Below, piece after piece: positions 1 to 64,000 of a stretch of DNA of 64,000 nt. A program made the position numbers and the translations under genes. Source of the DNA: Pseudoalteromonas sp. R3 (GTDB lineage Bacteria > Pseudomonadota > Gammaproteobacteria > Enterobacterales > Alteromonadaceae); the NCBI RefSeq assembly GCF_004014715.1, contig NZ_CP034835.1:2046001-2110000 (forward strand), in the 5' to 3' direction. The notes under the pieces are model-generated. The model made no database searches, was not told where the DNA came from, and worked only from the letters and a program-made list of their open reading frames with translations. Position 1 is the first letter of the stretch, and each line of letters begins with the position of its first letter.

Positions 1-530
1 GACAGGTTATCACCAAACATCGCACCGGAGACAATAGTACCTGCCATCAGGGCGGGATCGATACCGGTTTTAACAGATACCGCATAAGCAATTGGGCCGA
101 TGGCACCGATAGTACCCATGGACGTTCCCATAGCCGTTGAAACCACTGCCGCGATCAAAAACAGCCCGGGTAACAACAGGCTTGGCGGGATCAGCGATAA
201 ACCAGCATTGACGACGGCATCAACGCCGCCCGTCGCGCTGGCCACCGACGAGAACGCACCGGCGAGCAAGTAAATTAAACACATGGTGATGATATTGCTG
301 TGTCCGGCGCCTTTAATAAAAGTTTCAACGCTCTGGTTGATGGTGCCTTTGTTGATCCAAAACGCGATCACTATGGCGGGCAAAATGGCAACCGGTGCCG
401 GTAGCTGATAGAAAGCATAGTCGACGCCCTGTGATTGCAGGTACAGACCTGCGCCCAGGAACAGGCCAACAAAGGTTAAAAGTGGTAGCAAAGAAAGCTT
501 TGCTTGTGTGTGATTTAAGTTTGGCTGCAT
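1..530 (-). CDS. NhaC-type Na+/H+ antiporter, C-terminus outside window
   Basis: Reading leftward from the ATG at 530 gives about 176 residues of a very hydrophobic protein with no stop before the window edge. The N-terminus is short and polar, followed by several membrane segments rich in Leu, Ile, Gly and Ala. A small-residue stretch reading STAMGTSMGTIGAIGP and the ending SGAMFGDNL are typical of the NhaC branch of the ion-transporter superfamily, inner-membrane proteins that exchange sodium for protons or, in some members, carry amino acids or carboxylates. Family members are about 440-480 residues, so roughly the first 40 percent is present. It is divergent from dapB. The family assignment is good; the substrate cannot be told from this part. 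Confidence 0.75.
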   Translation of the reverse strand, partial: MQPNLNHTQAKLSLLPLLTFVGLFLGAGLYLQSQGVDYAFYQLPAPVAILPAIVIAFWINKGTINQSVETFIKGAGHSNIITMCLIYLLAGAFSSVASATGGVDAVVNAGLSLIPPSLLLPGLFLIAAVVSTAMGTSMGTIGAIGPIAYAVSVKTGIDPALMAGTIVSGAMFGDNL

Positions 531-974
531 AGCACTCCCCAAAAACTAACCACAGCCAACGAATCCATTATTAGCTGCATTTAAACTACATCGCCCGCAA
601 TAATTGAAATCGGCGAGGGCGGAAGTTTATATGGTTAGACGTCCAAAGTCCATGGTGTTTAGTTATTATATTAATCTACCTGTCTGAGCACATGACTTTG
701 AACCTGAGCAGAGGTTGCGACAGCTGAAAACCCCATTGTAAAGGGGGCGAGACCTCAATAGTCGGACCTAAGTGATGAGCACGCAAAACAGGATAGATTG
801 GTATTATTGTCAACTGACTATGACACAGAGATAGGGTAAACTCTAGAGCACAAAATTAATCACCTGGTATAAAAGCGGGGTGATTAAGCTTATCTCTCTT
901 GCGCTGAAAATCGGGAAAATACGTTTCCGTACCACCAAACAGGTGGCATATCTAACACAAAGGAAAACCGTAAA
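531..974. other. Intergenic region between nhaC-like gene and dapB, with a structured segment
   Basis: This 444-bp gap holds the divergent promoters of the antiporter gene and dapB. Between 679 and 792 it contains nested inverted repeats: CCTGT (679-683) with ACAGG (788-792), GAGGT (711-715) with ACCTC (752-756), and CCCC (731-734) with GGGG (743-746). A TGAGCAC direct repeat starts at 685 and 776. The structure could be a leader RNA on either strand. I compared it with lysine riboswitch landmarks because of dapB but could not match them, so the function is unknown. Confidence 0.3.
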
Positions 975-1778
975 ATGACACAAATCGGTATTTTTGGCGC
1001 CAATGGCCGTATGGGCCTGGCGCTGATTGAAGCAGTCCAACAGTCTCAGCATTGCCAGCTTGGTAGCGCGTTCGTCAGAGATTCCTCGCCACACCTTAAC
1101 CAGTCTATTGCCACATTGCAGCCGCAAGCACCAACCGGGGCGACTTTCAGTTCTGAACAGCAACTGGACCCTGAACTGGATGTACTGATCGATTTTACCC
1201 TGCCAGAGGGCATGCTTGGTCACCTGCAACAGGCTGTGGCCAACAAAACACCTATGGTGATTGGCACAACGGGCCTGAGTGCAGAACAAATGCAGGCATT
1301 AGAAAACGCCTCTCAGTCTATTCCGATTGTTTTTGCGCGTAACTTTAGTGTCGGTGTGACGCTGATGCTGGACCTGGTGCAAACTGCCGCGGCAAAGCTG
1401 GCCGATGAAATGGACATTGAAATCTTTGAAGCCCATCACCGTAACAAAGTCGACGCCCCTTCGGGGACCGCGCTGGCGATTGGTGAAGCCATTGCCGAGG
1501 CAAAAGGCTGGGATCATGACCAGGTGGCACGCTATGACAGAACTCAGGTACATGAGGCTAAAAGTCAACAAGAAATTGGCTATTCAGTGCTCAGAGCTGG
1601 CGACATAGTTGGTGAACATACGGCTTATTTTGCCACCATGGGAGAAAGGCTGGAATTAACACATAAAGCAACATCAAGATTAACCTTCGCATCAGGTGCT
1701 GTAAGGGCTGCGCAGTGGTTAAAAGATAAGCCGAACGGACTTTATTCCATGCAAGATGTGCTTGGATTGAAGAGGTAA
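975..1778 (+). CDS. dapB: 4-hydroxy-tetrahydrodipicolinate reductase DapB
   Basis: This is the cytoplasmic NAD(P)H-dependent enzyme of the diaminopimelate/lysine pathway, reducing the product of DapA. The 267-residue length is standard. The N-terminal Rossmann motif GANGRMG is at residues 8-14. The family signature EAHHRNKVDAPSGTA, near residue 155, carries the catalytic His and the Lys and Gly-Thr substrate contacts. The ATG at 975 follows an AAGGAAA Shine-Dalgarno stretch. It lies directly upstream of carAB, a common arrangement in gammaproteobacteria. The hairpin before carA may also end its transcript. Confidence 0.97.
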   Translation: MTQIGIFGANGRMGLALIEAVQQSQHCQLGSAFVRDSSPHLNQSIATLQPQAPTGATFSSEQQLDPELDVLIDFTLPEGMLGHLQQAVANKTPMVIGTTGLSAEQMQALENASQSIPIVFARNFSVGVTLMLDLVQTAAAKLADEMDIEIFEAHHRNKVDAPSGTALAIGEAIAEAKGWDHDQVARYDRTQVHEAKSQQEIGYSVLRAGDIVGEHTAYFATMGERLELTHKATSRLTFASGAVRAAQWLKDKPNGLYSMQDVLGLKR

Positions 1779-1916
1779 GCTTACTATTTTAGCGTGTTCG
1801 TTAGTAAAAGTCGTCAAAAACCTTATTTTTTTATTTTTTACGTGAATTATTAGACGAATCTAAGAAAGTGCTGTAGACTATAACGAATTTGCCAAAATTT
1901 TAATAACTGCGTGTTA

Positions 1917-1966
1917 CCAAGCGCTTTGTAGACGGGAAGATAAGCGCTGGCTTGCTCCCGTTTTTT
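1917..1966 (+). promoter_or_regulatory. Probable transcription attenuator in the carA leader
   Basis: Two mutually exclusive hairpins can be drawn. The terminator form pairs ACGGGA (1932-1937) with TCCCGT (1956-1961) and, inside it, AAGC (1942-1945) with GCTT (1950-1953), followed by six T (1961-1966). The competing form pairs CCAAGCGCTT (1917-1926) with AAGCGCTGG (1942-1950), with one bulged base, and would consume the inner arm of the terminator. The T run ends only 8 bases before the carA ribosome binding site. It could simply terminate dapB, but the alternative pairing suggests conditional read-through into carAB. A weak ArgR-like stretch, TGAATTATTA, lies upstream at 1843-1852. Confidence 0.55.
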
Positions 1967-1984
1967 ACTATCTAGGAGGTTAAC

Positions 1985-3121
1985 TTGACTAAATCCGCTC
2001 TCTTAGTCCTTGAAGACGGCACTGTGTTTCGCGGTACTGCCATCGGCGCTGACGGCCTGTCCGTTGGTGAGGTAGTATTCAATACGTCTATGACGGGATA
2101 TCAAGAAATTTTGACGGATCCTTCTTATGCAGAACAGATTGTGACGCTGACTTATCCGCACATCGGGAATACCGGTACTAATAGTGAGGATGAAGAAGCC
2201 GATAAAATCTGGGCTAAGGGTCTGGTAATTCGGGATTTGCCATTGCTTGCAAGTAATTTCCGTAACGAGCAATCGTTAAGTGACTACTTAAAAGCACGCA
2301 ATATCCTTGGGATTGCCGATATAGATACGCGTAAGCTGACGCGTATCCTGCGTGATAAGGGCGCTCAAAATGGCTGCATCATCGCGGGCGATGAAATTGA
2401 TGAGCAGCAGGCACTGGAAGCGGCAAAAGCGTTCCCAGGCCTTAAAGGGATGGATTTAGCGAAAGTCGTAACAACAGAACAGACTTACGAGTGGCGTGAA
2501 GGGAGCTGGACTTTAGGTCAGGGCTTCCAGACTCTGAGTTCTGAGGAAGAAAAATTTCATGTTGTTGCGTATGATTTTGGTGTGAAAAAGAACATTCTTC
2601 GCATGTTAGTAGACCGTGGCTGTAAACTAACTGTAGTACCAGCAGAAACCTCCGCTGCAGAAGTACTGGCGATGAATCCAGACGGTATCTTCCTGTCTAA
2701 TGGCCCTGGCGACCCAGCGCCTTGTACTTATGCAATCGATGCGATTAAAGCCTTCTTAGAAACTGATACGCCTATCTTTGGCATTTGTTTGGGCCATCAG
2801 TTACTGGCGCTGGCATCCGGTGCACAAACGGTGAAGATGAAATTCGGTCACCACGGTGGTAACCACCCGGTGAAAGACCTGGACCGTGACGTGGTAATGA
2901 TCACTGCACAGAACCATGGTTTCGCAGCGGACGAGGCTACTTTGCCAGATAACCTGCGTGCAACGCATAAGTCGTTGTTCGACGGAACCCTGCAGGGCAT
3001 TCATCGTACCGACAAGCCGGCCTTTAGCTTCCAGGGTCACCCAGAAGCGAGCCCGGGTCCGCACGATGCAGCACCGCTGTTCGACCACTTCATTGAATTA
3101 ATGCAAGCACGTAAAGCCTAA
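1985..3121 (+). CDS. carA: Carbamoyl-phosphate synthase small (glutaminase) subunit
   Basis: CarA hydrolyses glutamine and passes ammonia to CarB for carbamoyl phosphate, the shared precursor of arginine and pyrimidines. The 378-residue protein has the CPSase small-chain domain at residues 1-150 and a class I glutamine amidotransferase domain after it. The nucleophile lies in GICLGHQ, and the His-Glu pair is in the GHPEASPGP segment. The start is TTG at 1985, chosen because GGAGGT lies 4 bases upstream and the protein begins [12 protein letters not shown], as in relatives. It forms an operon with carB, 17 bp downstream, probably under the leader attenuator. Confidence 0.97.
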
Positions 3122-3138
3122 TTAGAACCGGAGTAACA

Positions 3139-6100
3139 ATGCCAAAACGTACCGACTTAAACAGCATACTGATCCTGGGCGCAGGCCCAATCGTCATCGG
3201 CCAAGCCTGTGAGTTTGACTACTCTGGTGCTCAGGCGTGTAAAGCGCTAAGAGAAGAGGGCTACCGGGTTATTCTGGTGAACTCAAACCCGGCAACCATC
3301 ATGACTGACCCGGAAATGGCCGATGCGACATACATCGAGCCAATTCACTGGGAAGTGGTTGAAAAAATCATTGAAAAAGAAAAGCCAGATGCAGTACTAC
3401 CCACTATGGGTGGTCAGACAGCCCTAAACTGTGCGCTTGACCTGGACAAGCATGGCGTACTGGCTAAACACGGTGTTGAGCTGATCGGTGCAACCGCAGA
3501 TGCCATCGACAAAGCAGAAAATCGTGAACGCTTCGACGCGGCAATGAAAAACATCGGCCTTGAGTGTCCTCGCGCAGAGATCGCCCACTCAATGGATGAA
3601 GCGCACGACGTACTGTCGCGCATCGGCTTCCCGTGTATCATTCGTCCTTCTTTCACTATGGGTGGTACCGGTGGTGGTGTTGCCTATAACATGGAAGAGT
3701 TCGATGAAATTTGTACCCGTGGTCTTGATTTGTCTCCAACCAACGAGCTACTGATCGACGAAAGCTTACTGGGCTGGAAAGAATACGAAATGGAAGTGGT
3801 GCGTGACAAAAACGACAACTGCATCATTGTGTGTTCTATCGAAAACTTCGACCCTATGGGTGTTCACACGGGCGACTCAATCACAGTGGCACCGGCACAA
3901 ACCCTGACAGACAAAGAATATCAGCTTATGCGTAACGCCTCGATGGCGGTACTGCGTGAGATTGGCGTAGAAACCGGTGGTTCAAACGTTCAGTTCGGTG
4001 TTAACCCGGATGATGGCCGTATGGTTATCATTGAAATGAACCCGCGTGTATCGCGCTCATCAGCACTGGCCTCAAAAGCAACCGGTTTCCCGATCGCTAA
4101 AATTGCGGCTAAGCTGGCAGTGGGTTATACCCTGGACGAGCTACAAAATGACATCACAGGCGGTGCAACCCCTGCGTCATTCGAGCCGTCAATCGATTAC
4201 GTTGTGACTAAGATCCCACGCTTTAACTTTGAGAAGTTTGCCGGCGCTAACGACCGTCTGACTACCCAGATGAAGTCAGTGGGTGAGGTGATGGCCATTG
4301 GTCGTAACCAGCAAGAATCACTACAAAAAGCACTGCGTGGTCTGGAAGTGGGCGCAACAGGTCTTAACCCAATTGTGGCACTGGACGACCCGAAAGCCAA
4401 AGAAACCATCATTCGCGAACTACGTGAGCCAGGCGCTGAGCGTATCTGGTACATTGCTGATGCAATGCGTCACGGCATGAGCGTGGAAGAAGTGTTCGAG
4501 CTGACCAAAGTTGACCGCTGGTACCTGGTTCAGATTGAAGACATTCTGAAAGACGAAGCCACCATCGCTGAAGTGGGCATGGCTGGTCTGAATAAAGACT
4601 TCCTGCGCCGCCTGAAGCGTAAAGGTTTCTCAGATCCGCGTATCGCAGAAATTGCCGGTGTATCTGAAAAAGAAATTCGTAAGAAACGTCACCAGCTGGA
4701 TATCCTGCCAGTTTATAAGCGTGTTGATACCTGTGCTGCAGAATTTAGCTCAGATACCGCTTACATGTATTCATCTTACGATGAAGAGTGTGAAGCCGCA
4801 CCGTCTGACAAAGATAAAATCATGGTGATCGGTGGTGGTCCTAACCGTATCGGTCAGGGCATCGAATTCGATTACTGTTGTGTACACGCCGCGTTGGCAA
4901 TGCGTGAAGACGGCTACGAGACCATCATGGTTAACTGTAACCCTGAAACGGTTTCAACTGACTACGATACCTCAGATCGTCTGTTCTTCGAGCCAATCAC
5001 ATTGGAAGATGTGCTTGAAATCGTGCGCGTTGAAAAGCCAAAAGGGGTAATCGTTCAGTACGGTGGTCAAACACCACTGAAACTGGCCCGCGACCTTGAA
5101 GCGAACGGCGTGCCAGTAATTGGTACTTCACCAGACGCGATTGACCGTGCCGAAGACCGTGAGCGCTTCCAGCAGCTGGTAGAGCGTCTTGACCTGCTTC
5201 AGCCTGAAAACGCAACGGTTACGTCACTGGAAGAAGCGGTGGCAAAATCTCAGGAAATCGGCTTCCCGCTGGTTGTACGTCCTTCTTATGTACTGGGTGG
5301 CCGTGCGATGGAAATCGTGTATGACGAAGATGACCTGCGTCGTTACATGACCGAAGCGGTATCTGTGTCTAACGAAGCGCCAGTTCTGCTGGACCGCTTC
5401 CTGGATGACGCCATCGAAGTAGACGTTGATGCGATCTGTGACGGCGAAAACGTCATCATTGGTGGCATCATGGAGCACATTGAGCAAGCCGGTGTACACT
5501 CAGGTGACTCTGCCTGTTCACTGCCTGCACACTCACTGTCGCAGGACATTCAGGACGTAATGCGCAAGCAAGTGCGCGACATGGCACTGGAGCTGGGCGT
5601 GGTTGGTCTGATGAATACTCAGTTCGCGGTAAAAGACGGTCAGGTTTACCTGATTGAAGTGAACCCGCGTGCTGCGCGTACCGTGCCGTTTGTTTCTAAA
5701 GCGACCGGTGTTGCACTGGCAAAAGTGGCGGCGCGTTGTATGGTTGGCCAGTCATTGGAAAGCCAGGGTGTGACGAAAGAAGTTATCCCGCCTTACTACA
5801 GCGTAAAAGAAGTGGTACTGCCATTTGCTAAGTTCCAGGGTGTTGACCCAATGCGTGGTCCTGAGATGCGCTCTACCGGTGAGGTAATGGGTGTTGGTGA
5901 AAACTTCGCCGAAGCCTTCGCAAAAGCGCAATTAGGTGCATCAAACGCTTTACCACGTGGTGGTCGCGCGCTACTATCTGTTCGCAATGGTGACAAGGCA
6001 CGTGTTGTAGAGCTGGCTAAGACCATGAAAGCCATTGGCTTTGAGCTGGATGCAACCAAAGGTACAGCACAAGCTCTGGAAGACGCCGGCATCGAAGTAC

Positions 6101-6357
6101 GTCGCGTAAACAAGGTATTTGAAGGTCGTCCACACATTCTTGACCGCATCAAGAACGGTGAGTACAGCTACATTGTGAATACCACAGAAGGCCGTCAGGC
6201 CATCGAAGATTCGAAGGTGTTACGTCGTGGTGCACTTCAGCATAAAACTAACTACACCACTACGCTCAACGCAGCGTTTGCAAACTGTACAGCCAATGAG
6301 GCTGACGACAGAAGTTCTGTAAACTCTGTTCAGGAGCTACACCAGCGTTTGAACTAA
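3139..6357 (+). CDS. carB: Carbamoyl-phosphate synthase large subunit
   Basis: This 1072-residue synthetase subunit makes carbamoyl phosphate from bicarbonate, ammonia and two ATP. It has the duplicated layout of the family: an N-terminal ATP-grasp half that forms carboxyphosphate, a central oligomerisation segment, a second ATP-grasp half starting around residue 555 ([15 protein letters not shown]) that phosphorylates carbamate, and a C-terminal MGS-like allosteric domain from about residue 935. The glycine-rich loops [15 protein letters not shown] and GGGPNRIGQ are plain. GGAG precedes the ATG. It is co-transcribed with carA. Length and motifs are normal. Confidence 0.98.
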
Positions 6358-6402
6358 GAAGAACAAGGCCAGGGCGCAAGCCCTGGCAATGAGTGAGATA
6401 CT

Positions 6403-6879
6403 ATGCAATCAATTCCGATGACAGTACGAGGCGAAGAAATGCTTCGTGAAGAACTGAACCACTTAAAGAAAGTCGTCCGTCCTAAGATCGTTGCCGACAT
6501 CGCGGAAGCGCGTGAGCACGGCGATCTGAAAGAAAACGCCGAGTACCACGCTGCACGTGAGCAGCAGGGATTCTGCGAAGGCCGCATCCAGGAAATTGAA
6601 GCCAAACTGTCTACATCACAGGTTATTGACGTCACTAAAATGGCAAACAATGGCAAAGTGATCTTCGGCAGCACGGTGACCATAGTCAATGTTGATACAG
6701 ACGAGGAAGTGACCTACAAGATCGTAGGTGACGACGAGGCAGACATTAAAAACAATCTGATCTCGGTTAACTCGCCCATTGCACGTGGTCTGATCGGAAA
6801 AGAACTGGATGATTCAGTGACCATTCAAACTCCAAACGGTAGCGTTGAATACGACATCATCGAAGTTGAATATGTCTAG
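6403..6879 (+). CDS. greA: Transcription elongation factor GreA
   Basis: GreA enters the RNA polymerase secondary channel and stimulates cleavage of backtracked transcripts. The 158-residue length is typical. The N-terminal coiled coil carries the conserved acidic tip in the segment [17 protein letters not shown], and the C-terminal FKBP-like domain follows from about residue 80. It lies 45 bp after carB and is followed by an intrinsic terminator, so it may be expressed as the last gene of the car transcript. Confidence 0.97.
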
Positions 6880-6905
6880 ATTTGTCTAACCTATAGCACC
6901 AAAAA

Positions 6906-6928
6906 CCCGACCCAGTGTCGGGTTTTTT
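6906..6928 (+). terminator. Intrinsic terminator after greA
   Basis: CCCGAC (6906-6911) pairs with GTCGGG (6917-6922) and is followed by six T. It sits 27 bp after the greA stop and closes the car-greA transcript. Confidence 0.9.
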
Positions 6929-7009
6929 ATTGCCCACTCCTTAACCTTGTGCCAGATCAAAGAGCCGCAAAAGCAGCGCGTTATGATGAGTTTAACAAAG
7001 GAGAACATC

Positions 7010-7324
7010 ATGACTGCTGACCAATTAACGAGTTTTCTCAAATCCAAACAAAATGAACTGAGTCAACGGATAGCCGCCATTGAAGCCGATTTCAGAAAGG
7101 GCCGGTCGGCCAACTTTGCAGAGCAAAACACCGAGCGTGAAAACGACGATGTACTGGATGAAATTCATCAGGAAGCGAAGCAAGAACTGGTGATGGTCAA
7201 TCACGCGATACTGCGAATAGAGCAGGGCACCTATGGCCTGTGTCAGCACTGTGAAGAACAAATCAATCCGGAGCGTTTAAACGCTCTGCCTTACACAACG
7301 ACTTGTATTAAATGCGCTAAATAG
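7010..7324 (+). CDS. DksA/TraR-family C4 zinc-finger protein
   Basis: This 104-residue protein has an N-terminal coiled-coil segment and a C-terminal zinc finger, LCQHC with a second CIKC pair 17 residues later. That is the TraR/DksA family of secondary-channel regulators of RNA polymerase. It is shorter than true DksA (about 150 residues) and resembles the small YbiI/TraR-like members. The ATG at 7010 is chosen because AAAGGAG lies 6 bases upstream; the frame is open further upstream from 6947 but without a better site. The DUF465 gene follows 13 bp later, so the two are probably an operon. Confidence 0.85.
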   Translation: MTADQLTSFLKSKQNELSQRIAAIEADFRKGRSANFAEQNTERENDDVLDEIHQEAKQELVMVNHAILRIEQGTYGLCQHCEEQINPERLNALPYTTTCIKCAK

Positions 7325-7337
7325 AAAGGACCGTATT

Positions 7338-7589
7338 ATGACAATTGAAAAACATGATCTGCACCACGAATTTCCGGAATATAAAGACGAGATCCACCAC
7401 CTGAAAATGAACGACGCGCACTTCGCTCGTCTGTTCAAGGAGTACCACGAGTGCGATCATGAAGTACATCGCATTGAAACCGGCGCAGAAAACACCTCTG
7501 ACGACTATCTTGAGTCACTGAAAAAACAGCGCCTGCACCTAAAAGATCAGCTGTTTTCTATTATTAAGAAAGCGCAGACTGTTGCTTAA
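7338..7589 (+). CDS. YdcH/DUF465 family small protein
   Basis: This is an 83-residue, highly charged, mostly helical protein beginning MTIEKHDLHHEFPEYKDEI. The pattern of a His-rich start, H-LKMNDAHFARLF and a C-terminal LKKQRLHLKDQL helix is characteristic of DUF465 (YdcH-like) proteins, whose function is not established. The ATG follows AAAGGA. A strong terminator stands downstream. It probably shares a transcript with the zinc-finger protein before it. Confidence 0.85.
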   Translation: MTIEKHDLHHEFPEYKDEIHHLKMNDAHFARLFKEYHECDHEVHRIETGAENTSDDYLESLKKQRLHLKDQLFSIIKKAQTVA

Positions 7590-7617
7590 GTCTTAACTTG
7601 AATAAGACTTAACTTGA

Positions 7618-7659
7618 ACTGTCAGATTTGGCTAGTACAGCTTAATCTGACAGTTTTTT
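7618..7659 (+). terminator. Intrinsic terminator after DUF465 gene; edge of core region
   Basis: ACTGTCAGATT (7618-7628) pairs perfectly with AATCTGACAGT (7644-7654), followed by six T (7654-7659). It marks the last core feature before the accessory region. Confidence 0.9.
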
Positions 7660-7830
7660 GTGTGTGTTGAAGGCCAAAGTTATGCTGTTTTTATACAAAG
7701 AGCCTGATTTCGTCCTGTAACATTATTACTCGCCGGTTTGGGGTAAGGTGACAAAGTGGTATTTAACACTGTAATATCTTTCTGTTTACATTGGCGGTTA
7801 TTAGTGGAATTATGAAGGTATGTAATATGA

Positions 7831-7884
7831 GCCGCTTTGGTGTGTTTTGAACTACCAAAGTGGCGCAGAATAAGTTGTTATGTG
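7831..7884 (-). other. Possible degenerate attC site at the left edge of the cassette region
   Basis: GCCGCTTTGGT (7831-7841) and ACCAAAGTGGC (7854-7864) form an imperfect hairpin followed by GTTGTTATGTG, resembling the CATAACAAC box of an attC read on the minus strand. The expected GCGTTA box on the other side is not recognisable, so the site is degenerate or the resemblance is accidental. 7660-7830 holds nothing I recognise. Confidence 0.3.
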
Positions 7885-7900
7885 AACAACGAGGTTAACA

Positions 7901-8009
7901 ATGGAATCGAACCCTCATTGGAAATATTTTCTAGCTCTCGATGAAGATTTTTCTCAATTGTCGAGGTTTGTTGAACCTTGCGAAGAGAATTTATGGCAGG
8001 TTCAACTTG
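7901..8009 (+). pseudogene. 5' fragment of a gene cut by the IS30-family element
   Basis: An ATG at 7901, preceded by ACGAGG, opens a frame of about 36 native residues, MESNPHWKYFLALDEDF and onward, that runs straight into the inverted repeat of the IS30-family element and stops inside it at 8035. The acidic-aromatic beginning looks like the start of a real cytoplasmic protein. No continuation is recognisable beyond the right end of the element at 9031, so the rest is lost. I do not recognise the family. Confidence 0.45.
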
Positions 8010-8985
8010 GAAGTGCACCAACTTTTTCATTATAGATTTCAAATGGAGTTTTGTAATCAAGGCACCTCCTGGGCCTTGAGTTTAAATTATGCTCTATTTC
8101 TTGAATCTGTTTGTTGGTTACAGTTGAGAAATCAGTACCTTTTGGCAGATACCTTCGAATTAGGCTATTTATCTGCTCAACAGCTCCTTTTTCCCAACTA
8201 TGGTAGGGCTGGCAAAAGTAAGAATCACACTGCAATGTCCCGTTTACCTTTATGTGCTGAGCATTTTCAGACCCATTATCATAAGTAATCGATTGAACAA
8301 ATCCTGCGGGGTGTGAACTTAGGCGTTTTATTATTGCATTGCTTGTTACTAATGCACTCTTGGAGCTTAGCTTGGTTATATGCACTAGCCGTGTTGCTCT
8401 TTCTATGATGACATTCAGTGCCGATTTCTTGTGCTTAGATACTACGGAATCGCTCTCCCAGTGGCCTAATTGGGAGCGCTCATTTATAAATGTGGGCCGT
8501 TCCAGGATGCTTGTTTTCATTGAGCATTTTTTGTTATATCGACGTGATGGATACTTTTTTCTGCGCTTTTTGTGTTTTCTAGCCAAGCACGCTATGAGTT
8601 CAGGAGGCGAACTGTAAACGAACTGATAGATTGATTTATGGCACACATAGGGAGCTTCATTAGTAAGCTTGAGACGTCCTGATATAATCTGAGGGGACCA
8701 GCCTTTCCTGAGCTTATCTAACACATACAGCCGTGTCTCAGAAGTCTTCAGCTTTTCACGTTGAGCACGCTTACTCATCCTGGCCTTGTACATATCATGA
8801 GCTGGATTTGGATAGTATGTTGGCACGTAATAGTCATAGATATTCCTTTTGAGCTCTCTACTAATAGTGGAATGAGAGCGATTTAGTAAACGTGCAATTT
8901 CACGTATCGTTTTATCCTGATAGTGAGACCAATTAAAAATAAGCTTCCGCTCTTGATGACTCAAATGACAGTATTTTTGACCCAT
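8002..8985 (-). CDS. IS30-family transposase
   Basis: The 327-residue DDE transposase starts MGQKYCHLSHQERKLI with an N-terminal helix-turn-helix (IREIARLLNRSHSTISREL). The catalytic core shows GHWESD, with the first Asp, then TYDNGSEN, with the second Asp, and a final Glu in the segment WEKGAVEQINSLIRRYLPKG. The end NSRPRRCLDYKTPFEIY is typical of IS30. The reading frame crosses the terminal inverted repeat, so the last few residues and stop are encoded at or beyond the element boundary. The gene looks intact and possibly active. Confidence 0.92.
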   Translation of the reverse strand: MGQKYCHLSHQERKLIFNWSHYQDKTIREIARLLNRSHSTISRELKRNIYDYYVPTYYPNPAHDMYKARMSKRAQREKLKTSETRLYVLDKLRKGWSPQIISGRLKLTNEAPYVCHKSIYQFVYSSPPELIACLARKHKKRRKKYPSRRYNKKCSMKTSILERPTFINERSQLGHWESDSVVSKHKKSALNVIIERATRLVHITKLSSKSALVTSNAIIKRLSSHPAGFVQSITYDNGSENAQHIKVNGTLQCDSYFCQPYHSWEKGAVEQINSLIRRYLPKGTDFSTVTNKQIQEIEHNLNSRPRRCLDYKTPFEIYNEKVGALPS

Positions 8986-9030
8986 TTTGCACCTCCAAAA
9001 TAGCTAACTTGAACTATAGTGGTGCACTTC
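8010..9030 (-). mobile_element. IS30-family insertion sequence
   Basis: About 1.02 kb bounded by GAAGTGCACCA (8010-8020) and its exact complement TGGTGCACTTC (9020-9030), enclosing one IS30-type transposase read leftward. The outer bases and any target duplication could not be fixed: the bases beyond the repeats differ, so flanking DNA may have rearranged after insertion. It truncates the gene to its left and lies 13 bp from a RAYT-type end on its right. Confidence 0.8.
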
Positions 9031-9043
9031 AATTTAGAACATA

Positions 9044-9090
9044 GCCCACATTGAACTGTGAATGTATTGGTGGGTGTCACTCAAAAAATT
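9044..9090 (+). repeat. Solo RAYT-type element end
   Basis: A stretch starting GCCCACA and ending TGGGTGTCACTCAAAAAATT closely matches the sequence at 14955-15002, which lies downstream of the RAYT transposase gene. CCCAC and GTGGG within it can form a hairpin, as at ends of IS200-like and REP-type elements. No transposase accompanies this copy, so it looks like a remnant. Confidence 0.5.
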
Positions 9091-9289
9091 AGTGTCGAAA
9101 TCACAACACCTTGCCAAATAGGAAAAAAGTAGGTCTAATAATACGCATAAATAACGTTGTTCAGGCAGGGAATGAGTCACGTTGTAACGGTTTAAGTCAC
9201 AAACGGTTCAGAACAGAAGTTACTCATCAAAAGCAAATCCCCATAGCATAGACCACACCAGCCGGATACGGCGTGCAGGTAGCGGCCCA

Positions 9290-9342
9290 GTTCAACAAAC
9301 GATTATGCGTACTGCGTACGCATGAATACTAAAGCGTTATAT
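9290..9342 (+). other. Putative short attC recombination site (forward)
   Basis: The left box GTTCAACAAACG and the right box AAAGCGTTATAT flank a hairpin of ATGCGTAC (9305-9312) and GTACGCAT (9316-9323). This is the TAACAA-to-GCGTTA polarity of an attC read on the plus strand, at about 53 bp. It precedes the large NTPase gene, so a cassette could run from 9336 to 13443. The bases between 9091 and 9289 show no recognisable gene. Confidence 0.5.
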
Positions 9343-9451
9343 GCCTTTAGCACCATGGATATCAACGGTGGCAGCCAAGTATGTGTGCTGGAAAACGAAG
9401 AGCGATATTGTTTTATCGTTTCCTAAGAGTTCACTAGATTAGAGTTTAAAA

Positions 9452-12400
9452 ATGGGAAAAAAAATAATACTCGTCCACGGGCTGGGCGGTTCCGCCGACG
9501 GAACATGGGGAAGATTTCCAGAGTTCCTTGAGCAGGATGCAGACCTTGATTACAGCATTGTTTCATATGGCTATCAGTCGCCCCATATAATTAAACAATT
9601 TTATCAGCGTGCCCCCAGTATTCTGAATATAGCAAATGGCCTACTCACCGATATAAAAGCTCGGTGCGACTTGGATAACGATGAAATTATTCTTGCTGGC
9701 CATAGTTTGGGTGGCTTAGTGGTTAAAAAACTTCTCCTTCGCATGAAGGATAAAAAAATTAACCATAAAATCAGAAAAGTATGCTTTTTTGACGTTCCAC
9801 ATGATGGGTCAGGGTTCGCAAATGTTGGCAAGTATATTTCATTTAGAAATCGGCATCTTAAAAGTCTGTGTCGTGATTCCAGCGAACTCGATGATTTAAA
9901 TGATCAGTGGGTAGATAGCGAGCTGGACAATGCTCTGGAGATTATGAGCATTGTCGCTGCAAATGACGACATTGTATCTTCTTCTAGTTCCAAGAGTATC
10001 TTCAGGCATCATCAGGTTGAAACAATTAACGATGTTGATCACGGCTCAATTGTCAAACCGAAAAGTATGGAATCATCTTCATATATTGTTTTTAAAAAAT
10101 TTATTTTGGAAGAACATACTGTAAATAGGTATAAAAATACTGCCTCACGAGACCTTGAAGACTGGAAAAATGTAGAAAGAAATCATAGTTACCATTATGC
10201 GACTGATGAAAATCGAACAAAAGATTTTGAGTCGTTTGTTGCTGCTATGAATTTAGAACGAGCTGTGATTAGGCTAACAGGAGCATCTGGGTTAGGTAAG
10301 ACACGCTTATTATTAGAAGCTATTGATGCATCTACTTCTATTGATGATTCCTGTGTTCTTATTTTTAATGCACCTGGTTACGACACCATCATTAAAGAAA
10401 GTATTCGAGCAATGGTTGAAGATCGTGTTCATGGCCTGGTAGTAATTGAAAATTGTAATATTGATTTGCACAACCATTTGGCCAAGGAGGTCAATAAAAC
10501 AGATTGCTTGCTAAAACTTGTTACAGTTGGCTATTCAGATGAACAAGTTGATGAATCTATTCATATTCAACTTTCCCCATTGTCAGATGAGGCCATAAAG
10601 CAGGTCCTGTCCCCAATATTAGTTGGGATGGATTCGAGTGACGTTGATCGTGTAGCTCGGTTTGCTCAGGGTTATCCTCTTATGGCTACTCTAATCGCAG
10701 GGCAGTATCAGAAAGAGGGTCGATTGCTTGGTTCGATAGAAAGTAGCTCTGTCGTAAGAAAATTAATCGATGGTGACGGCGGTATAACAGATGTTGAGAA
10801 GGGAATGTTATCTGCTTGTTCCTTATTCGATGTCTTTGGTACTGCCGAAGGGACAGCCGGCGAAGAGGCCAAATATATTGCGGAAGATGTTGCAGGGTCT
10901 GACCTAAAAACATTTGACAGAGTATTAAAAATATTTACCAGTCGGCAAATCATAAATCGCGCGGGGCGGTATGCAAGACTGGTGCCTAAGCCGCTGGCAC
11001 TGACACTGGCGTCAGAATGGTGGGAGGAGACGTCATATGATCGTCAAAAGCAGCTAATTGATACTCTCCCCGATTCCTTAATGCAGAGTTTTTGTACTCA
11101 GGCTTCATATCTTGATGACCAGCCGAGTGTTCAAAGATTTTCAGATCGACTATTTGGGGGGCAAAGCCCTTTTGTCCAAGCGGAGGAGCTGCTTACAGAA
11201 AGGGGTTCGAAACTCTTCCGCGCATTTGTTGAGGTGAACCCGAGTCAACGAGCGATGCTTTATACAGAGTTTTGTCTGAGTACAGTCATGAACAACTTCA
11301 GGCTATAGATGGTGATACGCGAAGAAACCTAGTATGGGCATTGGAAAAGCTATGTTTTCATGCGGATGTATTTGAAAAATCAGCATGGTGTATGTTGTTG
11401 CTGGCATCAGCTGAAAATGAAAGTTGGAGCAACAATGCAACGGGTATGTTTTCTCAGTTGTTTCGAGTGCATCTATCTGGAACGCAAGCGAAGCCTAATA
11501 TTCGCTTTGATATTTTAAAGCGGGCTATTGCAGTTAATCAGACCGATGTAGATATTGTGGTTCTTGAGGCTTTAGGTCAAGCAATCAGTACTTATGGAGG
11601 CACACGAACTGTTGGGGCCGAGTATCAGGGAACTAAAGCACCGCTTGAAGAGTGGCGGCCAGAGCTATGGCAAGATATTTTTGATTTCTGGCAACAAGCT
11701 TTTGATTTAATGCTGGTTCTTTTTGAACGGGGTGATGCACAAAAAGAAAAAGTCCTGTCAGATATAGGTCATTCAATTCGGGGCTTTGTTGCTCGTGGCC
11801 GTATTGAAATGTTGGATTCGGCGATTAGGAAGGTTGTTAGTATCAATGGCTGCTATTGGCCAGAAGCTCTAGACAGTATCAAAAACACTTTTGAGTATGA
11901 TTCAGAAGATATCAAGCAAGAAGCGACTGATGCGCTGAATAACTGGTTAGAGCTGCTAAGCCCCGATGAAGCAGAACTGCCCGAGAAGTTAAAGATTTTG
12001 GTAACCAATCCTCCCTGGGAGCATCATAAAGGTGAGGATGGTCACTACGTTGATGTGGCAGCAGAGAATGCGAAAGTACTTGCGACAGAACTCTCAAATA
12101 ATATTGAAGAATTACTCCCTCACCTCGGCTTATTGTTACAGGGGGAGCAAAAGCAGTCCTATGCTTTTGGCCACCAACTGGCTCATGACTTAACTGATGT
12201 TGTATCGATACTTGATTTGGCCCTAGAGTGCTTAGCAGCCATTGAAAAGCCTAACTCTCGGTTAGTTTTAGGTTTATATCGAGGTTTGTTTGAGCAGTCG
12301 CAAGAGCTTTGGCAAGAGAATATCGATCGGCTAGTTGCGGATGAGAAATTGGTTCATCTTTATCCAGATTTTATACGGACGGGTGATATTAAAAAGGCAC

Positions 12401-13350
12401 ATTTAGATAATCTGCTGGAGCTCATTCAGCGAGGTGTGTTATCGCCAAATAGTGCGAACGTATTGAGTTATGGCAGTGTGACTGACAGCATTGAACCGGA
12501 TGTGATGGCCAGTTTTTGCTTACAGTTAGCTGAGCTGGGCGAACAGGCAAGCTGGTCTGCGCTCAATGTGATTTATATGTATTGTTTTAGCAATAATGAC
12601 AGCATCAATGAGCTAAGAGATCAGCTTAAGTATTTAGTCACAGCCGTACCTTTACATAAAGGGCAAGAGAACACCGCAACAGATACACACCATTGGCATG
12701 ACATGGCTGAAAAGCTATTAAAAGAGCGAGATGAAGAGTTTGCAGTTGCGCTAACTAATCAGTTAATTGCGGCGAGTAAATTTGGCTTAAATCATGGTGA
12801 TATCTGGTCTTATACCAAACCTTTAATGTTAAGCCTAATGAGCGACTATGGTGACGTAATCTGGCCGATATTTGGTGAGGCTATCGTTCGAGCTGAAGGG
12901 ATGGATAAGTATTGGTTACAGCAGCTCTTAGATAGGGAAACAAGTTTGGTAGGAAATGTGCCAAGTGTACTTTCTGTTATTCCAGTTGAAAGCGTTATGG
13001 AATGGTGCTTAAAGCAACCAGATATTGGCCCAGTTTTTGTTGCCCGTTGTTTAAATGTCATCGAAACAGTTGATGAGATGCAACAGCCTTCGGCTTTGTT
13101 TATCGCCTTGCTTGAGAACTTTGGAAATGACCAACGGGTAGCGAGTGAACTGAGCGCTAATATGGGAACCCGTGGTTGGTCAGGGTCTCTAGTACCCTAC
13201 CTAGAATCAGATAAAGCAGCACTAAGCCCCTTGATTGAACATGAAAATTCTAATGTAAGGCACTGGGTTAAAGATCATATTGCATATATAAACCGGCAAA
13301 TAATTGAAGAGTCGAAGCGAGATGAAGAGCATGGATTTGGGCTTTATTAG
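9452..13350 (+). pseudogene. Alpha/beta-hydrolase plus STAND-type NTPase with helical C-terminus (one frameshift)
   Basis: Two overlapping frames, 9452-11308 and 11272-13350, read as one protein of about 1,299 residues if one C is added to the CCC run at 11239-11241; the join then reads VEVNPESTSDALYRVLSEYSH. Residues 1-210 form a lipase-like alpha/beta-hydrolase: AGHSLGGL with nucleophile Ser85, then an Asp in ANDDIV and a His in VDHGSI. A P-loop GASGLGKT lies at residues 277-284, with a Walker-B-like GLVVIEN and a GxP motif in FAQGYPLMA, marks of STAND NTPases. The remainder is helical, repeat-like sequence suited to sensing. The layout of effector, STAND module and sensor matches Avs-like anti-phage proteins, but this role is inference. 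It is AT-richer than the core and bracketed by attC-like sites. Confidence 0.7.
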
Positions 13351-13377
13351 TATGAGGGGAAACATTTTAAAGGCGTC

Positions 13378-13449
13378 ATATAACAAGTTGCTGCACGCGG
13401 AAAAATTACTCGCTGCGCTCCCAATTTTCCGGTGAGCAAAGCGTTATGC
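13378..13449 (+). other. attC recombination site (forward)
   Basis: TATAACAAGTTGCT at the left and GAGCAAAGCGTTATGC at the right, with inner arms GCGGAAAAATT and AATTTTCCGG, form the imperfect palindrome of an integron attC of about 72 bp in plus orientation. It separates the NTPase gene from the lipoprotein gene. Confidence 0.7.
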
Positions 13450-13464
13450 ACCTATTGAGGTTTA

Positions 13465-13869
13465 ATGTTGAAATTTCACATTTCATTTTTAGTTTTGATA
13501 ATTTCAGGTTGCACAATTACAACAACTGAAAAGGCAAAAGATTACCATGTTGGTATGTGGGATCTAGTTGCTGATTATTGTGACGAGACATACGAGTTAA
13601 GAGCTGATGGTACCCAAACTGTAATTAGCTACCCTGAAATAAGCACTGATACTTATACATTTAAAAGGTTTGGTGATACTGAGTTTTATGCTTGGGAATA
13701 CACGGTAATCGAATATAACAATAAACCAAGCTGCAATGGTACTTTCGATACTCATTTGGGTGAACAAACGTTGGCTTTTGTAAAGTTTAAAAACAATTTT
13801 ACAGAAATGCACATATATTCTTGGCCCAATGAAACTTCATACATTGGTGGTTACTTAAAAAAGCGGTAG
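13465..13869 (+). CDS. Small lipoprotein of unknown function (integron cassette gene)
   Basis: The 134-residue protein has a signal peptide ending in the lipobox IISGC, so it is predicted to be lipidated at Cys16 and membrane-anchored. The mature part is beta-rich, with many Tyr and Thr (YELRADGT, YTFKRFGDTEFYAWEY), suggesting a small lipocalin-like or Lipocalin_5-type domain, but I recognise no family. The start at 13465 is 16 bp after an attC, the usual spacing for a cassette gene. Its own downstream attC is missing, probably lost where the RAYT fragment joins. Confidence 0.65.
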   Translation: MLKFHISFLVLIISGCTITTTEKAKDYHVGMWDLVADYCDETYELRADGTQTVISYPEISTDTYTFKRFGDTEFYAWEYTVIEYNNKPSCNGTFDTHLGEQTLAFVKFKNNFTEMHIYSWPNETSYIGGYLKKR

Positions 13870-13907
13870 TTTGGCCAGACAAACCGAGACATCCACTCGA
13901 AACTGGC

Positions 13908-14783
13908 GTGCGGAATGTACGTCGTCTACCTTTAGGTAGTGCTCAATGGATTGAGGAAAAATTGCTGACCCTTGCCAAGGTGTTTTGCATTGATGTTTGT
14001 GGCTATGCTGTTATGAGCAATCATACGCATATTGTGTTGTATGTGGATGATAAGAAAGCACAAAGGTTATCAGATAAAGCAATCGTTCTTCGCTGGCATA
14101 AGCTGTTTAAGGGCAACTGGCTGACGCACAAGTTAATTGGTGGTGATGAGCTGAGCGCATCCGAGCATAGTATGCTGGCAGCGGATATTGCTGAATTCAG
14201 ATCCCGTCTTGCGAGCATCAGCTGGTTTATGCGGGTGCTCAATGAAGACATTGCCCGCAGAGCCAATAAAGAAGATGGTTGCACAGGCCGGTTTTGGGAA
14301 GGGCGATTTAAGTCACAAGCCTTGCTGGATGAAGCGGCACTGGCAGCATGCCTGGCTTATGTTGACCTGAACCCAGTCAGAGCCAAAATGGCAGAGACAC
14401 CGGAAACGTCAGACTACACCAGCATTAAAAAGCGGATTGAGCATGCACAGCAAGGTAAGCAACCCAAAAGCTTACTGCGTTTTGCGGGTAACCCAAGAAA
14501 GCACATGCCCAAAGGACTGCCGTTTGAGCTGACTTATTATATCCAACTGGTGGAGTTAACAGGCCGATGCATGCGCGCAGATAAGCGGGGCTATATCAGC
14601 GATAGTCAGCCACTGCTGACACGATTGCAAATAGAGCCAGACAACTGGCTCAAACTGACTACGCAGTTTACAAAGGTCTTTCATGGTGCAGTGGGGCGAA
14701 AGCAAGCGATGACAGATTACTGTGAACATCTTCATAAAAGGCGACGAGCCAACTTGACTCAGTGCGAGCGATTACTGGGTTAA
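13908..14783 (+). pseudogene. REP-type (RAYT/Y1) transposase, N-terminus missing
   Basis: The frame encodes the HUH-type single-strand transposase domain: YAVMSNHTHIVLYVD contains the HxH motif, and LAYVDLNPVRAKM carries the conserved region with the catalytic Tyr. The sequence ends with the long C-terminal extension of Alteromonadales RAYT proteins. Relatives start with a TPYYHCVSRCVRRAFLCG-like segment; here only VRNVRRLPLG remains and the following loop is shortened. The 5' part is therefore deleted, and the GTG at 13908 is only the first available start. It is probably inactive. Confidence 0.75.
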
Positions 14784-14954
14784 CACTTTTCCTTAACTAC
14801 CATCTCGATTTATCCAAGCTCAGGTTTGGGTACGTTCTCGTATTGTCAGAATCTGATTATTCTTCAGGTTTTCATGCTTAAACTTATGACTTTCACTGCT
14901 CAGAGCTTATACGGAATGCAGTATCTGGTAGTCTTGCATTTCTTTATTGATCCT

Positions 14955-15002
14955 GCCCACAATTGGTCTGCGAATTTACCAGTGGGTGTCACTTAAAAAA
15001 TT
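14955..15002 (+). repeat. RAYT-associated terminal repeat
   Basis: This copy starts GCCCACA and ends TGGGTGTCACTTAAAAAATT. It lies about 170 bp after the RAYT gene and is near-identical over most of its length to 9044-9090. CCCAC and GTGGG can pair. It is taken as the 3' end of the RAYT element. 14784-14954 and 15003-15239 hold no recognisable gene. Confidence 0.5.
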
Positions 15003-15239
15003 CTTGCTACGCAGCGAGAGATGCAATGGTAGTATTTTGTGTCAACTAAGCTGATCTGGCTTTTCCGTGCCATTGGCATTGGGTTCGTCCTTATCCTTGG
15101 AGCAGATGAAAAGCATAGGCTAGGGTTGTATGACAGACAAGTTTTGGAATGTACGTCTATCAGCTCTATTTTTGTTACTTGTTTTTTTTTTCAAGTTGAG
15201 TTAGGTTGGGATTGAGAATTAACTCACAAGGATAGAAAC

Positions 15240-15415
15240 ATGAAATTAAAGCTAAAAAAGAACAAAATTAAACAGTTATGCCATGATCATGCAGTGCTTA
15301 ATGGTAAGGCAACAAAAGAAGTGAATGGTGGATGGGACAATTGGGGGGCACAGGGCGTTGTCCTGTAACACATCGTGATTTTTGTGGCACAAATTGGGCT
15401 CAGTGTGCGCCATAA
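15240..15415 (+). pseudogene. RiPP-like precursor peptide gene (one-base frameshift)
   Basis: An ATG with AAGGAT upstream starts MKLKLKKNKIKQL, a basic helical leader, followed by KEVNGG, which resembles the double-Gly end of leader peptides. The frame stops at 15366-15368, but adding one G to the run of six at 15343-15348 restores a 58-residue product. Its core would read GGTGRCPVTHRDFCGTN with WAQCAP after it: three Cys, several Thr. Such KLNLKKK-type leaders followed by Cys-rich cores occur in putative natural-product precursors of this group. No modification enzyme or transporter lies nearby, so function is open. Confidence 0.5.
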
Positions 15416-15736
15416 ATATTGATGCATAAATAAGGGGCTATCCGCCCTTGGTTATGGCTATTTAAATGATTGTAACCCTCCCTATTACTATCTAGTAAAT
15501 CCTCCTGAAAAACACAGACAAAAATAAAAAACAAATACACCCAGTCTTACCTGTTACTTTTACAGGTCCATATACAATTAATACAAGTGCTTCAGCAAGT
15601 AGAAAAGCGGAAAGATTCAGAAGTCAGGCTTTGCGGGTGAACAATTTAAGCTGAAATAGTCGTTATTTGATATTTTGGACACGTTTAAGCACTGCCTAAG
15701 TGCGACAGTCATCACTCGAAGTTAAGATAATGACAA
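15416..15736. other. Gene-free stretch between peptide gene and cassette array
   Basis: No convincing coding frame. A small hairpin, ACCTGT with ACAGGT (15548-15569), and a GC stem without a T run near 15431-15449 are the only structures seen. Confidence 0.3.
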
Positions 15737-15874
15737 TTCTAACCCAGAAAGCGCTCACAATTAGCCAGATTAGAGCGTCGCTTTTTTGCAAAAGCGGACA
15801 AACAGAGACATCGCTGGAGCGTCCATATATGTCACTTAAAAAATTATTTGTCCGCGTTTACGACCTTGTTAATT
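15737..15874 (-). other. attC-like site (reverse)
   Basis: Read on the minus strand it begins AATTAACAAGG, shows perfect arms GCGGACAAA and TTTGTCCGC (15847-15855 with 15794-15802) and ends near GGGTTAGAAT. The stop codon of the neighbouring gene lies inside the first box, as is common for cassettes. The last box is atypical. Confidence 0.5.
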
Positions 15875-16201
15875 GCCACTATCCGATGAATCGTCGTTAC
15901 TGTAATCACTTAATTCACTAAATGCTGAAGAGTGATTAAATGTTCCTGAAGAGACTCGGCGAGGAGGTCTATTTTTTCTGTTTAAATATTCTGTTTTTCC
16001 ATAGTCTCTGTATTGAGACAGAGTTCCATTGAAAATTTGTTTCGCAAAATCTAAATTTTTATCAGATATTTTTGCTCGGGACAAAGCGTACAATATTTCT
16101 TCATCCGAATACGACTCTTTATCACCATAAGTGCTCAACCAAGGAGTTAGCTTATTCGCAATCCTTTTTAACTTCCAATTTCGTAAAGCTTTCAGAAGCA
16201 T
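15869..16201 (-). CDS. DUF6559-like small protein (integron cassette gene)
   Basis: The 110-residue protein starts MLLKALRNWKLKRIANKL, a basic helical beginning, followed by PWLSTYGDKESYSDEEI and a FAKQIFNG segment. This resembles DUF6559 proteins, small cytoplasmic proteins of unknown role often found in gamma-proteobacterial integrons. The C-terminus is low-complexity Ser/Asp-rich. A GGGAG ribosome binding site lies before the start. It lies between two reverse attC sites and its stop overlaps one of them. Confidence 0.6.
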   Translation of the reverse strand: MLLKALRNWKLKRIANKLTPWLSTYGDKESYSDEEILYALSRAKISDKNLDFAKQIFNGTLSQYRDYGKTEYLNRKNRPPRRVSSGTFNHSSAFSELSDYSNDDSSDSGN

Positions 16202-16246
16202 AATCTGTTCTCCCTTAGCTGAAGTTTTCGCGCATGTTACCGTGGC

Positions 16247-16351
16247 AATTAACGCCGCAAATAAACGGCAAAAATTAGTTGGCTAAAATTTGTGAGGTAC
16301 GAACAAAGCCAACTGATTTTTGTCCGCCCTTTTTAATTTGCTTTGTTATAA
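16247..16351 (-). other. attC recombination site (reverse)
   Basis: On the minus strand it begins TTATAACAAAGC and ends GCGGCGTTAATT, with long arms around AGTTGGCT and AGCCAACT, about 105 bp. It is nearly identical (about 4 differences in 97 bp) to the next attC, interrupted by the IS10-like element, so the two cassettes share a site type, as in chromosomal arrays. Confidence 0.85.
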
Positions 16352-16354
16352 GCC

Positions 16355-16636
16355 CTATGAACGAAGGCCATTTTGGTAATGATAATGCTCTTGGCTAGCT
16401 GTGGTAAACCCAGCAATAAAATTGGGCTGTTTACTTTTTTCAGCTAATTTTTCGGGCTTAATATTATGCATGTCATTTTCTACAGCCCAGTCAAATACAC
16501 CTTGATCAAGCGGGTATTTAGTTAGTATCCCAGTTAGTGAGTTTTCTTTTATCCAACTTTCAGCTAATTCGAGTTCACTGAAAACACCGCCAGAAAAGTC
16601 TGCATTGCTTTTATTGAATATCCATACTGACTTCAT
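16355..16636 (-). CDS. DUF7710-family protein (integron cassette gene)
   Basis: The 93-residue protein reads MKSVWIFNKSNADFSGGVF, then a long helix ELELAESWIKENSLTG, then LTKYPLDQGVFDWAVEN, and ends with ASQEHYHYQNG. This pattern matches small DUF7710 proteins, which are frequent cargo of integrons and whose function is unknown. TTTGGAG precedes the ATG. The gene starts about 20 bp after one attC and its stop abuts the next, the normal packing of a cassette. Confidence 0.7.
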   Translation of the reverse strand: MKSVWIFNKSNADFSGGVFSELELAESWIKENSLTGILTKYPLDQGVFDWAVENDMHNIKPEKLAEKSKQPNFIAGFTTASQEHYHYQNGLRS

Positions 16637-16671
16637 TCACTAAAACTCCAAAGGGCTTATAACGCCGCAAA

Positions 16672-17969
16672 CTGAGGAATCCCCAGATAATCATATTTAA
16701 AATCAATGTGATGGACACGCACGGCATTGTTTGATCTAATTTATTTCGCCAAAAACTAACCAGATAACAACACCATGCTTGATACCACCATCCTACACGA
16801 TATGCTCAGAAAAAACTGCCCCCAAATTCACGCTCGGCGCCTTGATTCATTAATGCTGGCAACTGAGACTTTGCTCGATTGCAACCAACTATCTCTTACA
16901 GAGCTGGGTCGGAATATGAAGGGCCCTGTCGCTGCAAAACACAACATTAAACGTATGGACCGACTGCTTGGCAACACTGCCATGCATAACGACCGACTTG
17001 CTATTTACCGCTTTCATGCTCGCCTGACGTGTGGCGCTAATCCTATGCCTATCTTGCCGGTCGACTGGGCCGATGTGCGCGAGCAACTGCGGTTGATGAC
17101 TTCGCGTGCTTCCGTCAGCATTCAGGGACGCTCAATGATAGTGTATGAGTGCACCTTCACGTTTGCTCAATACAACTCACCCAAGTCCCATCAGCTGTTC
17201 CTGGATGAACTTGCCAGCATCCTGCCTGATAAATGTATTCCACTCATCGTGACAGATGCTGGCTATCGAAATGCCTGGTTTCGACAGGTTGATAAAAAAG
17301 GCTGGTTCTGGCTCGGGCGGGTGCGTGGTAAAGTCACTTATCAGCATAAGAACAGCGAAGATTGGCCTGTAAATCAGGCTCTTTACCCATCAGCAACTCC
17401 TCGTGGACGTTATATTGGAGAAGTAAAACTTGGCCGAAAAAGCCCTATCAACTGCCACCTTCATTTATATAAAGCCAAACAAAAAGGCCGTACTGACAGG
17501 CGCTCTTCAAAAGCTGGCAGGCATCATACCGCACAAAAAAGTTATCGAACTGGCAGTAAAGAGCCCTGGCTATTAGCCACTAACCTGCCCGCAGAATTGT
17601 TCAAACCCAGACGTGTAGTATCACTTTACGCCAAACGTATGCAAATCGAAGAGAGCTTTCGAGACCTGAAAAGCCCCCAATACGGGATGGGTCTGCGGAA
17701 CCGGCTCGATATTCTGCTATTACTCGCTTTGCTGGCGACCATTATTCTCTGGTGGATCGGCCTGTATGCCCAACACTCAAACTGGCAACGAAAGTTCCAG
17801 GCAAATACAATAAAAGACCGTGCTGTTCTGTCGACTGTCAGACTTGGCAAAGAGGTTAGGCGACGAAGCGATTATGTTATGACAGGAAAGCAACTGCGCT
17901 GGGCTATACGCGAATATGTGCGCTTGATACATCTGCTCGGGAGGCCTCAATTATGAGGGGATCCTCCAG
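16672..17969 (+). mobile_element. IS10-like (IS4-family) insertion sequence, complete
   Basis: The element is 1,298 bp. Its left end CTGAGGAATCCCCAGATAAT and right end (complement CTGGAGGATCCCCTCATAAT) are imperfect inverted repeats resembling IS10 ends. A perfect 9-bp direct duplication, CGCCGCAAA, flanks it at 16663-16671 and 17970-17978. It carries one intact transposase gene, and the clean duplication suggests recent insertion. Confidence 0.93.
16775..17956 (+). CDS. IS4-family transposase (IS10 group)
   Basis: This 393-residue DDE transposase begins MLDTTILHDMLRKNCPQ and shows the IS4 core: LPVDWADV with the first Asp, VTDAGYRNAWF with the second, and the Y-R-E-K signature in YAKRMQIEESFRDLKSPQYG with the catalytic Glu. 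The length agrees with IS10-type enzymes of about 400 residues. The gene fills the element and ends 13 bp from its right end. Nothing suggests inactivation. Confidence 0.93.
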   Translation: MLDTTILHDMLRKNCPQIHARRLDSLMLATETLLDCNQLSLTELGRNMKGPVAAKHNIKRMDRLLGNTAMHNDRLAIYRFHARLTCGANPMPILPVDWADVREQLRLMTSRASVSIQGRSMIVYECTFTFAQYNSPKSHQLFLDELASILPDKCIPLIVTDAGYRNAWFRQVDKKGWFWLGRVRGKVTYQHKNSEDWPVNQALYPSATPRGRYIGEVKLGRKSPINCHLHLYKAKQKGRTDRRSSKAGRHHTAQKSYRTGSKEPWLLATNLPAELFKPRRVVSLYAKRMQIEESFRDLKSPQYGMGLRNRLDILLLLALLATIILWWIGLYAQHSNWQRKFQANTIKDRAVLSTVRLGKEVRRRSDYVMTGKQLRWAIREYVRLIHLLGRPQL

Positions 17970-18062
17970 CGCCGCAAATAAACGGCTAAAAATAGTTGGC
18001 TAAAATTTGTGAGGTACGAACAAAGCCAACTGTTTTTTGTCCGCACTTTTTAATTTGCTTTG

Positions 18063-18299
18063 TTAGTGTTCGTTTTTTGACTTTATTAAGAATTTTAATG
18101 CGCCATACTTAACAAATGGCGACATGACATAAGCAAGCAATACAGAATCAGCAACTAAAATCCATGTGAGAACAACCGACTTATCTTCAGAGTTACATAA
18201 CTCTCTAAAGAGTATTTCAAAGCAAACCCCATCCGGTGATGACAAAATATACATTGCCACGCCGAACAAAGTTAATGCGATGAGCACTCTTTTGAACAT
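18063..18299 (-). CDS. Small two-helix membrane protein (integron cassette gene)
   Basis: The ATG at 18299 is chosen because AGAGAGGA lies just upstream; a longer frame from a TTG at 18335 is possible but has a weak site. The 78-residue product has two hydrophobic segments (VLIALTLFGVAMYIL and WILVADSVLLAYVM) and a basic C-terminus, so it is an inner-membrane protein of unknown function. Its TAA lies inside the R'' box of the IS-split attC. Confidence 0.55.
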   Translation of the reverse strand: MFKRVLIALTLFGVAMYILSSPDGVCFEILFRELCNSEDKSVVLTWILVADSVLLAYVMSPFVKYGALKFLIKSKNEH

Positions 18300-18350
18300 T
18301 TCCTCTCTGAGTTGTCGGCTAGCTCTAATTCTCAACTAAAACTCCAAGAA

Positions 18351-18398
18351 CACTAACGCCGCGTTCACCGGCTTGTCCGGTGCAACGCTTTGTTATAT
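18351..18398 (-). other. Short attC recombination site (reverse)
   Basis: Read on the minus strand it begins ATATAACAAAGCG, contains CACCGG/CCGGTG arms around a tiny loop, and ends GCGGCGTTAGTG. At about 48 bp it is near the lower limit for attC sites. Confidence 0.75.
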
Positions 18399-18399
18399 T

Positions 18400-18999
18400 T
18401 CATGCTTGCGGACCAGATAGAATCACTAGTGATTTACCGGCTGACCATTGATTCGGGCTAGCTCCAGAATTCCATCGGCCATGCCCGTCACCTATTGAAC
18501 CTCCATTTTTACTTCGCCAAAGTATGGCCCTATCTAATTTCTGGGTGTTAGTGTCCAGTATAAGAAAAACTTTATCGTGCCAATTTGGGTGACCTAAAGC
18601 ATCGTCGATAACATGTACGTCAAAATTAAAGTATTGGCCTTTGGTCCCTGAACTATGATCGACACTAAGAATCTCGACAACGCTCCATGGTGATTCTTGT
18701 TTAATACTCTTTATTTCATTGATCAGACTTTGCGCTTTATTTTTTGATGATTGATGAAGCTGTTCTATATCAGATAGATGCTGCTCGGCAGACAACTTTG
18801 ACTGTTCAATATCTTGTAGAGCTTGAGATACTGCATGTTCATTCAAGGCTTCGCTAACTCTCTCTCCGATATTGTTTCGTTCAACGCCCCAAAATATAAG
18901 CAATAGCAAAGCTACAAAACCACATGCTGAAGGGATAATGATTTTAAGATATTTAACCTCTGTTCTGAGAGAAGAAACTTCCGCTTTTAAATCTTCCAT
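18400..18999 (-). CDS. Single-pass membrane coiled-coil protein (integron cassette gene)
   Basis: The 199-residue protein has a short Glu-rich helix (MEDLKAEVSSLRTEV), one transmembrane segment (IIPSACGFVALLLLIFWGV), a coiled-coil stalk of about 60 residues (ALQDIEQSKLSAEQHLSDIEQL) and a beta-rich C-terminal domain from about residue 100, with DHSSGTKGQYFNFDVHV and LDTNTQKLDRAILWRSKNGG. It is probably anchored with the C-terminal domain outside the cytoplasm. GGGAGA precedes the ATG. I recognise no family. It lies between two attC sites. Confidence 0.6.
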   Translation of the reverse strand: MEDLKAEVSSLRTEVKYLKIIIPSACGFVALLLLIFWGVERNNIGERVSEALNEHAVSQALQDIEQSKLSAEQHLSDIEQLHQSSKNKAQSLINEIKSIKQESPWSVVEILSVDHSSGTKGQYFNFDVHVIDDALGHPNWHDKVFLILDTNTQKLDRAILWRSKNGGSIGDGHGRWNSGASPNQWSAGKSLVILSGPQA

Positions 19000-19014
19000 G
19001 TGATCTCCCTTGAA

Positions 19015-19116
19015 ATATAACGCCTCAGTTAAAAGGCAAAATTTGGTTGGCTATAATGTGAAGCGGAGCGAAACCAGCCAACTGAATTTTGTCCGCTTTT
19101 AAACTGTTTGTTATAC
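19015..19116 (-). other. attC recombination site (reverse)
   Basis: On the minus strand it begins GTATAACAAACAG and ends GAGGCGTTATAT, with inner arms CAGTTGGCTGG and TTGGTTGGCT-like sequence, about 100 bp. It ends the first cassette of the array as counted from the integrase relic. Confidence 0.8.
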
Positions 19117-19605
19117 ATCGACAACTTCACAATCCCAGTTTTCTATACTTGATTTGAGCTCTGAAATGAAAATTAAAACAAAAGCCAATACGCCAAATGC
19201 AATACATAGCCAAATAGGAAACACTCTTTGAGCAATCCCAACTCCTGCTAAAGCGCCCAGAATTATAGGGGGTATCCAGTGATAGAGTGGCTTTTTGGGT
19301 GGTTTTATATATTTAAGTTTATAAAGTTTTACCATCACGCCTTCTTTGTTCAAAGAGCACTCATTTCGACCCTTAATTAAATCTTTACTCTCGAAGGCAA
19401 TTTCATATTCAACACCGTCTACCATGAATTTATGATTAGATTTCAATTTGTAATTCTGGCTTTCAGAAACTAGTTTTCCATTAACAGAGACAAATTCTTT
19501 ACCAGAGAAAGGACTACACTGATAAACGATTTCATTCGAGTCAACTTGAAAAATGAAAGTAGCCCCTTCTTTAAATGAAACTTCCACAAATTCATTAATT
19601 TTCAT
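19111..19605 (-). CDS. Membrane protein with an N-terminal beta domain (first cassette gene)
   Basis: The ATG at 19605 is chosen because AAAGGAG lies 7 bases upstream; the frame is open to 19668 but that part belongs to the attachment-site region. The 164-residue product starts MKINEFVEVSFKEGATFIF. Its beta-rich N-terminal domain of about 105 residues contains VSVNGKLVSESQNYKL and EYEIAFESKD, loosely like FHA or Ig folds. Two adjacent membrane helices follow (WIPPIILGALAGVG and LCIAFGVLAFVLIFI). Function unknown. It sits next to the proposed attI, where expression from an integron promoter would be strongest. Confidence 0.6.
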   Translation of the reverse strand: MKINEFVEVSFKEGATFIFQVDSNEIVYQCSPFSGKEFVSVNGKLVSESQNYKLKSNHKFMVDGVEYEIAFESKDLIKGRNECSLNKEGVMVKLYKLKYIKPPKKPLYHWIPPIILGALAGVGIAQRVFPIWLCIAFGVLAFVLIFISELKSSIENWDCEVVDV

Positions 19606-19621
19606 CCAGACTCCTTTAGAT

Positions 19622-19824
19622 GTATAACAATTTATTCTACCCCAAAATGTCGGAACATAAACCGACAAAACGGGCTGTATTACATACCCTCATAGTCCCA
19701 CGGGAAAAACTCAAAGTAAACAATCGGTTGCAACCTGCAAAAACACACGTGTGTGAAAATTGGACAAAACGGCACGTAATAATGTTATTGGACAATAGTC
19801 AAAATACTGTCTATACATCCAGTG
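19622..19824 (-). promoter_or_regulatory. Proposed integron attI region and LexA-type SOS box
   Basis: GTTATAC (minus strand, 19622-19628) is the junction at which the first cassette would be joined; no second attC half lies beyond it, as expected for attI. TACTGTCTATACATCCAGTG at 19805-19824 fits the LexA pattern CTG-N10-CAG and stands 24 bp before the integrase relic, where SOS control of integron integrases is known in Vibrio and mobile integrons. A cassette promoter could not be pinned down. Confidence 0.45.
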
Positions 19825-19847
19825 TCACCTTACCAAATGGAACGTTC

Positions 19848-20228
19848 ATGAAATCACCTTTTCTGCTCATGCTTGCCAAATGCGCCCTCGAGGCCCAGTA
19901 GACTATTCGAGTGTGGTGCTTGGAGTCTTTTACATCCTTCATTCTTGTTAACGGTCTCCCAATAGAGAAACCGACATTCAATCGAACTACTGTAAATGAA
20001 GGCTTTAATTGCAGCTACAGCCTGGTTCTCACTTTACCCCAAATCGGTAAAATACATGGATTTGATGGCTCTATTATCCATACAAGTGACTCAAAAGGAT
20101 GCACTCGTCCGAGAATTAAATCGAACGTTCGCCCACCCAGGCGCACATCTACATACTTTGAAACGATTTGTCATACTCCTCTGGACCCAGCTTTGCTACA
20201 CTTCCTGCATCATAGTTATCGCATATAG
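19848..20228 (+). pseudogene. Degenerate integron integrase (intI-like)
   Basis: The ATG at 19848 opens MKSPFLLMLAKC, like the start of many integron integrases, then meets a stop. Beyond it, fragments in different frames look like eroded integrase parts: TIRVWCLESFTSFIL for the N-terminal SAM-like domain, AATAWFSLYPKSV for the ALNALVFLY region, VTQKDALVREL for the LTxxEVxxLL stretch, and CHTPLDPALLHFLHHSY for the CHTLRHSFATHLL box. The middle, including the catalytic part, is deleted. It points away from the cassettes and follows an SOS box, the expected position of intI. The call rests on motif resemblance by eye. Confidence 0.45.
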
Positions 20229-20236
20229 GAAGTATT

Positions 20237-20533
20237 ATGTTTGCCTTAATCAAAGGGTTACTGTTTAAGTCTCTGAAACACCAGGCGGGCCGAAAGGTGG
20301 CTGATGCTGTTGTTGAAAAGTGCCTGCAGCAAGGTATGGAGTATATGCGAGGGCGTGGCGTTGAGGGACAGCGGCAGGGCAGTGACCTGGATGGATTGAT
20401 TGTCGGGCTGAATAACCTGACGGCAAGGCGGCTCCCCGATGGTCAGTATCCGCTGAGACTAGAGCATCGGACTCTGATAGTCACGATTGAGCATTATGGC
20501 ATAGTGTCTATCACTGAATTACAAAATAATTAA
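20237..20533 (+). CDS. Hypothetical protein, 98 residues
   Basis: The frame begins with an AGGAAG site 5 bases before the ATG and encodes MFALIKGLLFKSLKHQAGRKV with a helical, basic first half and a beta-like second half (LRLEHRTLIVTIEHYGIVSI). I recognise no family. There is no signal peptide. It is likely real because of the good ribosome binding site and balanced composition. Confidence 0.5.
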   Translation: MFALIKGLLFKSLKHQAGRKVADAVVEKCLQQGMEYMRGRGVEGQRQGSDLDGLIVGLNNLTARRLPDGQYPLRLEHRTLIVTIEHYGIVSITELQNN

Positions 20534-21175
20534 CCTGCGCTGAGCGATAGGCGGCTAACACTTTCCTCAGCCGCATTATGTGCTGTTTTAGCGCGACACT
20601 CAGGTGGTAAATAGTTGCCAGGGTCTTGAGTAAGCTCAGTGGCAGCGGTCTGACTGACAAAAGTGCATCAATTCAGGCATTGGCTGTACTTAACTGGTCT
20701 TACAAGCTGAATACTGTCACAGACTTCGTCGTTACTTCCCCCTATACAGATCTGTATGGCAATGAACATTCTATCATTCACGCTTACTGGCGGTGCTACA
20801 CGTTAACCATGAATCATGGGTACGCCGGCCCATAGTCCAGCGCTTTTTACTTTTGCCTCTCACCGCATTGTCATACTGCTTGGTTAACAGGTTGCTGATA
20901 ACTGCAAAACTGTACAGCCAGTTTGTTGACGTTTTTGCTATATATTTTTGGTTCATTGGGTTGTTTTTCGAACAACAAGCAGGGCAAGCGCACTCTTTTT
21001 TCTGTCACATAACCGCTAACATTCTGACTTAAATGAATAAATAATGCTTAAAAGGAAAAGTAAGGAGGCATATTCAATAAAATTATATAAATTATATTGT
21101 ATACATAATGAAATCGGTGTTAATAATATGTCACCTCTTATGGGGTTTGGATACACATTTTAATAAGGTTACATT
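20534..21175. other. Gene-free stretch before the collagenase gene
   Basis: About 640 bp without a convincing gene. A weak 69-residue frame (20626-20835) has no ribosome binding site. The AT-rich stretch 21040-21170 probably carries the collagenase promoter; a TAAGG site precedes that gene. Confidence 0.35.
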
Positions 21176-23953
21176 ATGAAAATAAAAGCAATACTCGCTG
21201 CGCTTCCCTTGCTATGCACTAGTGTGCAGGCGACGCAGCAACAAGTTGAAAGACAGTTTAAACCACTGAACGCTGCTGATTTACAGCTGGCTCATGGTGA
21301 CGAAGGTCATAACCACACTGCACAAGACAATGCACCAACAGCAGCCCGTGACTCTGTAATGCATTCGCATTTGCCGGTAGAAATGCATTTGGCTTCATCA
21401 CAGGTTGAGCTGGCAAGCGGGTGTAACCTGAGTGGGTTCGCCAACGCAAGTGCATCGACTATCGTGGCACAAATCACAGAGCAGGGTGCAAGTTGTGTCA
21501 ATGATCTGTTCAGTGCACCTTCTGATACTCAGGTTGCCACCTTTACAACCGCAAAAATGCTGGCCGTCGCTGCGCAGGCAAAGACCTTGTCTGTGAATTA
21601 TTCAGGGACTGGCAGTGCTGATCTGGAAGCGTTTTTCTTGTTTATTCGGGCCGGTTTTTACGTCGAGTTTTATAATGACTCAGTTACCTTCGACGGCAGT
21701 GTGCAAACTGCGGTTAAGGGCGCGCTGGATGCGTTTGTGGCCAATAGTCATTTCTATGACAACAACGATGCGCATGGCGAAGTACTTAGCGAAGTGATCA
21801 CCACTATGGATTCTTCCGAACTTCAGCATGTTTATCTTCCAGTCGTGAAAGCCTGGTTGTCTCGCTGGAGCGAAAGCTATGCGACCAGCTGGCATATGCG
21901 TGGTGCGGTGAATGGCATATTTACCATTTTATTCCGCGGGCAGTGGAACAGCGATTTCGTTGCGCTTGTCGGTAAAGATGCAGAGCTGGTGAGTTTACTG
22001 GCTAACTTTACCAAACAAAGCTGGATGCTGGGGTCGGATGCTGAATTCATGATCATTAATGCCGGCAGAGAGCTTGCCAGGCTCAAGAATTATACAGGAA
22101 CATCAATCCAGCCAGCCGTCGATACAGCCCTGAAATCTCTGTTCTCTACCTACCAGAGCTATGGCTATGGTGATGGGATCTGGCTTGGTGCCGCTGATGT
22201 TGCGACCTATTACGCGGATTGTAATGATTTCGGGATCTGTGGGTTTAAAGAGGAGCTGATTGGTAAAGCGTTGTCGCAGAGCTATCAGTGTAGCAGCACT
22301 ATCCGTATTCGCTCTCAGGAGATGACTCAGGCGCAGCATTTGTCTGCCTGTGACACTATGGCGGCAGAAGAGACGCGCTTTCATGCCATGCTCGAAACCA
22401 ATCAAACACCCGTCGCCGATGATAATAACACCATGCTGCAAGTTAATATCTTTAACAGCAGCGCAGATTACAAGAAATATGCGGGCCCGATATTTGGTAT
22501 AAACACCGACAACGGCGGAATGTATCTGGAAGGAGATCCGAGTGTTGTAGGTAACCAGGCAAACTTCATCGCCTATGAAGCCAGCTACGCGAAGGCTGAT
22601 CATTATGTGTGGAATCTGGAGCACGAGTATGTGCATTACCTGGACGGACGATTTGACCTGTACGGTGATTTTAATGCCCCAACGGAGGCCATTGTCTGGT
22701 GGAGCGAAGGGGTGGCAGAATATGTGGCCAACCTGAACGACAATCAGCGCGCTATAGATACGATAAAAGACGGCAGTACCTATCAGCTGGGTGAGATCTT
22801 TGAAACCACGTACGACGGCTTTGATCAGGACAGGATCTATCGCTGGGGTTATCTTGCTGTGCGCTTTATGGTTGAAACACACAAAGATGAAGTGAATGCC
22901 ATGCTGGGAGAAACCCGGGTCGGTAACTGGAGTGCTTATAAGGCGCGCATGAATAACTGGGCTGCGCAATATGGCAACGAGTTTACCCGGTGGACGCAAC
23001 AACTGGCAGGCGACACAAACCAGGCGCCGACAGCGGTTATAAATGGTCCATATCAGGGCACAGCCGGCGCATCTGTGCGTTTTAGCAGTCAGGGCAGTTC
23101 AGATCCGGAAGGACAGTCGCTAAGCTATGCATGGCAGTTTGGAGATGGCGCGCAAAGCACACAAGCGGATCCAGTTCATACTTACCAGGATGCCGGTAGC
23201 TACACAGTAACACTCACTGTGACTGACAGTCAGGGTCTGGCACATCAGGTGACAACGCAGGCAACGATCAGTGCAGATCAGGGGATTGTTGAGTTACAAA
23301 ATGGTAAGGCTGTGCGTGTTGCCGGTGCCCAGGATGAACTGACATACTTTAAAATTCAGCTTCCAGCAGGTGCAACGAACCTGACCGTCAGTACCAGTGA
23401 TGGCAGCGGAGATGTTGACTTATATCTGCGTCATGCGGAGCAACCTACGCTGGACACCTACGATTGTCGGCCTTATGTTGGCGGCAATGCAGAGCGATGT
23501 GACGTTGCGACACCAAAAGCTGGTGAATATTACATTATGCTCAGAGGCTACAATGCATATGCCGACGTTAACCTGATTGCCAGTTACACCGCGCCGGTAG
23601 CGGCTTTACCTGATACCTGTGTGACTCAGGGAAGCGTGTCTGGTGGGCGGCTGTCAGACGGCGTTGCTGTGTGTATGGGCAGTCAGGATCCAATGTGGTT
23701 TAGTCTGGAAAACGTCAGTGGCCAGCAGAGCATTCGAATCGAAACAGCCCATGGTAACGGTGATCTGACACTGGAGTACAGTAATCAGGGGTGGCCAAAC
23801 GACAATAATGTGGAGGCCGGATCTTATCGGGCAGGTAACAGTGAGTGTATTAACCTAAGTGATCAAAGCCAGTATTGGGGATACCTTAAGGTCAGTGGCG
23901 CGCCTGTCGGTGCGACTGTGCAAGTGACCTATAACGATGGATGGTGCAACTAA
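21176..23953 (+). CDS. Secreted M9-family collagenase with PKD and PPC domains
   Basis: The 925-residue enzyme is a predicted extracellular zinc protease that digests collagen. It has a signal peptide (MKIKAILAALPLLCTSVQA), an M9N activator domain at about residues 85-420, and a gluzincin catalytic domain with HEYVH at residues 483-487 and the third zinc ligand Glu511 in WWSEGVAEY. A PKD domain follows at about 620-700 (YAWQFGDGAQST, VHTYQDAGSYTVTLTV). A bacterial pre-peptidase C-terminal (PPC) domain comes next, with GDVDLYLRH and YDCRPYVGGNAERC, and a further C-terminal domain ends the protein. Vibrio-type collagenases share this layout. It is monocistronic with its own terminator. Confidence 0.92.
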   Translation: MKIKAILAALPLLCTSVQATQQQVERQFKPLNAADLQLAHGDEGHNHTAQDNAPTAARDSVMHSHLPVEMHLASSQVELASGCNLSGFANASASTIVAQITEQGASCVNDLFSAPSDTQVATFTTAKMLAVAAQAKTLSVNYSGTGSADLEAFFLFIRAGFYVEFYNDSVTFDGSVQTAVKGALDAFVANSHFYDNNDAHGEVLSEVITTMDSSELQHVYLPVVKAWLSRWSESYATSWHMRGAVNGIFTILFRGQWNSDFVALVGKDAELVSLLANFTKQSWMLGSDAEFMIINAGRELARLKNYTGTSIQPAVDTALKSLFSTYQSYGYGDGIWLGAADVATYYADCNDFGICGFKEELIGKALSQSYQCSSTIRIRSQEMTQAQHLSACDTMAAEETRFHAMLETNQTPVADDNNTMLQVNIFNSSADYKKYAGPIFGINTDNGGMYLEGDPSVVGNQANFIAYEASYAKADHYVWNLEHEYVHYLDGRFDLYGDFNAPTEAIVWWSEGVAEYVANLNDNQRAIDTIKDGSTYQLGEIFETTYDGFDQDRIYRWGYLAVRFMVETHKDEVNAMLGETRVGNWSAYKARMNNWAAQYGNEFTRWTQQLAGDTNQAPTAVINGPYQGTAGASVRFSSQGSSDPEGQSLSYAWQFGDGAQSTQADPVHTYQDAGSYTVTLTVTDSQGLAHQVTTQATISADQGIVELQNGKAVRVAGAQDELTYFKIQLPAGATNLTVSTSDGSGDVDLYLRHAEQPTLDTYDCRPYVGGNAERCDVATPKAGEYYIMLRGYNAYADVNLIASYTAPVAALPDTCVTQGSVSGGRLSDGVAVCMGSQDPMWFSLENVSGQQSIRIETAHGNGDLTLEYSNQGWPNDNNVEAGSYRAGNSECINLSDQSQYWGYLKVSGAPVGATVQVTYNDGWCN

Positions 23954-23983
23954 ATCGTTAAGCGTATTTAACCAATGTGCTTG

Positions 23984-24034
23984 AAGGTTGGGGAGAAAGG
24001 CTCTAGATTTAGAGAGTCTTCCCAGCCTTTTTAT
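23984..24034 (+). terminator. Terminator after collagenase gene
   Basis: AAGGTTGGGGAGA (23984-23996) pairs with TCTTCCCAGCCTT (24017-24029), including G-U pairs, with an inner CTCTA/TAGAG stem and a T run after it. Confidence 0.8.
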
Positions 24035-24045
24035 GGCAGTCATCT

Positions 24046-24822
24046 GTGAAAATAAACCTGTTGATAGTCAGCATCACCTTAACCCTCTTCAGTATGCTAT
24101 TACCCGCATATGCAGCTGAACGAATGAATATATTTGTCTATCACAACAAGCCCCCTTACATAGTGAATCTGGCAGAGCAACAAGGCTTGTACTTCGACTT
24201 TGTGGCACTGCTTAACGCTTCGCAGTCTCACACACGCTATAAATTGATTTATTTGCCTCGCAGACGCATCGAGCGGGATCTCAATGAACAGACCTTAAAT
24301 GGTGCGGTACTGGGTGTGCACCCCGTCTGGTTTAAAGACCCGGATAAGACTCGCTACTTGTGGAGTGAGCCACTGATGTACGATACCGATGAGTTTGTGT
24401 CCTGTGCCGAAAACCCCTTTGAATATAATGGGGTGGCCTCAATGAGTAATAAAAAATTTGGTGGCATTTTGGGTTATCACTACTTTCGTACAGTCAAACC
24501 GGTCAGCACCGGGGTGTTGGAGCGGGTCGATGCCAACAGCGAAGAAGGCTTGCTGGAGCTGGCGCTGCGCGAACGTGTGGACTTTGCCATTGTGAGTCGT
24601 TCCACACTCAACTACTTTATTAAAAAGAACCGCTGGCAGGAGCATTTCCATTTGTCTAAACAGCCGCATGAGTCTTATTACAGAGCCATGCTGGCACCTC
24701 CACAGCTGCAATCACAGTTTGAACGTTTAGCTACCACATTAAATGAGGCGAGCTTTCGCAGTAAACTGACTCAGCTATTGAGTCGTTACCAGATTGATGC
24801 CGGCCCCGGCACAGCGAAGTAG
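24046..24822 (+). CDS. Periplasmic solute-binding-like protein (SBP_bac_3 type)
   Basis: The 258-residue protein begins with a GTG at 24046 and a signal peptide (MKINLLIVSITLTLFSMLLPAYA). The mature part starts RMNIFVYHNKPPYIV, followed by LYFDFVALLN, and carries the WSEPLMYDTDEFV and GGILGYHYF segments of the two-lobed family 3 binding fold. No permease or ATPase gene is nearby, so it may be an orphan sensor or binding protein, as is common in this group. An ATG in another frame lies upstream and is not the start; the ribosome binding site is weak. Confidence 0.75.
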   Translation: MKINLLIVSITLTLFSMLLPAYAAERMNIFVYHNKPPYIVNLAEQQGLYFDFVALLNASQSHTRYKLIYLPRRRIERDLNEQTLNGAVLGVHPVWFKDPDKTRYLWSEPLMYDTDEFVSCAENPFEYNGVASMSNKKFGGILGYHYFRTVKPVSTGVLERVDANSEEGLLELALRERVDFAIVSRSTLNYFIKKNRWQEHFHLSKQPHESYYRAMLAPPQLQSQFERLATTLNEASFRSKLTQLLSRYQIDAGPGTAK

Positions 24823-24890
24823 CGAGGTGCCAGCGTTTTGACGGGCTGCGGCACTTCGCGACCTGTATACCTTAATTGAAGCGATTATGG

Positions 24891-25331
24891 TTACCAGCTG
24901 CCGGTGTTTTCCATGCTCAGCCACGGCTCCTGAGGAGGTAACGGCTCGCCCTGTTGTAATAGTTCAATCGAGATACCGTCGGGAGATTTAATGAAGGCCA
25001 TGTGCCCACATCTTGGTGGCCGGTTAATGGTGACGCCCGCAGCCTGGAGTTTTTCACACAGTGCATAGATGTCTTCAACAGCAAAGGCCAGGTGACCAAA
25101 ATTGCGCCCGCCACTGTACTGCTCTGTATCCCAGTTGTAGGTCAGTTCAATGGTCGGTGAAAAGCTGGTTTTCGCTTCATCCAGCTGGGTGGGTGCTGCC
25201 AGATAAACCAGAGTAAAGCGCCCGGCTTCACTGTCTTTACGTTTAACTTCTACTAATCCCAGCAGGTTACAGTAAAAGTTTAAAGATGCATCCAGGTTTT
25301 CAACCCGAACCATAGTGTGCAGATATTTCAT
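24891..25331 (-). CDS. gloA: Lactoylglutathione lyase (glyoxalase I)
   Basis: Glyoxalase I converts the hemithioacetal of methylglyoxal and glutathione to lactoylglutathione. The 146-residue protein has two beta-alpha-beta-beta-beta modules. The metal ligands expected for the family are visible: His5 in [10 protein letters not shown], a Glu in PTIELTYNW, a His in NFGHLAFAV and a Glu in [16 protein letters not shown] is the usual VOC-fold motif. It stands alone and is oriented with the phosphoesterase operon but separated from it by a terminator. Confidence 0.92.
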
Positions 25332-25384
25332 AAAATTGCCCCTGTTTATTCAGGTGTCAAAGATAAGGGCAGATGAGTAAAAAT

Positions 25385-25413
25385 CAAGGAGAGTAGGGTG
25401 ATTACTCTCCTTG
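25385..25413 (-). terminator. Terminator of the phosphoesterase operon
   Basis: CAAGGAGAGT (25385-25394) and ACTCTCCTTG (25404-25413) form a perfect stem, followed on the minus strand by TTTTTA. It closes the leftward operon ending with the metallophosphoesterase. Confidence 0.85.
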
Positions 25414-25426
25414 TTGCGTCAGACTA

Positions 25427-27385
25427 TCAATACTCTGCGGTTAATGTCACGCCGCTGAAGTCTTTATAGGCTTTGACAGAAATATGCCAGGTGCCGGTTT
25501 GAGGCTGCGTTTGTGTGCAGGTTTCCACATTGCCATCTTCATAAGGGCGACAATCATAACGTGAAGAGGTTGGCTGCGCGCCGAAACGTAAATAAAGATC
25601 GGCATCACCAGTGCCGCCAGAGGTGCTCACGGTGAGCTTAGTGGCACTGGCAGGCACGTCGAAGGTTTTGTGGATCCAGCTTCCTGCGGTTGCACTTAAC
25701 CCGCTCCATACTTGCTTATTGCCATCGCCCGGTGGTGTACCCAGATCATACTGGCCGACTAATGATACGCCAGAGAAGGCTTTGTAACCGCGGACAACAA
25801 TATAATAGGTACCCGCCTGTACGTTGCTGATGGTACAGGTTTCATTATTACCATCTTTATATGGGCGGCAATCATATGTTGAGGTCGTTGGTTTTTGTGC
25901 AAAACGCACATACAGGTCGGCATCGCCACTACCGCCACTCATAGTAAAGCGCAGATTGCTTGCGCCCTCTGGTACAACCATAGTGAACACCTTTTCACTG
26001 TCGGCACTGCCTGCGAGGTTACCGACTGGCTGGCCATTTTGTAGCTCATTGCCCGGGTCAACCGGACCACTGTCTCTGTCAATGATTGAAAGCGAATTGG
26101 CGGCACGCTTAAGCGTCATGGTTTCTCCAAGCTCACTGGCATACCACCAACTGATATTGGCAGGCAGAGCAAGCGCGTCGGCTGCGCGTTGTTCACGTGT
26201 GAGTGTATCAGCACCGGCAGTAAACTGAGCCGTTTGCACTTTCATGCTGTCAGCAGTCACACTTAACACTTTAAACTGCTGAATACTGGCCAAATCAATG
26301 GTCCAGCTTTTCGGGTCGTTGGCTGAACGAGCGGGGGCACCCCAGCTACCTTCACCCACATACACGGTGCCGCCAGTGGTCGTTTTGGTAAACCCTGAAC
26401 CCGAAGGTTGCAACGCTTCGGTCAGCTTATTGATGTGCGTATCAGATTCAACGACCAGGTTCATTCCATGCTGATAGAACAAGTCTGCCCACCAGGTATG
26501 CAAAATAGTATTGTCCGATTTCCCTGAGTAATGTGGGTACATAGGCTTGTGATACTGAGCAATACGCCATTTGGCACTGGCACCATTGCTTTGCAGGTCT
26601 TGTTTAAGCCAATTGTTCATGGCGGTCGCATAGCTAGACCAGCCACTGTCTTTGTATTGGCTGTTTAAGGTGTAGACGCGCAGCAGGTTCGCGATGTTAA
26701 AGGCGCCGTAACTATCTTTATTGGTACAGGCTCCGTCTTGGTCATAGTCAACCCCAAAAACCTGACACAGGGTTTTAAAGTTGTCGTCTTCATGGTTACC
26801 AAAGGTGGCAACAAATGGGTAGATGCGTTTGTAGCTTTGTCCATCGATAACGTCATCAGAAAAGGTCAGCTGCCAGTCTTTCAGGTACTCACGCATTTCC
26901 TGGGCTGAATTGGCATTGGTATAATCGCCGCCATGCATAATAAACAGAGGGCGGATCTTGGCTATCAGTGCATTGCCTTCACGTCGTGTTGTCCAGCCTG
27001 TTCGAGTGTCTCCGCCCGCGACTGCAACAAACCCTGTGGTGGTGTCTGGCGCCGTTTTAAACCACATCCGCTGACCACAGCCGGCGTTGTCGCACACCCG
27101 ATAATAGATGGCTGTGTTGGCACTGAGCCCTGTCAGGGTGACGAACTGGCTGTTGAGACTACCATCAAAAACGGCGGTTGCGGTGGGCTGCTTTACCTGC
27201 CAGTTTTGTTCATTCGTGGTGGTACCATATTTGACAAAATGACCACTTCCACCTGTGGGTGTAAAACCCAACGTGGCCTGATGACTGGGATCGGTATCCC
27301 AGATTAAGCGGTGATAGTCACTGGCACTGTATGCCGCTGAGGTAAATAAGCTTACGGTTGTGAGGCCTGCTAAAAGCACTCTCAT
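25427..27385 (-). CDS. Secreted metallophosphoesterase with two PPC domains
   Basis: The 652-residue protein has a signal peptide (MRVLLAGLTTVSLFTSAAYSA) and an N-terminal purple-acid-phosphatase-like or Fn3-like domain (residues 20-115). A calcineurin-type phosphoesterase core follows, with AGGDTRTG, MHGGDYTN, TFGNHEDD, QYHKPMYPHYSG and ESDTHIN supplying the di-metal ligands. Two PPC domains stand at the C-terminus, each with GDADLYVRF/GDADLYLRF and YDCRPYxDGNxETC. It is probably exported by type II secretion and acts on phosphate esters. It starts 3 bp after the DUF1566 gene and is the last gene of that operon. Confidence 0.88.
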   Translation of the reverse strand: MRVLLAGLTTVSLFTSAAYSASDYHRLIWDTDPSHQATLGFTPTGGSGHFVKYGTTTNEQNWQVKQPTATAVFDGSLNSQFVTLTGLSANTAIYYRVCDNAGCGQRMWFKTAPDTTTGFVAVAGGDTRTGWTTRREGNALIAKIRPLFIMHGGDYTNANSAQEMREYLKDWQLTFSDDVIDGQSYKRIYPFVATFGNHEDDNFKTLCQVFGVDYDQDGACTNKDSYGAFNIANLLRVYTLNSQYKDSGWSSYATAMNNWLKQDLQSNGASAKWRIAQYHKPMYPHYSGKSDNTILHTWWADLFYQHGMNLVVESDTHINKLTEALQPSGSGFTKTTTGGTVYVGEGSWGAPARSANDPKSWTIDLASIQQFKVLSVTADSMKVQTAQFTAGADTLTREQRAADALALPANISWWYASELGETMTLKRAANSLSIIDRDSGPVDPGNELQNGQPVGNLAGSADSEKVFTMVVPEGASNLRFTMSGGSGDADLYVRFAQKPTTSTYDCRPYKDGNNETCTISNVQAGTYYIVVRGYKAFSGVSLVGQYDLGTPPGDGNKQVWSGLSATAGSWIHKTFDVPASATKLTVSTSGGTGDADLYLRFGAQPTSSRYDCRPYEDGNVETCTQTQPQTGTWHISVKAYKDFSGVTLTAEY

Positions 27386-27388
27386 ATC

Positions 27389-28086
27389 CTAGTTTCCTGT
27401 TGTTGGTTGATGAGTCACGCCTGAGATGCGTGAAGAGTGATGCTCTGATGGCAGATCGGCCACCAATAGCACGAATGCGGCATTGCGATAAGGCAACGAG
27501 TACTGTTTACCGGTATGAAAATTAACGGCCAGAGCGCCTTGTTTAAAGCGCCGGTAATGGCCAGACAGAGGTTGAGAGTGATCGCCACTCCAGTAGTCTC
27601 CGTGCTTCATATGGGGAAAAAGTCCTGAGCAATATGGGCATGACCCGGGCGGGCGGGGGGCTGCACTAAGCTGCTTAGCTCTTGTGCGCTGGGGAGTCGC
27701 CATTGAGTCAGGCCACACAAGGCAGCTTGTCTGGTTCTGTTGATCAGGTCCTGGGTATCGCAACGATTCGCTTCAAAATAGCAATCGCCAAGGTTGGCTT
27801 CGCCTCTTGCCTGGTCTGAAATACGGAGGTCGTCTGACAGGTACCAGGAGTATGTCCAGTATCCATCATGGATGTTTTCGCTGTCGGTTTTAACCTCCCA
27901 TACCAGTTGTTGTGTCGTATCCAGCACGCAGGACCAGGGTCCTTGCCATGGAGACAGAGGACTGCCATTTTCATCCAGTTTGACAAACCTGGGATGCGGT
28001 TGCGCCACCGGAGTTGCCGGGTCCAGCCAAAGCACAGAAGCCACAATTAAAACAGCAGCCAGCGACATGAGTAATCGGGCGATCAT
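27389..28086 (-). pseudogene. Secreted DUF1566 protein (one frameshift)
   Basis: From the ATG at 28086 the frame encodes a signal or anchor helix (LLMSLAAVLIVASVLWL), then CVLDTTQQLVWEVK and CGLTQWRLPSAQELSSLV, the DUF1566 (Lcl-type) signature, and stops at 27607. The missing end (HGDYWSGDHSQPL, ALAVNFHTGKQY, NAAFVLLVADLP) continues in another frame to 27389. Adding one base to the GGGG run at 27613-27616 restores a protein of about 232 residues. ATG overlaps the stop of the upstream haem protein gene by four bases (ATGA), so the two are translationally coupled. Confidence 0.8.
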
Positions 28087-29582
28087 AGTGGGTACCTCAA
28101 AATTGCAGGGCGCATATGGCGGGTATGTCCAATCTGTGCATGATCAAAGGCAGAAAACCACATGCAGGTGCCGTTTGTGAGCGGTACATCGTGCTCAGAG
28201 CCTGTGTCGTGCTTGCGCACTAACTCCAGCGTCCACACGCCGTTACTCCAGGTTCCTCTTGCCCTGACATCGGCACGATCACCTTCAAAGCGATTGGAGC
28301 GATAGAGAATCGATGACAGTGTACTGCCAGGTGCAAAATCATCGTTTTCGGCGGTATAGGGGGTGCTGCCAAACCAGGGCAAGACACTCAGATGTGCATT
28401 GCTTTGGTCGGGTAATCGTTTCGGAGTAACCAAACCCGGCTTATACCATCGCCAGTTCATCACATAGGCGCCGCTCTCTTTGCCGTCTGGCTGGTAGCCT
28501 GCCGTATACCTGCGTTGGCCCTGTTGTGCTATGGCTGGTGGCCCGAAAAAGTTGTCGTCCGCTAAGTACATGTCGTTGGTGCGAACCGCTTTCCAGTGCC
28601 ACAGGTCGCGAATTTTTCCATCCATACTGGCGTGGAACCCCTTGCCATGCCAGTTTGGCGGTTTACCATCAAGCGGGCGGTTGCCCAGCTGAGCGGTATT
28701 ATCGGCTCCGGCTTCGCAAGAGTGCGACAGCATAACGGCTAATTTGTCTTCATAAAATGTGCGCTCATCAAATTCATAAAACCCATTTTGCTGAACCTTC
28801 CAGCCTGCCTGCGTTTTTAACAGAGGAAGGTGATTGGTGCTCATGCTTGAGTCTGTCCAGCGCACTAGGAAATAACTCTCCTGGCTGTTTGCCAGAGCCT
28901 GAACCTGGATAGTACTGCGGCCATCATCAAAGTTGATACCGCCGTGTGTCTCAATTGTGTAAACCGGCGCTCTCTGCCACTGTGACTCATCGCCAAGACC
29001 GTCGATGTCGATAAACTCCTCGGGGGCAAGTGACGCAACAGTCAAGGTCTCAGCGGAATGTTGAGTTGCGCTGTATAAGAGTATGCCTCCGACAGTGACG
29101 CTTAAGACAGCCGCGATACTGTGTTTTTCTGGCTGTTTTGGCAGTAAAGCGGATATAACGTATTTGCCATGTTGAATGAAGTAGGCCCATCCGTGCATGA
29201 GCAGGTATATGAGCAATAACCAGAAACTGTAAAAATGCAGAGGCTGTGCGATTGCAACAAATCGCCCCAGCCAGAGCAGCCATCCGGAGCCCAGTAATAC
29301 CAGTATGATTAGGTAACCAAACCGGTTCACCCACAGGTGATAGTGACTCGGGCTGCTGCGATATGGACGCCACAAAGAAAGTAACAGGTATCCCATGGCC
29401 AGCACAGATAATAAACTGGCACTGCCGATATGCCAGGGGTACAGACTTCCCTGAGGTAACAGAGCACTGAGGAATCTTAACCAGTCCTGAGTGAGCAAAG
29501 AAAACCTCAGGCCGGTAAACAGACTGCAGCTCACCAATATGATGGTCAACATATGAAGAAAAACAAAAGTAGCCTTACGCAT
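28083..29582 (-). CDS. Membrane cytochrome b561-like protein fused to an ethylbenzene-dehydrogenase-type haem domain
   Basis: The 499-residue protein has five or six membrane helices in residues 1-175 with His at likely haem-ligand positions (FLHMLTII, LYPWHIGSA, LHFYSFWLL, LMHGWAYFI), as in b561-type cytochromes. A periplasmic domain from about residue 185 (APEEFIDIDGLGDESQW, YFLVRWTDSSMST, KLAVMLSHSCE, DLWHWKAVRTNDM, GTWSNGVWTLELVRKHD) matches the EB_dh haem-binding domain of the gamma subunit of ethylbenzene dehydrogenase and related proteins. It probably moves electrons between the quinone pool and the periplasm. It leads the operon with DUF1566 and the phosphoesterase. Confidence 0.78.
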   Translation of the reverse strand: MRKATFVFLHMLTIILVSCSLFTGLRFSLLTQDWLRFLSALLPQGSLYPWHIGSASLLSVLAMGYLLLSLWRPYRSSPSHYHLWVNRFGYLIILVLLGSGWLLWLGRFVAIAQPLHFYSFWLLLIYLLMHGWAYFIQHGKYVISALLPKQPEKHSIAAVLSVTVGGILLYSATQHSAETLTVASLAPEEFIDIDGLGDESQWQRAPVYTIETHGGINFDDGRSTIQVQALANSQESYFLVRWTDSSMSTNHLPLLKTQAGWKVQQNGFYEFDERTFYEDKLAVMLSHSCEAGADNTAQLGNRPLDGKPPNWHGKGFHASMDGKIRDLWHWKAVRTNDMYLADDNFFGPPAIAQQGQRRYTAGYQPDGKESGAYVMNWRWYKPGLVTPKRLPDQSNAHLSVLPWFGSTPYTAENDDFAPGSTLSSILYRSNRFEGDRADVRARGTWSNGVWTLELVRKHDTGSEHDVPLTNGTCMWFSAFDHAQIGHTRHMRPAILRYPL

Positions 29583-29764
29583 GTCAATGTTTGTTATTTT
29601 TGTGTTTAAATGGTGTAAACTTAAAGGGTTGCGGTTTTATGTCAAGTACTAACTCACCGGTTGGTTCAGGCGCTGCTGTCTATGCTTTTCTTTGTACATT
29701 CCCACGAATCCTCGACTAAACTAACTAAAGTGCCAAATATAGGATGCAACAGAGTGAGTAAAGG

Positions 29765-30973
29765 ATGAGTGATCTTGTGTTAGAGACGATGGATTCTCTG
29801 AATAGCGGTGAAGTGATTGACAGCATGACGGACATAGTTGCCTGCTTGAATACCAGTGATTCTATCCAGCGGTTTTTACTGGATATACACTGTATCTTGC
29901 AAAAGGTGACTTATGCAGACAACTTTTACGTCGTTTTATATCGTGAAGACCGTAGCCTGACATTTCCCTATTTTCATGATGTGAAGGATGATATTAACCC
30001 TGAAGATCTCGAAGCCCTGTCACTGGAAGAAATCGCCCACTCACTGACTGCGTATGCATTGCAATCTCAGTCTGTTTGCAACTATACGACAGAACAACTA
30101 GAGGACTTGGTGGCACAGGGCCAGTTAAATATTATCGGTACCGTTCCTAAACAGTGGCTGTGCTTTCCGTTAGTGAACCGTAACAACTTTATGGGCGCGT
30201 TTATCATTCAGTCCTATCGCCGTGAGGATGAATATTCCGGCGTGATCGTCGATGTGCTATACACCATCAGCCATGTAATCTCGTCTGCGTTGGATGCTTT
30301 TAACAACCAACAGGCATTGGTTGAGGCAAACAAAGTCTTGCAAAATTACCAAAATGAACTGGAAATAAAAGTTGCGGAGCGTACCGAAGAGTTAGAGTCC
30401 AGCTTGGTTGAACTGAAAAAAGAAATAGGGATCCGCGAAGCGCTGCAACAGCGGCTTGAACACGAAGCCTTGCATGATACGCTGACGGGGTTAACTAATC
30501 GGAAGTTCTTATTCCGGGAGCTGAATAATCTGGCTGAGCGCTCAAAGCGTGGTCCGGTTTGTGTGTATATTTTATATCTCGACTTAGACGATTTTAAGCC
30601 CATTAATGACAATTTCGGTCATCACAGTGGAGATATCGTATTGCAGGAAGTTGCGCAGAGAATTAAAAGGGAATTGCGCAGCTATGACGTGTTATGTCGC
30701 CTCGGCGGAGATGAATTTGTTGTGGTGCTCTCAGATCCTCTGGAAAAGTCAGCACTGATGCAGATCTGCACACGGCTGATTGCCTGTATTTCGAGCCCGA
30801 TCCAGCTTGAAGGTGGGCAGCAGGTGCAATGTGGTTGTAGCATAGGTATTGCTAATAACACAGGTGTATTCAGTGCCGAACCTTTATTGAAGTGTGCTGA
30901 CAATGCTCTGTATTCATCAAAAGAGCTGGGTAAAAATCAGGCATATTTTTACGACGAATCTGAGATTCGGTGA
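29765..30973 (+). CDS. GAF-GGDEF diguanylate cyclase
   Basis: The 402-residue cytoplasmic protein has a GAF-like sensor domain (about residues 30-185), a coiled coil (VLQNYQNELEIKVAERTEELESSL) and a GGDEF domain with the intact active site RLGGDEF. An RSYD inhibitory I-site lies five residues before it, so the enzyme is predicted to make c-di-GMP and to be feedback-inhibited. There is no EAL domain. TAAAGGA stands just before the ATG. It is transcribed divergently from the haem-protein operon. Confidence 0.9.
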   Translation: MSDLVLETMDSLNSGEVIDSMTDIVACLNTSDSIQRFLLDIHCILQKVTYADNFYVVLYREDRSLTFPYFHDVKDDINPEDLEALSLEEIAHSLTAYALQSQSVCNYTTEQLEDLVAQGQLNIIGTVPKQWLCFPLVNRNNFMGAFIIQSYRREDEYSGVIVDVLYTISHVISSALDAFNNQQALVEANKVLQNYQNELEIKVAERTEELESSLVELKKEIGIREALQQRLEHEALHDTLTGLTNRKFLFRELNNLAERSKRGPVCVYILYLDLDDFKPINDNFGHHSGDIVLQEVAQRIKRELRSYDVLCRLGGDEFVVVLSDPLEKSALMQICTRLIACISSPIQLEGGQQVQCGCSIGIANNTGVFSAEPLLKCADNALYSSKELGKNQAYFYDESEIR

Positions 30974-31080
30974 TAAAAACCTCGATTCATCTAAAATGTT
31001 GAAAATCAATTAACATTGGTTTTTGCTTTGCAACTGCGATTGCATTAGGATCGGGTTTTATCCTTAACTTTTTGGTTGTT

Positions 31081-32136
31081 ATGGCACTAAGATTATTTTT
31101 ACTGAGTTTGTTTGGCTGGTGCATGGCTGCAAGCGCGGTTGAGGTAACAGATCTATACGAAGCTACATTGCAGGTAGATAACAAGACACGTGCAAAGCGC
31201 GTTGTTGCAAGCCAACAGGCGCTGGACCGCGTAATCCAAAAGTTGACAGGTCGCACTGAGCACCTGAACCATCCACTTATCCGCCAAAGCAAAAAACGCA
31301 TTTCTGACTATATGCTCAAATATGAGTACATTGAGTCGGCTGATGGCGATATTAAAATACGGGTGAGGTTTGAAGCAGATAAAGTAGAACAACTGGTCAG
31401 GGACAGTAACTTGCCTTTGTGGGGCAACCGTCGCCCGATGATTGCAATTTGGTTAGTGATTGAGGATAACCTGCGACGTGAGTTTGTGACACAGGAAAGT
31501 TACCCTCAGCTGGAGCGGCTCATTTATGATACGGCCGCAGAGTGGGGGATCCCTGTGGTGGTACCGCTGATGGACCTGACCGACCGGGCGCAGGTGGGCA
31601 TTGCCGAGGTATGGGGTAATTTTTCTGAGCCAGTTGAAGCGGCATCTATGCGTTATAACGCAGAGCGGGTGATAACAGGACGGCTGTTTAAACAACCCAA
31701 CAGCAGCAGCTGGCAACTGGATTGGCGTTATACAGATACCGATCAGTTTGAGTCGACCCAGCAGGTCGGGGACAAACAACAGCTACTTATTGCCATGATC
31801 AATGATATGTCAACGGCACTGGCAGCTGAATATGTGATTGATCCCAATCGTTCTTATGCGACCAATAGCACAGTCTTAACGGTAGATAAACTAACCTCAT
31901 TCAGCAAAATAGAGCTTGCCAGAAGACAGTTGCTAAGCATCAGCACGGTACAGGATGTCGATGTGATTTATCGCCAGGGCGATTTAGTTAAGTTTGAAGT
32001 GGAGCATGGCTCATCAGTGGTCGATTTGCAAAAGTCGCTGAAATTAGAACGCGCATTCAGTGTGTATGTTGACCCGCGTGCATTTTATCAGGTGGCCAGT
32101 GCCAATAACCTCAGATACAGTTGGGTGGGGCAGTAG
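31081..32136 (+). CDS. DUF2066 periplasmic protein
   Basis: The ATG at 31081 begins a signal peptide (MALRLFLLSLFGWCMAASA), so it is preferred to the upstream TTG at 31072. The mature protein of about 330 residues contains the DUF2066 pattern: RVIQKLTGR, IKIRVRFEADKVEQLVRDSNLPLWGNRRPMIAIWLVI and a C-terminal region ending NLRYSWVGQ. The family is widely found next to hda in gammaproteobacteria, but its function is not known. The stop is followed one base later by the hda start, so the genes are co-translated. Confidence 0.85.
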   Translation: MALRLFLLSLFGWCMAASAVEVTDLYEATLQVDNKTRAKRVVASQQALDRVIQKLTGRTEHLNHPLIRQSKKRISDYMLKYEYIESADGDIKIRVRFEADKVEQLVRDSNLPLWGNRRPMIAIWLVIEDNLRREFVTQESYPQLERLIYDTAAEWGIPVVVPLMDLTDRAQVGIAEVWGNFSEPVEAASMRYNAERVITGRLFKQPNSSSWQLDWRYTDTDQFESTQQVGDKQQLLIAMINDMSTALAAEYVIDPNRSYATNSTVLTVDKLTSFSKIELARRQLLSISTVQDVDVIYRQGDLVKFEVEHGSSVVDLQKSLKLERAFSVYVDPRAFYQVASANNLRYSWVGQ

Positions 32137-32137
32137 T

Positions 32138-32842
32138 ATGATGCAGCCTATGCAAATGGCTTTGCCGGTAACCCTGCCCGACGATGAAACCTTTAGTGCT
32201 TATTTTGGAGGGGAAGGTTCGCTGGAAGTGACGCATCTGAAAAATGCACTCGAGGCAATCCAGCAGGACTTTCAGTTCACTTATCTTTGTGGTCTGGGTG
32301 ACTCTGGTAAGTCGCATCTGCTTTATGCCACCTGTATTCATGCTCAGGAACAAGGCCTGTCTACAATTCTGTTGTCGCTCAGAGAGCTGATTAACTTCGG
32401 GCCAGCGGTGTTAGATGGACTGGAAGCGTTGGATGTCGTGTGCATTGATGATGTGCATCTGGTCGCGGGCAATGAGCCCTGGGAAAAAGCACTGTTTAAC
32501 TTTTTTAATCGGTTCAATGAGCCTGGTAAGTGCCTGGTCGTCACGGCCGATTTATTGCCGAATATGCTGAATTTGAGCCTGCCTGATCTGGAATCGCGTT
32601 TTACCTGGGGCACCACATTTCAGATCCGCTCGATGAGTGATGATGATAAAGCCGAAGCACTCGTTAAGCGGGCCAAAATGCGTGGACTGGAACTCAGTGA
32701 TGAATGTGCCAGGTTCTTGCTGACCCGGCTTAGTCGGGATATGCGTGCCTTGTTAGATGTACTGGATAAGCTGGATCATGCGTCAATGGCCGCGCAGCGA
32801 AAGCTGACAATTCCGTTTATTAAAACCACCTTGAATTTGTAA
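32138..32842 (+). CDS. hda: DnaA regulatory inactivator Hda
   Basis: Hda binds the DNA-loaded sliding clamp and stimulates ATP hydrolysis by DnaA to prevent re-initiation. The protein of about 234 residues begins at ATG 32138 (MMQPMQMALPV). This start is chosen because the clamp-binding motif lies at the N-terminus (QMALPVTLP) in Hda and because the frame before it overlaps DUF2066. It has a Walker A-like GLGDSGKSH, a Walker B VVCIDDVHLV, and the AAA+ lid helices ending LDKLDHASMAAQRKLTIPF. Confidence 0.93.
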   Translation: MMQPMQMALPVTLPDDETFSAYFGGEGSLEVTHLKNALEAIQQDFQFTYLCGLGDSGKSHLLYATCIHAQEQGLSTILLSLRELINFGPAVLDGLEALDVVCIDDVHLVAGNEPWEKALFNFFNRFNEPGKCLVVTADLLPNMLNLSLPDLESRFTWGTTFQIRSMSDDDKAEALVKRAKMRGLELSDECARFLLTRLSRDMRALLDVLDKLDHASMAAQRKLTIPFIKTTLNL

Positions 32843-32899
32843 CCCTCAGTTGTGGAATTTTTGAACGTCGGTATCTCAAATTCCACCAAAAACTTCAAA

Positions 32900-34015
<1,116 letters not shown>

Positions 34016-34028
34016 GAGCGATACAACA

Positions 34029-36416
34029 ATGAAATTTAGTGAAAAGTGGTTAAGAGAATGGGTTAATCCTGCGATTGATACCGAGGCTCTATCTGAACAG
34101 TTATCAATGGCCGGTCTGGAAGTCGATGCTGTCGACCCGGTTGCAGGTGATTTTGATGGCGTGGTTATCGGTGAAGTCGTTGAGTGTGGTCAGCACCCGG
34201 ATGCAGACAAGCTGCGTGTCACCAAAGTAAACGTTGGTGAAGACGAACTGCTGGATATCGTATGTGGTGCGGCAAACTGCCGTGCGGGCCTGAAAGTGGC
34301 TGTGGCGAAAGTTGGCGCAGTTCTGCCAGGCGGCTTTAAAATCAAAAAAGCAAAATTACGTGGCCAGCCTTCACACGGCATGCTGTGTGCGTTTGAAGAG
34401 CTGGGCATGGCAGAAAGCTCAGATGGTATTTTAGAGCTACCAGCTGATGCACAAATTGGCCAGAGCATTCGCGAATACTTCAACCTTGACGACGTCACCA
34501 TTGACGTTGACCTGACTGCAAACCGCAGTGATTGTCTGGGCATTAAAGGCCTGGCGCGCGAAGTCGGCGTACTAAATGGTATTGATGTCAATGAGTTGGC
34601 TATCCCGGCTGTCGAACCGACTATTGATGACAAAATTGAGATTGAACTGGTGAACAGCCAGGCCTGTCCTCGTTACCTCGGCCGTGTGGTGAAGGGCATC
34701 AACCTGGATGCGGTTACACCACTGTGGATGGTTGAAAAACTGCGTCGCTCGGGCATTCGCTCAATCGATCCGGTTGTTGATATTACCAACTATGTGCTGC
34801 TTGAGCTGGGCCACCCAATGCATGCTTTCGATTTGAATGCCATTGAAGGTGGGATCAAAGTACGTAGCGCAGCAGAAAACGAAGAGCTGATATTGCTTGA
34901 TGGCAATACGGCCAAACTGAAGCCAAGCACGCTGGTTATTGCCGATCACAACAAAGCACTGGCGATGGCCGGTATCTTCGGTGGCGAAAACTCAGGTGTT
35001 AAAGAAGGCACTACAGACATCTTGCTTGAAAGTGCATTCTTCAGTCCTTTAGCGATTGCCGGTCAGGCACGTAGCTATGGCCTGCATACTGATGCATCAC
35101 ACCGCTACGAGCGTGGTGTTGATTATCAACTGCAACGTGATGCCATGGAGCGCGCAACGGCGTTGCTACTCGAGATTGCGGGTGGACAGGCAGGTCCTGT
35201 TGTCGAAGCTGTTTCAGAGGCTGATTTACCAGAAGCCAAATCGGTGACGCTTCGTCGTGCACGTCTTGACCGCGTTATCGGCTACCATATTGAAGACAGC
35301 AAAGTGACAGACATTCTGACGCGTCTGGGTCTGGACGTGACTTTTGCCAACGACAGCTGGACTGCCACGGTTCCAAGCTATCGCTTTGACATCAGCATTG
35401 AAGAAGATCTGATTGAAGAAGTTGCACGCGTATTTGGTTACAACAACATTCCAAACGTTGCCCCGACAGCGGCGTTAAAGATGACCGACCATCAGGAAGC
35501 GCGTTTACCGGTTTCTCGCCTGCGCAATGAACTGGTTGCACGTGGTTATCAGGAAGCGATTACCTACAGCTTTGTCGATCCGAAAAAACAACTGCTTTTA
35601 CACCCAGACAGCGATGCACTGGTATTGCCTCACCCAATTTCTGTTGAAATGTCGGCAATGCGTGTGAGCTTGATGCCTGGACTGCTTAATGCGGTGGCGT
35701 ATAACCAAAACCGTCAGCAGTCACGTATTCGCTTGTTCGAACACGGCCTGAAGTTCATTAAAGATGAAGCTGCTGAAAACGGCGTTCGTCAAACTCCAGT
35801 TATTGGCGGCGTAGTTTATGGTAATACGCACAATGAACACTGGGGTATTGCAAGCCGTAAAACCGACTTCTTTGATGTGAAAGGGGACGTTGAAGCATTA
35901 CTTGCCTTGTGTAACGATAAAGCGCGTTTCAGTTTTAAAGCACAGGAGTGTGATGGACTTCACCCTGGTCAGTCAGCTGCAATCTATGCGAATGGCGAGA
36001 AAGTCGGCTTTATTGGTGCGGTACATCCACAACTGCAAAAGTCGCTGGATCTGAATGAAACTGCGTATGTTTTTGAAGTTGAAACAGCCGCTATAGCACA
36101 GCGACAGCTTCCAGAAGCCGTTAGTATCTCGAAATTCCCGTCAAATCGCCGTGATATTGCTATTTTAGTTGCAGATGATGTAAAAATAGGCGATATTTTA
36201 GAAAGCATTGAGAAAGTTGGCGGAAATCAATTAGTTGACCTAAACTTATTCGATGTGTATAAGGGCAAAGGTATTGAGCCTGGTTATAAGAGTTTAGCCA
36301 TTGCTCTAACACTGCAAGCCGTTGATAGAACGCTCGAAGAGAAAGACATCAACGACACTGTAGAAATCGTGGTGGCCGAATTGGCCAAACAATTTAATGC
36401 ATCGTTGAGGGACTAG
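34029..36416 (+). CDS. pheT: Phenylalanyl-tRNA synthetase beta subunit
   Basis: The 795-residue beta subunit provides editing and tRNA binding. Domains in order are an EMAP-type tRNA-binding domain (about 40-150, [16 protein letters not shown]), the B3/B4 editing domain (about 210-390), B5 (about 400-475), the catalytic-like core ([13 protein letters not shown]), and the C-terminal ferredoxin-like anticodon-binding domain ([14 protein letters not shown]). It lies between pheS and ihfA, with only two bases to ihfA, the conserved order in gammaproteobacteria. Confidence 0.97.
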
Positions 36417-36418
36417 AT

Positions 36419-36718
36419 ATGGCGCTTACTAAAGCCGACATAGCTGAACACCTATTTGAGAAATTGGGGATAAACAAAAAGGATGCCAAAGACTTAGTTG
36501 AAGCGTTTTTTGAAGAAATCCGCTCAGCGCTGGAAAGTGGAGAGCAGGTAAAGCTGTCCGGTTTTGGTAATTTCGATCTGCGTGATAAAAAAGAACGCCC
36601 AGGTCGTAATCCTAAAACTGGTGAAGACATTCCCATCTCGGCACGTCGTGTTGTAACTTTCAGACCCGGTCAGAAGTTAAAAACACGTGTAGAAGTGGGT
36701 ACCAGCAAAAACCTGTAA
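36419..36718 (+). CDS. ihfA: Integration host factor alpha subunit
   Basis: This 99-residue DNA-bending protein pairs with IhfB. The signature [23 protein letters not shown] and the beta-arm with [18 protein letters not shown] mark IHF-alpha rather than HU. It starts two bases after the pheT stop and is translationally linked to it. An intrinsic terminator follows. Confidence 0.97.
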
Positions 36719-36797
36719 TCACGCGGAATCCCAAGTACTCAACAGCGGGAAAATACTCGTCTGTTGAGTGTAAATAGGTATCTGTTTGATAATTAAG

Positions 36798-36826
36798 AAA
36801 CCCTGACGTTAGTCGGGGTTTTTTGT
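36798..36826 (+). terminator. Terminator after ihfA
   Basis: AAACCCTGAC (36798-36807) pairs with GTCGGGGTTT (36812-36821) and is followed by T residues. Confidence 0.85.
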
Positions 36827-36888
36827 CATAAAAATTTCATTTATCTGTTTTACCATCTGGCCTTTGTATTTGAGTTTGGAGTGCGAAG

Positions 36889-38471
36889 TTGATCCAGGGT
36901 AATCACTCCTTGACTAACCGTATCAAAAATATCATCGTCGCCTGGTTAATTAGCTCTGTATTATTTGGGCTGCTTGCTATCTTTGTCTACGTGCAGCAAA
37001 AAGACGCTGCAAAGCAATCCGTTCAGGCCGCTTCAGAGTTGATCCGACTGGAGCTGGACTCGCAGCTTCACAACATAGATGTCTTCCTAAAGCAGGCTGA
37101 GCAACTAGATATACACTGTGATGCCAGCACCATTACTTTGATGAGAGAGCAGGTATTTGTTAATCCTGCATTGAGTGAAATAGGTATTGTCGATCAACAG
37201 GGGCGTTTACTGTGCAATTCATTCGGCCGTCTGACACCCCCGTACAAACCACTGAGCCTGTTAAACAATCGGGGCTAAGATATCACGGCCCGATCATCAC
37301 TGACTTCCTGCAAGTGCCCGCATTTGTACTGGCACGGACACGCAACGATGGGTTTGAGGTCAACGCGTTGCTGCCAACCAGCTGGCTGAGCGACACCCTG
37401 GATATTACCCGTCATAAAAACCTGGCGTTTATCGCTTTGCTTGATGGTGACTCTGGGGTGCCCATTTTTTTACGCGGAAAATACACGTTGCCACTGGGCG
37501 AGACACTTTTTCCGATGCGCGATGTGGTTGAGTTTGAGGGGCGCTTTGATGATGGGGCGCAGAAGTATATTTTTGCTCGTCCGCTTGCTGCTTTGCCGCA
37601 ACTGACTATTATGGTTGCCAGTGATGCTAAGCGGCTTTCTACCATTAAACCTGTTTGGTTGCTAACCCTGTTGGTCTTATACTGCGCTTGCCTGGTTGGG
37701 CTCACTATGCTGTTAAATTACTATGACAGTCGAGTATTGAGTAGTCGCGCACTGTTGCTTGGGGCCATCAGCAGACAGGAACTTTTTAACGTTTATCAGC
37801 CACTCGTGGATGCAACGACCCGTGAGGTTGTTGGCGTTGAAGTATTGATCCGCTGGCAACACCCAGTGGAGGGAGAGCTAAGCCCAGCCTATTTTATCCC
37901 TGAAGCTGAAAGAGACGGTAGTATTCTGGATTTGTCGATTTATCAGATAGAGAAGGCGCTAACTGAGCTCGGCGATATTGTACAAAACCACCCTGGCTTT
38001 AAAGTGTCGTTCAATGTCAACGGGTATTTGTTAACCTGTGCTGACTACCTTGAGACTTTGCATAAAGCAAATCAGGTTATCCCGACGCTAACCATAGAGC
38101 TGACAGAGCGAGATGTATTGTCTCAGGCACAAATACATTCCGTCTTACAGTCACTGGTTGATAAGGGTATCGAGATTGCAATAGATGACTTTGGTACGGG
38201 CTATAGCGGCTTGCATTACCTGCAGAGCTTTCCGATTGATTTACTGAAAATAGACCAGACCTTTGTCGCCTCAATTGGAATGGAGAACTTACAGTCTCCC
38301 GTACTCAATGCGGTGATAGAGATGGCGGCAAAGCTTAATAAAAAGCTGATTGCAGAAGGGGTAGAAACGGCGCATCAGGCAGAGTATCTAACCCGACAGG
38401 GTGTCTCGGTACATCAGGGGTGGCATTACTATAAAGCGATGCCGGCCCAGGAACTTAAGCTGATTTGCTAG
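36889..38471 (+). pseudogene. Membrane CSS-motif EAL c-di-GMP phosphodiesterase (one frameshift)
   Basis: The first part (TTG at 36889, GGAG upstream) encodes a membrane helix (IIVAWLISSVLFGLLAIFVYV) and a periplasmic CSS-type domain (DIHCDAST, RLLCNSFGR). It then leaves frame at the CCCCC run 37237-37241; one added C joins it to the second part at RLTPPVQTTEPVKQSG. The rest holds a second membrane helix (LLTLLVLYCACLVGLTML) and an EAL domain with VEVLIRWQHP, SFNVNGYL, TIELTERD, IDDFGTGYSG, LLKIDQTFV and AEGVET, so catalytic residues look complete. CSS-EAL enzymes respond to periplasmic redox state. Intact length would be about 527 residues. Confidence 0.82.
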
Positions 38472-38497
38472 TTTTCAGCAGTAAATTATGGCTTAAA

Positions 38498-38520
38498 AAA
38501 AGCCCCAGTCAGGGGCTTTT
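38498..38520. terminator. Bidirectional terminator between EAL and alpha-glucosidase genes
   Basis: AAAAGCCCC and GGGGCTTTT surround a five-base loop, with A and T runs on the two sides, between convergent genes. Confidence 0.88.
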
Positions 38521-38530
38521 AAGTCAAGGG

Positions 38531-40153
38531 TTACAATGAAGCAAAGTAACTGCCAAATCCGGGCAGGGATAGCAGCCCTTTTTCGTAGCGACCGTTATGG
38601 TGGGCTATTTCCAGATGTTGTGCATGGTGTTCAATGTCCAGAGCAAGTTGCGCTAGTTGATCACTGAGGTTGAATACACACAGTAGGGTTTTTCCTTCAT
38701 AACGTCGATAAAATGCCAGCACAGGTTCCGGGGTATCGATAAACTCAATATCACCGACTTGTAGTTCAGGCATCGTATTCCGCCAGGCCATAAACGCCTG
38801 AAAACGGGCCAAAATAGAATCAGTTGAATCAGCTTGTTGAGAAACCGCGTGTGACTGATGTGCCGGCGACACGGGTAACCAGGGTTTTCCTTCGGTGAAG
38901 CCCGCATGTTCTCGTTGCTCGCTCCACGGCATAGGAGTGCGACATCCGTCACGACCTTTAAAATTTGGCCAGAAAGTAATGCCATAAGGGTCTTGTAAGT
39001 CTTCAAAGGCGACTTCCGCTTCACCCAGCCCCAGCTCTTCGCCCTGATACATGCAAACACTGCCACGTAATGAGCCAAGTAAAGCGGTGAGCATACTTGC
39101 TTGTCGGGCATCGACTGTTTTGCCGTCTTTCGACCAGCGGCTCGCAACGCGTTCAACGTCATGATTACTGAATGCCCAACACGGCCAGCCTTCGGTCATT
39201 ACCGCCTCAAGACGAGATACGGTTTCGCGAATGTAGCCTGCACTGTAGTCTTTGGTCAGTAGCTCAAAACTGTAGCCCATGTGCAGCTTGTCACCACCAG
39301 AAGTATACTCAGCCATAGTCTGAAGAGAGTCTTCTGATGAGATTTCACCTAAACTGACGGTACCCGGGTAGCGGTTTAGCAGGGCACGGATCTCAGCCAT
39401 GAAAGCAAGGTTCTCTGGTTGAGTGTTATTGTAATAGTGGTACTGGAACGCATAAGGGTTATCTTCGCTAAAGCCGCGGCCCTGGCGTAACTCTTTAGGT
39501 TTAGCCGGATTGTCTCGTAACTGTTGGTCATGGAAGCAAAAGTTAATGGCATCAAGACGGAATCCGTCTACGCCTTTTTTCAGCCAGAATTCTACATTAT
39601 CCAGCACCGCCTGACGTACTTCAGGGTTATGGAAATTCAAGTCCGGTTGCTCGGTCAGGAAATTGTGCAGATAGTACTGGCAGCGACGCGAATCCCATTG
39701 CCAGGCAACACCACCAAAGATAGACAACCAGTTGTTTGGTGGGCTGCCATCAGGTTTAGCATCAGCCCAGACATACCAGTCTGCTTTAGGGTTGGCCTGA
39801 CTGACACGGCTTTCACTGAACCAGGGGTGTTCATCTGAAGTATGGCTAAGTACTTGATCGATAATGATCTTAATATTCCTTTGATGTGCTTTATCAATCA
39901 GCTCATCAAAGTCATCAAGGTTACCAAACATAGGGTCGATATCCCGATAGTCGCTAATATCATAGCCAAAGTCTTTCATTGGTGACTTAAAAAATGGCGA
40001 GATCCAGATGGCGTCTACGCCGAGCGACTTAATATAGTCGAGCTTACTTATGATCCCCTGAAGATCGCCGATTCCATCACTATTGGTATCACAAAAGCTG
40101 CGAGGGTATACCTGGTAAATAACCGCGCCTTTCCACCATTCATTTTGAGCCAT
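38531..40153 (-). CDS. GH13 alpha-glucosidase (oligo-alpha-glucosidase type)
   Basis: The 540-residue cytoplasmic enzyme, without a signal peptide, begins MAQNEWWKGAVIYQVYPRSF. The GH13 triad is at Asp201 (GFRLDAINF), Glu270 (SLGEISSED) and Asp332 (FSNHDVERV). Conserved region I is IIIDQVLSHTSDEH. This matches GH13_23-type alpha-glucosidases that release glucose from maltose and short maltodextrins after uptake. It is divergent from the TonB receptor gene, and a 16-bp palindromic operator lies 205 bp upstream of its start. Confidence 0.9.
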   Translation of the reverse strand: MAQNEWWKGAVIYQVYPRSFCDTNSDGIGDLQGIISKLDYIKSLGVDAIWISPFFKSPMKDFGYDISDYRDIDPMFGNLDDFDELIDKAHQRNIKIIIDQVLSHTSDEHPWFSESRVSQANPKADWYVWADAKPDGSPPNNWLSIFGGVAWQWDSRRCQYYLHNFLTEQPDLNFHNPEVRQAVLDNVEFWLKKGVDGFRLDAINFCFHDQQLRDNPAKPKELRQGRGFSEDNPYAFQYHYYNNTQPENLAFMAEIRALLNRYPGTVSLGEISSEDSLQTMAEYTSGGDKLHMGYSFELLTKDYSAGYIRETVSRLEAVMTEGWPCWAFSNHDVERVASRWSKDGKTVDARQASMLTALLGSLRGSVCMYQGEELGLGEAEVAFEDLQDPYGITFWPNFKGRDGCRTPMPWSEQREHAGFTEGKPWLPVSPAHQSHAVSQQADSTDSILARFQAFMAWRNTMPELQVGDIEFIDTPEPVLAFYRRYEGKTLLCVFNLSDQLAQLALDIEHHAQHLEIAHHNGRYEKGLLSLPGFGSYFASL

Positions 40154-40357
40154 GCACTTTCTCCTGCGCCGTGCAGTCGGGTTGTCGTAAACAAGTTTAC
40201 TTCTGGGACCATATCCTAACTTTCTGTATTGAGTAGCATAGTAACTGTAGTCAATTCAGTCGGGTTGAGATCAGGTTTTTAAGTAAGCGAGTGACGCCAA
40301 CACGGAATATTAACAATGGCGAAGAGCATACGGCATGCTTTGATATGAGTAAAAAGT

Positions 40358-40373
40358 CTGCATACGTATGCAG
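40358..40373. promoter_or_regulatory. Palindromic operator, copy 1 (alpha-glucan locus)
   Basis: CTGCATACGTATGCAG is a perfect 16-bp palindrome upstream of the alpha-glucosidase gene. Near-identical 16-mers precede the TonB receptor and the amylase genes. Size and symmetry fit a LacI-family (MalR-like) site. Confidence 0.7.
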
Positions 40374-40716
40374 CGCAATTAGTTACGGTTGAAACGGTAT
40401 AAAAGAATAAAAGCAGACTTGTCGGTGCACTTTACCAATGTTAAACATCATTTCAGATTTGCCTGTTTTGCCTGTGTTACAGTAAGATTAATTGGTAATA
40501 CCAATTTCCACTGACAAGGTGTGCTGGAAAAACTTGGCAAGTTTTGTCGATTATTAACTGGCATATATTTTAATTTCGTTAAAACTTAGTGAACCTAGAG
40601 AAGCATGTATGACCAGTTTATGGGGAAAGATTGTTGCGCTAACATTTATAAACTTTACAGTAAGTTAGCTTGTATGGTGGTGAACATTCTGTGAACAGTT
40701 TTCGCCGCGAGTTACG

Positions 40717-40732
40717 CTGAATACGTATGCAT
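40717..40732. promoter_or_regulatory. Palindromic operator, copy 2 (alpha-glucan locus)
   Basis: CTGAATACGTATGCAT lies 151 bp before the TonB receptor start and differs from copy 1 at two positions. The surrounding 40154-40883 gap is otherwise promoter and leader sequence, with a small CACGG/CCGTG hairpin at 40813-40826. Confidence 0.65.
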
Positions 40733-40883
40733 AAAGTTGTTTGCGTGTTGAACGCAGCGCTACTATTGCCGCTGACAACAAAATTACCGCCTTTATAAAT
40801 CGTTGTAGCGCTCCACGGTCTTCCGTGTGACGAATTAACAAACAACTAGGCGTCATAAAAATGGTTAATTGGGATAAAACACT

Positions 40884-43739
40884 ATGTCTATGTTCAAACC
40901 AAGTATGCTAACAGTTGCGCTTATGGCCGCTGGCGTTAGCCACTTTTCGGTCGTTGCAGAAGAAGAGAAAGCAGTTAAGAAAGAAGACGTTGAAGTTATT
41001 GAGGTACGCGGTATTTCGCGCAGTATCATCGCTTCTATCGATAAAAAGCGCTACAGCGATACAGTAGCTGAAGTTGTTGATGCCGGTGACCTGGCATCAC
41101 TACCCGATGTATCCATTGCAGACTCTTTGAGCCGTTTACCCGGTGTAACAGCGGTTCGTGCCAGTGGACAGTCATCACAGCTGAATATTCGTGGTATGAA
41201 CGGCGACTTTATTCAGACTACCCTGAATGGCCGTGAACAGGCGAGCACCAGTGGTTACACTGCTGGTAGTCGTTGGATTTCATTTGACCAGTACCCGTCA
41301 GAGCTTATTAATCAGGCTGCGGTATATAAGTCGCCAAAAGCCTCTTTGGTTGAAGGTGGGGTTGCTGCAACGGTTGAGCTTAAAACAGTAAACCCGCTTG
41401 AAGCAAAAGAGCAGCATAACTTTAGCTCTTCAGTACGCTACTCCTATAATGACGCGGCATCAGATGTCGGTGCTGATTCTAGCGGTGAGCGCATCAGCTT
41501 CTCTTATCAGGGCAAATTCCTTGATGAAACTTTGGGCTTTGGTATTGGCGCAGCCTTCTTAAACCAGCCTAATAATGCAATTGACGTATCAGCGCATGCA
41601 CCAAAACGCTCACAAGACTTTGATGGCGATGGTAAAGAAGAGCGTTCAGTTAATGGTTACCAGGTTCGCTCTGCAAAAGGGTCAGACGAGCGTCTGGGTC
41701 TTATGAGTACTTTGGTCTACCAGCCTACAGATGCGCTGAAAGTACAATTTGACTATTTTCGCTCTGAGTTTGAATCGGAAGACCGTAAAAGCGGTTTGAA
41801 CATTGAAGGCTTCGAGAAAGATGTAGGTTCCCTGTACTCACTTAACAACGCGGTTGTACAAGATGGTTTCTTAGTTGCCGGTGATGTTGTGATCACTGAC
41901 CACAAGGGCCCATGGGTTGAAATGCGTTCTGAAGATCAGTCAACCGACTCTACGACAGACAGCTTTGGTCTGGACTTAGAGTATGTGACAGACAAGTGGG
42001 AACTCAGACTGGACTTTGCACATAGTAAAGGTGAGAAAACGCGCCGTGATATGATTGCATCTATGCACGCCTATGAGTTTGGAAATACGGTTGTAGATGG
42101 CACTTTGGTTGAAACGTGGCAGGAAATGCGCAACCAGAGCTTCTCTTTTGTACAGCAAGAGAAAGATTTACCTCAGCTTACCTTGGGCAATAGTTACACA
42201 GATCTGTCTAACATGCGTCTGGGTGACTGGGAGCAATTCCCACACAGATACACAGATGAACTGGACAGCTTTAAAGTAGACTTTAAGTATCATGTTGAAG
42301 CTGGGTTTATCTCTTCAATTGAAGTTGGTGCGCGCTGGTCAGATCGTGAGTTCACAGATCAGCGTTCAACGTTCCGCTGGGGTGCGCGTGAAGGCCAAAA
42401 TGGTTACAAAATGCCTGATGGTACAATTGTTACCAATAAAGGGTGCGAATTTAACCACCAAAATCATGCCTGTATTCCGCACTCTCTGGATGGTTTCGTC
42501 ACTGTGGAGCATACTCGAGGATTCAACTATCTTGAGCTAGACTTGGTGGGCATTGCCGACGCGGTATTTGGTCCGGGTAATTACGGCGCACAGCAGACCT
42601 GGGAGCACAACTGGACACTGATCGAAAGTGGCGCGGTTAAAGAAGAAGTGTTAGCTGGTTATGTGATGGCTAATATAGATACTGAAATCGGGAACATTCC
42701 GGTTACAGGTAACTTTGGTGTACGTGTTGTCAGAACAGATACTAAATCAGTCGGTATCCAGCAGATCCAGGGTGATGAAGTAGGTGATACGATTGTTGAT
42801 GATAACGGTGTTGCGCGTACTGATTATCGTCATGTTGAATACGGACCAGAATACACAGACACATTACCTTCTTTGAACCTTAACTTCCGTGTTACTGACG
42901 AAGATCAAATACGCTTCGCTGCTGCAAAAGTGATGGGTCGTCCACCTGTGTATCAATTACGTGGTGGTGCAGGTTCCTGGGCCGATACAGCGAATGACGG
43001 TGAAAGCCCTCGTTACAATGTTTGGTCAAAAGGTAATCCAAACCTTGATCCGTTCCGTGCAACTCAATTTGACTTGTCATATGAGCGTTATTTCGAAGAT
43101 GGTGGCGCGTTCGTTGCTGCAATTTTCTGGAAAGACATTGAGTCTTTGATTGAAAGCATCACTTATCAGGAAGGTGAGGTTGACTGGTCAAGCATTGGTC
43201 TTGAAGTACCGGAAGGCTTTGTCGCTGGTCAGTATCAGACAACTCAAAACAATGATCAGGGTGGCTATATTCGTGGCGTAGAGTTAGCTTACACTACTAT
43301 GTTTGACAACCTGCCTGGCGTTTTCTCTGGCTTAGGTTTCAATGCTAACTATTCATATACTGAAAGTGAAACAACCGTTGACGGTGGCGGTAACTTCCCG
43401 GATCAGCAGCTGCCAATGCCTGGCCTGTCGAAAAATGTCTGGAGTGCAACTGTTTTCTGGAATATAGATGCATTTACGACGCACCTGAATGTACGTTATC
43501 GTGATGAGTATGTCTATGAAGGCGCATCACCGGGTGGTTCGTCTTTGGCGTGGGCGGATGAATATACAGTGATTGACTGGCAGGGAACGTATGACTTTGA
43601 AAATGGTCTACAGGCTGTGTTACAAGTCAATAACTTAACTGATGAGCCTAACACCACTAACTATGGTACGGCATTGGCAACCGGTGAATACAAAGAGTTC
43701 GGTCGTCAGTATTTCTTAGGGTTTAACTATAGCTTCTAA
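40884..43739 (+). CDS. TonB-dependent receptor, probable maltodextrin transporter
   Basis: The 951-residue outer-membrane protein has a signal peptide (MSMFKPSMLTVALMAAGVSHFSVVA) and a TonB-box-like stretch EVIEVRG. A plug domain follows (DVSIADSLSRLPGVTAVRASGQ, LNIRGMNGDFIQTTLNGREQ, AAVYKSPKASLVEGGVAATVELKT), then a large beta-barrel ending in aromatic YFLGFNYSF. The substrate is inferred from neighbours: amylase, glucoamylase, alpha-glucosidase and a sugar carrier. The shared operator supports control with them. A clear terminator follows. Confidence 0.9.
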   Translation: MSMFKPSMLTVALMAAGVSHFSVVAEEEKAVKKEDVEVIEVRGISRSIIASIDKKRYSDTVAEVVDAGDLASLPDVSIADSLSRLPGVTAVRASGQSSQLNIRGMNGDFIQTTLNGREQASTSGYTAGSRWISFDQYPSELINQAAVYKSPKASLVEGGVAATVELKTVNPLEAKEQHNFSSSVRYSYNDAASDVGADSSGERISFSYQGKFLDETLGFGIGAAFLNQPNNAIDVSAHAPKRSQDFDGDGKEERSVNGYQVRSAKGSDERLGLMSTLVYQPTDALKVQFDYFRSEFESEDRKSGLNIEGFEKDVGSLYSLNNAVVQDGFLVAGDVVITDHKGPWVEMRSEDQSTDSTTDSFGLDLEYVTDKWELRLDFAHSKGEKTRRDMIASMHAYEFGNTVVDGTLVETWQEMRNQSFSFVQQEKDLPQLTLGNSYTDLSNMRLGDWEQFPHRYTDELDSFKVDFKYHVEAGFISSIEVGARWSDREFTDQRSTFRWGAREGQNGYKMPDGTIVTNKGCEFNHQNHACIPHSLDGFVTVEHTRGFNYLELDLVGIADAVFGPGNYGAQQTWEHNWTLIESGAVKEEVLAGYVMANIDTEIGNIPVTGNFGVRVVRTDTKSVGIQQIQGDEVGDTIVDDNGVARTDYRHVEYGPEYTDTLPSLNLNFRVTDEDQIRFAAAKVMGRPPVYQLRGGAGSWADTANDGESPRYNVWSKGNPNLDPFRATQFDLSYERYFEDGGAFVAAIFWKDIESLIESITYQEGEVDWSSIGLEVPEGFVAGQYQTTQNNDQGGYIRGVELAYTTMFDNLPGVFSGLGFNANYSYTESETTVDGGGNFPDQQLPMPGLSKNVWSATVFWNIDAFTTHLNVRYRDEYVYEGASPGGSSLAWADEYTVIDWQGTYDFENGLQAVLQVNNLTDEPNTTNYGTALATGEYKEFGRQYFLGFNYSF

Positions 43740-43764
43740 GTATCGAATGCTGTTCTGATATAAA

Positions 43765-43790
43765 GCCACCAGTTTTCTGGTGGCTTTGTT
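43765..43790 (+). terminator. Terminator after the TonB receptor gene
   Basis: GCCACCAG (43765-43772), loop TTTT, CTGGTGGC (43777-43784), then a T-rich tail. It may let some transcription through to the halogenase-like gene 20 bp later. Confidence 0.85.
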
Positions 43791-43803
43791 TTATGAGGTG
43801 AAA

Positions 43804-45315
43804 ATGATGAATAAAAAGAGAATCGTTATTTTAGGGGGAGGCACCGCCGGCTGGATGGCGGCCAACCTGATGGCAAAAAGCTGGCAGGATCAGCCGATTG
43901 AAGTTGCTTTGATTGAATCACCGGATATTGGCATTATTGGTGTAGGCGAGGGCTCTACTCCCCAGTTTAAGGGCTTTATGGACTTTATGGGGATCAGTGA
44001 AGCGCAGTGGATGCCAGCGTGCAATGCAACCTATAAAAATGGCATTCGCTTTATTGACTGGTCAACCCGCCCCGGCTTTAGCAGCTACTTTCATCCTTTT
44101 CCCTCACAGCCCGACGATTATTCAGCTCCTGCTTTTTTTCACAACAGCTTTGTACGTAGAAAAGCGATTGATGTAGCAGGCCACCCGGACCCATTTTTCC
44201 TTACCACTTATCTTGCCGAGCAGGCTAAAGCGCCAATCGCTGCGCATCATTTTCCGTTTGAAATTAATTATGGCTATCATTTCGATGCCGGTAAACTAGG
44301 GCTCTTTTTGGCGCAAACAGCCCGCGATTTGGGTGTAGAACATATTCAGGCCAATATCATAGATGTGCGTAAGCACACGGATGGCGATATTGCCGCTTTG
44401 GTGGCTGAGCAGGGCACAGAAATTACAGGTGACGTTTTTATTGACTGCTCTGGCTTTCGCAGCTTATTAATGCAGCAACATCTCGACGTTGGCTTTGACT
44501 CTTTTGCCAATAACCTATTCAACGATGCCGCTGTGGTGTTGCCAACCGAGCAGGGCGATGTGATCTCATCTGAAACTCAGTCAATAGCCCGAAAATTCGG
44601 CTGGAGCTGGCATATCCCGCTGACCAACCGCATTGGTAATGGCTATGTTTACAGCCGACGCTATTGCGATCCGGATAAAGCTGAGACCGAATTACGCGCC
44701 GCGCTGGGATTACTGGACAGCGATGTTGAAGCGCGTCATTTGACCATGAAAGTAGGGCAGGTCAAAAAGCACTGGCACAAAAATTGTCTTGCCATTGGAC
44801 TGTCGCAAGGGTTTATTGAACCGCTGGAGGCCACAGCGCTTCATATTGTACAGGAAACTGTTCAAAGCTTTATTGAATGCTATCAGGACGGTGAGTTCAC
44901 AGATAAATTCAAAACCAGACACAACCAGTCACTCGATGCACGCTATCAGGCGATCAGAGACTATATTGTGGCGCATTATCGTGTAAACAGTAGAACCGAT
45001 ACTCAGTACTGGCGCGATAACGCGAATAACAATCAGCTCTCACGTTCTTTGTATGATGTTTTGCAAACCTGGGTATCGGGCAAAAACTTATCTGATGAAT
45101 TGCATCGTCAGGATATCGATAAATATTATCCATCCGTAAGTTGGCACTGTTTACTTGCCGGTTACGGCATTTATCCAGAGCAGTCTCAATTGATCGCAGG
45201 CAATGAGGAGGCGAACAAGTACGACTTATCACAGATCCAGGACTACATTGCCCGGTGTGGACTTAATTTTGATGACCATCGTGTGCAACTTGAGCGATTA
45301 GCCCAAAAGCGATAA
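43804..45315 (+). CDS. Flavin-dependent tryptophan-halogenase-like protein
   Basis: The start is ATG 43804 (or 43807), after GAGGTG; an earlier GTG lies inside the terminator hairpin and is rejected. About 503 residues start MMNKKRIVILGGGTAGWMAANLM with the FAD-binding GxGxxG. GVGEGSTPQFKGFM contains the Lys expected at the PrnA-like active site, and GWSWHIPL is the halogenase WxWxIP motif. The family occurs widely beside TonB receptors and glycan genes in Alteromonadales and Caulobacterales, where the substrate is unknown. No separate flavin reductase is present in the window. Confidence 0.85.
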   Translation: MMNKKRIVILGGGTAGWMAANLMAKSWQDQPIEVALIESPDIGIIGVGEGSTPQFKGFMDFMGISEAQWMPACNATYKNGIRFIDWSTRPGFSSYFHPFPSQPDDYSAPAFFHNSFVRRKAIDVAGHPDPFFLTTYLAEQAKAPIAAHHFPFEINYGYHFDAGKLGLFLAQTARDLGVEHIQANIIDVRKHTDGDIAALVAEQGTEITGDVFIDCSGFRSLLMQQHLDVGFDSFANNLFNDAAVVLPTEQGDVISSETQSIARKFGWSWHIPLTNRIGNGYVYSRRYCDPDKAETELRAALGLLDSDVEARHLTMKVGQVKKHWHKNCLAIGLSQGFIEPLEATALHIVQETVQSFIECYQDGEFTDKFKTRHNQSLDARYQAIRDYIVAHYRVNSRTDTQYWRDNANNNQLSRSLYDVLQTWVSGKNLSDELHRQDIDKYYPSVSWHCLLAGYGIYPEQSQLIAGNEEANKYDLSQIQDYIARCGLNFDDHRVQLERLAQKR

Positions 45316-45395
45316 ATCGACGAACTTTGCCTTTGAGCGGCGTTTACATCTGAGCACTAAGAATATTGAACATGACGCGAGGATGAATAGCCGCT

Positions 45396-45411
45396 CTGAA
45401 TACGTATGCAG
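45396..45411. promoter_or_regulatory. Palindromic operator, copy 3 (alpha-glucan locus)
   Basis: CTGAATACGTATGCAG, one change from copy 1, lies about 62 bp before the amylase start, inside the promoter region of the amylase-carrier-glucoamylase operon. Confidence 0.68.
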
Positions 45412-45472
45412 GCGGTTCACCCATGATTATCAAGTCAGTAGACTCATTAAAAATACTAAAAATGACAACATT

Positions 45473-47332
45473 ATGATGACAATGAAACCGCTGGTAATTG
45501 CCCTTGGGCTGATCACCGGCTCTGTGGTACTGAGTGCCTGCAACAGTATTAACGACAACAAGACACCAGTCACCGACACTCAGAGCCTGGCAGCGCAGCC
45601 CGGCTATGCAAAGCCAGTTGTTTATCAGGTTTTTACTCGCCTGTTCGGTAACACCAATAGCAACAATATTCCCTGGGGTACAAAAGAACAAAATGGCGTG
45701 GGCAAGTTTGCTGATTTTACCCCCAAAGCTCTATCTGAAATCAAAGCCATGGGCGTGAGCCACGTCTGGTATACCGGGGTATTACATCATGCCTTGGTGG
45801 GGGATTACACCGAGTATGGGATAGCCCTGGATGACCCGGATGTGGTTAAAGGCCGTGCGGGTTCACCCTATGCCGTAAAAGACTATTACAACGTCAATCC
45901 GGACCTGGCGGTAAACCCGGCCAACAGACTGGCTGAATTTGAAGCCCTCATCGCCCGCACCCACGAAGCAGGTATGAAAGTGGTGATAGATATCGTGCCC
46001 AATCACGTTGCGCGAAATTATCAATCGCTCAGCGCACCGCAAGGTGTCAGCGATTTCGGCGCGAACGACGATACCTCAGTGACCTATGCTCGTGATAACA
46101 ACTTTTACTATGTCACCGGCGAAGATTTTAGCGTGCCAAGCTCGCAAGACTATCAGGTACTTGGCGGCGAGCCACACCCGCTTGCCGATGGTCAGTTCAG
46201 TGAAAGTCCGGCCAAATGGACCGGTAACGGCGCACGTGCAGCGCAGCCCCATATTCATGACTGGTATGAAACCGTAAAAGTGAACTATGGTGTCAAGCCC
46301 GATGGCAGCTACGATTTTGCTACTTTGCCGGCGCAGTATGCTCAGCTTGATTACCGTGCCCACTATGCATTCTGGCAGGATAAAAAACTGCCCGACAGCT
46401 GGTATAAGTTTCGCGATATCACCTATTACTGGCTGGACAAGGGCGTAGATGGCTTCCGTTATGATATGGCCGAGATGGTGCCGGTTGAGTTCTGGAGCTT
46501 TCTTAATGCGTCTATCAAGATGAAAAACCCGGATGCTTTTATCCTCGCAGAAGTCTACAACCCAACGCTGTATCGCTCGTATATTGAGCAGGGGAAGATG
46601 GACTACCTGTACGACAAAGTCGGTTTTTATGATTCTCTTAAAGCCCTGATGCAAGGCAAAGGCACAGCGCAGCAAGTGCTGGATGTGCATGCCAGCGTTC
46701 AGGATATTGCACCGCACATGCTGCACTTTTTAGAGAATCACGATGAGCAACGTATTGCGAGCCCGGAGTTTGCCGGAGATGCCAATAAAGGTAAACCCGC
46801 CATGGTGGTGAGTCATTTGATCAGTCAGTCACCAACCTTGTTGTATTTTGCTCAGAGCGTGGGTGAAGACGGGTCAGAAATGGCAGGATTTGGCAAACCC
46901 AGCCGCACCAGTATCTTCGACTACATCGGTGTACCGGCCCATCAGGCCTGGATGAACCAGGGTAAGTTTGATGGTGCCTTGCTGAGCGAAGAGCAAAAGG
47001 CGTTGCGTGCTTATTATCAGAAACTGATGAACATGGCGTCTTACAGTGCGATAGCACAGGGCGAGTTCGTATCGACGGCAGTGACAACGACTAGCGCAGA
47101 GCCGGCAACCAAAGTGATTGGATTTGCCCGCCAGAGCGACTCACAACGTCTGATTGTGGTGAGTAACTTTGATGCAAGTCACGCTCAAAACGTGTCAATT
47201 CAACTGCCAGATGGTTGGCAGGGAAAAGCTTACGACAAACTTGAACAACATGGGCAGGTTACGCTTAACAATAGTCTGTTGACAGTGACCCTGGCACCTT
47301 TGGCCAGTGCGGTCTTTGAACTAGAGAATTAA
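45473..47332 (+). CDS. GH13 alpha-amylase lipoprotein
   Basis: The start is ATG 45473, with in-frame ATGs at 45476 and 45482; the frame before it contains the operator. The signal peptide ends at the lipobox VVLSAC, so the enzyme is lipid-anchored. The mature GH13 domain (VVYQVFTRLFGN) shows VVIDIVPNHVARN (region I), DGFRYDMAEMVP with the nucleophile Asp, ILAEVYNP with the acid Glu, and LENHDEQR with the transition-state Asp. A C-terminal beta-domain follows. It probably cleaves imported maltodextrins in the periplasm. The carrier gene begins one base after its stop. Confidence 0.9.
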   Translation: MMTMKPLVIALGLITGSVVLSACNSINDNKTPVTDTQSLAAQPGYAKPVVYQVFTRLFGNTNSNNIPWGTKEQNGVGKFADFTPKALSEIKAMGVSHVWYTGVLHHALVGDYTEYGIALDDPDVVKGRAGSPYAVKDYYNVNPDLAVNPANRLAEFEALIARTHEAGMKVVIDIVPNHVARNYQSLSAPQGVSDFGANDDTSVTYARDNNFYYVTGEDFSVPSSQDYQVLGGEPHPLADGQFSESPAKWTGNGARAAQPHIHDWYETVKVNYGVKPDGSYDFATLPAQYAQLDYRAHYAFWQDKKLPDSWYKFRDITYYWLDKGVDGFRYDMAEMVPVEFWSFLNASIKMKNPDAFILAEVYNPTLYRSYIEQGKMDYLYDKVGFYDSLKALMQGKGTAQQVLDVHASVQDIAPHMLHFLENHDEQRIASPEFAGDANKGKPAMVVSHLISQSPTLLYFAQSVGEDGSEMAGFGKPSRTSIFDYIGVPAHQAWMNQGKFDGALLSEEQKALRAYYQKLMNMASYSAIAQGEFVSTAVTTTSAEPATKVIGFARQSDSQRLIVVSNFDASHAQNVSIQLPDGWQGKAYDKLEQHGQVTLNNSLLTVTLAPLASAVFELEN

Positions 47333-47333
47333 T

Positions 47334-48824
47334 ATGCAAAAACAAAAACCACAACTCAGTTTCTGGCAGATCTGGAACATGTGCTTTGGCTTTCTGGGGA
47401 TCCAGTTTGGCTTTGCACTGCAAAACGGTAACGTCAGCCGGATCTTTCAGACGCTGGGCGCGAAAGTCGATGATATTCCCATTCTCTGGGTTGCAGCCCC
47501 ATTAACGGGCTTGATTGTGCAGCCAATCATTGGTTACTGGAGTGACCGCACCTGGGGCAAGCTGGGTCGCAGACGACCCTTTTTCCTGTATGGTGCTATT
47601 CTGACCACCTTGTCGTTGTTCTTTATGCCTAACTCTCCCACACTCTGGATAGCGGCGGGCATGCTGTGGATCATGGATGCCTCAATCAATGTCACTATGG
47701 AGCCATTTCGCGCACTGGTGGGTGACAACCTCAACGAAAAGCAGCGCGCCAATGGCTATGCGATGCAAAGCTTCTTTATTGGCGTGGGTGCCGTGGTGGC
47801 ATCTGCCTTGCCTTGGATGATGACCAATTGGTTTGGGATCAGCAATACCGCTGAAGCGGGTCAGATCCCAGAGTCTGTTAAGTATGCCTTCTATTTCGGT
47901 GGTGTGGTGCTATTTTTGGCGGTAGGTTGGACCATTCTAAAAACCAAAGAGTACACCCCACAGCAACTGGCTGAGTTTGCCGGTGAAGCGGTTGAAAAGC
48001 AAACCAGTCAAAGCTATCAGCTGATCAACTATGCACGCGCAGCACTTATTTCTGGCGTGATTGGTGGAGGGATCCTGGCTGCTGTGATTGGACTGCAGCT
48101 GGAAAAAGAGCTTTATCTGCTGAGCGGGCTGTTCTTATCCTTCACGCTGGTTTTATTAATAGCAGGGTACCTGCAGCAGCGCGGTAGCACTTCAGGTGGC
48201 TTTTACAATGTTATCTACGATGTGTTTACTATGCCACGCACCATGCGCCAGCTCGCAGTGGTGCAATTCTTTAGCTGGTTTGCCTTGTTTGCTATGTGGA
48301 TCTATACCACCTCGGCAGTCACCAGTTTTCACTATGGTACCAACGACGTAACCAGCAAAGCCTATAACGATGGGGCCGACTGGGTAGGTGTGCTTTTTGC
48401 CGCCTACAACGGGTTTGCTGCACTTGCAGCTGTCTGTATCCCTGTGATGGTGAATCGCCTGGGAATACGTGGCGCACATTGCATCAACTTACTGCTGGGC
48501 GCAGGCGCATTATTGAGCTTTAAAATGATAGCTGATCCTAGCCTGCTTTGGCTGCCGATGATTGGCATTGGCTTTGCTTGGGCGTCTATTTTGTCTCTGC
48601 CTTATGCCATGCTGAGTAATTCATTGCCAGCCCATAAAATGGGCGTGTTTATGGGGATCTTTAACTTCTTCATCGTGATCCCGCAACTGATGGCGGCCAG
48701 TGTACTTGGCCTGATCCTGAGAAACCTATTTGATAATCAACCGATTTTTGCATTAGTGGTTGGTGGTGTGTCGTTCCTGCTCGCAGCGATTGCTGTGATG
48801 CGGGTGAAAATCGAACAAGAATAA
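47334..48824 (+). CDS. GPH/SLC45-type MFS sugar transporter (maltose-like)
   Basis: The 496-residue inner-membrane protein has 12 predicted helices. FWQIWNMCFGFLGIQFGFALQNGNVSRIF at the start and IGYWSDRTWGKLGRRRPF between helices 2 and 3 are hallmarks of the maltose/sucrose-proton symporter group related to SLC45. It probably imports maltose or short maltodextrins into the cytoplasm for the GH13 alpha-glucosidase. It is in an operon with the amylase before it and the glucoamylase after it. Confidence 0.9.
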   Translation: MQKQKPQLSFWQIWNMCFGFLGIQFGFALQNGNVSRIFQTLGAKVDDIPILWVAAPLTGLIVQPIIGYWSDRTWGKLGRRRPFFLYGAILTTLSLFFMPNSPTLWIAAGMLWIMDASINVTMEPFRALVGDNLNEKQRANGYAMQSFFIGVGAVVASALPWMMTNWFGISNTAEAGQIPESVKYAFYFGGVVLFLAVGWTILKTKEYTPQQLAEFAGEAVEKQTSQSYQLINYARAALISGVIGGGILAAVIGLQLEKELYLLSGLFLSFTLVLLIAGYLQQRGSTSGGFYNVIYDVFTMPRTMRQLAVVQFFSWFALFAMWIYTTSAVTSFHYGTNDVTSKAYNDGADWVGVLFAAYNGFAALAAVCIPVMVNRLGIRGAHCINLLLGAGALLSFKMIADPSLLWLPMIGIGFAWASILSLPYAMLSNSLPAHKMGVFMGIFNFFIVIPQLMAASVLGLILRNLFDNQPIFALVVGGVSFLLAAIAVMRVKIEQE

Positions 48825-48843
48825 CACCGCCCAAGGAGACTTT

Positions 48844-51237
48844 ATGAAAAAACTATCTAGTTTAACCCTGGCTTTGATAACGGCCGGACTCGTCGGTTGC
48901 GGCAGTGCCAATAATGCGGCTCAATCGCAACAAGCCGCGCCAGGTGCACCGGGTGACAAGCCATACTGGGCGTACTCTGGTAAAACCGGCATTGGTACTT
49001 CCTACGAAGCTTACAAGCAGGGCCAGTATTCTGAGCAAGCAAGTACACAAGCCGTATCAAAAGTGTGGTTTTCTATCGCTAAGGGCATGATCACTGAAAC
49101 TATGTTTGGTCTTATTCACCAGGCGCAGATCAAAGACATGCAGTTTATTGTTACCGGCCCGGATTTTACGGTAACGGAGCAAGATGCGCTGGACGTCAGC
49201 ATTGATTACCTCGATAAAGACGCACAAGGTCGTCCGCTGTCTTTGGCATACAAAGTGACAAGCAAAGACAAGCAAGGCCGCTTTACGCTTGAGAAACACA
49301 TATTCACCGATCCCGACGGGCAAACGCTGTTCGTCCGGGCTAAGGTACATACAGAGCTTGATGGCGTGAAGCTGTTCGTTAACGTAAACCCGTATGTGAA
49401 TAACAACGGCCTGAACGATTTTGCGAAAGTCACTGAGCAGGGCCTGGTTGCCTGGGAAGGAGACAATTACCTGACACTGCAAAGCAGCACAGGCTTTAAG
49501 CAAGCAAGCGTGGGCTTTACCGGTCAGAGCGATGGTTTGGCACAGCTTAAAGCAAGCCAGTCAATGGCACAGCGTTACACCAGCACAGGCGCACAAAGCG
49601 GCAACGTTAATTGGCTGGCGGAGCTGGGTGACGTGGACCAGCAGGCGACATTCGACCTGGCACTGAGTTTTGGCCACTCGCAAAGCGCGAGTTTCGAGGA
49701 AGGCGCACAGTCACTGGCACGTGGTTATCAGCAGGTGCTGGCCCACTACAATGGTGAAGGAGAAGCCATTGGCTGGCGCGACTACCTGAACAGTCTTGAA
49801 CCTATGAAAAAGCTCAGCGGTTACACGGCTGATCAGGGTAAACTACTTTACACCAGTGCTTTGGTGTTAAAGGCACAAGAAGATAAAACCCACGCAGGCG
49901 CCTTGATTGCCTCTTTGTCTAACCCATGGGGTGATACGGTGGCGGCTGAGCAAGGCCACACAGGTTATAAAGCGGTCTGGGTGCGAGACTTCTATCAGGT
50001 TGCGATGGCATTTTTGGCCATGGGCGATCCGCAAACCGCACTGACCGCATTTGAATATCTGGAAAAAGTACAGGTCACAGACAAAACGCCTGGCAACCAC
50101 GGTGACACCGGCTGGTTCTTACAAAAAACCCATGTTGACGGTGAGCTGGAGTGGGTAGGTGTGCAGCTGGATCAGACCGCTATGCCGATTATGCTGGCGT
50201 GGAAACTCTGGCAGGCCGGCGTACTGAGCGATGAGAAGCTTGCTTACTGGTACAAGCGTATGCTCCAGCCAGCGGCCGAATTCTTAGTCGACGGCGGATT
50301 GGCAAAAATCCTCTGGAACGATACTCAGATCACACCACCGGCAACACAACAGGAGCGCTGGGAAGAGCAAGACGGTTATTCACCATCGACAACCGCTGCC
50401 ATTATCGCGGGCCTGGTCGCTGCCAGTGACATTGCGAAACTGGCCGGAGATAAAGCCGGCAGTGAGCGTTATATGGCAACAGCCAAACGCTACGACAGTG
50501 AAGTGGAATCGACTATGTTCACCACAGAGGGTAACCTGCCTTCTAAGCAAAGCGATGGTAAATATTTCTTCCGCATTGGCAAAGACGCCAACCCGAATAC
50601 CGATACTAAGCTGAGTGACAACAACGGCCGTGCGGGTATGGATAAAAAGCAGATCATTGATGGTGGCTTCCTGGAGCTTGTGCGCTATGGCGTAAGAGCG
50701 GCAGATGCCAGCAGCATTACCAATACCTTGCCAGAGTATGAAGATGAAAATCTGCCGGAGAACTTGCGAGTTAAATACAGCTTTAACTTTGCCGGGGATC
50801 CGAACAGTTATCCGGGCTACCGCCGCTATGGCAACGATGGCTACGGAGAAGATGAAGTGCGCGGGACCAACTACGCTGAGCAGGGTCAGAACACGGCCGG
50901 TCAGCGTGGCCGTGTCTGGCCTTTCTTCACCGGTGAGCGCGGTCATTACGAAATTGCAGCGGCCAGCCAGGCTAATGCATTGGATGACAGTGCGGTAAAA
51001 CGTATCAAATACACTTACATCAAAGGCATGGAGCACTTTGCAAACGAAGGCCTGATGCTGCCTGAGCAGGTGTGGGATGGCGTGGGTGTGAATCCGTTCG
51101 GTTATACACTGGGCGAGGGCACCAACTCTGCTACACCACTGGCCTGGACGCATGCCGAGTATGTGAAGCTGGTTCGATCACTTGCCGATAAGCAAGTTTG
51201 GGATCATTACCCGATTGTTGAGCAGGCGCTTAAATAG
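48844..51237 (+). CDS. GH15 glucan 1,4-alpha-glucosidase (glucoamylase) lipoprotein
   Basis: The 797-residue lipoprotein (lipobox ITAGLVGCGS) carries an N-terminal beta-sandwich (to about residue 300) and a C-terminal alpha/alpha barrel. GYKAVWVRDFYQVAMAFLAMGDP and GEDEVRG, with WPFFTGERGHYE, are typical of bacterial GH15 glucoamylases and contain the catalytic glutamates. It releases glucose from maltodextrin ends in the periplasm or at the surface. GGAGA precedes the ATG. It is the last gene of the operon and is followed by a strong terminator. Confidence 0.9.
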   Translation: MKKLSSLTLALITAGLVGCGSANNAAQSQQAAPGAPGDKPYWAYSGKTGIGTSYEAYKQGQYSEQASTQAVSKVWFSIAKGMITETMFGLIHQAQIKDMQFIVTGPDFTVTEQDALDVSIDYLDKDAQGRPLSLAYKVTSKDKQGRFTLEKHIFTDPDGQTLFVRAKVHTELDGVKLFVNVNPYVNNNGLNDFAKVTEQGLVAWEGDNYLTLQSSTGFKQASVGFTGQSDGLAQLKASQSMAQRYTSTGAQSGNVNWLAELGDVDQQATFDLALSFGHSQSASFEEGAQSLARGYQQVLAHYNGEGEAIGWRDYLNSLEPMKKLSGYTADQGKLLYTSALVLKAQEDKTHAGALIASLSNPWGDTVAAEQGHTGYKAVWVRDFYQVAMAFLAMGDPQTALTAFEYLEKVQVTDKTPGNHGDTGWFLQKTHVDGELEWVGVQLDQTAMPIMLAWKLWQAGVLSDEKLAYWYKRMLQPAAEFLVDGGLAKILWNDTQITPPATQQERWEEQDGYSPSTTAAIIAGLVAASDIAKLAGDKAGSERYMATAKRYDSEVESTMFTTEGNLPSKQSDGKYFFRIGKDANPNTDTKLSDNNGRAGMDKKQIIDGGFLELVRYGVRAADASSITNTLPEYEDENLPENLRVKYSFNFAGDPNSYPGYRRYGNDGYGEDEVRGTNYAEQGQNTAGQRGRVWPFFTGERGHYEIAAASQANALDDSAVKRIKYTYIKGMEHFANEGLMLPEQVWDGVGVNPFGYTLGEGTNSATPLAWTHAEYVKLVRSLADKQVWDHYPIVEQALK

Positions 51238-51258
51238 TCGGTTTTTCTGTACAATAAA

Positions 51259-51290
51259 ACGCGGTACACCCTGAATGTACCGCGTTTTTT
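51259..51290 (+). terminator. Terminator of the amylase operon
   Basis: ACGCGGTACA (51259-51268) pairs with TGTACCGCGT (51276-51285), followed by six T. Confidence 0.92.
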
Positions 51291-51658
51291 CCTTTGTGTA
51301 ATACCTTTGCATTACCTTATCGCTGTGATATGAACTCATTTTGGGTTTGTCTGCGTCTCAAAGTTAACCGTTTGCAATATCGGGAAGATTTTTAACCGTT
51401 TTTCTCTATACTTTATGGCAACTAATAGGGAGCTCAAGTCTGAGCAGTAATATAAACCTGTAAAGATTGGATTAGCCAATGTAATGAGTGTGCTTTGGGC
51501 ACCCTCAGTTCTCTATTAGTTAAGTTGCTGACGCCGTGCTGTAGTAAACAGCCAATAGAATGGCCTTTGGTAAGAAAGTATTTAATGCAATTTACGCTTT
51601 GTTTGCCGCAATCTTCAGATTGCAGCAAGTTAAATAGGAAAAATAAGGAGAAGTAAGA
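51291..51658. other. Gene-free stretch before the DUF805 gene
   Basis: No gene seen. It contains a repeated TTAACCGTTT (around 51364 and 51394), a TATACT that could be a -10 box, small hairpins (ATTGG/CCAAT near 51466; GCAATCT/AGATTGC near 51610) and an AAGGAG site for the next gene. Confidence 0.35.
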
Positions 51659-52045
51659 ATGATCGACAGTTATTTATCTGTTTTAAAAAACTATACGGAA
51701 TTCAAGGGTCGAGCAAGACGTAAAGAGTATTGGCTGTTTATGCTATGTAATCTCATCGTCATGATTGTGCTGGGTTTGGTTGATATGATGCTGGGAATGT
51801 ACTCTGAGGAAGCGGGTGTCGGTCTCGTAAGTGGCTTGTATGCGCTTGCCGTAATTATTCCAAGTATTGCAGTTGGTGTACGCCGTTTGCACGACATTGG
51901 CCGCAGTGGTTGGTGGATGCTGTTAACATTTGTGCCTTTAGTCGGCCCTCTGGTACTGCTTGTGTTTAATGTGATGGACAGTAAGCCGGGTGAAAACGAA
52001 TACGGTCCTAACCCAAAAGAAGCACCACAAGCTGAGCTTGCTTAG
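51659..52045 (+). CDS. DUF805 membrane protein
   Basis: The 128-residue protein shows the DUF805 pattern: YTEFKGRARRKEYWLFMLCNLIV, then three or four membrane helices, with VGVRRLHDIGRSGWWMLLTFVPLVG and the end PGENEYGPNPKE. It is a small inner-membrane protein of unknown function, common in proteobacteria. AAGGAG lies 8 bases before the ATG. Confidence 0.93.
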   Translation: MIDSYLSVLKNYTEFKGRARRKEYWLFMLCNLIVMIVLGLVDMMLGMYSEEAGVGLVSGLYALAVIIPSIAVGVRRLHDIGRSGWWMLLTFVPLVGPLVLLVFNVMDSKPGENEYGPNPKEAPQAELA

Positions 52046-52068
52046 CTTTGCGCAGTTTCCTGGGTGGC

Positions 52069-52443
52069 TCAACGCTCACCCAGGATCTCAAAATCATCAC
52101 TTTGCAGACGGGCTTTGCCGTCTTGCTCAACCACCCAATGTTCAGCATGGATCTTGCCAAAGGCTTTATTCATCGTCCAGTTTGCACTGAGTAAGTAGCC
52201 TGTTTCTGGATGCTTTTCCCAGACTACATCGGTATAAGCAACATCACAGAAACCCTGATCTATAATGTCCTGCCAGAATGCCTCAATGTTTTTCCTCCCG
52301 TCAAATGAGCCAATGGGCCGTGCATGCATAATACTGGCTGTAGCATATTGTGCGGCGCAACCACGTGCATCCTGGCTATTAAATGCGTTCTGCCACGCGA
52401 CAATGCCCGATTTACATAGGTCCAGCTCTTGTTGTTGTGTCAT
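52069..52443 (-). CDS. SnoaL/NTF2-like protein (DUF4440 type)
   Basis: The 124-residue protein begins MTQQQELDLCKSGIVAWQNAFNSQDARGCAAQYATASIM, the usual cone-fold start of NTF2-like proteins, followed by IEAFWQDIIDQGF and YLLSANWTMNKAFGKIHAEHWV. It may be a small enzyme or a ligand-binding protein; the substrate is unknown. It is divergent from the LysR-type regulator, which may control it. Confidence 0.78.
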   Translation of the reverse strand: MTQQQELDLCKSGIVAWQNAFNSQDARGCAAQYATASIMHARPIGSFDGRKNIEAFWQDIIDQGFCDVAYTDVVWEKHPETGYLLSANWTMNKAFGKIHAEHWVVEQDGKARLQSDDFEILGER

Positions 52444-52536
52444 GTAATGACTCCACTTGTTGTGTTTTCAGTAAGGTAAGCTTAATGGTATTAATTGGTG
52501 TGAAAAACAGAGATAATAAAAAACACTGTTCGGTTA

Positions 52537-53430
52537 ATGTTTACAATTGTAATGCACCAATTCGGAAAAATGTCACTATTTGCCCATGTCGTTGATGCAG
52601 GTTCTATATCCGCTGCGGCGGACAGGTTGGGCGTGTCAAAATCTGTAGTCAGTCAGCATTTAAAAACACTGGAGCAAGAACTAGGTGTAATATTGATCAA
52701 ACGGACAACACGTCGTCAGTTTCTGACTGAGCCAGGAAAGCGCTTTTATGAAGCCTGCAAAGCGCTCAATCAGATAGCTGAAACAGCCTGGGAGGATGTG
52801 CAGGCTCAGCAGCTTGAACCTGAGGGGAGCGTGCATATTACAGCGCCGAATGCACTCATAGAAAGCCTGCTCACCCCAATTATTAGCAAACTGATGCAAC
52901 AGTATCCAGGTGTGCTAGTCAAGCTAACATGTGATGATCAGCATCTTGATATGATGGCGCATAATATTGATATTGCAGTGCGTATTGGTACGTCTAAAGA
53001 CAGCACGCTCAAACAAAAAAGGCTGGGTAGCTTTCGCGATGTACTATGCGGACATGCACGTTTTTCACAAGAGAAACTGACACAGGTCCCATACATTGCA
53101 AATGCCTGGGAAGGTACACTGATAACGCATCAGTTTAGGACGAAAAATGGTGAGAAAAGGGCGCTAACTCCTAAGGTTAGTTGCATCACAAATGCATTTC
53201 ATAGTACCGTTTCACTCATTCGGGCTGGAGCAGGAATAGGCTTAGTACCGGATTTTTACTTAAAGAATTATTTGACGGACGTGACCAGGCTAATGCCACA
53301 AGCCTGTTTGCCCGAAAACCCGGTGTACTTACTCACCCCTTTTTCCAGGCATACCCCTATGGCTGTTCAGGTATGCATTGATGCCCTGAGTGTGGGTATT
53401 CAGGGTAGGTTGTCTGAGCATTACAGGTAA
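52537..53430 (+). CDS. LysR-family transcriptional regulator
   Basis: The winged-helix domain (FGKMSLFAHVVDAGSISAAADRLGVSKSVVSQHLKTLEQELGV) and the substrate-binding domain from residue 95 are typical; the length is about 297. ATG 52552 (MHQFGKMSLF) is an equally likely start and closer to relatives. It is divergent from the NTF2-like gene with a 93-bp promoter gap, a layout in which LysR proteins usually control the neighbour. Confidence 0.92.
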   Translation: MFTIVMHQFGKMSLFAHVVDAGSISAAADRLGVSKSVVSQHLKTLEQELGVILIKRTTRRQFLTEPGKRFYEACKALNQIAETAWEDVQAQQLEPEGSVHITAPNALIESLLTPIISKLMQQYPGVLVKLTCDDQHLDMMAHNIDIAVRIGTSKDSTLKQKRLGSFRDVLCGHARFSQEKLTQVPYIANAWEGTLITHQFRTKNGEKRALTPKVSCITNAFHSTVSLIRAGAGIGLVPDFYLKNYLTDVTRLMPQACLPENPVYLLTPFSRHTPMAVQVCIDALSVGIQGRLSEHYR

Positions 53431-53446
53431 AATTGAACCAGGAGGC

Positions 53447-53701
53447 ATGGTGAAACTTACTAAGCTGTTTATAGTGCTTGGGATCTTGTGCGCAGTGGCG
53501 GTTTTTACGCTTGATCGTGTGCAAATGAACTGCTTTCACTGTGTTAAGGTATATCAATTTAATGTATTGGTAATTCCTCTCGTACTCATTTCTTTCATTA
53601 TGCTTGTGGCAGGGTTGATAAGGCTGCTCAGTGGTCAAAGGGTCAAACCGTCCACAGTTCAAAAGAATGCAGCTTGCGACGCAGACCAGCCGGATGCATA
53701 A
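53447..53701 (+). CDS. Small membrane protein of unknown function
   Basis: AGGAGG at 53440-53445 stands just before ATG 53447 and GTG 53450; the GTG has the better spacing, and the products differ by one residue. The protein of about 84 residues has two membrane helices (LFIVLGILCAVAVFTL and VLVIPLVLISFIMLVAGLI) separated by a short loop with CFHC. The C-terminus is polar. No family is recognised. Confidence 0.6.
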   Translation: MVKLTKLFIVLGILCAVAVFTLDRVQMNCFHCVKVYQFNVLVIPLVLISFIMLVAGLIRLLSGQRVKPSTVQKNAACDADQPDA

Positions 53702-53729
53702 CCCTACTAATTAGATTATATAGCGAACC

Positions 53730-54773
53730 ATGACAGAAAAAAAATGGACACTTAAAAGTATTGCTGCGCATCTTGGCGTGTCGAATGCCACGGTATCCAA
53801 TGCCTTTAATCGCCCCGATCAACTGTCTGCTAAAAAGCGTGAGGAGATCCTGGCGGCTTGCAAGGCATTAGGTTATTTTGGTCCAAATAAAGCGGCCCGC
53901 TCTTTGAGAAAGGGCACGTTTAACATCGTTGCTCTGGTTTTACCCGACAGTGTGGAATACATGGTGTCCGATCCGGTGGCCAGTAGTTTTATGCGAGGTG
54001 TGGCTAAGGTTCTGGAGCCTCAGGGAATAAATCTACTGCTATTTTCGGGAAACACTGACAGTGTTAACAATGTCCTGGATTTTGTCGATGGCTTTATCTG
54101 CTATGGCCGACCACGTAATCCAAAGTTGATAGAGCAGCTGGCAACTGTGACCAAACAAGTCGTTACTGTCGATTTTGAGCTTGAGGGGCAGGCCAGTGTG
54201 AATATCAATAATCACCAGGCAGCCTATGAAGTAGCTAAAGCAGCCCTGACCCGGTTTGAGGCCCCATCAAAGCAAGCTGGTGTCGCCATCCTCGGACTGA
54301 GATTGCTGGATACCGAGTTGATATGTCGGGTGTATGAGCGCCATTTGCCTGAGTTAAGCACCTCTATTGCACACCAAAGGCTGACAGGTTACCGGCAAGC
54401 TCTGCATGACCATCAGGTTGGACTGCCTGACGACAGGATTTGGAATATTCCGGAAAGTAGCGAGCGCTATGCGCGAATTGCTGCTAAAGAGGCGCTTGCC
54501 GTTCAGCCTCGGCCCAATGTATTACTGTGTATGAGTGATTTAATTGCGCTGGCCGCAGCGCGTGAGGCGCTCTCTCAGGGGATCCGAGTCCCGCAAGAAC
54601 TTAAAATAGTTGGCTTTGACGGAATTGACGAGGCCCAGTTGTTTCAACCGGCCATTACGACAATACATCAGAATAGTGAGAATAAAGGTGAACAGGCAGC
54701 AACTTTATTTATTGGCAAAGAGAAACAGCAAATACGTTTGCCTTTTGAGCTCAGAGCAGGGCAGTCAATCTGA
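53730..54773 (+). CDS. LacI-family regulator of the sucrose locus
   Basis: The 347-residue protein has a LacI helix-turn-helix (WTLKSIAAHLGVSNATVSNAFNRPDQLS) and hinge (GPNKAARSLRKG), then a periplasmic-binding-like effector domain ending LKIVGFDGIDEAQLFQPAITTIHQ. It is adjacent to sucrose phosphorylase and converges on it. The two 18-bp palindromes centred on ATCGAT in the sucrose cluster are its likely operators. The effector is probably sucrose or a product. The start follows a purine-poor leader, so ATG 53730 is chosen from alignment of the helix-turn-helix. Confidence 0.9.
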   Translation: MTEKKWTLKSIAAHLGVSNATVSNAFNRPDQLSAKKREEILAACKALGYFGPNKAARSLRKGTFNIVALVLPDSVEYMVSDPVASSFMRGVAKVLEPQGINLLLFSGNTDSVNNVLDFVDGFICYGRPRNPKLIEQLATVTKQVVTVDFELEGQASVNINNHQAAYEVAKAALTRFEAPSKQAGVAILGLRLLDTELICRVYERHLPELSTSIAHQRLTGYRQALHDHQVGLPDDRIWNIPESSERYARIAAKEALAVQPRPNVLLCMSDLIALAAAREALSQGIRVPQELKIVGFDGIDEAQLFQPAITTIHQNSENKGEQAATLFIGKEKQQIRLPFELRAGQSI

Positions 54774-54800
54774 CCGCCCTGGTATCAGTTGTCACTGTCG

Positions 54801-56276
54801 TTACAGAGCCTGAAGTAAACCTGCCAGGCTGATATGCTTAGCTTGGCCAGGCTCTTGGAGCGTTATATTCGCTTCTCTTGTCGTCAGGTTGACCTCTAGT
54901 TTTGCACGGGCTTGCTGATTGCTCCACTGCAACGAGAATGCGTCTTGTGTTCCTGACAAAACAAACTCTCCATCGAATGCACTGCTTTGGTTTCGTAATT
55001 CAATCAGTTTGCTCAGGCCGTTGACTACGGGTTTGGATAACGCATCTTTAACTTGTTGCTCATTGAGGTAAGTGCGATTGATATCCCGTCCTACGTTCGT
55101 ACTTTCGAGCAGCGCCATATCATTGTGCAGAGCCAGCAGACCGCCATAATAAACTTGCGGGACGCCGGGGGAAAAGAACTGAATAGCGCGTGCTATCAAA
55201 TAATCGAGATCATTGCGACCCAGTGCATCATAGTAGGTGCAATTGACCTGATACAAGTCAACGTTGCTGGCAGCGGCACCGGTCGCTTGTTGGCTTTCAC
55301 CCTGGCTATTTATGTGAATGGTTTCTACCAGCGTGTCGATTTGCTGTGCATTAAGCAGACCGGGTTTATCACCGTCCGGACCTGCATCGACAATGCCGAT
55401 ACCGTCATGGGTATCGAGCACCGTCAGGCAATTACGCGGCGATTGCTGTAACCAACAAAGCAGGGCATCGGCATTATTGCTAAATAGAGTGTGTAAGATT
55501 AACGGTGGCAAAGCAAAGTCGTATACGCGGTCAACTTTCGATGCTACGTCAATTTGAGTCTGATAATGGCTGTGGATCTCGGCGATGGTTTCCATACCGA
55601 GCGCATTGGCCTGACGCGACAACTGATTAATAAAGTCGAATGATTCAGGGGTCATAAAGCAGCTTGTTCCGGCGCGCTTTATGGCATAGCCAGCCGCATC
55701 CAGGCGAATAATCTTGACATTGTTTTTGGCAAACAAGGTGAGAATTTTGTCCAGATACGCTTTGCCCTGGGGCGTTTCAACATTGATATCAACCTGGTTA
55801 TCAGTAAATGTGGTCCAGAAGTTGACCGTTTCACCACTTTGCAGCTTTTTAGGCGTAAAACAGCTGGTTGGCCTGGGTCTGAATATCGCTTGTGCTTGTT
55901 CGTCACTGATCCCACCAGGAAAAATATCCTGCTCTTTTAAAAACAAAGACCAGTAGGGCGACTGTTCGCCGTGTTTGAGTACATCCTGAAACTCTGGCGA
56001 CTGAGCCGAAGCGTGATTGACGATTAAATCGGCCATTATCTCAAAGCGCTCGCCAAGTGTTTTCACACTTTCCCAGTTGCCCAGTCGTTTATCAACCTCA
56101 CTGTGATCTATCGGATCGAATCCGGCATCACTACCGTCAATCGGGTAGTAAAACGGCAGGATATGGACACCGCCAAACAATCCCGCTAACGGACCGTCCA
56201 ACAGCTGAGTGAGTTCCGTCAGGCCTGCACCGCTTAAGCGATCGGCGTAGGTTATCAGTTGCACTTGGTTTTTCAT
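54801..56276 (-). CDS. Sucrose phosphorylase (GH13_18)
   Basis: The 491-residue cytoplasmic enzyme converts sucrose and phosphate to glucose-1-phosphate and fructose. MKNQVQLITYADRLSGAGL, VHILPFYYPIDGSDAGFDPIDH and the overall length resemble the Bifidobacterium enzyme. The triad is at Asp193 (IIRLDAAGY), Glu233 (ETIAEIHSH) and the Asp in VLDTHDGIG. The gene is divergent from the MFS carrier gene, and a palindromic operator lies 26 bp upstream of its start. Confidence 0.92.
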   Translation of the reverse strand: MKNQVQLITYADRLSGAGLTELTQLLDGPLAGLFGGVHILPFYYPIDGSDAGFDPIDHSEVDKRLGNWESVKTLGERFEIMADLIVNHASAQSPEFQDVLKHGEQSPYWSLFLKEQDIFPGGISDEQAQAIFRPRPTSCFTPKKLQSGETVNFWTTFTDNQVDINVETPQGKAYLDKILTLFAKNNVKIIRLDAAGYAIKRAGTSCFMTPESFDFINQLSRQANALGMETIAEIHSHYQTQIDVASKVDRVYDFALPPLILHTLFSNNADALLCWLQQSPRNCLTVLDTHDGIGIVDAGPDGDKPGLLNAQQIDTLVETIHINSQGESQQATGAAASNVDLYQVNCTYYDALGRNDLDYLIARAIQFFSPGVPQVYYGGLLALHNDMALLESTNVGRDINRTYLNEQQVKDALSKPVVNGLSKLIELRNQSSAFDGEFVLSGTQDAFSLQWSNQQARAKLEVNLTTREANITLQEPGQAKHISLAGLLQAL

Positions 56277-56301
56277 GGTTCAGTTCAATTCTCATTGTTG
56301 A

Positions 56302-56319
56302 AACTTAATCGATTAAGTT
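56302..56319. promoter_or_regulatory. Palindromic LacI-type operator (sucrose locus, copy 1)
   Basis: AACTTAATCGATTAAGTT is a perfect 18-bp palindrome between the sucrose phosphorylase and MFS genes. The same core lies before the TonB receptor. It is probably bound by the neighbouring LacI-family regulator. Confidence 0.75.
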
Positions 56320-56437
56320 ATATCTTTAATCAGCACGACAAGATATTCAAGCACTATTTACAGGAAAACTGGCACAAGGGTGCGATTGAGTTTTAAACTT
56401 AACCGGGCTTTGCCGCAATACCTAAGAGGTAATAACT

Positions 56438-57637
56438 ATGACAAGCAGCAACTTAGGCGCATTGCGCTGGCTGACATATATGATGTTTTTTATGTTTGCC
56501 ATGACATCGGACGCCGTGGGCGTGATCATCCCCGAGCTGATCCGGGATTATCAGTTAACCATGACGCAGGCAAGCGCGTTCCATTACGCGCCAATGATTT
56601 GGATTGCTGCCAGTGGTCTGTTGCTAGGCTTTTTGGCCGATAAAATAGGTCACAAGCCGACCATCATTTTTGGTTTTGTGCTCTTTGCCGGTGCCTGCTT
56701 TGGCTTTGCAATGGGTAAAACGTTTATCACCTTTGTGTGCTTACTGAGTGTGATTGGCCTGGCGATCGGCCTGTTTAAAACCGCAGCACTGGCTTTATTA
56801 GGCGATTTAACGCCAACCAGTCAGGCACATACCCGGACCATGAACATGGTCGAAGGCTTCTTTGCTGTCGGCGCTATCGTGGGTCCGGCCGCGGTGAGCT
56901 ACATGCTGGCGTCGGGTGTCAGCTGGGTTTACCTCTATATTCTGGCAGGGGGCTTATGCAGCGTTTTGTGTTTAATCACGTTCGCTGTGAAGTTTCCCGA
57001 GCGGCCCACAAAGCAGGTTAACCAAGGCAGTGGATTCAGGCAGACTCTGCGAATGCTCAAAGACAAACATGCACTGGGTTTTTCGGCCGCTATTGCGCTG
57101 TATGTCGCAACAGAAGTGGCCATTTATGTCTGGATGCCGACTTTGCTCAAAACCTACGAGGGGAGCTGGAGCCTGCTGGCAACCTATGCTCTGACCATCT
57201 TTTTTATTTTGCGGGCGGTGGGGCGCTTTATGGCTGTCTGGCTGCTTAACCTGTTCAGCTGGCAGAGTGTGATGTTTGCGCTTAGCACGGCCATTTTTCT
57301 CTGCTACCTGGTGACTTTTGTGTTTGGCGTGGATGCTGCCGTCATTGCGCTGCCATTCAGTGGGCTCTTTATGTCGATGATATACCCCACACTTAATTCA
57401 AAGGGGATCTCATGCTTCGATAAGCATCAGCATGGCTCGGTCGCTGGCGTGATTTTGTTCTTTACCGCGCTGTCTGCAGCCCTGGCACCTTTGCTGATGG
57501 GTATGGTCAGTGATTATTTTGGCCATATTCGCTCCGGTTTTGCACTGGCGATGGGGTTTGCGGCTTTGTTGATGCTGGCGATGGCGTACAACTACTGGAA
57601 AAACCCCGCCCAGCTGAGGCTGGCAAACGCACACTAG
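56438..57637 (+). CDS. MFS transporter, probable sucrose importer
   Basis: The 399-residue inner-membrane protein has 12 helices and the MFS motif GFLADKIGHKPTIIFGFVL between helices 2 and 3. FMFAMTSDAVGVIIPELIRDY and the C-terminal FSGLFMSMIYPTLNSKG resemble FucP/sucrose-type permeases. The substrate is inferred from the sucrose phosphorylase and the shared operators. The ATG follows AGAGGTAA. Confidence 0.85.
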   Translation: MTSSNLGALRWLTYMMFFMFAMTSDAVGVIIPELIRDYQLTMTQASAFHYAPMIWIAASGLLLGFLADKIGHKPTIIFGFVLFAGACFGFAMGKTFITFVCLLSVIGLAIGLFKTAALALLGDLTPTSQAHTRTMNMVEGFFAVGAIVGPAAVSYMLASGVSWVYLYILAGGLCSVLCLITFAVKFPERPTKQVNQGSGFRQTLRMLKDKHALGFSAAIALYVATEVAIYVWMPTLLKTYEGSWSLLATYALTIFFILRAVGRFMAVWLLNLFSWQSVMFALSTAIFLCYLVTFVFGVDAAVIALPFSGLFMSMIYPTLNSKGISCFDKHQHGSVAGVILFFTALSAALAPLLMGMVSDYFGHIRSGFALAMGFAALLMLAMAYNYWKNPAQLRLANAH

Positions 57638-57731
57638 CTCAAATACTTTTAAAATTAAATCATAGAGTTATTTAACTAGAAACCCGTCGTGAGTAATTTT
57701 TTGATTGCAAAGCGACAAATATTTGCTAATT

Positions 57732-57749
57732 TACTTAATCGATTAAGTA
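57732..57749. promoter_or_regulatory. Palindromic LacI-type operator (sucrose locus, copy 2)
   Basis: TACTTAATCGATTAAGTA, identical to copy 1 in its central 16 bases, lies 58 bp before the TonB receptor start. Confidence 0.75.
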
Positions 57750-57806
57750 TCTAAATCCACATAATGTGGTGCCAGCAATATATAATTGACAACAACGAGG
57801 CACATT

Positions 57807-60201
57807 ATGACAACATACACCCCCAGTTGGTTTGCACTTAGTGCACTGACGATGGCACTCAGCACCACCGCATTAGCTGAAGAGAAGAAGACACAAGCAG
57901 ATGCACAGGCTCAAAATGAGCTGGAAAAATCATTGTGACTGGCGTACCACAACGACGTACTGTTATGGCGTCGAGTGTGTCAGTAAGCAGCATCTCTGCC
58001 CAGCAGGTAAGCGTTGCAACGCCCAGGACTACGGCTGAGGCGTTTCGCTTATTGCCGGGCGTCAGATCTGAATCAACCGGGGGCGAGGGAAATGCAAATA
58101 TTGCGGTACGTGGACTACCAGTCGCTGCTGGAGGTGCGAAATTCCTGCAATTGCAAGAAGATGGCTTGCCAGTACTACAATTTGGCGATATCGCGTTTGG
58201 TAATGCAGATATCTTTATGCGCCTCGACAGCACGGTACAGTCTATCGAATCCATCCGTGGAGGGTCAGCATCCACGGCAGCCAGCAACTCACCGGGTGGT
58301 ATCATCAACTTCATTTCTAAAACGGGGGAAAGCGAATCGGGTAGTGTAGCAACCACTTTTGGTCTGGATTATGACGAATTCAGAACCGATTTTGAATTTG
58401 GCACTTACTTGTCGGACAGCGTAAGATTTCATGTTGGTGGCTTTGTGCGTCAGGGAGAGGGCCCCAGAGATACCGGATATACAGGGAATAAAGGCGGTCA
58501 ACTTAAAGCCAACCTGACTAAAGAATTTGACTCCGGTTATATCCGTGTCTATCTGAAACATCTGGATGACAGAAGCACGGCTTATCTGCCTATGCCAATG
58601 TATGCCAATGGAGATTCAATCGCCGGGTTTGATGCTCTGTCAGATACACCGCATTCAGCTTTGTTTATACAAACACAAGGGTTGGGGGCCGATAATGATA
58701 TTCGTCGCGGCGATGTGCGTGATGGCATGCACCCACAGGTTGACAGTGTCGGAGTAGAAGCCAGCTTTGATCTCGACAATGACTGGAAAATTGAGAATCG
58801 TTTTCGTGTTGCTCAGGTTAAGGGAACCTTTAATTCGCCTTTTCCCGCAGAGGTAGGGAGTGCACAATCAATTGCTCAGAGTATCGCTGGTGAAGGGGCT
58901 ACTCTAAAGTATGCCAATGGTGCAAATGCAGGTAATGTGTTTAAAGATGACAACCTGATGCGGATTCATACGTTTGATGTTGAGATGCAAGATTTTGGCT
59001 CGTTGGTGAATGATATCAAACTCACGAAGCAATTGGGTGATACAGCTGTGACCTTTGGTTATTTTGCGTCAGAGCAAAGTATTGAAATGTCATGGCTTTG
59101 GAACTCCTACCTAATGGAAATAAAAGGAGAAAACGCTGCGCTGGTTGATGTGTATTCAGCAGCTGGTACAGCCTTTTCTGAGCAGGGTTTATATGCCTAC
59201 GGCACGCCAGCCTGGGGTAACTGCTGTCAACGAAATTATGATACTGAATACTCAACACGGGCCCTTATCTGGCAGTGTCTTCCGTGCTTGGCGATCTAAC
59301 GCTAGATGCCAGCTGGCGTTATGACTCAGGTAACGCCACTGGGACTTACGCGGGAGCGGTTGTGTCGCAGCGAGACATCAATTTTGATGGGGTGATTTCT
59401 AAACCTGAACAAGAGGTTGCAGGTATTGACCTGGCTAACCCTTCGCTGGTCGATTACGACTGGCATTATACCAGCTATTCAATCGGTGCGAATTATCAAT
59501 TGAGCCGGACTCGAGCTATTTTTGGGCGTGTCAGTGAAGGTGCCCGGGCCAACGCAGATAGGCTTTTGTTCGGTAAAGTTAACGCTGATGGAAGCGTGGC
59601 AAAAGAGGATGCGATAGATGAAGTAACTCAGCTGGAGTTTGGCCTCAAGCAACGATTAGAAAATGGCAGCGTATTTGCTACCGCTTTTTATGCCCAGACA
59701 GAAGAGCAAAATTTTGAAGCCACTAGCCAGCGCTTTTTTGACCGTGAATATGAGGCGCATGGTATTGAGCTCGAAGGGGTGTACTTTATTGGCTCGTTTG
59801 ATTTCAGAGGCAGCTTAACCTGGACGAATGCAGAAATAGCTAAAGATGCCTTGGCACCTGAAGTCGTGGGCAATACACCACGGCGTCAGGCGGACTTTAT
59901 TTACTCCTTGATGGCGCGTTACAATCTTACTCAGGGTGCGGTAGGGCTGAGTATGATTGGCTCCAGCGATGCCTATGCTCAGGACAATAATGACCTCAAG
60001 TTTGACGGGTACACACAGGTTAATGCGTTTGCCAGCTATGATCTGACTGAAGACTTGTCACTATCGCTCAACGTGAACAACTTGTTTAATGCAGTTGGAA
60101 TAACAGAAGCGGAGGAGGGCAGCATTCCTGAGTCTGGCATCATCAGAGCTCGCGCTATTAATGGGCGTACAACTTCCTTTACCGTTAACTATCAATTCTA
60201 G
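57807..60201 (+). pseudogene. TonB-dependent receptor of the sucrose locus (two frameshifts)
   Basis: The ATG at 57807, after ACGAGG, begins a signal peptide (MTTYTPSWFALSALTMALSTTALA) and runs to a stop at 57936. Adding one A to AAAAA at 57925-57929 continues it as ELEKIIVTGVPQRRT, a TonB box and plug. The plug shows RTTAEAFRLLPGVRSEST and NIAVRGLPVA. A second break near 59262-59264 (CCC) is cured by one C, joining STRA to PYLAVSSVLGDLT. The beta-barrel ends in FTVNYQF. Intact length would be about 798 residues. Both breaks are in homopolymers, so sequencing error is likely. It probably imports sucrose or sucrose-containing sugars. Confidence 0.85.
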
Positions 60202-60220
60202 CGCTTTACAAAGAGAATTA

Positions 60221-60259
60221 ACTACCAAGTTGATTTGCGAATGTGGATCACTTGGTAGT
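60221..60259. terminator. Inverted repeat after the TonB receptor, possible terminator
   Basis: ACTACCAAGT (60221-60230) and ACTTGGTAGT (60250-60259) are perfect complements with a 19-base loop, followed only by GGTCTTT. It may be a weak terminator or RNA-stabilising hairpin. 60260-60444 holds no other gene. Confidence 0.5.
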
Positions 60260-60444
60260 GGTCTTTATGGCAATGTCATTTCGATATTGCCTTTTAGTTA
60301 TCCGGTAGATGTAAAACCGCTCAACACTATTGATATCTGATATCTACATTAATGAAATGATGATTTTAGTTTAATATTGCGTTGACGAGTAGTTGAGCTT
60401 GTGGGCATTATGTAGACAGTATAACAAAAGGAAAGTGCATAAAA

Positions 60445-61290
60445 ATGAATAAGTATACTGGATTACTTTGTCTTTCGTTATTGCCCACTCTACTGCTTGG
60501 GGCATGTGGGGGCGGTGGTGCGTCGAATAGCGACAATCAAAACAACTCTGCACAGGATCAGGCACGGGAAAGTGCAGCTGATTTAGTCAAAAACTACATC
60601 AAACCAGCCTCTCTGGTAGTCAATTCCGATGTGGAGCATTACCAAATTGCTATGGTGGGTAATAGCCACTCCAGTGGCCTTGCCCCAACTCTCAAGCACA
60701 CAATTGAAACTATGGCGCCTGATAAAACCGTCAATGTTGAAGTGTTAGGGTTTGGCTTCACTGACAATTTGATTAGCGACTATGAAGTAGTTAAACGTTT
60801 TACGCAACCCGATAAACCCTGGACACATTTGATAATTCAGGGTCAGAAATATTCTCAGTCAATGTCTAAGGCCTACTCCACAGAAGCAACCAAGCAGTGG
60901 GTCGCAATAGCCAAAACTCATGGCGCTACACCTATTTTGTTTCCTGAACACCCTCAGAGGGGCAATAGTGTAGAAGGTGGCTATGTTCATGGTATTCATA
61001 AGTCTATCGCTGACGCAGAACCAAGTTGTCTGGCACCTATTGCAAATGCTTGGTACGGTACGATTGCCAGTAGACCTGAGTTGGAATTACACGCTGAAGA
61101 CGGAAATCATGCAGATGCGCTAGGCATATTGCTAAGCTCACTGGTATTTACACAGATCATCACTGGACAATCAGTAGATCAAGGAGTTACTAGTATCTTG
61201 ACTGAGGTCTCACCAGAATTGCAAGGAGAGCTTGCTCAACATGCCGCGCAGGCAATTATTGAGCAGCCGGCATGCCCTGACAATACTTAA
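60445..61290 (+). CDS. SGNH-hydrolase-like lipoprotein
   Basis: The 281-residue lipoprotein has the lipobox LLLGAC followed by Gly and Ser residues. The core IAMVGNSHSSGLAPTL contains a GNSHS motif comparable to the GDS block, THLIIQGQKYS follows, and the end shows DGNHADALG, equivalent to the DxxH block. A carbohydrate or lipid esterase role is plausible, but no substrate is indicated. AAAGGAAAG precedes the ATG. It follows the sucrose receptor but is probably separate. Confidence 0.7.
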   Translation: MNKYTGLLCLSLLPTLLLGACGGGGASNSDNQNNSAQDQARESAADLVKNYIKPASLVVNSDVEHYQIAMVGNSHSSGLAPTLKHTIETMAPDKTVNVEVLGFGFTDNLISDYEVVKRFTQPDKPWTHLIIQGQKYSQSMSKAYSTEATKQWVAIAKTHGATPILFPEHPQRGNSVEGGYVHGIHKSIADAEPSCLAPIANAWYGTIASRPELELHAEDGNHADALGILLSSLVFTQIITGQSVDQGVTSILTEVSPELQGELAQHAAQAIIEQPACPDNT

Positions 61291-61322
61291 GCTGCTCCAA
61301 GTCGCTTCGTATCATATTTTAT

Positions 61323-61359
61323 ACCCGTAATACCATAAAGCCATTATCGTATTACGGGT
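61323..61359. terminator. Bidirectional terminator between convergent genes
   Basis: ACCCGTAATAC (61323-61333) and GTATTACGGGT (61349-61359) form a perfect 11-bp stem between convergent genes, with a T-rich tail on the plus strand. Confidence 0.8.
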
Positions 61360-62139
61360 TTATCGATAGTGCATTTCATGCAGACCATACTTTTTAGCTA
61401 TCACCGCAAGACGGCCATCTAGTTGTAACCTGAGCACACCCAAGTCAAGCGCCAGTGAAAGTTGTTCACTATTTGTCAGTTTAGGGGAGAAGGCAATATA
61501 AGCTGGTTCCAGCGGACTGACAGAACCTACGGATTTGATCTGTTCATTGAGCCCCATTCGCTTTGCATGGAACCAGACCACGGGACCGGCGTCCACATAG
61601 ACATCAATACGTTTGCTGGTTAGTAGCTGGAGGCTTCGCTTTACAGCATTGTCTCCAGATATCTGCGTAATATAATTGTTGGGTGATGTACGATGTGATT
61701 TTATGTAGGCATTTAGCAAGTGACCGTAGTCATAACCTTGCACGACCCCGAGGCGAACTTTATTTAGGGAGTGCTGGTTGTTGTATACCCAAGTATTGTC
61801 TGTGAGTGTGAATAACGTATTTGGACTCATGCTGAGGATAGGGACTTTTGGAAAGTAAAAATCCGGTGCATCATCTTTGAAAGCGCCCACAATGGCATGT
61901 ACTTTTCCTTCGCGTGCCTGATGAATGGCTCTTAGCCATGGCATTTCAACATATTGGACCTCATACCCGGAAATTGCCAGTGCTTCGGTGGCTACATCGA
62001 TCATAAATCCTTTGTCTTTATCATTTTCCCCGCAGTTCACAGGACACCAGTTGTCGCCAGCAATCAGGACCAGCTTGTCATTGTTTGATAACACGACCAG
62101 AGGGAACAAGAAAACACAAAAAAGTATGATACGTAGCAT
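61360..62139 (-). CDS. Periplasmic amino-acid-binding-like protein (SBP_bac_3)
   Basis: The start ATG 62139 (MLRIILFCVFLFPLVVLS) is chosen because it begins a clean signal peptide; a TTG at 62211 would add an unlikely basic extension. The mature part, KLVLIAGDNWCPVNC with KGFMIDVATEALAISGYEVQYVEMPWLRAIHQAREGKV, is a family 3 binding fold. LGVVQGYDYG and YVDAGPVVWFHAKRMG continue it. No transport genes lie nearby, so it may act as an orphan binding protein. Confidence 0.8.
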   Translation of the reverse strand: MLRIILFCVFLFPLVVLSNNDKLVLIAGDNWCPVNCGENDKDKGFMIDVATEALAISGYEVQYVEMPWLRAIHQAREGKVHAIVGAFKDDAPDFYFPKVPILSMSPNTLFTLTDNTWVYNNQHSLNKVRLGVVQGYDYGHLLNAYIKSHRTSPNNYITQISGDNAVKRSLQLLTSKRIDVYVDAGPVVWFHAKRMGLNEQIKSVGSVSPLEPAYIAFSPKLTNSEQLSLALDLGVLRLQLDGRLAVIAKKYGLHEMHYR

Positions 62140-62484
62140 ATTGCGGTAAATGAGAGGTGATACAGGGAGTCTAGTCAATAAATGTCGGTACGGCAACCAA
62201 TTGAAGAACAACTCAATTATCAGTGTGTCTATGCTCGTTCAATTATTTGACTTATATAGAAAAAGTGACTCTAAACGTCTTTCAATGATGTCTAATTATA
62301 ACAACATATCTTAAGTAAAAGAGATATGGATATTGACTACGAGTGCCAAAGGATTTCTTCTAAGTTATTGATACTAGTTGTTATATTTGTTCTTGCTGTA
62401 AAATCATTAAGAAGTCACCCAAAAGTCAGGTATAGGTATTTTGTATTGGTTATGTTGCCACGAATTAAAAACAGGAGAGGTGAC

Positions 62485-63681
62485 ATGATCAAACATAAGA
62501 TAGTGATGAGTTTAGCTGCGACAGTACTTATTGGCTGTTTCAGCCAATTAACAATGGCAAAATGTGCACAGCCTATAGAGGCCACTGAGGCTGAGTTAGA
62601 AGGCGGATATCGGGACGTTGCAGAGCTCAAAAATGCCTTTATTGATACCGCACCAAAGCGACGAAATGATGGTTTGGCTGTAGGTGCGGTTGGTATTGAT
62701 GGGGGCAACAAAGCGCTATTAATTAAATTGGCACAAGAAATAGAAAACAACATGCATGGGCAGTTCGACAGTTTACTCATCGCCCATAAGGGTAAGTTGG
62801 TGTTTGAGTCTTATTACTCTCGTGGTCGTATCAACCTGCCTCATTATCAGGCGTCAGCAACTAAGGTATACACGAGTCTGGCGCTTGGCAGAGCCATACA
62901 GTTGGGCTATTTGACCATGGCTGATTTGGACAAACCCCTGATTAGTTTTTTGCAAGGGCTAGATACCAGCAAGCTGACAAAAGGCAGTGATAAAATCACG
63001 CTCAATATGGCGTTGACTATGCGCTCTGGTATTCGGCTTAGTGATGAACAAAAGGAGGGGTTTGAGCAAATGTCTAAACAGCTTAAAGGTCAGCGACATG
63101 CTCAGGCTTTGCTGGAGCGTAGCGCGCCTATCAGTGCACAATCGCAGATATTCAAATATCAGGACGACCCTATGCTGGTCATGCATGTGATTGATGCCGT
63201 GGTGCCCGGAACCGCAGAAGCGTTTATCAAACAGGAGCTACTTGATAGGTTGGGAATCGAACAGTATCGTTGGCAAACAGCTGATAACGGCCTTCCTGAA
63301 GCTGGCTGGCGGGTCAACATGACATCCCGTGATATGCTCAAGTGGGGTACGTTAGCCAGTAACAAAGGTAAGTGGCAGGGTGAACAGTTGATCCCGCAAG
63401 GTTACATCACCAAAGCAATCAGCCCACAACTCCATACAGGGGATGAGGACATATTCGGTGGTGGCAAAGATGTATCTAAACAGGGCTATGGTTATTACTG
63501 GTGGAACGCTGAGCTGCAGTCGGGTGATAAACGCTTTTACAGTGTCTCAGCCCAGGGAGGTGGTGGTCAGTACATCATTTTGATTGAGGAACTTGACTTA
63601 GTCGTTGTGGTTACTGCCAATCGAAGGGAAAACAGCACACTGCAATTAATGGCAGAACGGGTGTTGCCTGCCTTTATGTAG
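62485..63681 (+). CDS. Secreted serine hydrolase of the beta-lactamase/class C fold
   Basis: ATG 62485 is chosen because AGGAGAGG precedes it; the frame is open from 62326. The 398-residue protein has a signal peptide (MIKHKIVMSLAATVLIGCFSQLTMA) and the SxxK motif in ASATKVYTSLALG, followed by LDKPLISFLQGLD and LNMALTMRSGI. The end YGYGYYWWNAEL-like segment with AQGGGGQYIILIEELDLVVVVTAN is typical of serine hydrolases, DD-peptidases and esterases of this fold. Whether it acts on beta-lactams is not indicated. Confidence 0.82.
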   Translation: MIKHKIVMSLAATVLIGCFSQLTMAKCAQPIEATEAELEGGYRDVAELKNAFIDTAPKRRNDGLAVGAVGIDGGNKALLIKLAQEIENNMHGQFDSLLIAHKGKLVFESYYSRGRINLPHYQASATKVYTSLALGRAIQLGYLTMADLDKPLISFLQGLDTSKLTKGSDKITLNMALTMRSGIRLSDEQKEGFEQMSKQLKGQRHAQALLERSAPISAQSQIFKYQDDPMLVMHVIDAVVPGTAEAFIKQELLDRLGIEQYRWQTADNGLPEAGWRVNMTSRDMLKWGTLASNKGKWQGEQLIPQGYITKAISPQLHTGDEDIFGGGKDVSKQGYGYYWWNAELQSGDKRFYSVSAQGGGGQYIILIEELDLVVVVTANRRENSTLQLMAERVLPAFM

Positions 63682-63689
63682 CAGTAACT

Positions 63690-63722
63690 GGAGAATACCT
63701 GTCAAAGGGCTATTCTCCTTTT
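63690..63722 (+). terminator. Terminator after the serine hydrolase gene
   Basis: GGAGAATA (63690-63697) pairs with TATTCTCC (63711-63718), followed by TTTTC. Confidence 0.8.
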
Positions 63723-63794
63723 CAAAACAAACAGTTGGTATTCTTCTGGTATTGGCATAGGATCGTCATACATTCATCTCACAAAGAAATTGAA

Positions 63795-64000
63795 ATGCGT
63801 AAAACGGTTGTTGTAGCCATTAGCGGCGCTTCAGGAAGTGGAAAAACGTCTCTGGTAAAAGTGCTTTCTGCGCGTTTCGGATGTCCCGGCATATTATTTG
63901 ATGACTATGTCGATGCTCGGAGCTATCCCCGGAATTTGCAACAATGGCACGCCGAGGGGGCGGATGTATGCAAAATTAAAACGCCGACCATGACAAAGGC
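63795..64000 (+). CDS. P-loop kinase (uridine-kinase-like), 3' end outside window
   Basis: The frame starts MRKTVVVAISGASGSGKTSL, a Walker A motif of the uridine kinase / phosphoribulokinase group, followed by ILFDDYVDARSYPRN. It runs off the window after about 68 residues. The substrate cannot be decided from this portion. Confidence 0.75.
   Translation, partial: MRKTVVVAISGASGSGKTSLVKVLSARFGCPGILFDDYVDARSYPRNLQQWHAEGADVCKIKTPTMTK

Follow-up and report, generated by a model that had tools for sequence, protein, structure and literature searches.

Sedentary chromosomal integrons carry an integrase gene (intI) divergent from an attI site, an SOS-like box before intI, and gene cassettes whose attC sites share one orientation. 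Clusters of attC sites lacking an integrase (CALINs) hold at least two attC sites with no intI nearby, and in the usual picture, which lies outside the formal definition, they also have no attI of their own. Integrase-less clusters may stem from the loss of integrases, from rearrangement or from secondary sites used by chance. In the accessible part of one report, CALINs that occupy conserved loci in Xanthomonas are described without attI (PMC12444791). The nearest precedent that we found for an attI-headed array without intI is a prophage with two attI sites, where, in the accessible part of its description, such an array stands beside a complete integron. In class 1 and 2 integrons, deltaattI-type gene cassettes place attI sequence able to recombine within arrays; the accessible text describes resistance cassettes that mostly end in 14-18 nt of attI1, one having a complete 65-bp site (PMC12901181). 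Multicopy chromosomal attI sites were not reported in the accessible portions of the literature searched, mostly without subscription papers.

Here, we describe an island in a 64,000-nucleotide stretch (the window) of Pseudoalteromonas sp. R3. It resembles a sedentary chromosomal integron in the arrangement outlined above, with an unbroken intI frame in strain OOF1S-7, and differs in that the window locus lacks intI and has two facing attI sites, and that six attI matches, not one, occur in the genome. With CALINs it shares attC cassettes, more than one in number, without nearby intI; unlike them, each cluster is headed by attI, so that attI stands at both ends. Compared with the accessible account of the prophage, two attI in one element contrast with up to 11 per genome across the genus, and with the facing pairs found here. 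The attI copies also differ from the deltaattI-type cassettes, as far as the latter are described in accessible text, in length (about 170-250 bp), in including a promoter region and a hairpin, and in heading arrays. On sequence evidence we read the island, with a probability of about 0.8, as a pair of head-to-head integron platforms, each without an integrase of its own.

Sites and cassettes of the island

Because no match came from an Rfam gathering search of the window, an attC covariance model (R1) was built from 22 training sites, none of them from the window. R1 reported five attC sites, four on the minus and one on the plus strand (E 2.3e-19 to 2.7e-7), and nothing up to E 10 in two relatives with another island at the locus (L161 and L162). 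Sites of attI were searched with a separate model (R2). The features of the island are as follows.

7712-7881, +: attI type B, right-facing; R2 89.8 bits at 7771-7880, both window attI copies being in the R2 training set; extension to 7712 from inverted repeat I1 and alignment
7901-8001, +: start of first cassette gene, truncated by an insertion element; read from the sequence, extent approximate
8002-8985, -: transposase, which we take to be IS30-like; Pfam HTH_38 and rve over cut-off
9452-13350, +: defence-like gene resembling PD-Lambda-4_A, two overlapping frames (9452-11308 and 11272-13350); PADLOC E 1.5e-19 and 1.8e-24, the two pieces searched apart
13381-13446, +: attC; R1 41.3 bits, E 5.3e-8
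13465-13869, +: lipoprotein-like cassette gene; 424-bp DNA, 98.8% to L157 10682-11105
13908-14783, +: presumably a REP-associated tyrosine transposase-like gene, flanked by REP-like repeats D2 and D7; no Pfam match up to E 0.1; copy in L055, 97% aa-identical
15847-15871, -: 5' half of an attC, 25 nt, running into REP-like sequence; 25/25 nt identical to part of an L157 attC; 8.4 bits only by R1 with filters off
15869-16201, -: cassette gene, function not assigned; 95.5% DNA identity over 398 bp to L240 4418-4815 in genome G080
16250-16348, -: attC; R1 79.9 bits, E 1.7e-18 (window 16250-16349 is 93% identical to R1 training site L055:815-913)
16355-16636, -: DUF7710 cassette gene; Pfam PF24819 E 1.4e-33
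16663-17978, no strand: insertion element inside attC, presumably IS4-like, with transposase 16775-17956 (+); Pfam DDE_Tnp_1; 9-nt direct repeat CGCCGCAAA at its ends, read from the sequence
17967-18065, -: attC, split by the insertion element; R1 65.5 bits, E 1.4e-14
18063-18335, -: small cassette gene, membrane-like by eye; 97.4% to L239 3110-3493 in G080
18354-18395, -: short attC; R1 38.7 bits, E 2.7e-7
18400-18999, -: cassette gene (ORF); no Pfam family over cut-off
19018-19113, -: attC; R1 83.2 bits, E 2.3e-19
19111-19608, -: first cassette gene behind the right attI (ORF), stop codon inside attC; no Pfam family over cut-off
19624-19734, -: attI type A, left-facing; R2 100.2 bits, this copy too being in the training set
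19807-19822, no strand: SOS (LexA) box-like sequence in the intI promoter region; same place in intact platforms
19848-19873, +: first codons of a deleted intI (MKSPFLLML...); DNA identity stops at 19873

The attC sites lie at cassette ends in one orientation per array, and each set stands behind its own attI. The two attI types are 70% identical over 102 bp; related copies of type B occur in six of the 14 genomes searched, the own genome counted, and the pair represents two of the six attI sites that R2 finds in this genome. A preliminary description had read the island as one array of a decayed chromosomal integron with six to eight attC sites. The integron is borne out by strong attC covariance matches, the check proposed at the time, and by attI at both ends, and its decay is supported because intI matches in the genome are all broken and none exceeds the family cut-off. 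The single array gives way to two of opposite orientation behind two attI sites. As to the count, the five sites confirmed by R1 stand and the higher number does not; it may have included the short palindrome at 9294-9339 as well as the two attI sites (7868, 19626). This palindrome was rejected as a short attC, as R1 found no match there at E values up to 10, whether filtered or not. The near identity claimed for the attC at 16247 and the one split by the insertion element is confirmed (96 nt at 96%), as are stop codons within the first attC box, seen in three genes (ends 19111, 18063 and 15869).

At the right end, positions 19624-19873 have 94% DNA identity to the intact attI-intI platform of OOF1S-7, spanning the promoter region, the SOS-like box, which we take to be LexA-like, and about ten intI codons. 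The tblastn match of the intI start (E about 1e-7) comes in part from residues preceding the ATG. These parts of the previously described relic integrase with an SOS box are upheld, and its longer reading frame to 20228 was rejected: matches end at 19873-19880, and blastn and tblastn find no intI beyond. No intact integrase adjoins either array, the right end keeping the first codons only, and no intI was found beside the type B attI.

Four window cassettes have counterparts elsewhere (95.5-99.8% DNA identity), and in two cases the counterpart is the first cassette behind such an attI. The DUF7710 cassette (411 bp) is 99.8% identical to L156 3092-3502 of P. rubra S2599, directly behind attI 2983-3092, and the cassette of 18063-18335 (384 bp of DNA at 97.4%) lies directly behind attI 3001-3109 in G080. 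The counterpart of 15869-16201 is found within an array behind attI in the latter genome, and that of the lipoprotein-like gene at the intI end of an array in S2599, on a platform with no R2-type attI (L157). The left array is weak, with one full attC and none found between the type B attI and the 3.9-kb defence-like gene, which is apparently frameshifted.

The locus and the attI family in Pseudoalteromonas

Across relatives, the locus between DUF465 and the collagenase differs in content, where the preliminary description would have been contradicted by a conserved gene set, and individual cassettes recur between genomes as units, at attI/attC borders. One genome (G053, L223) has the same facing attI pair at the same locus with other cassettes, whereas S2599 and OOF1S-7 have only right-facing attI there, the left attI type already adjoining DUF465. 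Two relatives carry a restriction-modification-like island, and one distant genome has nothing at the locus. In 10 of the 11 collagenase neighbourhoods from other genomes (L039-L049), the stretches fetched gave no match to greA, dksA or DUF465, and the locus is therefore not comparable there. A second facing attI pair in the R3 genome has one attC only, behind the forward attI.

By R2 search, the attI family is present in 68 of 108 Pseudoalteromonas genomes, with up to 11 copies per genome, and among the matches listed it is divergent from intI or an intI fragment, 127-160 bp apart, in 19 genomes. By tblastn, 41 attI sites in 13 genomes comprise two adjoining a full intI, six with partial or relic intI and 33 with none. 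All 47 attC matches around these 41 sites lie downstream in matching orientation, as do 17 of 18 at the 19 loci of a first set, the remaining one being upstream on the same strand in a tandem array, and 14 of 14 in another family of the order. The stretch fetched had no attC at 12 of the 41 attI in one set and at 8 of 16 in the other. The attI-cassette junctions are sharp: in 23 aligned copies the sequence past the GTTA core differs by eye, and mean pairwise identity is 0.72 before versus 0.315 after the core (39 of the 41 with exact GTTA; three identical downstream). Open reading frames of at least 60 aa begin within 250 nt downstream of 37 of the 41 attI, versus 12 of 41 in the mirror direction. 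Some copies are carried on larger duplicated DNA.

Genome G021 has 11 attI matches and one intI match among the matches listed. Six genomes (G001, G050, G068, G069, G094 and G126) have attI matches and, among the matches listed, no intI match at E 1e-25, and the one listed for G080 lies about 127 kb from the nearer attI match; because of this, the cassettes there may predate the loss of their cognate integrase. At several orphan attI sites, intI-start relics point to loss in place there, not to service in trans. An 11-bp attI hairpin has a covariation score of 0.284 (45 distinct rows, relatedness uncontrolled); shuffles give 0.128 +/- 0.012 and slid controls no more than 0.084. Two other measures fell within the shuffles: four pairs changed on both sides (reached by 212/500) and 15 further pair types (295/500). 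Where one orphan attI (L229) was compared with empty sites, two genomes had an attI match and three had none, and homology stops at about the same point by GGTTATG, which is suggestive of a shared insertion hotspot.

Origin of the two arrays

We propose that both window attI received cassette attC sites through recombination by an integrase of the family that, in relatives, has an intact copy beside such attI sites. The left site (type B) would have received right-facing cassettes and the right site (type A) left-facing ones, the two arrays meeting in a middle rich in REP sequences and transposases. The right platform formerly had its own intI, since deleted past about ten codons; the left one has no intI trace and was probably served in trans. 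Insertion elements, the REP transposase and a frameshift would later have eroded the arrays, and with no intact intI found in this strain, little should move there now. The reading we favour is that a single integrase serves many orphan attI in trans.

The strongest competitor, tentative and rather less probable, is that each orphan attI is the stump of a complete integron whose cassettes entered in cis before intI was lost in place. It shares the two-platform reading, differs on trans action alone, and its odds overlap with those of the main reading. In its favour, the right attI and C1:1003 kb retain the first intI codons and an SOS-like box, longer intI relics occur at L223, L224, L225 and L226, and start-codon stumps were seen by eye at L233, L236 and L241. 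However, tblastn of the stretches examined finds no intI at type B and 'group 2' attI, the 'group 2' copies have one common sharp left end by eye, G021 has 11 attI matches to one of intI among the matches listed, and the 97.4% identical cassette is the first behind an orphan attI in G080. It is unlikely that the extra attI are deltaattI-type cassettes, that is, attI-bearing circles inserted by the integrase itself. Cassettes of this type, in which an attI core after the gene replaces attC, exist in class 1 and 2 integrons, at least in the accessible text (PMC12901181), and one array of OOF1S-7 (L055) contains a tandem of three type B copies. Against this, left borders are not clean core sites, no GTT core was seen as a common left border of the attI copies except for GGTTATG at one locus, and the attI region that they carry is about 170-250 bp long, not mostly short pieces.

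Opposed attC orientations, with repeats and a transposase where the arrays meet, could also arise if the left half of one ordinary array had been inverted, for example by REP or IS recombination, only one attI being real. We consider this very unlikely, as the left attI is of a different type (70% over 102 bp) and adjoins DUF465 in S2599 and OOF1S-7, where all R2 matches are right-facing, and as G053 has the same facing pair. Least probable of all is that the attI-like sequence represents a promoter repeat or hairpin repeat specific to the genus, with cassettes coming in via secondary (attG) sites: its copies are multiple, bear a hairpin with some covariation and partly lie within larger repeats, but the matches listed place it divergently 127-160 bp from intI in 19 genomes, and it stops at the cassette border in the GTTA core and heads the arrays.

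Implications for integrase-less clusters

Going beyond the window, we lean slightly towards regarding Pseudoalteromonas as hosting a distributed integron, in which one integrase would act on many orphan attI over both chromosomes. The attI would form a specialised, hairpin-bearing and self-multiplying family, some members having no intI or SOS trace, and facing pairs would be two-ended islands filled from both sides. Many clusters here are headed by a recognisable attI, which makes their origin testable. If this picture is true, many clusters that would go down as CALINs in an annotation would be landing sites, live now or until recently. Should one integrase use all of these attI, surveys based on intI plus attC would overlook docking sites, and cassette traffic, defence genes included, would be spread over many loci and both chromosomes.

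Two facing platforms in the island

The island is a pair of facing integron platforms without an integrase, whose erosion traces to two insertion elements, to a REP transposase and to a frameshift. The host genome comprises 5.8 Mb in two contigs (C1 and C2), of which the window covers C2 from 2046001 to 2110000, and an intact intI was not found anywhere in it. Judged by the neighbouring M9 collagenase, the closest named relatives are Pseudoalteromonas sp. XMcav2-N (98%), P. rubra S2599 and S2676 (97%) and sp. OOF1S-7 (85%). The attC sites were located with a covariance model trained on 22 sites: 12 from OOF1S-7, 9 from S2599, one from another locus of the same genome and none from the window. 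In the window the model recovered five attC sites with E-values from 2.3e-19 to 2.7e-7; one is on the plus strand and the other four are on the minus strand. For attI, a sequence model was built from 22 copies, the two of the window included.

Features of the island (window coordinates)
Left flank: carB, greA, dksA-like gene, DUF465 (carB, greA and dksA assigned by reading)
7712-7881: left attI (type B), a divergent member of the same family, also adjoining DUF465 in S2599 and OOF1S-7
13381-13446, plus strand: attC, covariance model
15847-15871: half attC, continuing into REP-like sequence
16250-16348, minus strand: attC, covariance model
17967-18065, minus strand: attC, covariance model
18354-18395, minus strand: attC, covariance model
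19018-19113, minus strand: attC, covariance model
19624-19873: right attI (type A) with promoter; 94% identity to the corresponding attI and promoter region in the OOF1S-7 integron, ending about 10 codons into intI
Right flank: 98-aa gene and M9 collagenase

In an alignment of 23 attI copies inspected by eye, the common sequence ends at the GTTA core and is divergent beyond it, as expected for cassette insertion at this point. Genome-wide, the attC model gives 28 matches up to an E-value of 1, grouped in several clusters. Clusters outside the window lie on C2 at 2484-2557 kb, 2698-2700 kb and 3023-3025 kb and on C1 at 1003-1006 kb; one of these has another broken intI nearby (2549730-2550471). 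Attached to a tyrosine transposase-like gene, REP-like repeats adjoin attC fragments and cassette ends in the window (15847-15871 and 13870-13880) and in the OOF1S-7 locus (L055, 2300-3000 and 3640-3860), as if such repeats preferred integron sites as targets.

A second facing pair is present at another integron locus of the same genome, where a type A attI adjoins a broken intI at 1151 kb and a second attI at 1167 kb faces back. Between the two a single attC was found, behind the forward attI. The outer flank of the 1167-kb site is kept in S2676, S2599 and XMcav2-N (L187, L194, L199), and in all three attC sites are present behind its counterpart.

The locus and its cassettes in other genomes

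The same facing arrangement recurs in genome G053 (L223), with the type B attI next to DUF465, the type A attI next to the 98-aa gene and different cassettes between them; here, the type A site is accompanied by an intI relic that aligns over 79 residues, of which about 57 lie past the start codon. OOF1S-7 carries three type B sites at the locus, all right-facing, and S2599 one right-facing type B site on each of two contigs, with an assembly gap in the middle. In XMcav2-N (L161) and S2676 (L162), the island that reaches from the DUF465 side to the 98-aa gene instead holds open reading frames read as type I restriction-modification and helicase-like genes, a reading made by eye on L161, to which L162 aligns over most of its length. 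Neither attI nor attC was matched in this island, for attC up to an E-value of 10. Since a restriction-modification-like island replaces the cassettes at the same place, the site resembles a hotspot at which different kinds of defence island settle. In the more distant G014, greA and the 98-aa gene are about 0.9 kb apart, and dksA, DUF465 and attI (the last by the sequence model) had no match there. Of 11 neighbourhoods fetched from other genomes, 10 lacked the left-flank genes within the stretch.

Several cassettes are common to other arrays. The DUF7710 cassette (16355-16636, minus strand; 411 bp, 99.8%) stands first behind the attI of the intI-linked S2599 platform (L156), and c18063, named like the following by its window start (384 bp, 97.4%), stands first behind an orphan attI in G080 (L239). 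Cassette c15869 (398 bp, 95.5%) lies in a second G080 array behind an attI (L240), from which two attC separate it. A different S2599 array (L157), which lacks an attI of the modelled type, carries the lipoprotein-like cassette (424 bp, 98.8%) on its intI side. Among the fetched loci, the other minus-strand cassettes, c18400 and c19111, had attC-sized matches or none, and the defence-like cassette a 66-bp match only. The frameshifted gene at 9452-13350 matches PD-Lambda-4_A of PADLOC in each of its two pieces.

attI sites across the genus and order

The attI model matched in 68 of 108 Pseudoalteromonas genomes, with up to 11 copies per genome under search filters that lose weak matches, and intI is matched above its family cut-off in 83 of the 108. 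G021 and G022, with 11 and 7 attI matches, have one intI match each. Six genomes have attI matches without an intI match at E 1e-25. Our survey covered 41 attI on 40 stretches, taken from 13 nearly closed genomes; they were chosen among the matches listed and are a subset of those genomes' sites; one stretch (L242) was chosen with prior knowledge of an attC there. All 47 attC matches lie downstream of an attI in matching orientation, the two of L223 being assigned to its two facing attI. At least one attC follows 29 of the 41 attI, and none the other 12. By tblastn, a full intI adjoins two sites, a partial or relic intI six and none 33, three of which have start-codon stumps of intI by eye.

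Among 197 genomes sampled across the order, matches occurred in five. One is the present genome and another has just one, weak match. The remaining three (G035, G152, G172; 2-8 matches per genome) belong to genus g12 of a different family, f12, and show that multicopy attI of this kind occurs outside Pseudoalteromonas as well. Around 16 attI of these three genomes there are 14 attC matches, all of which follow an attI in matching orientation; 8 of the 16 attI have one, and one of the 16 adjoins a nearly full-length intI match.

Origin and spread of the platforms

Some orphan attI retain an SOS-like box or the first part of intI; type B and a set termed group 2 show neither. The 11 group 2 copies have, by eye, a single sharp left end in common. 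The left border of these copies (L204, L205, L209, L210, L216, L229, L231, L232, L235, L237, L238) resembles GAGCGATAACCGGACACTG, and a similar sequence is present without an attI in L246; this border may belong to an intergenic repeat and have a role in the spread of attI. An 11-pair hairpin immediately before the attI core has a covariation score above controls, with two of five measures not above shuffles. In G126 (L237) an attI lies inside a 1269-bp repeat (99.8%), and transposase- or resolvase-like open reading frames occur near the repeats of L204, L205 and L237.

For at least the left platform, we favour filling by an integrase that would have been encoded elsewhere. Loss of intI in place would account equally well for the right platform. 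In the literature, deltaattI-type cassettes are described in PMC12901181, and CALINs that occupy conserved positions in Xanthomonas in PMC12444791. Two attI copies of G021 (L204, L205) lie inside an identical repeat of 1599 bp, and some attI copies have therefore spread with larger DNA.
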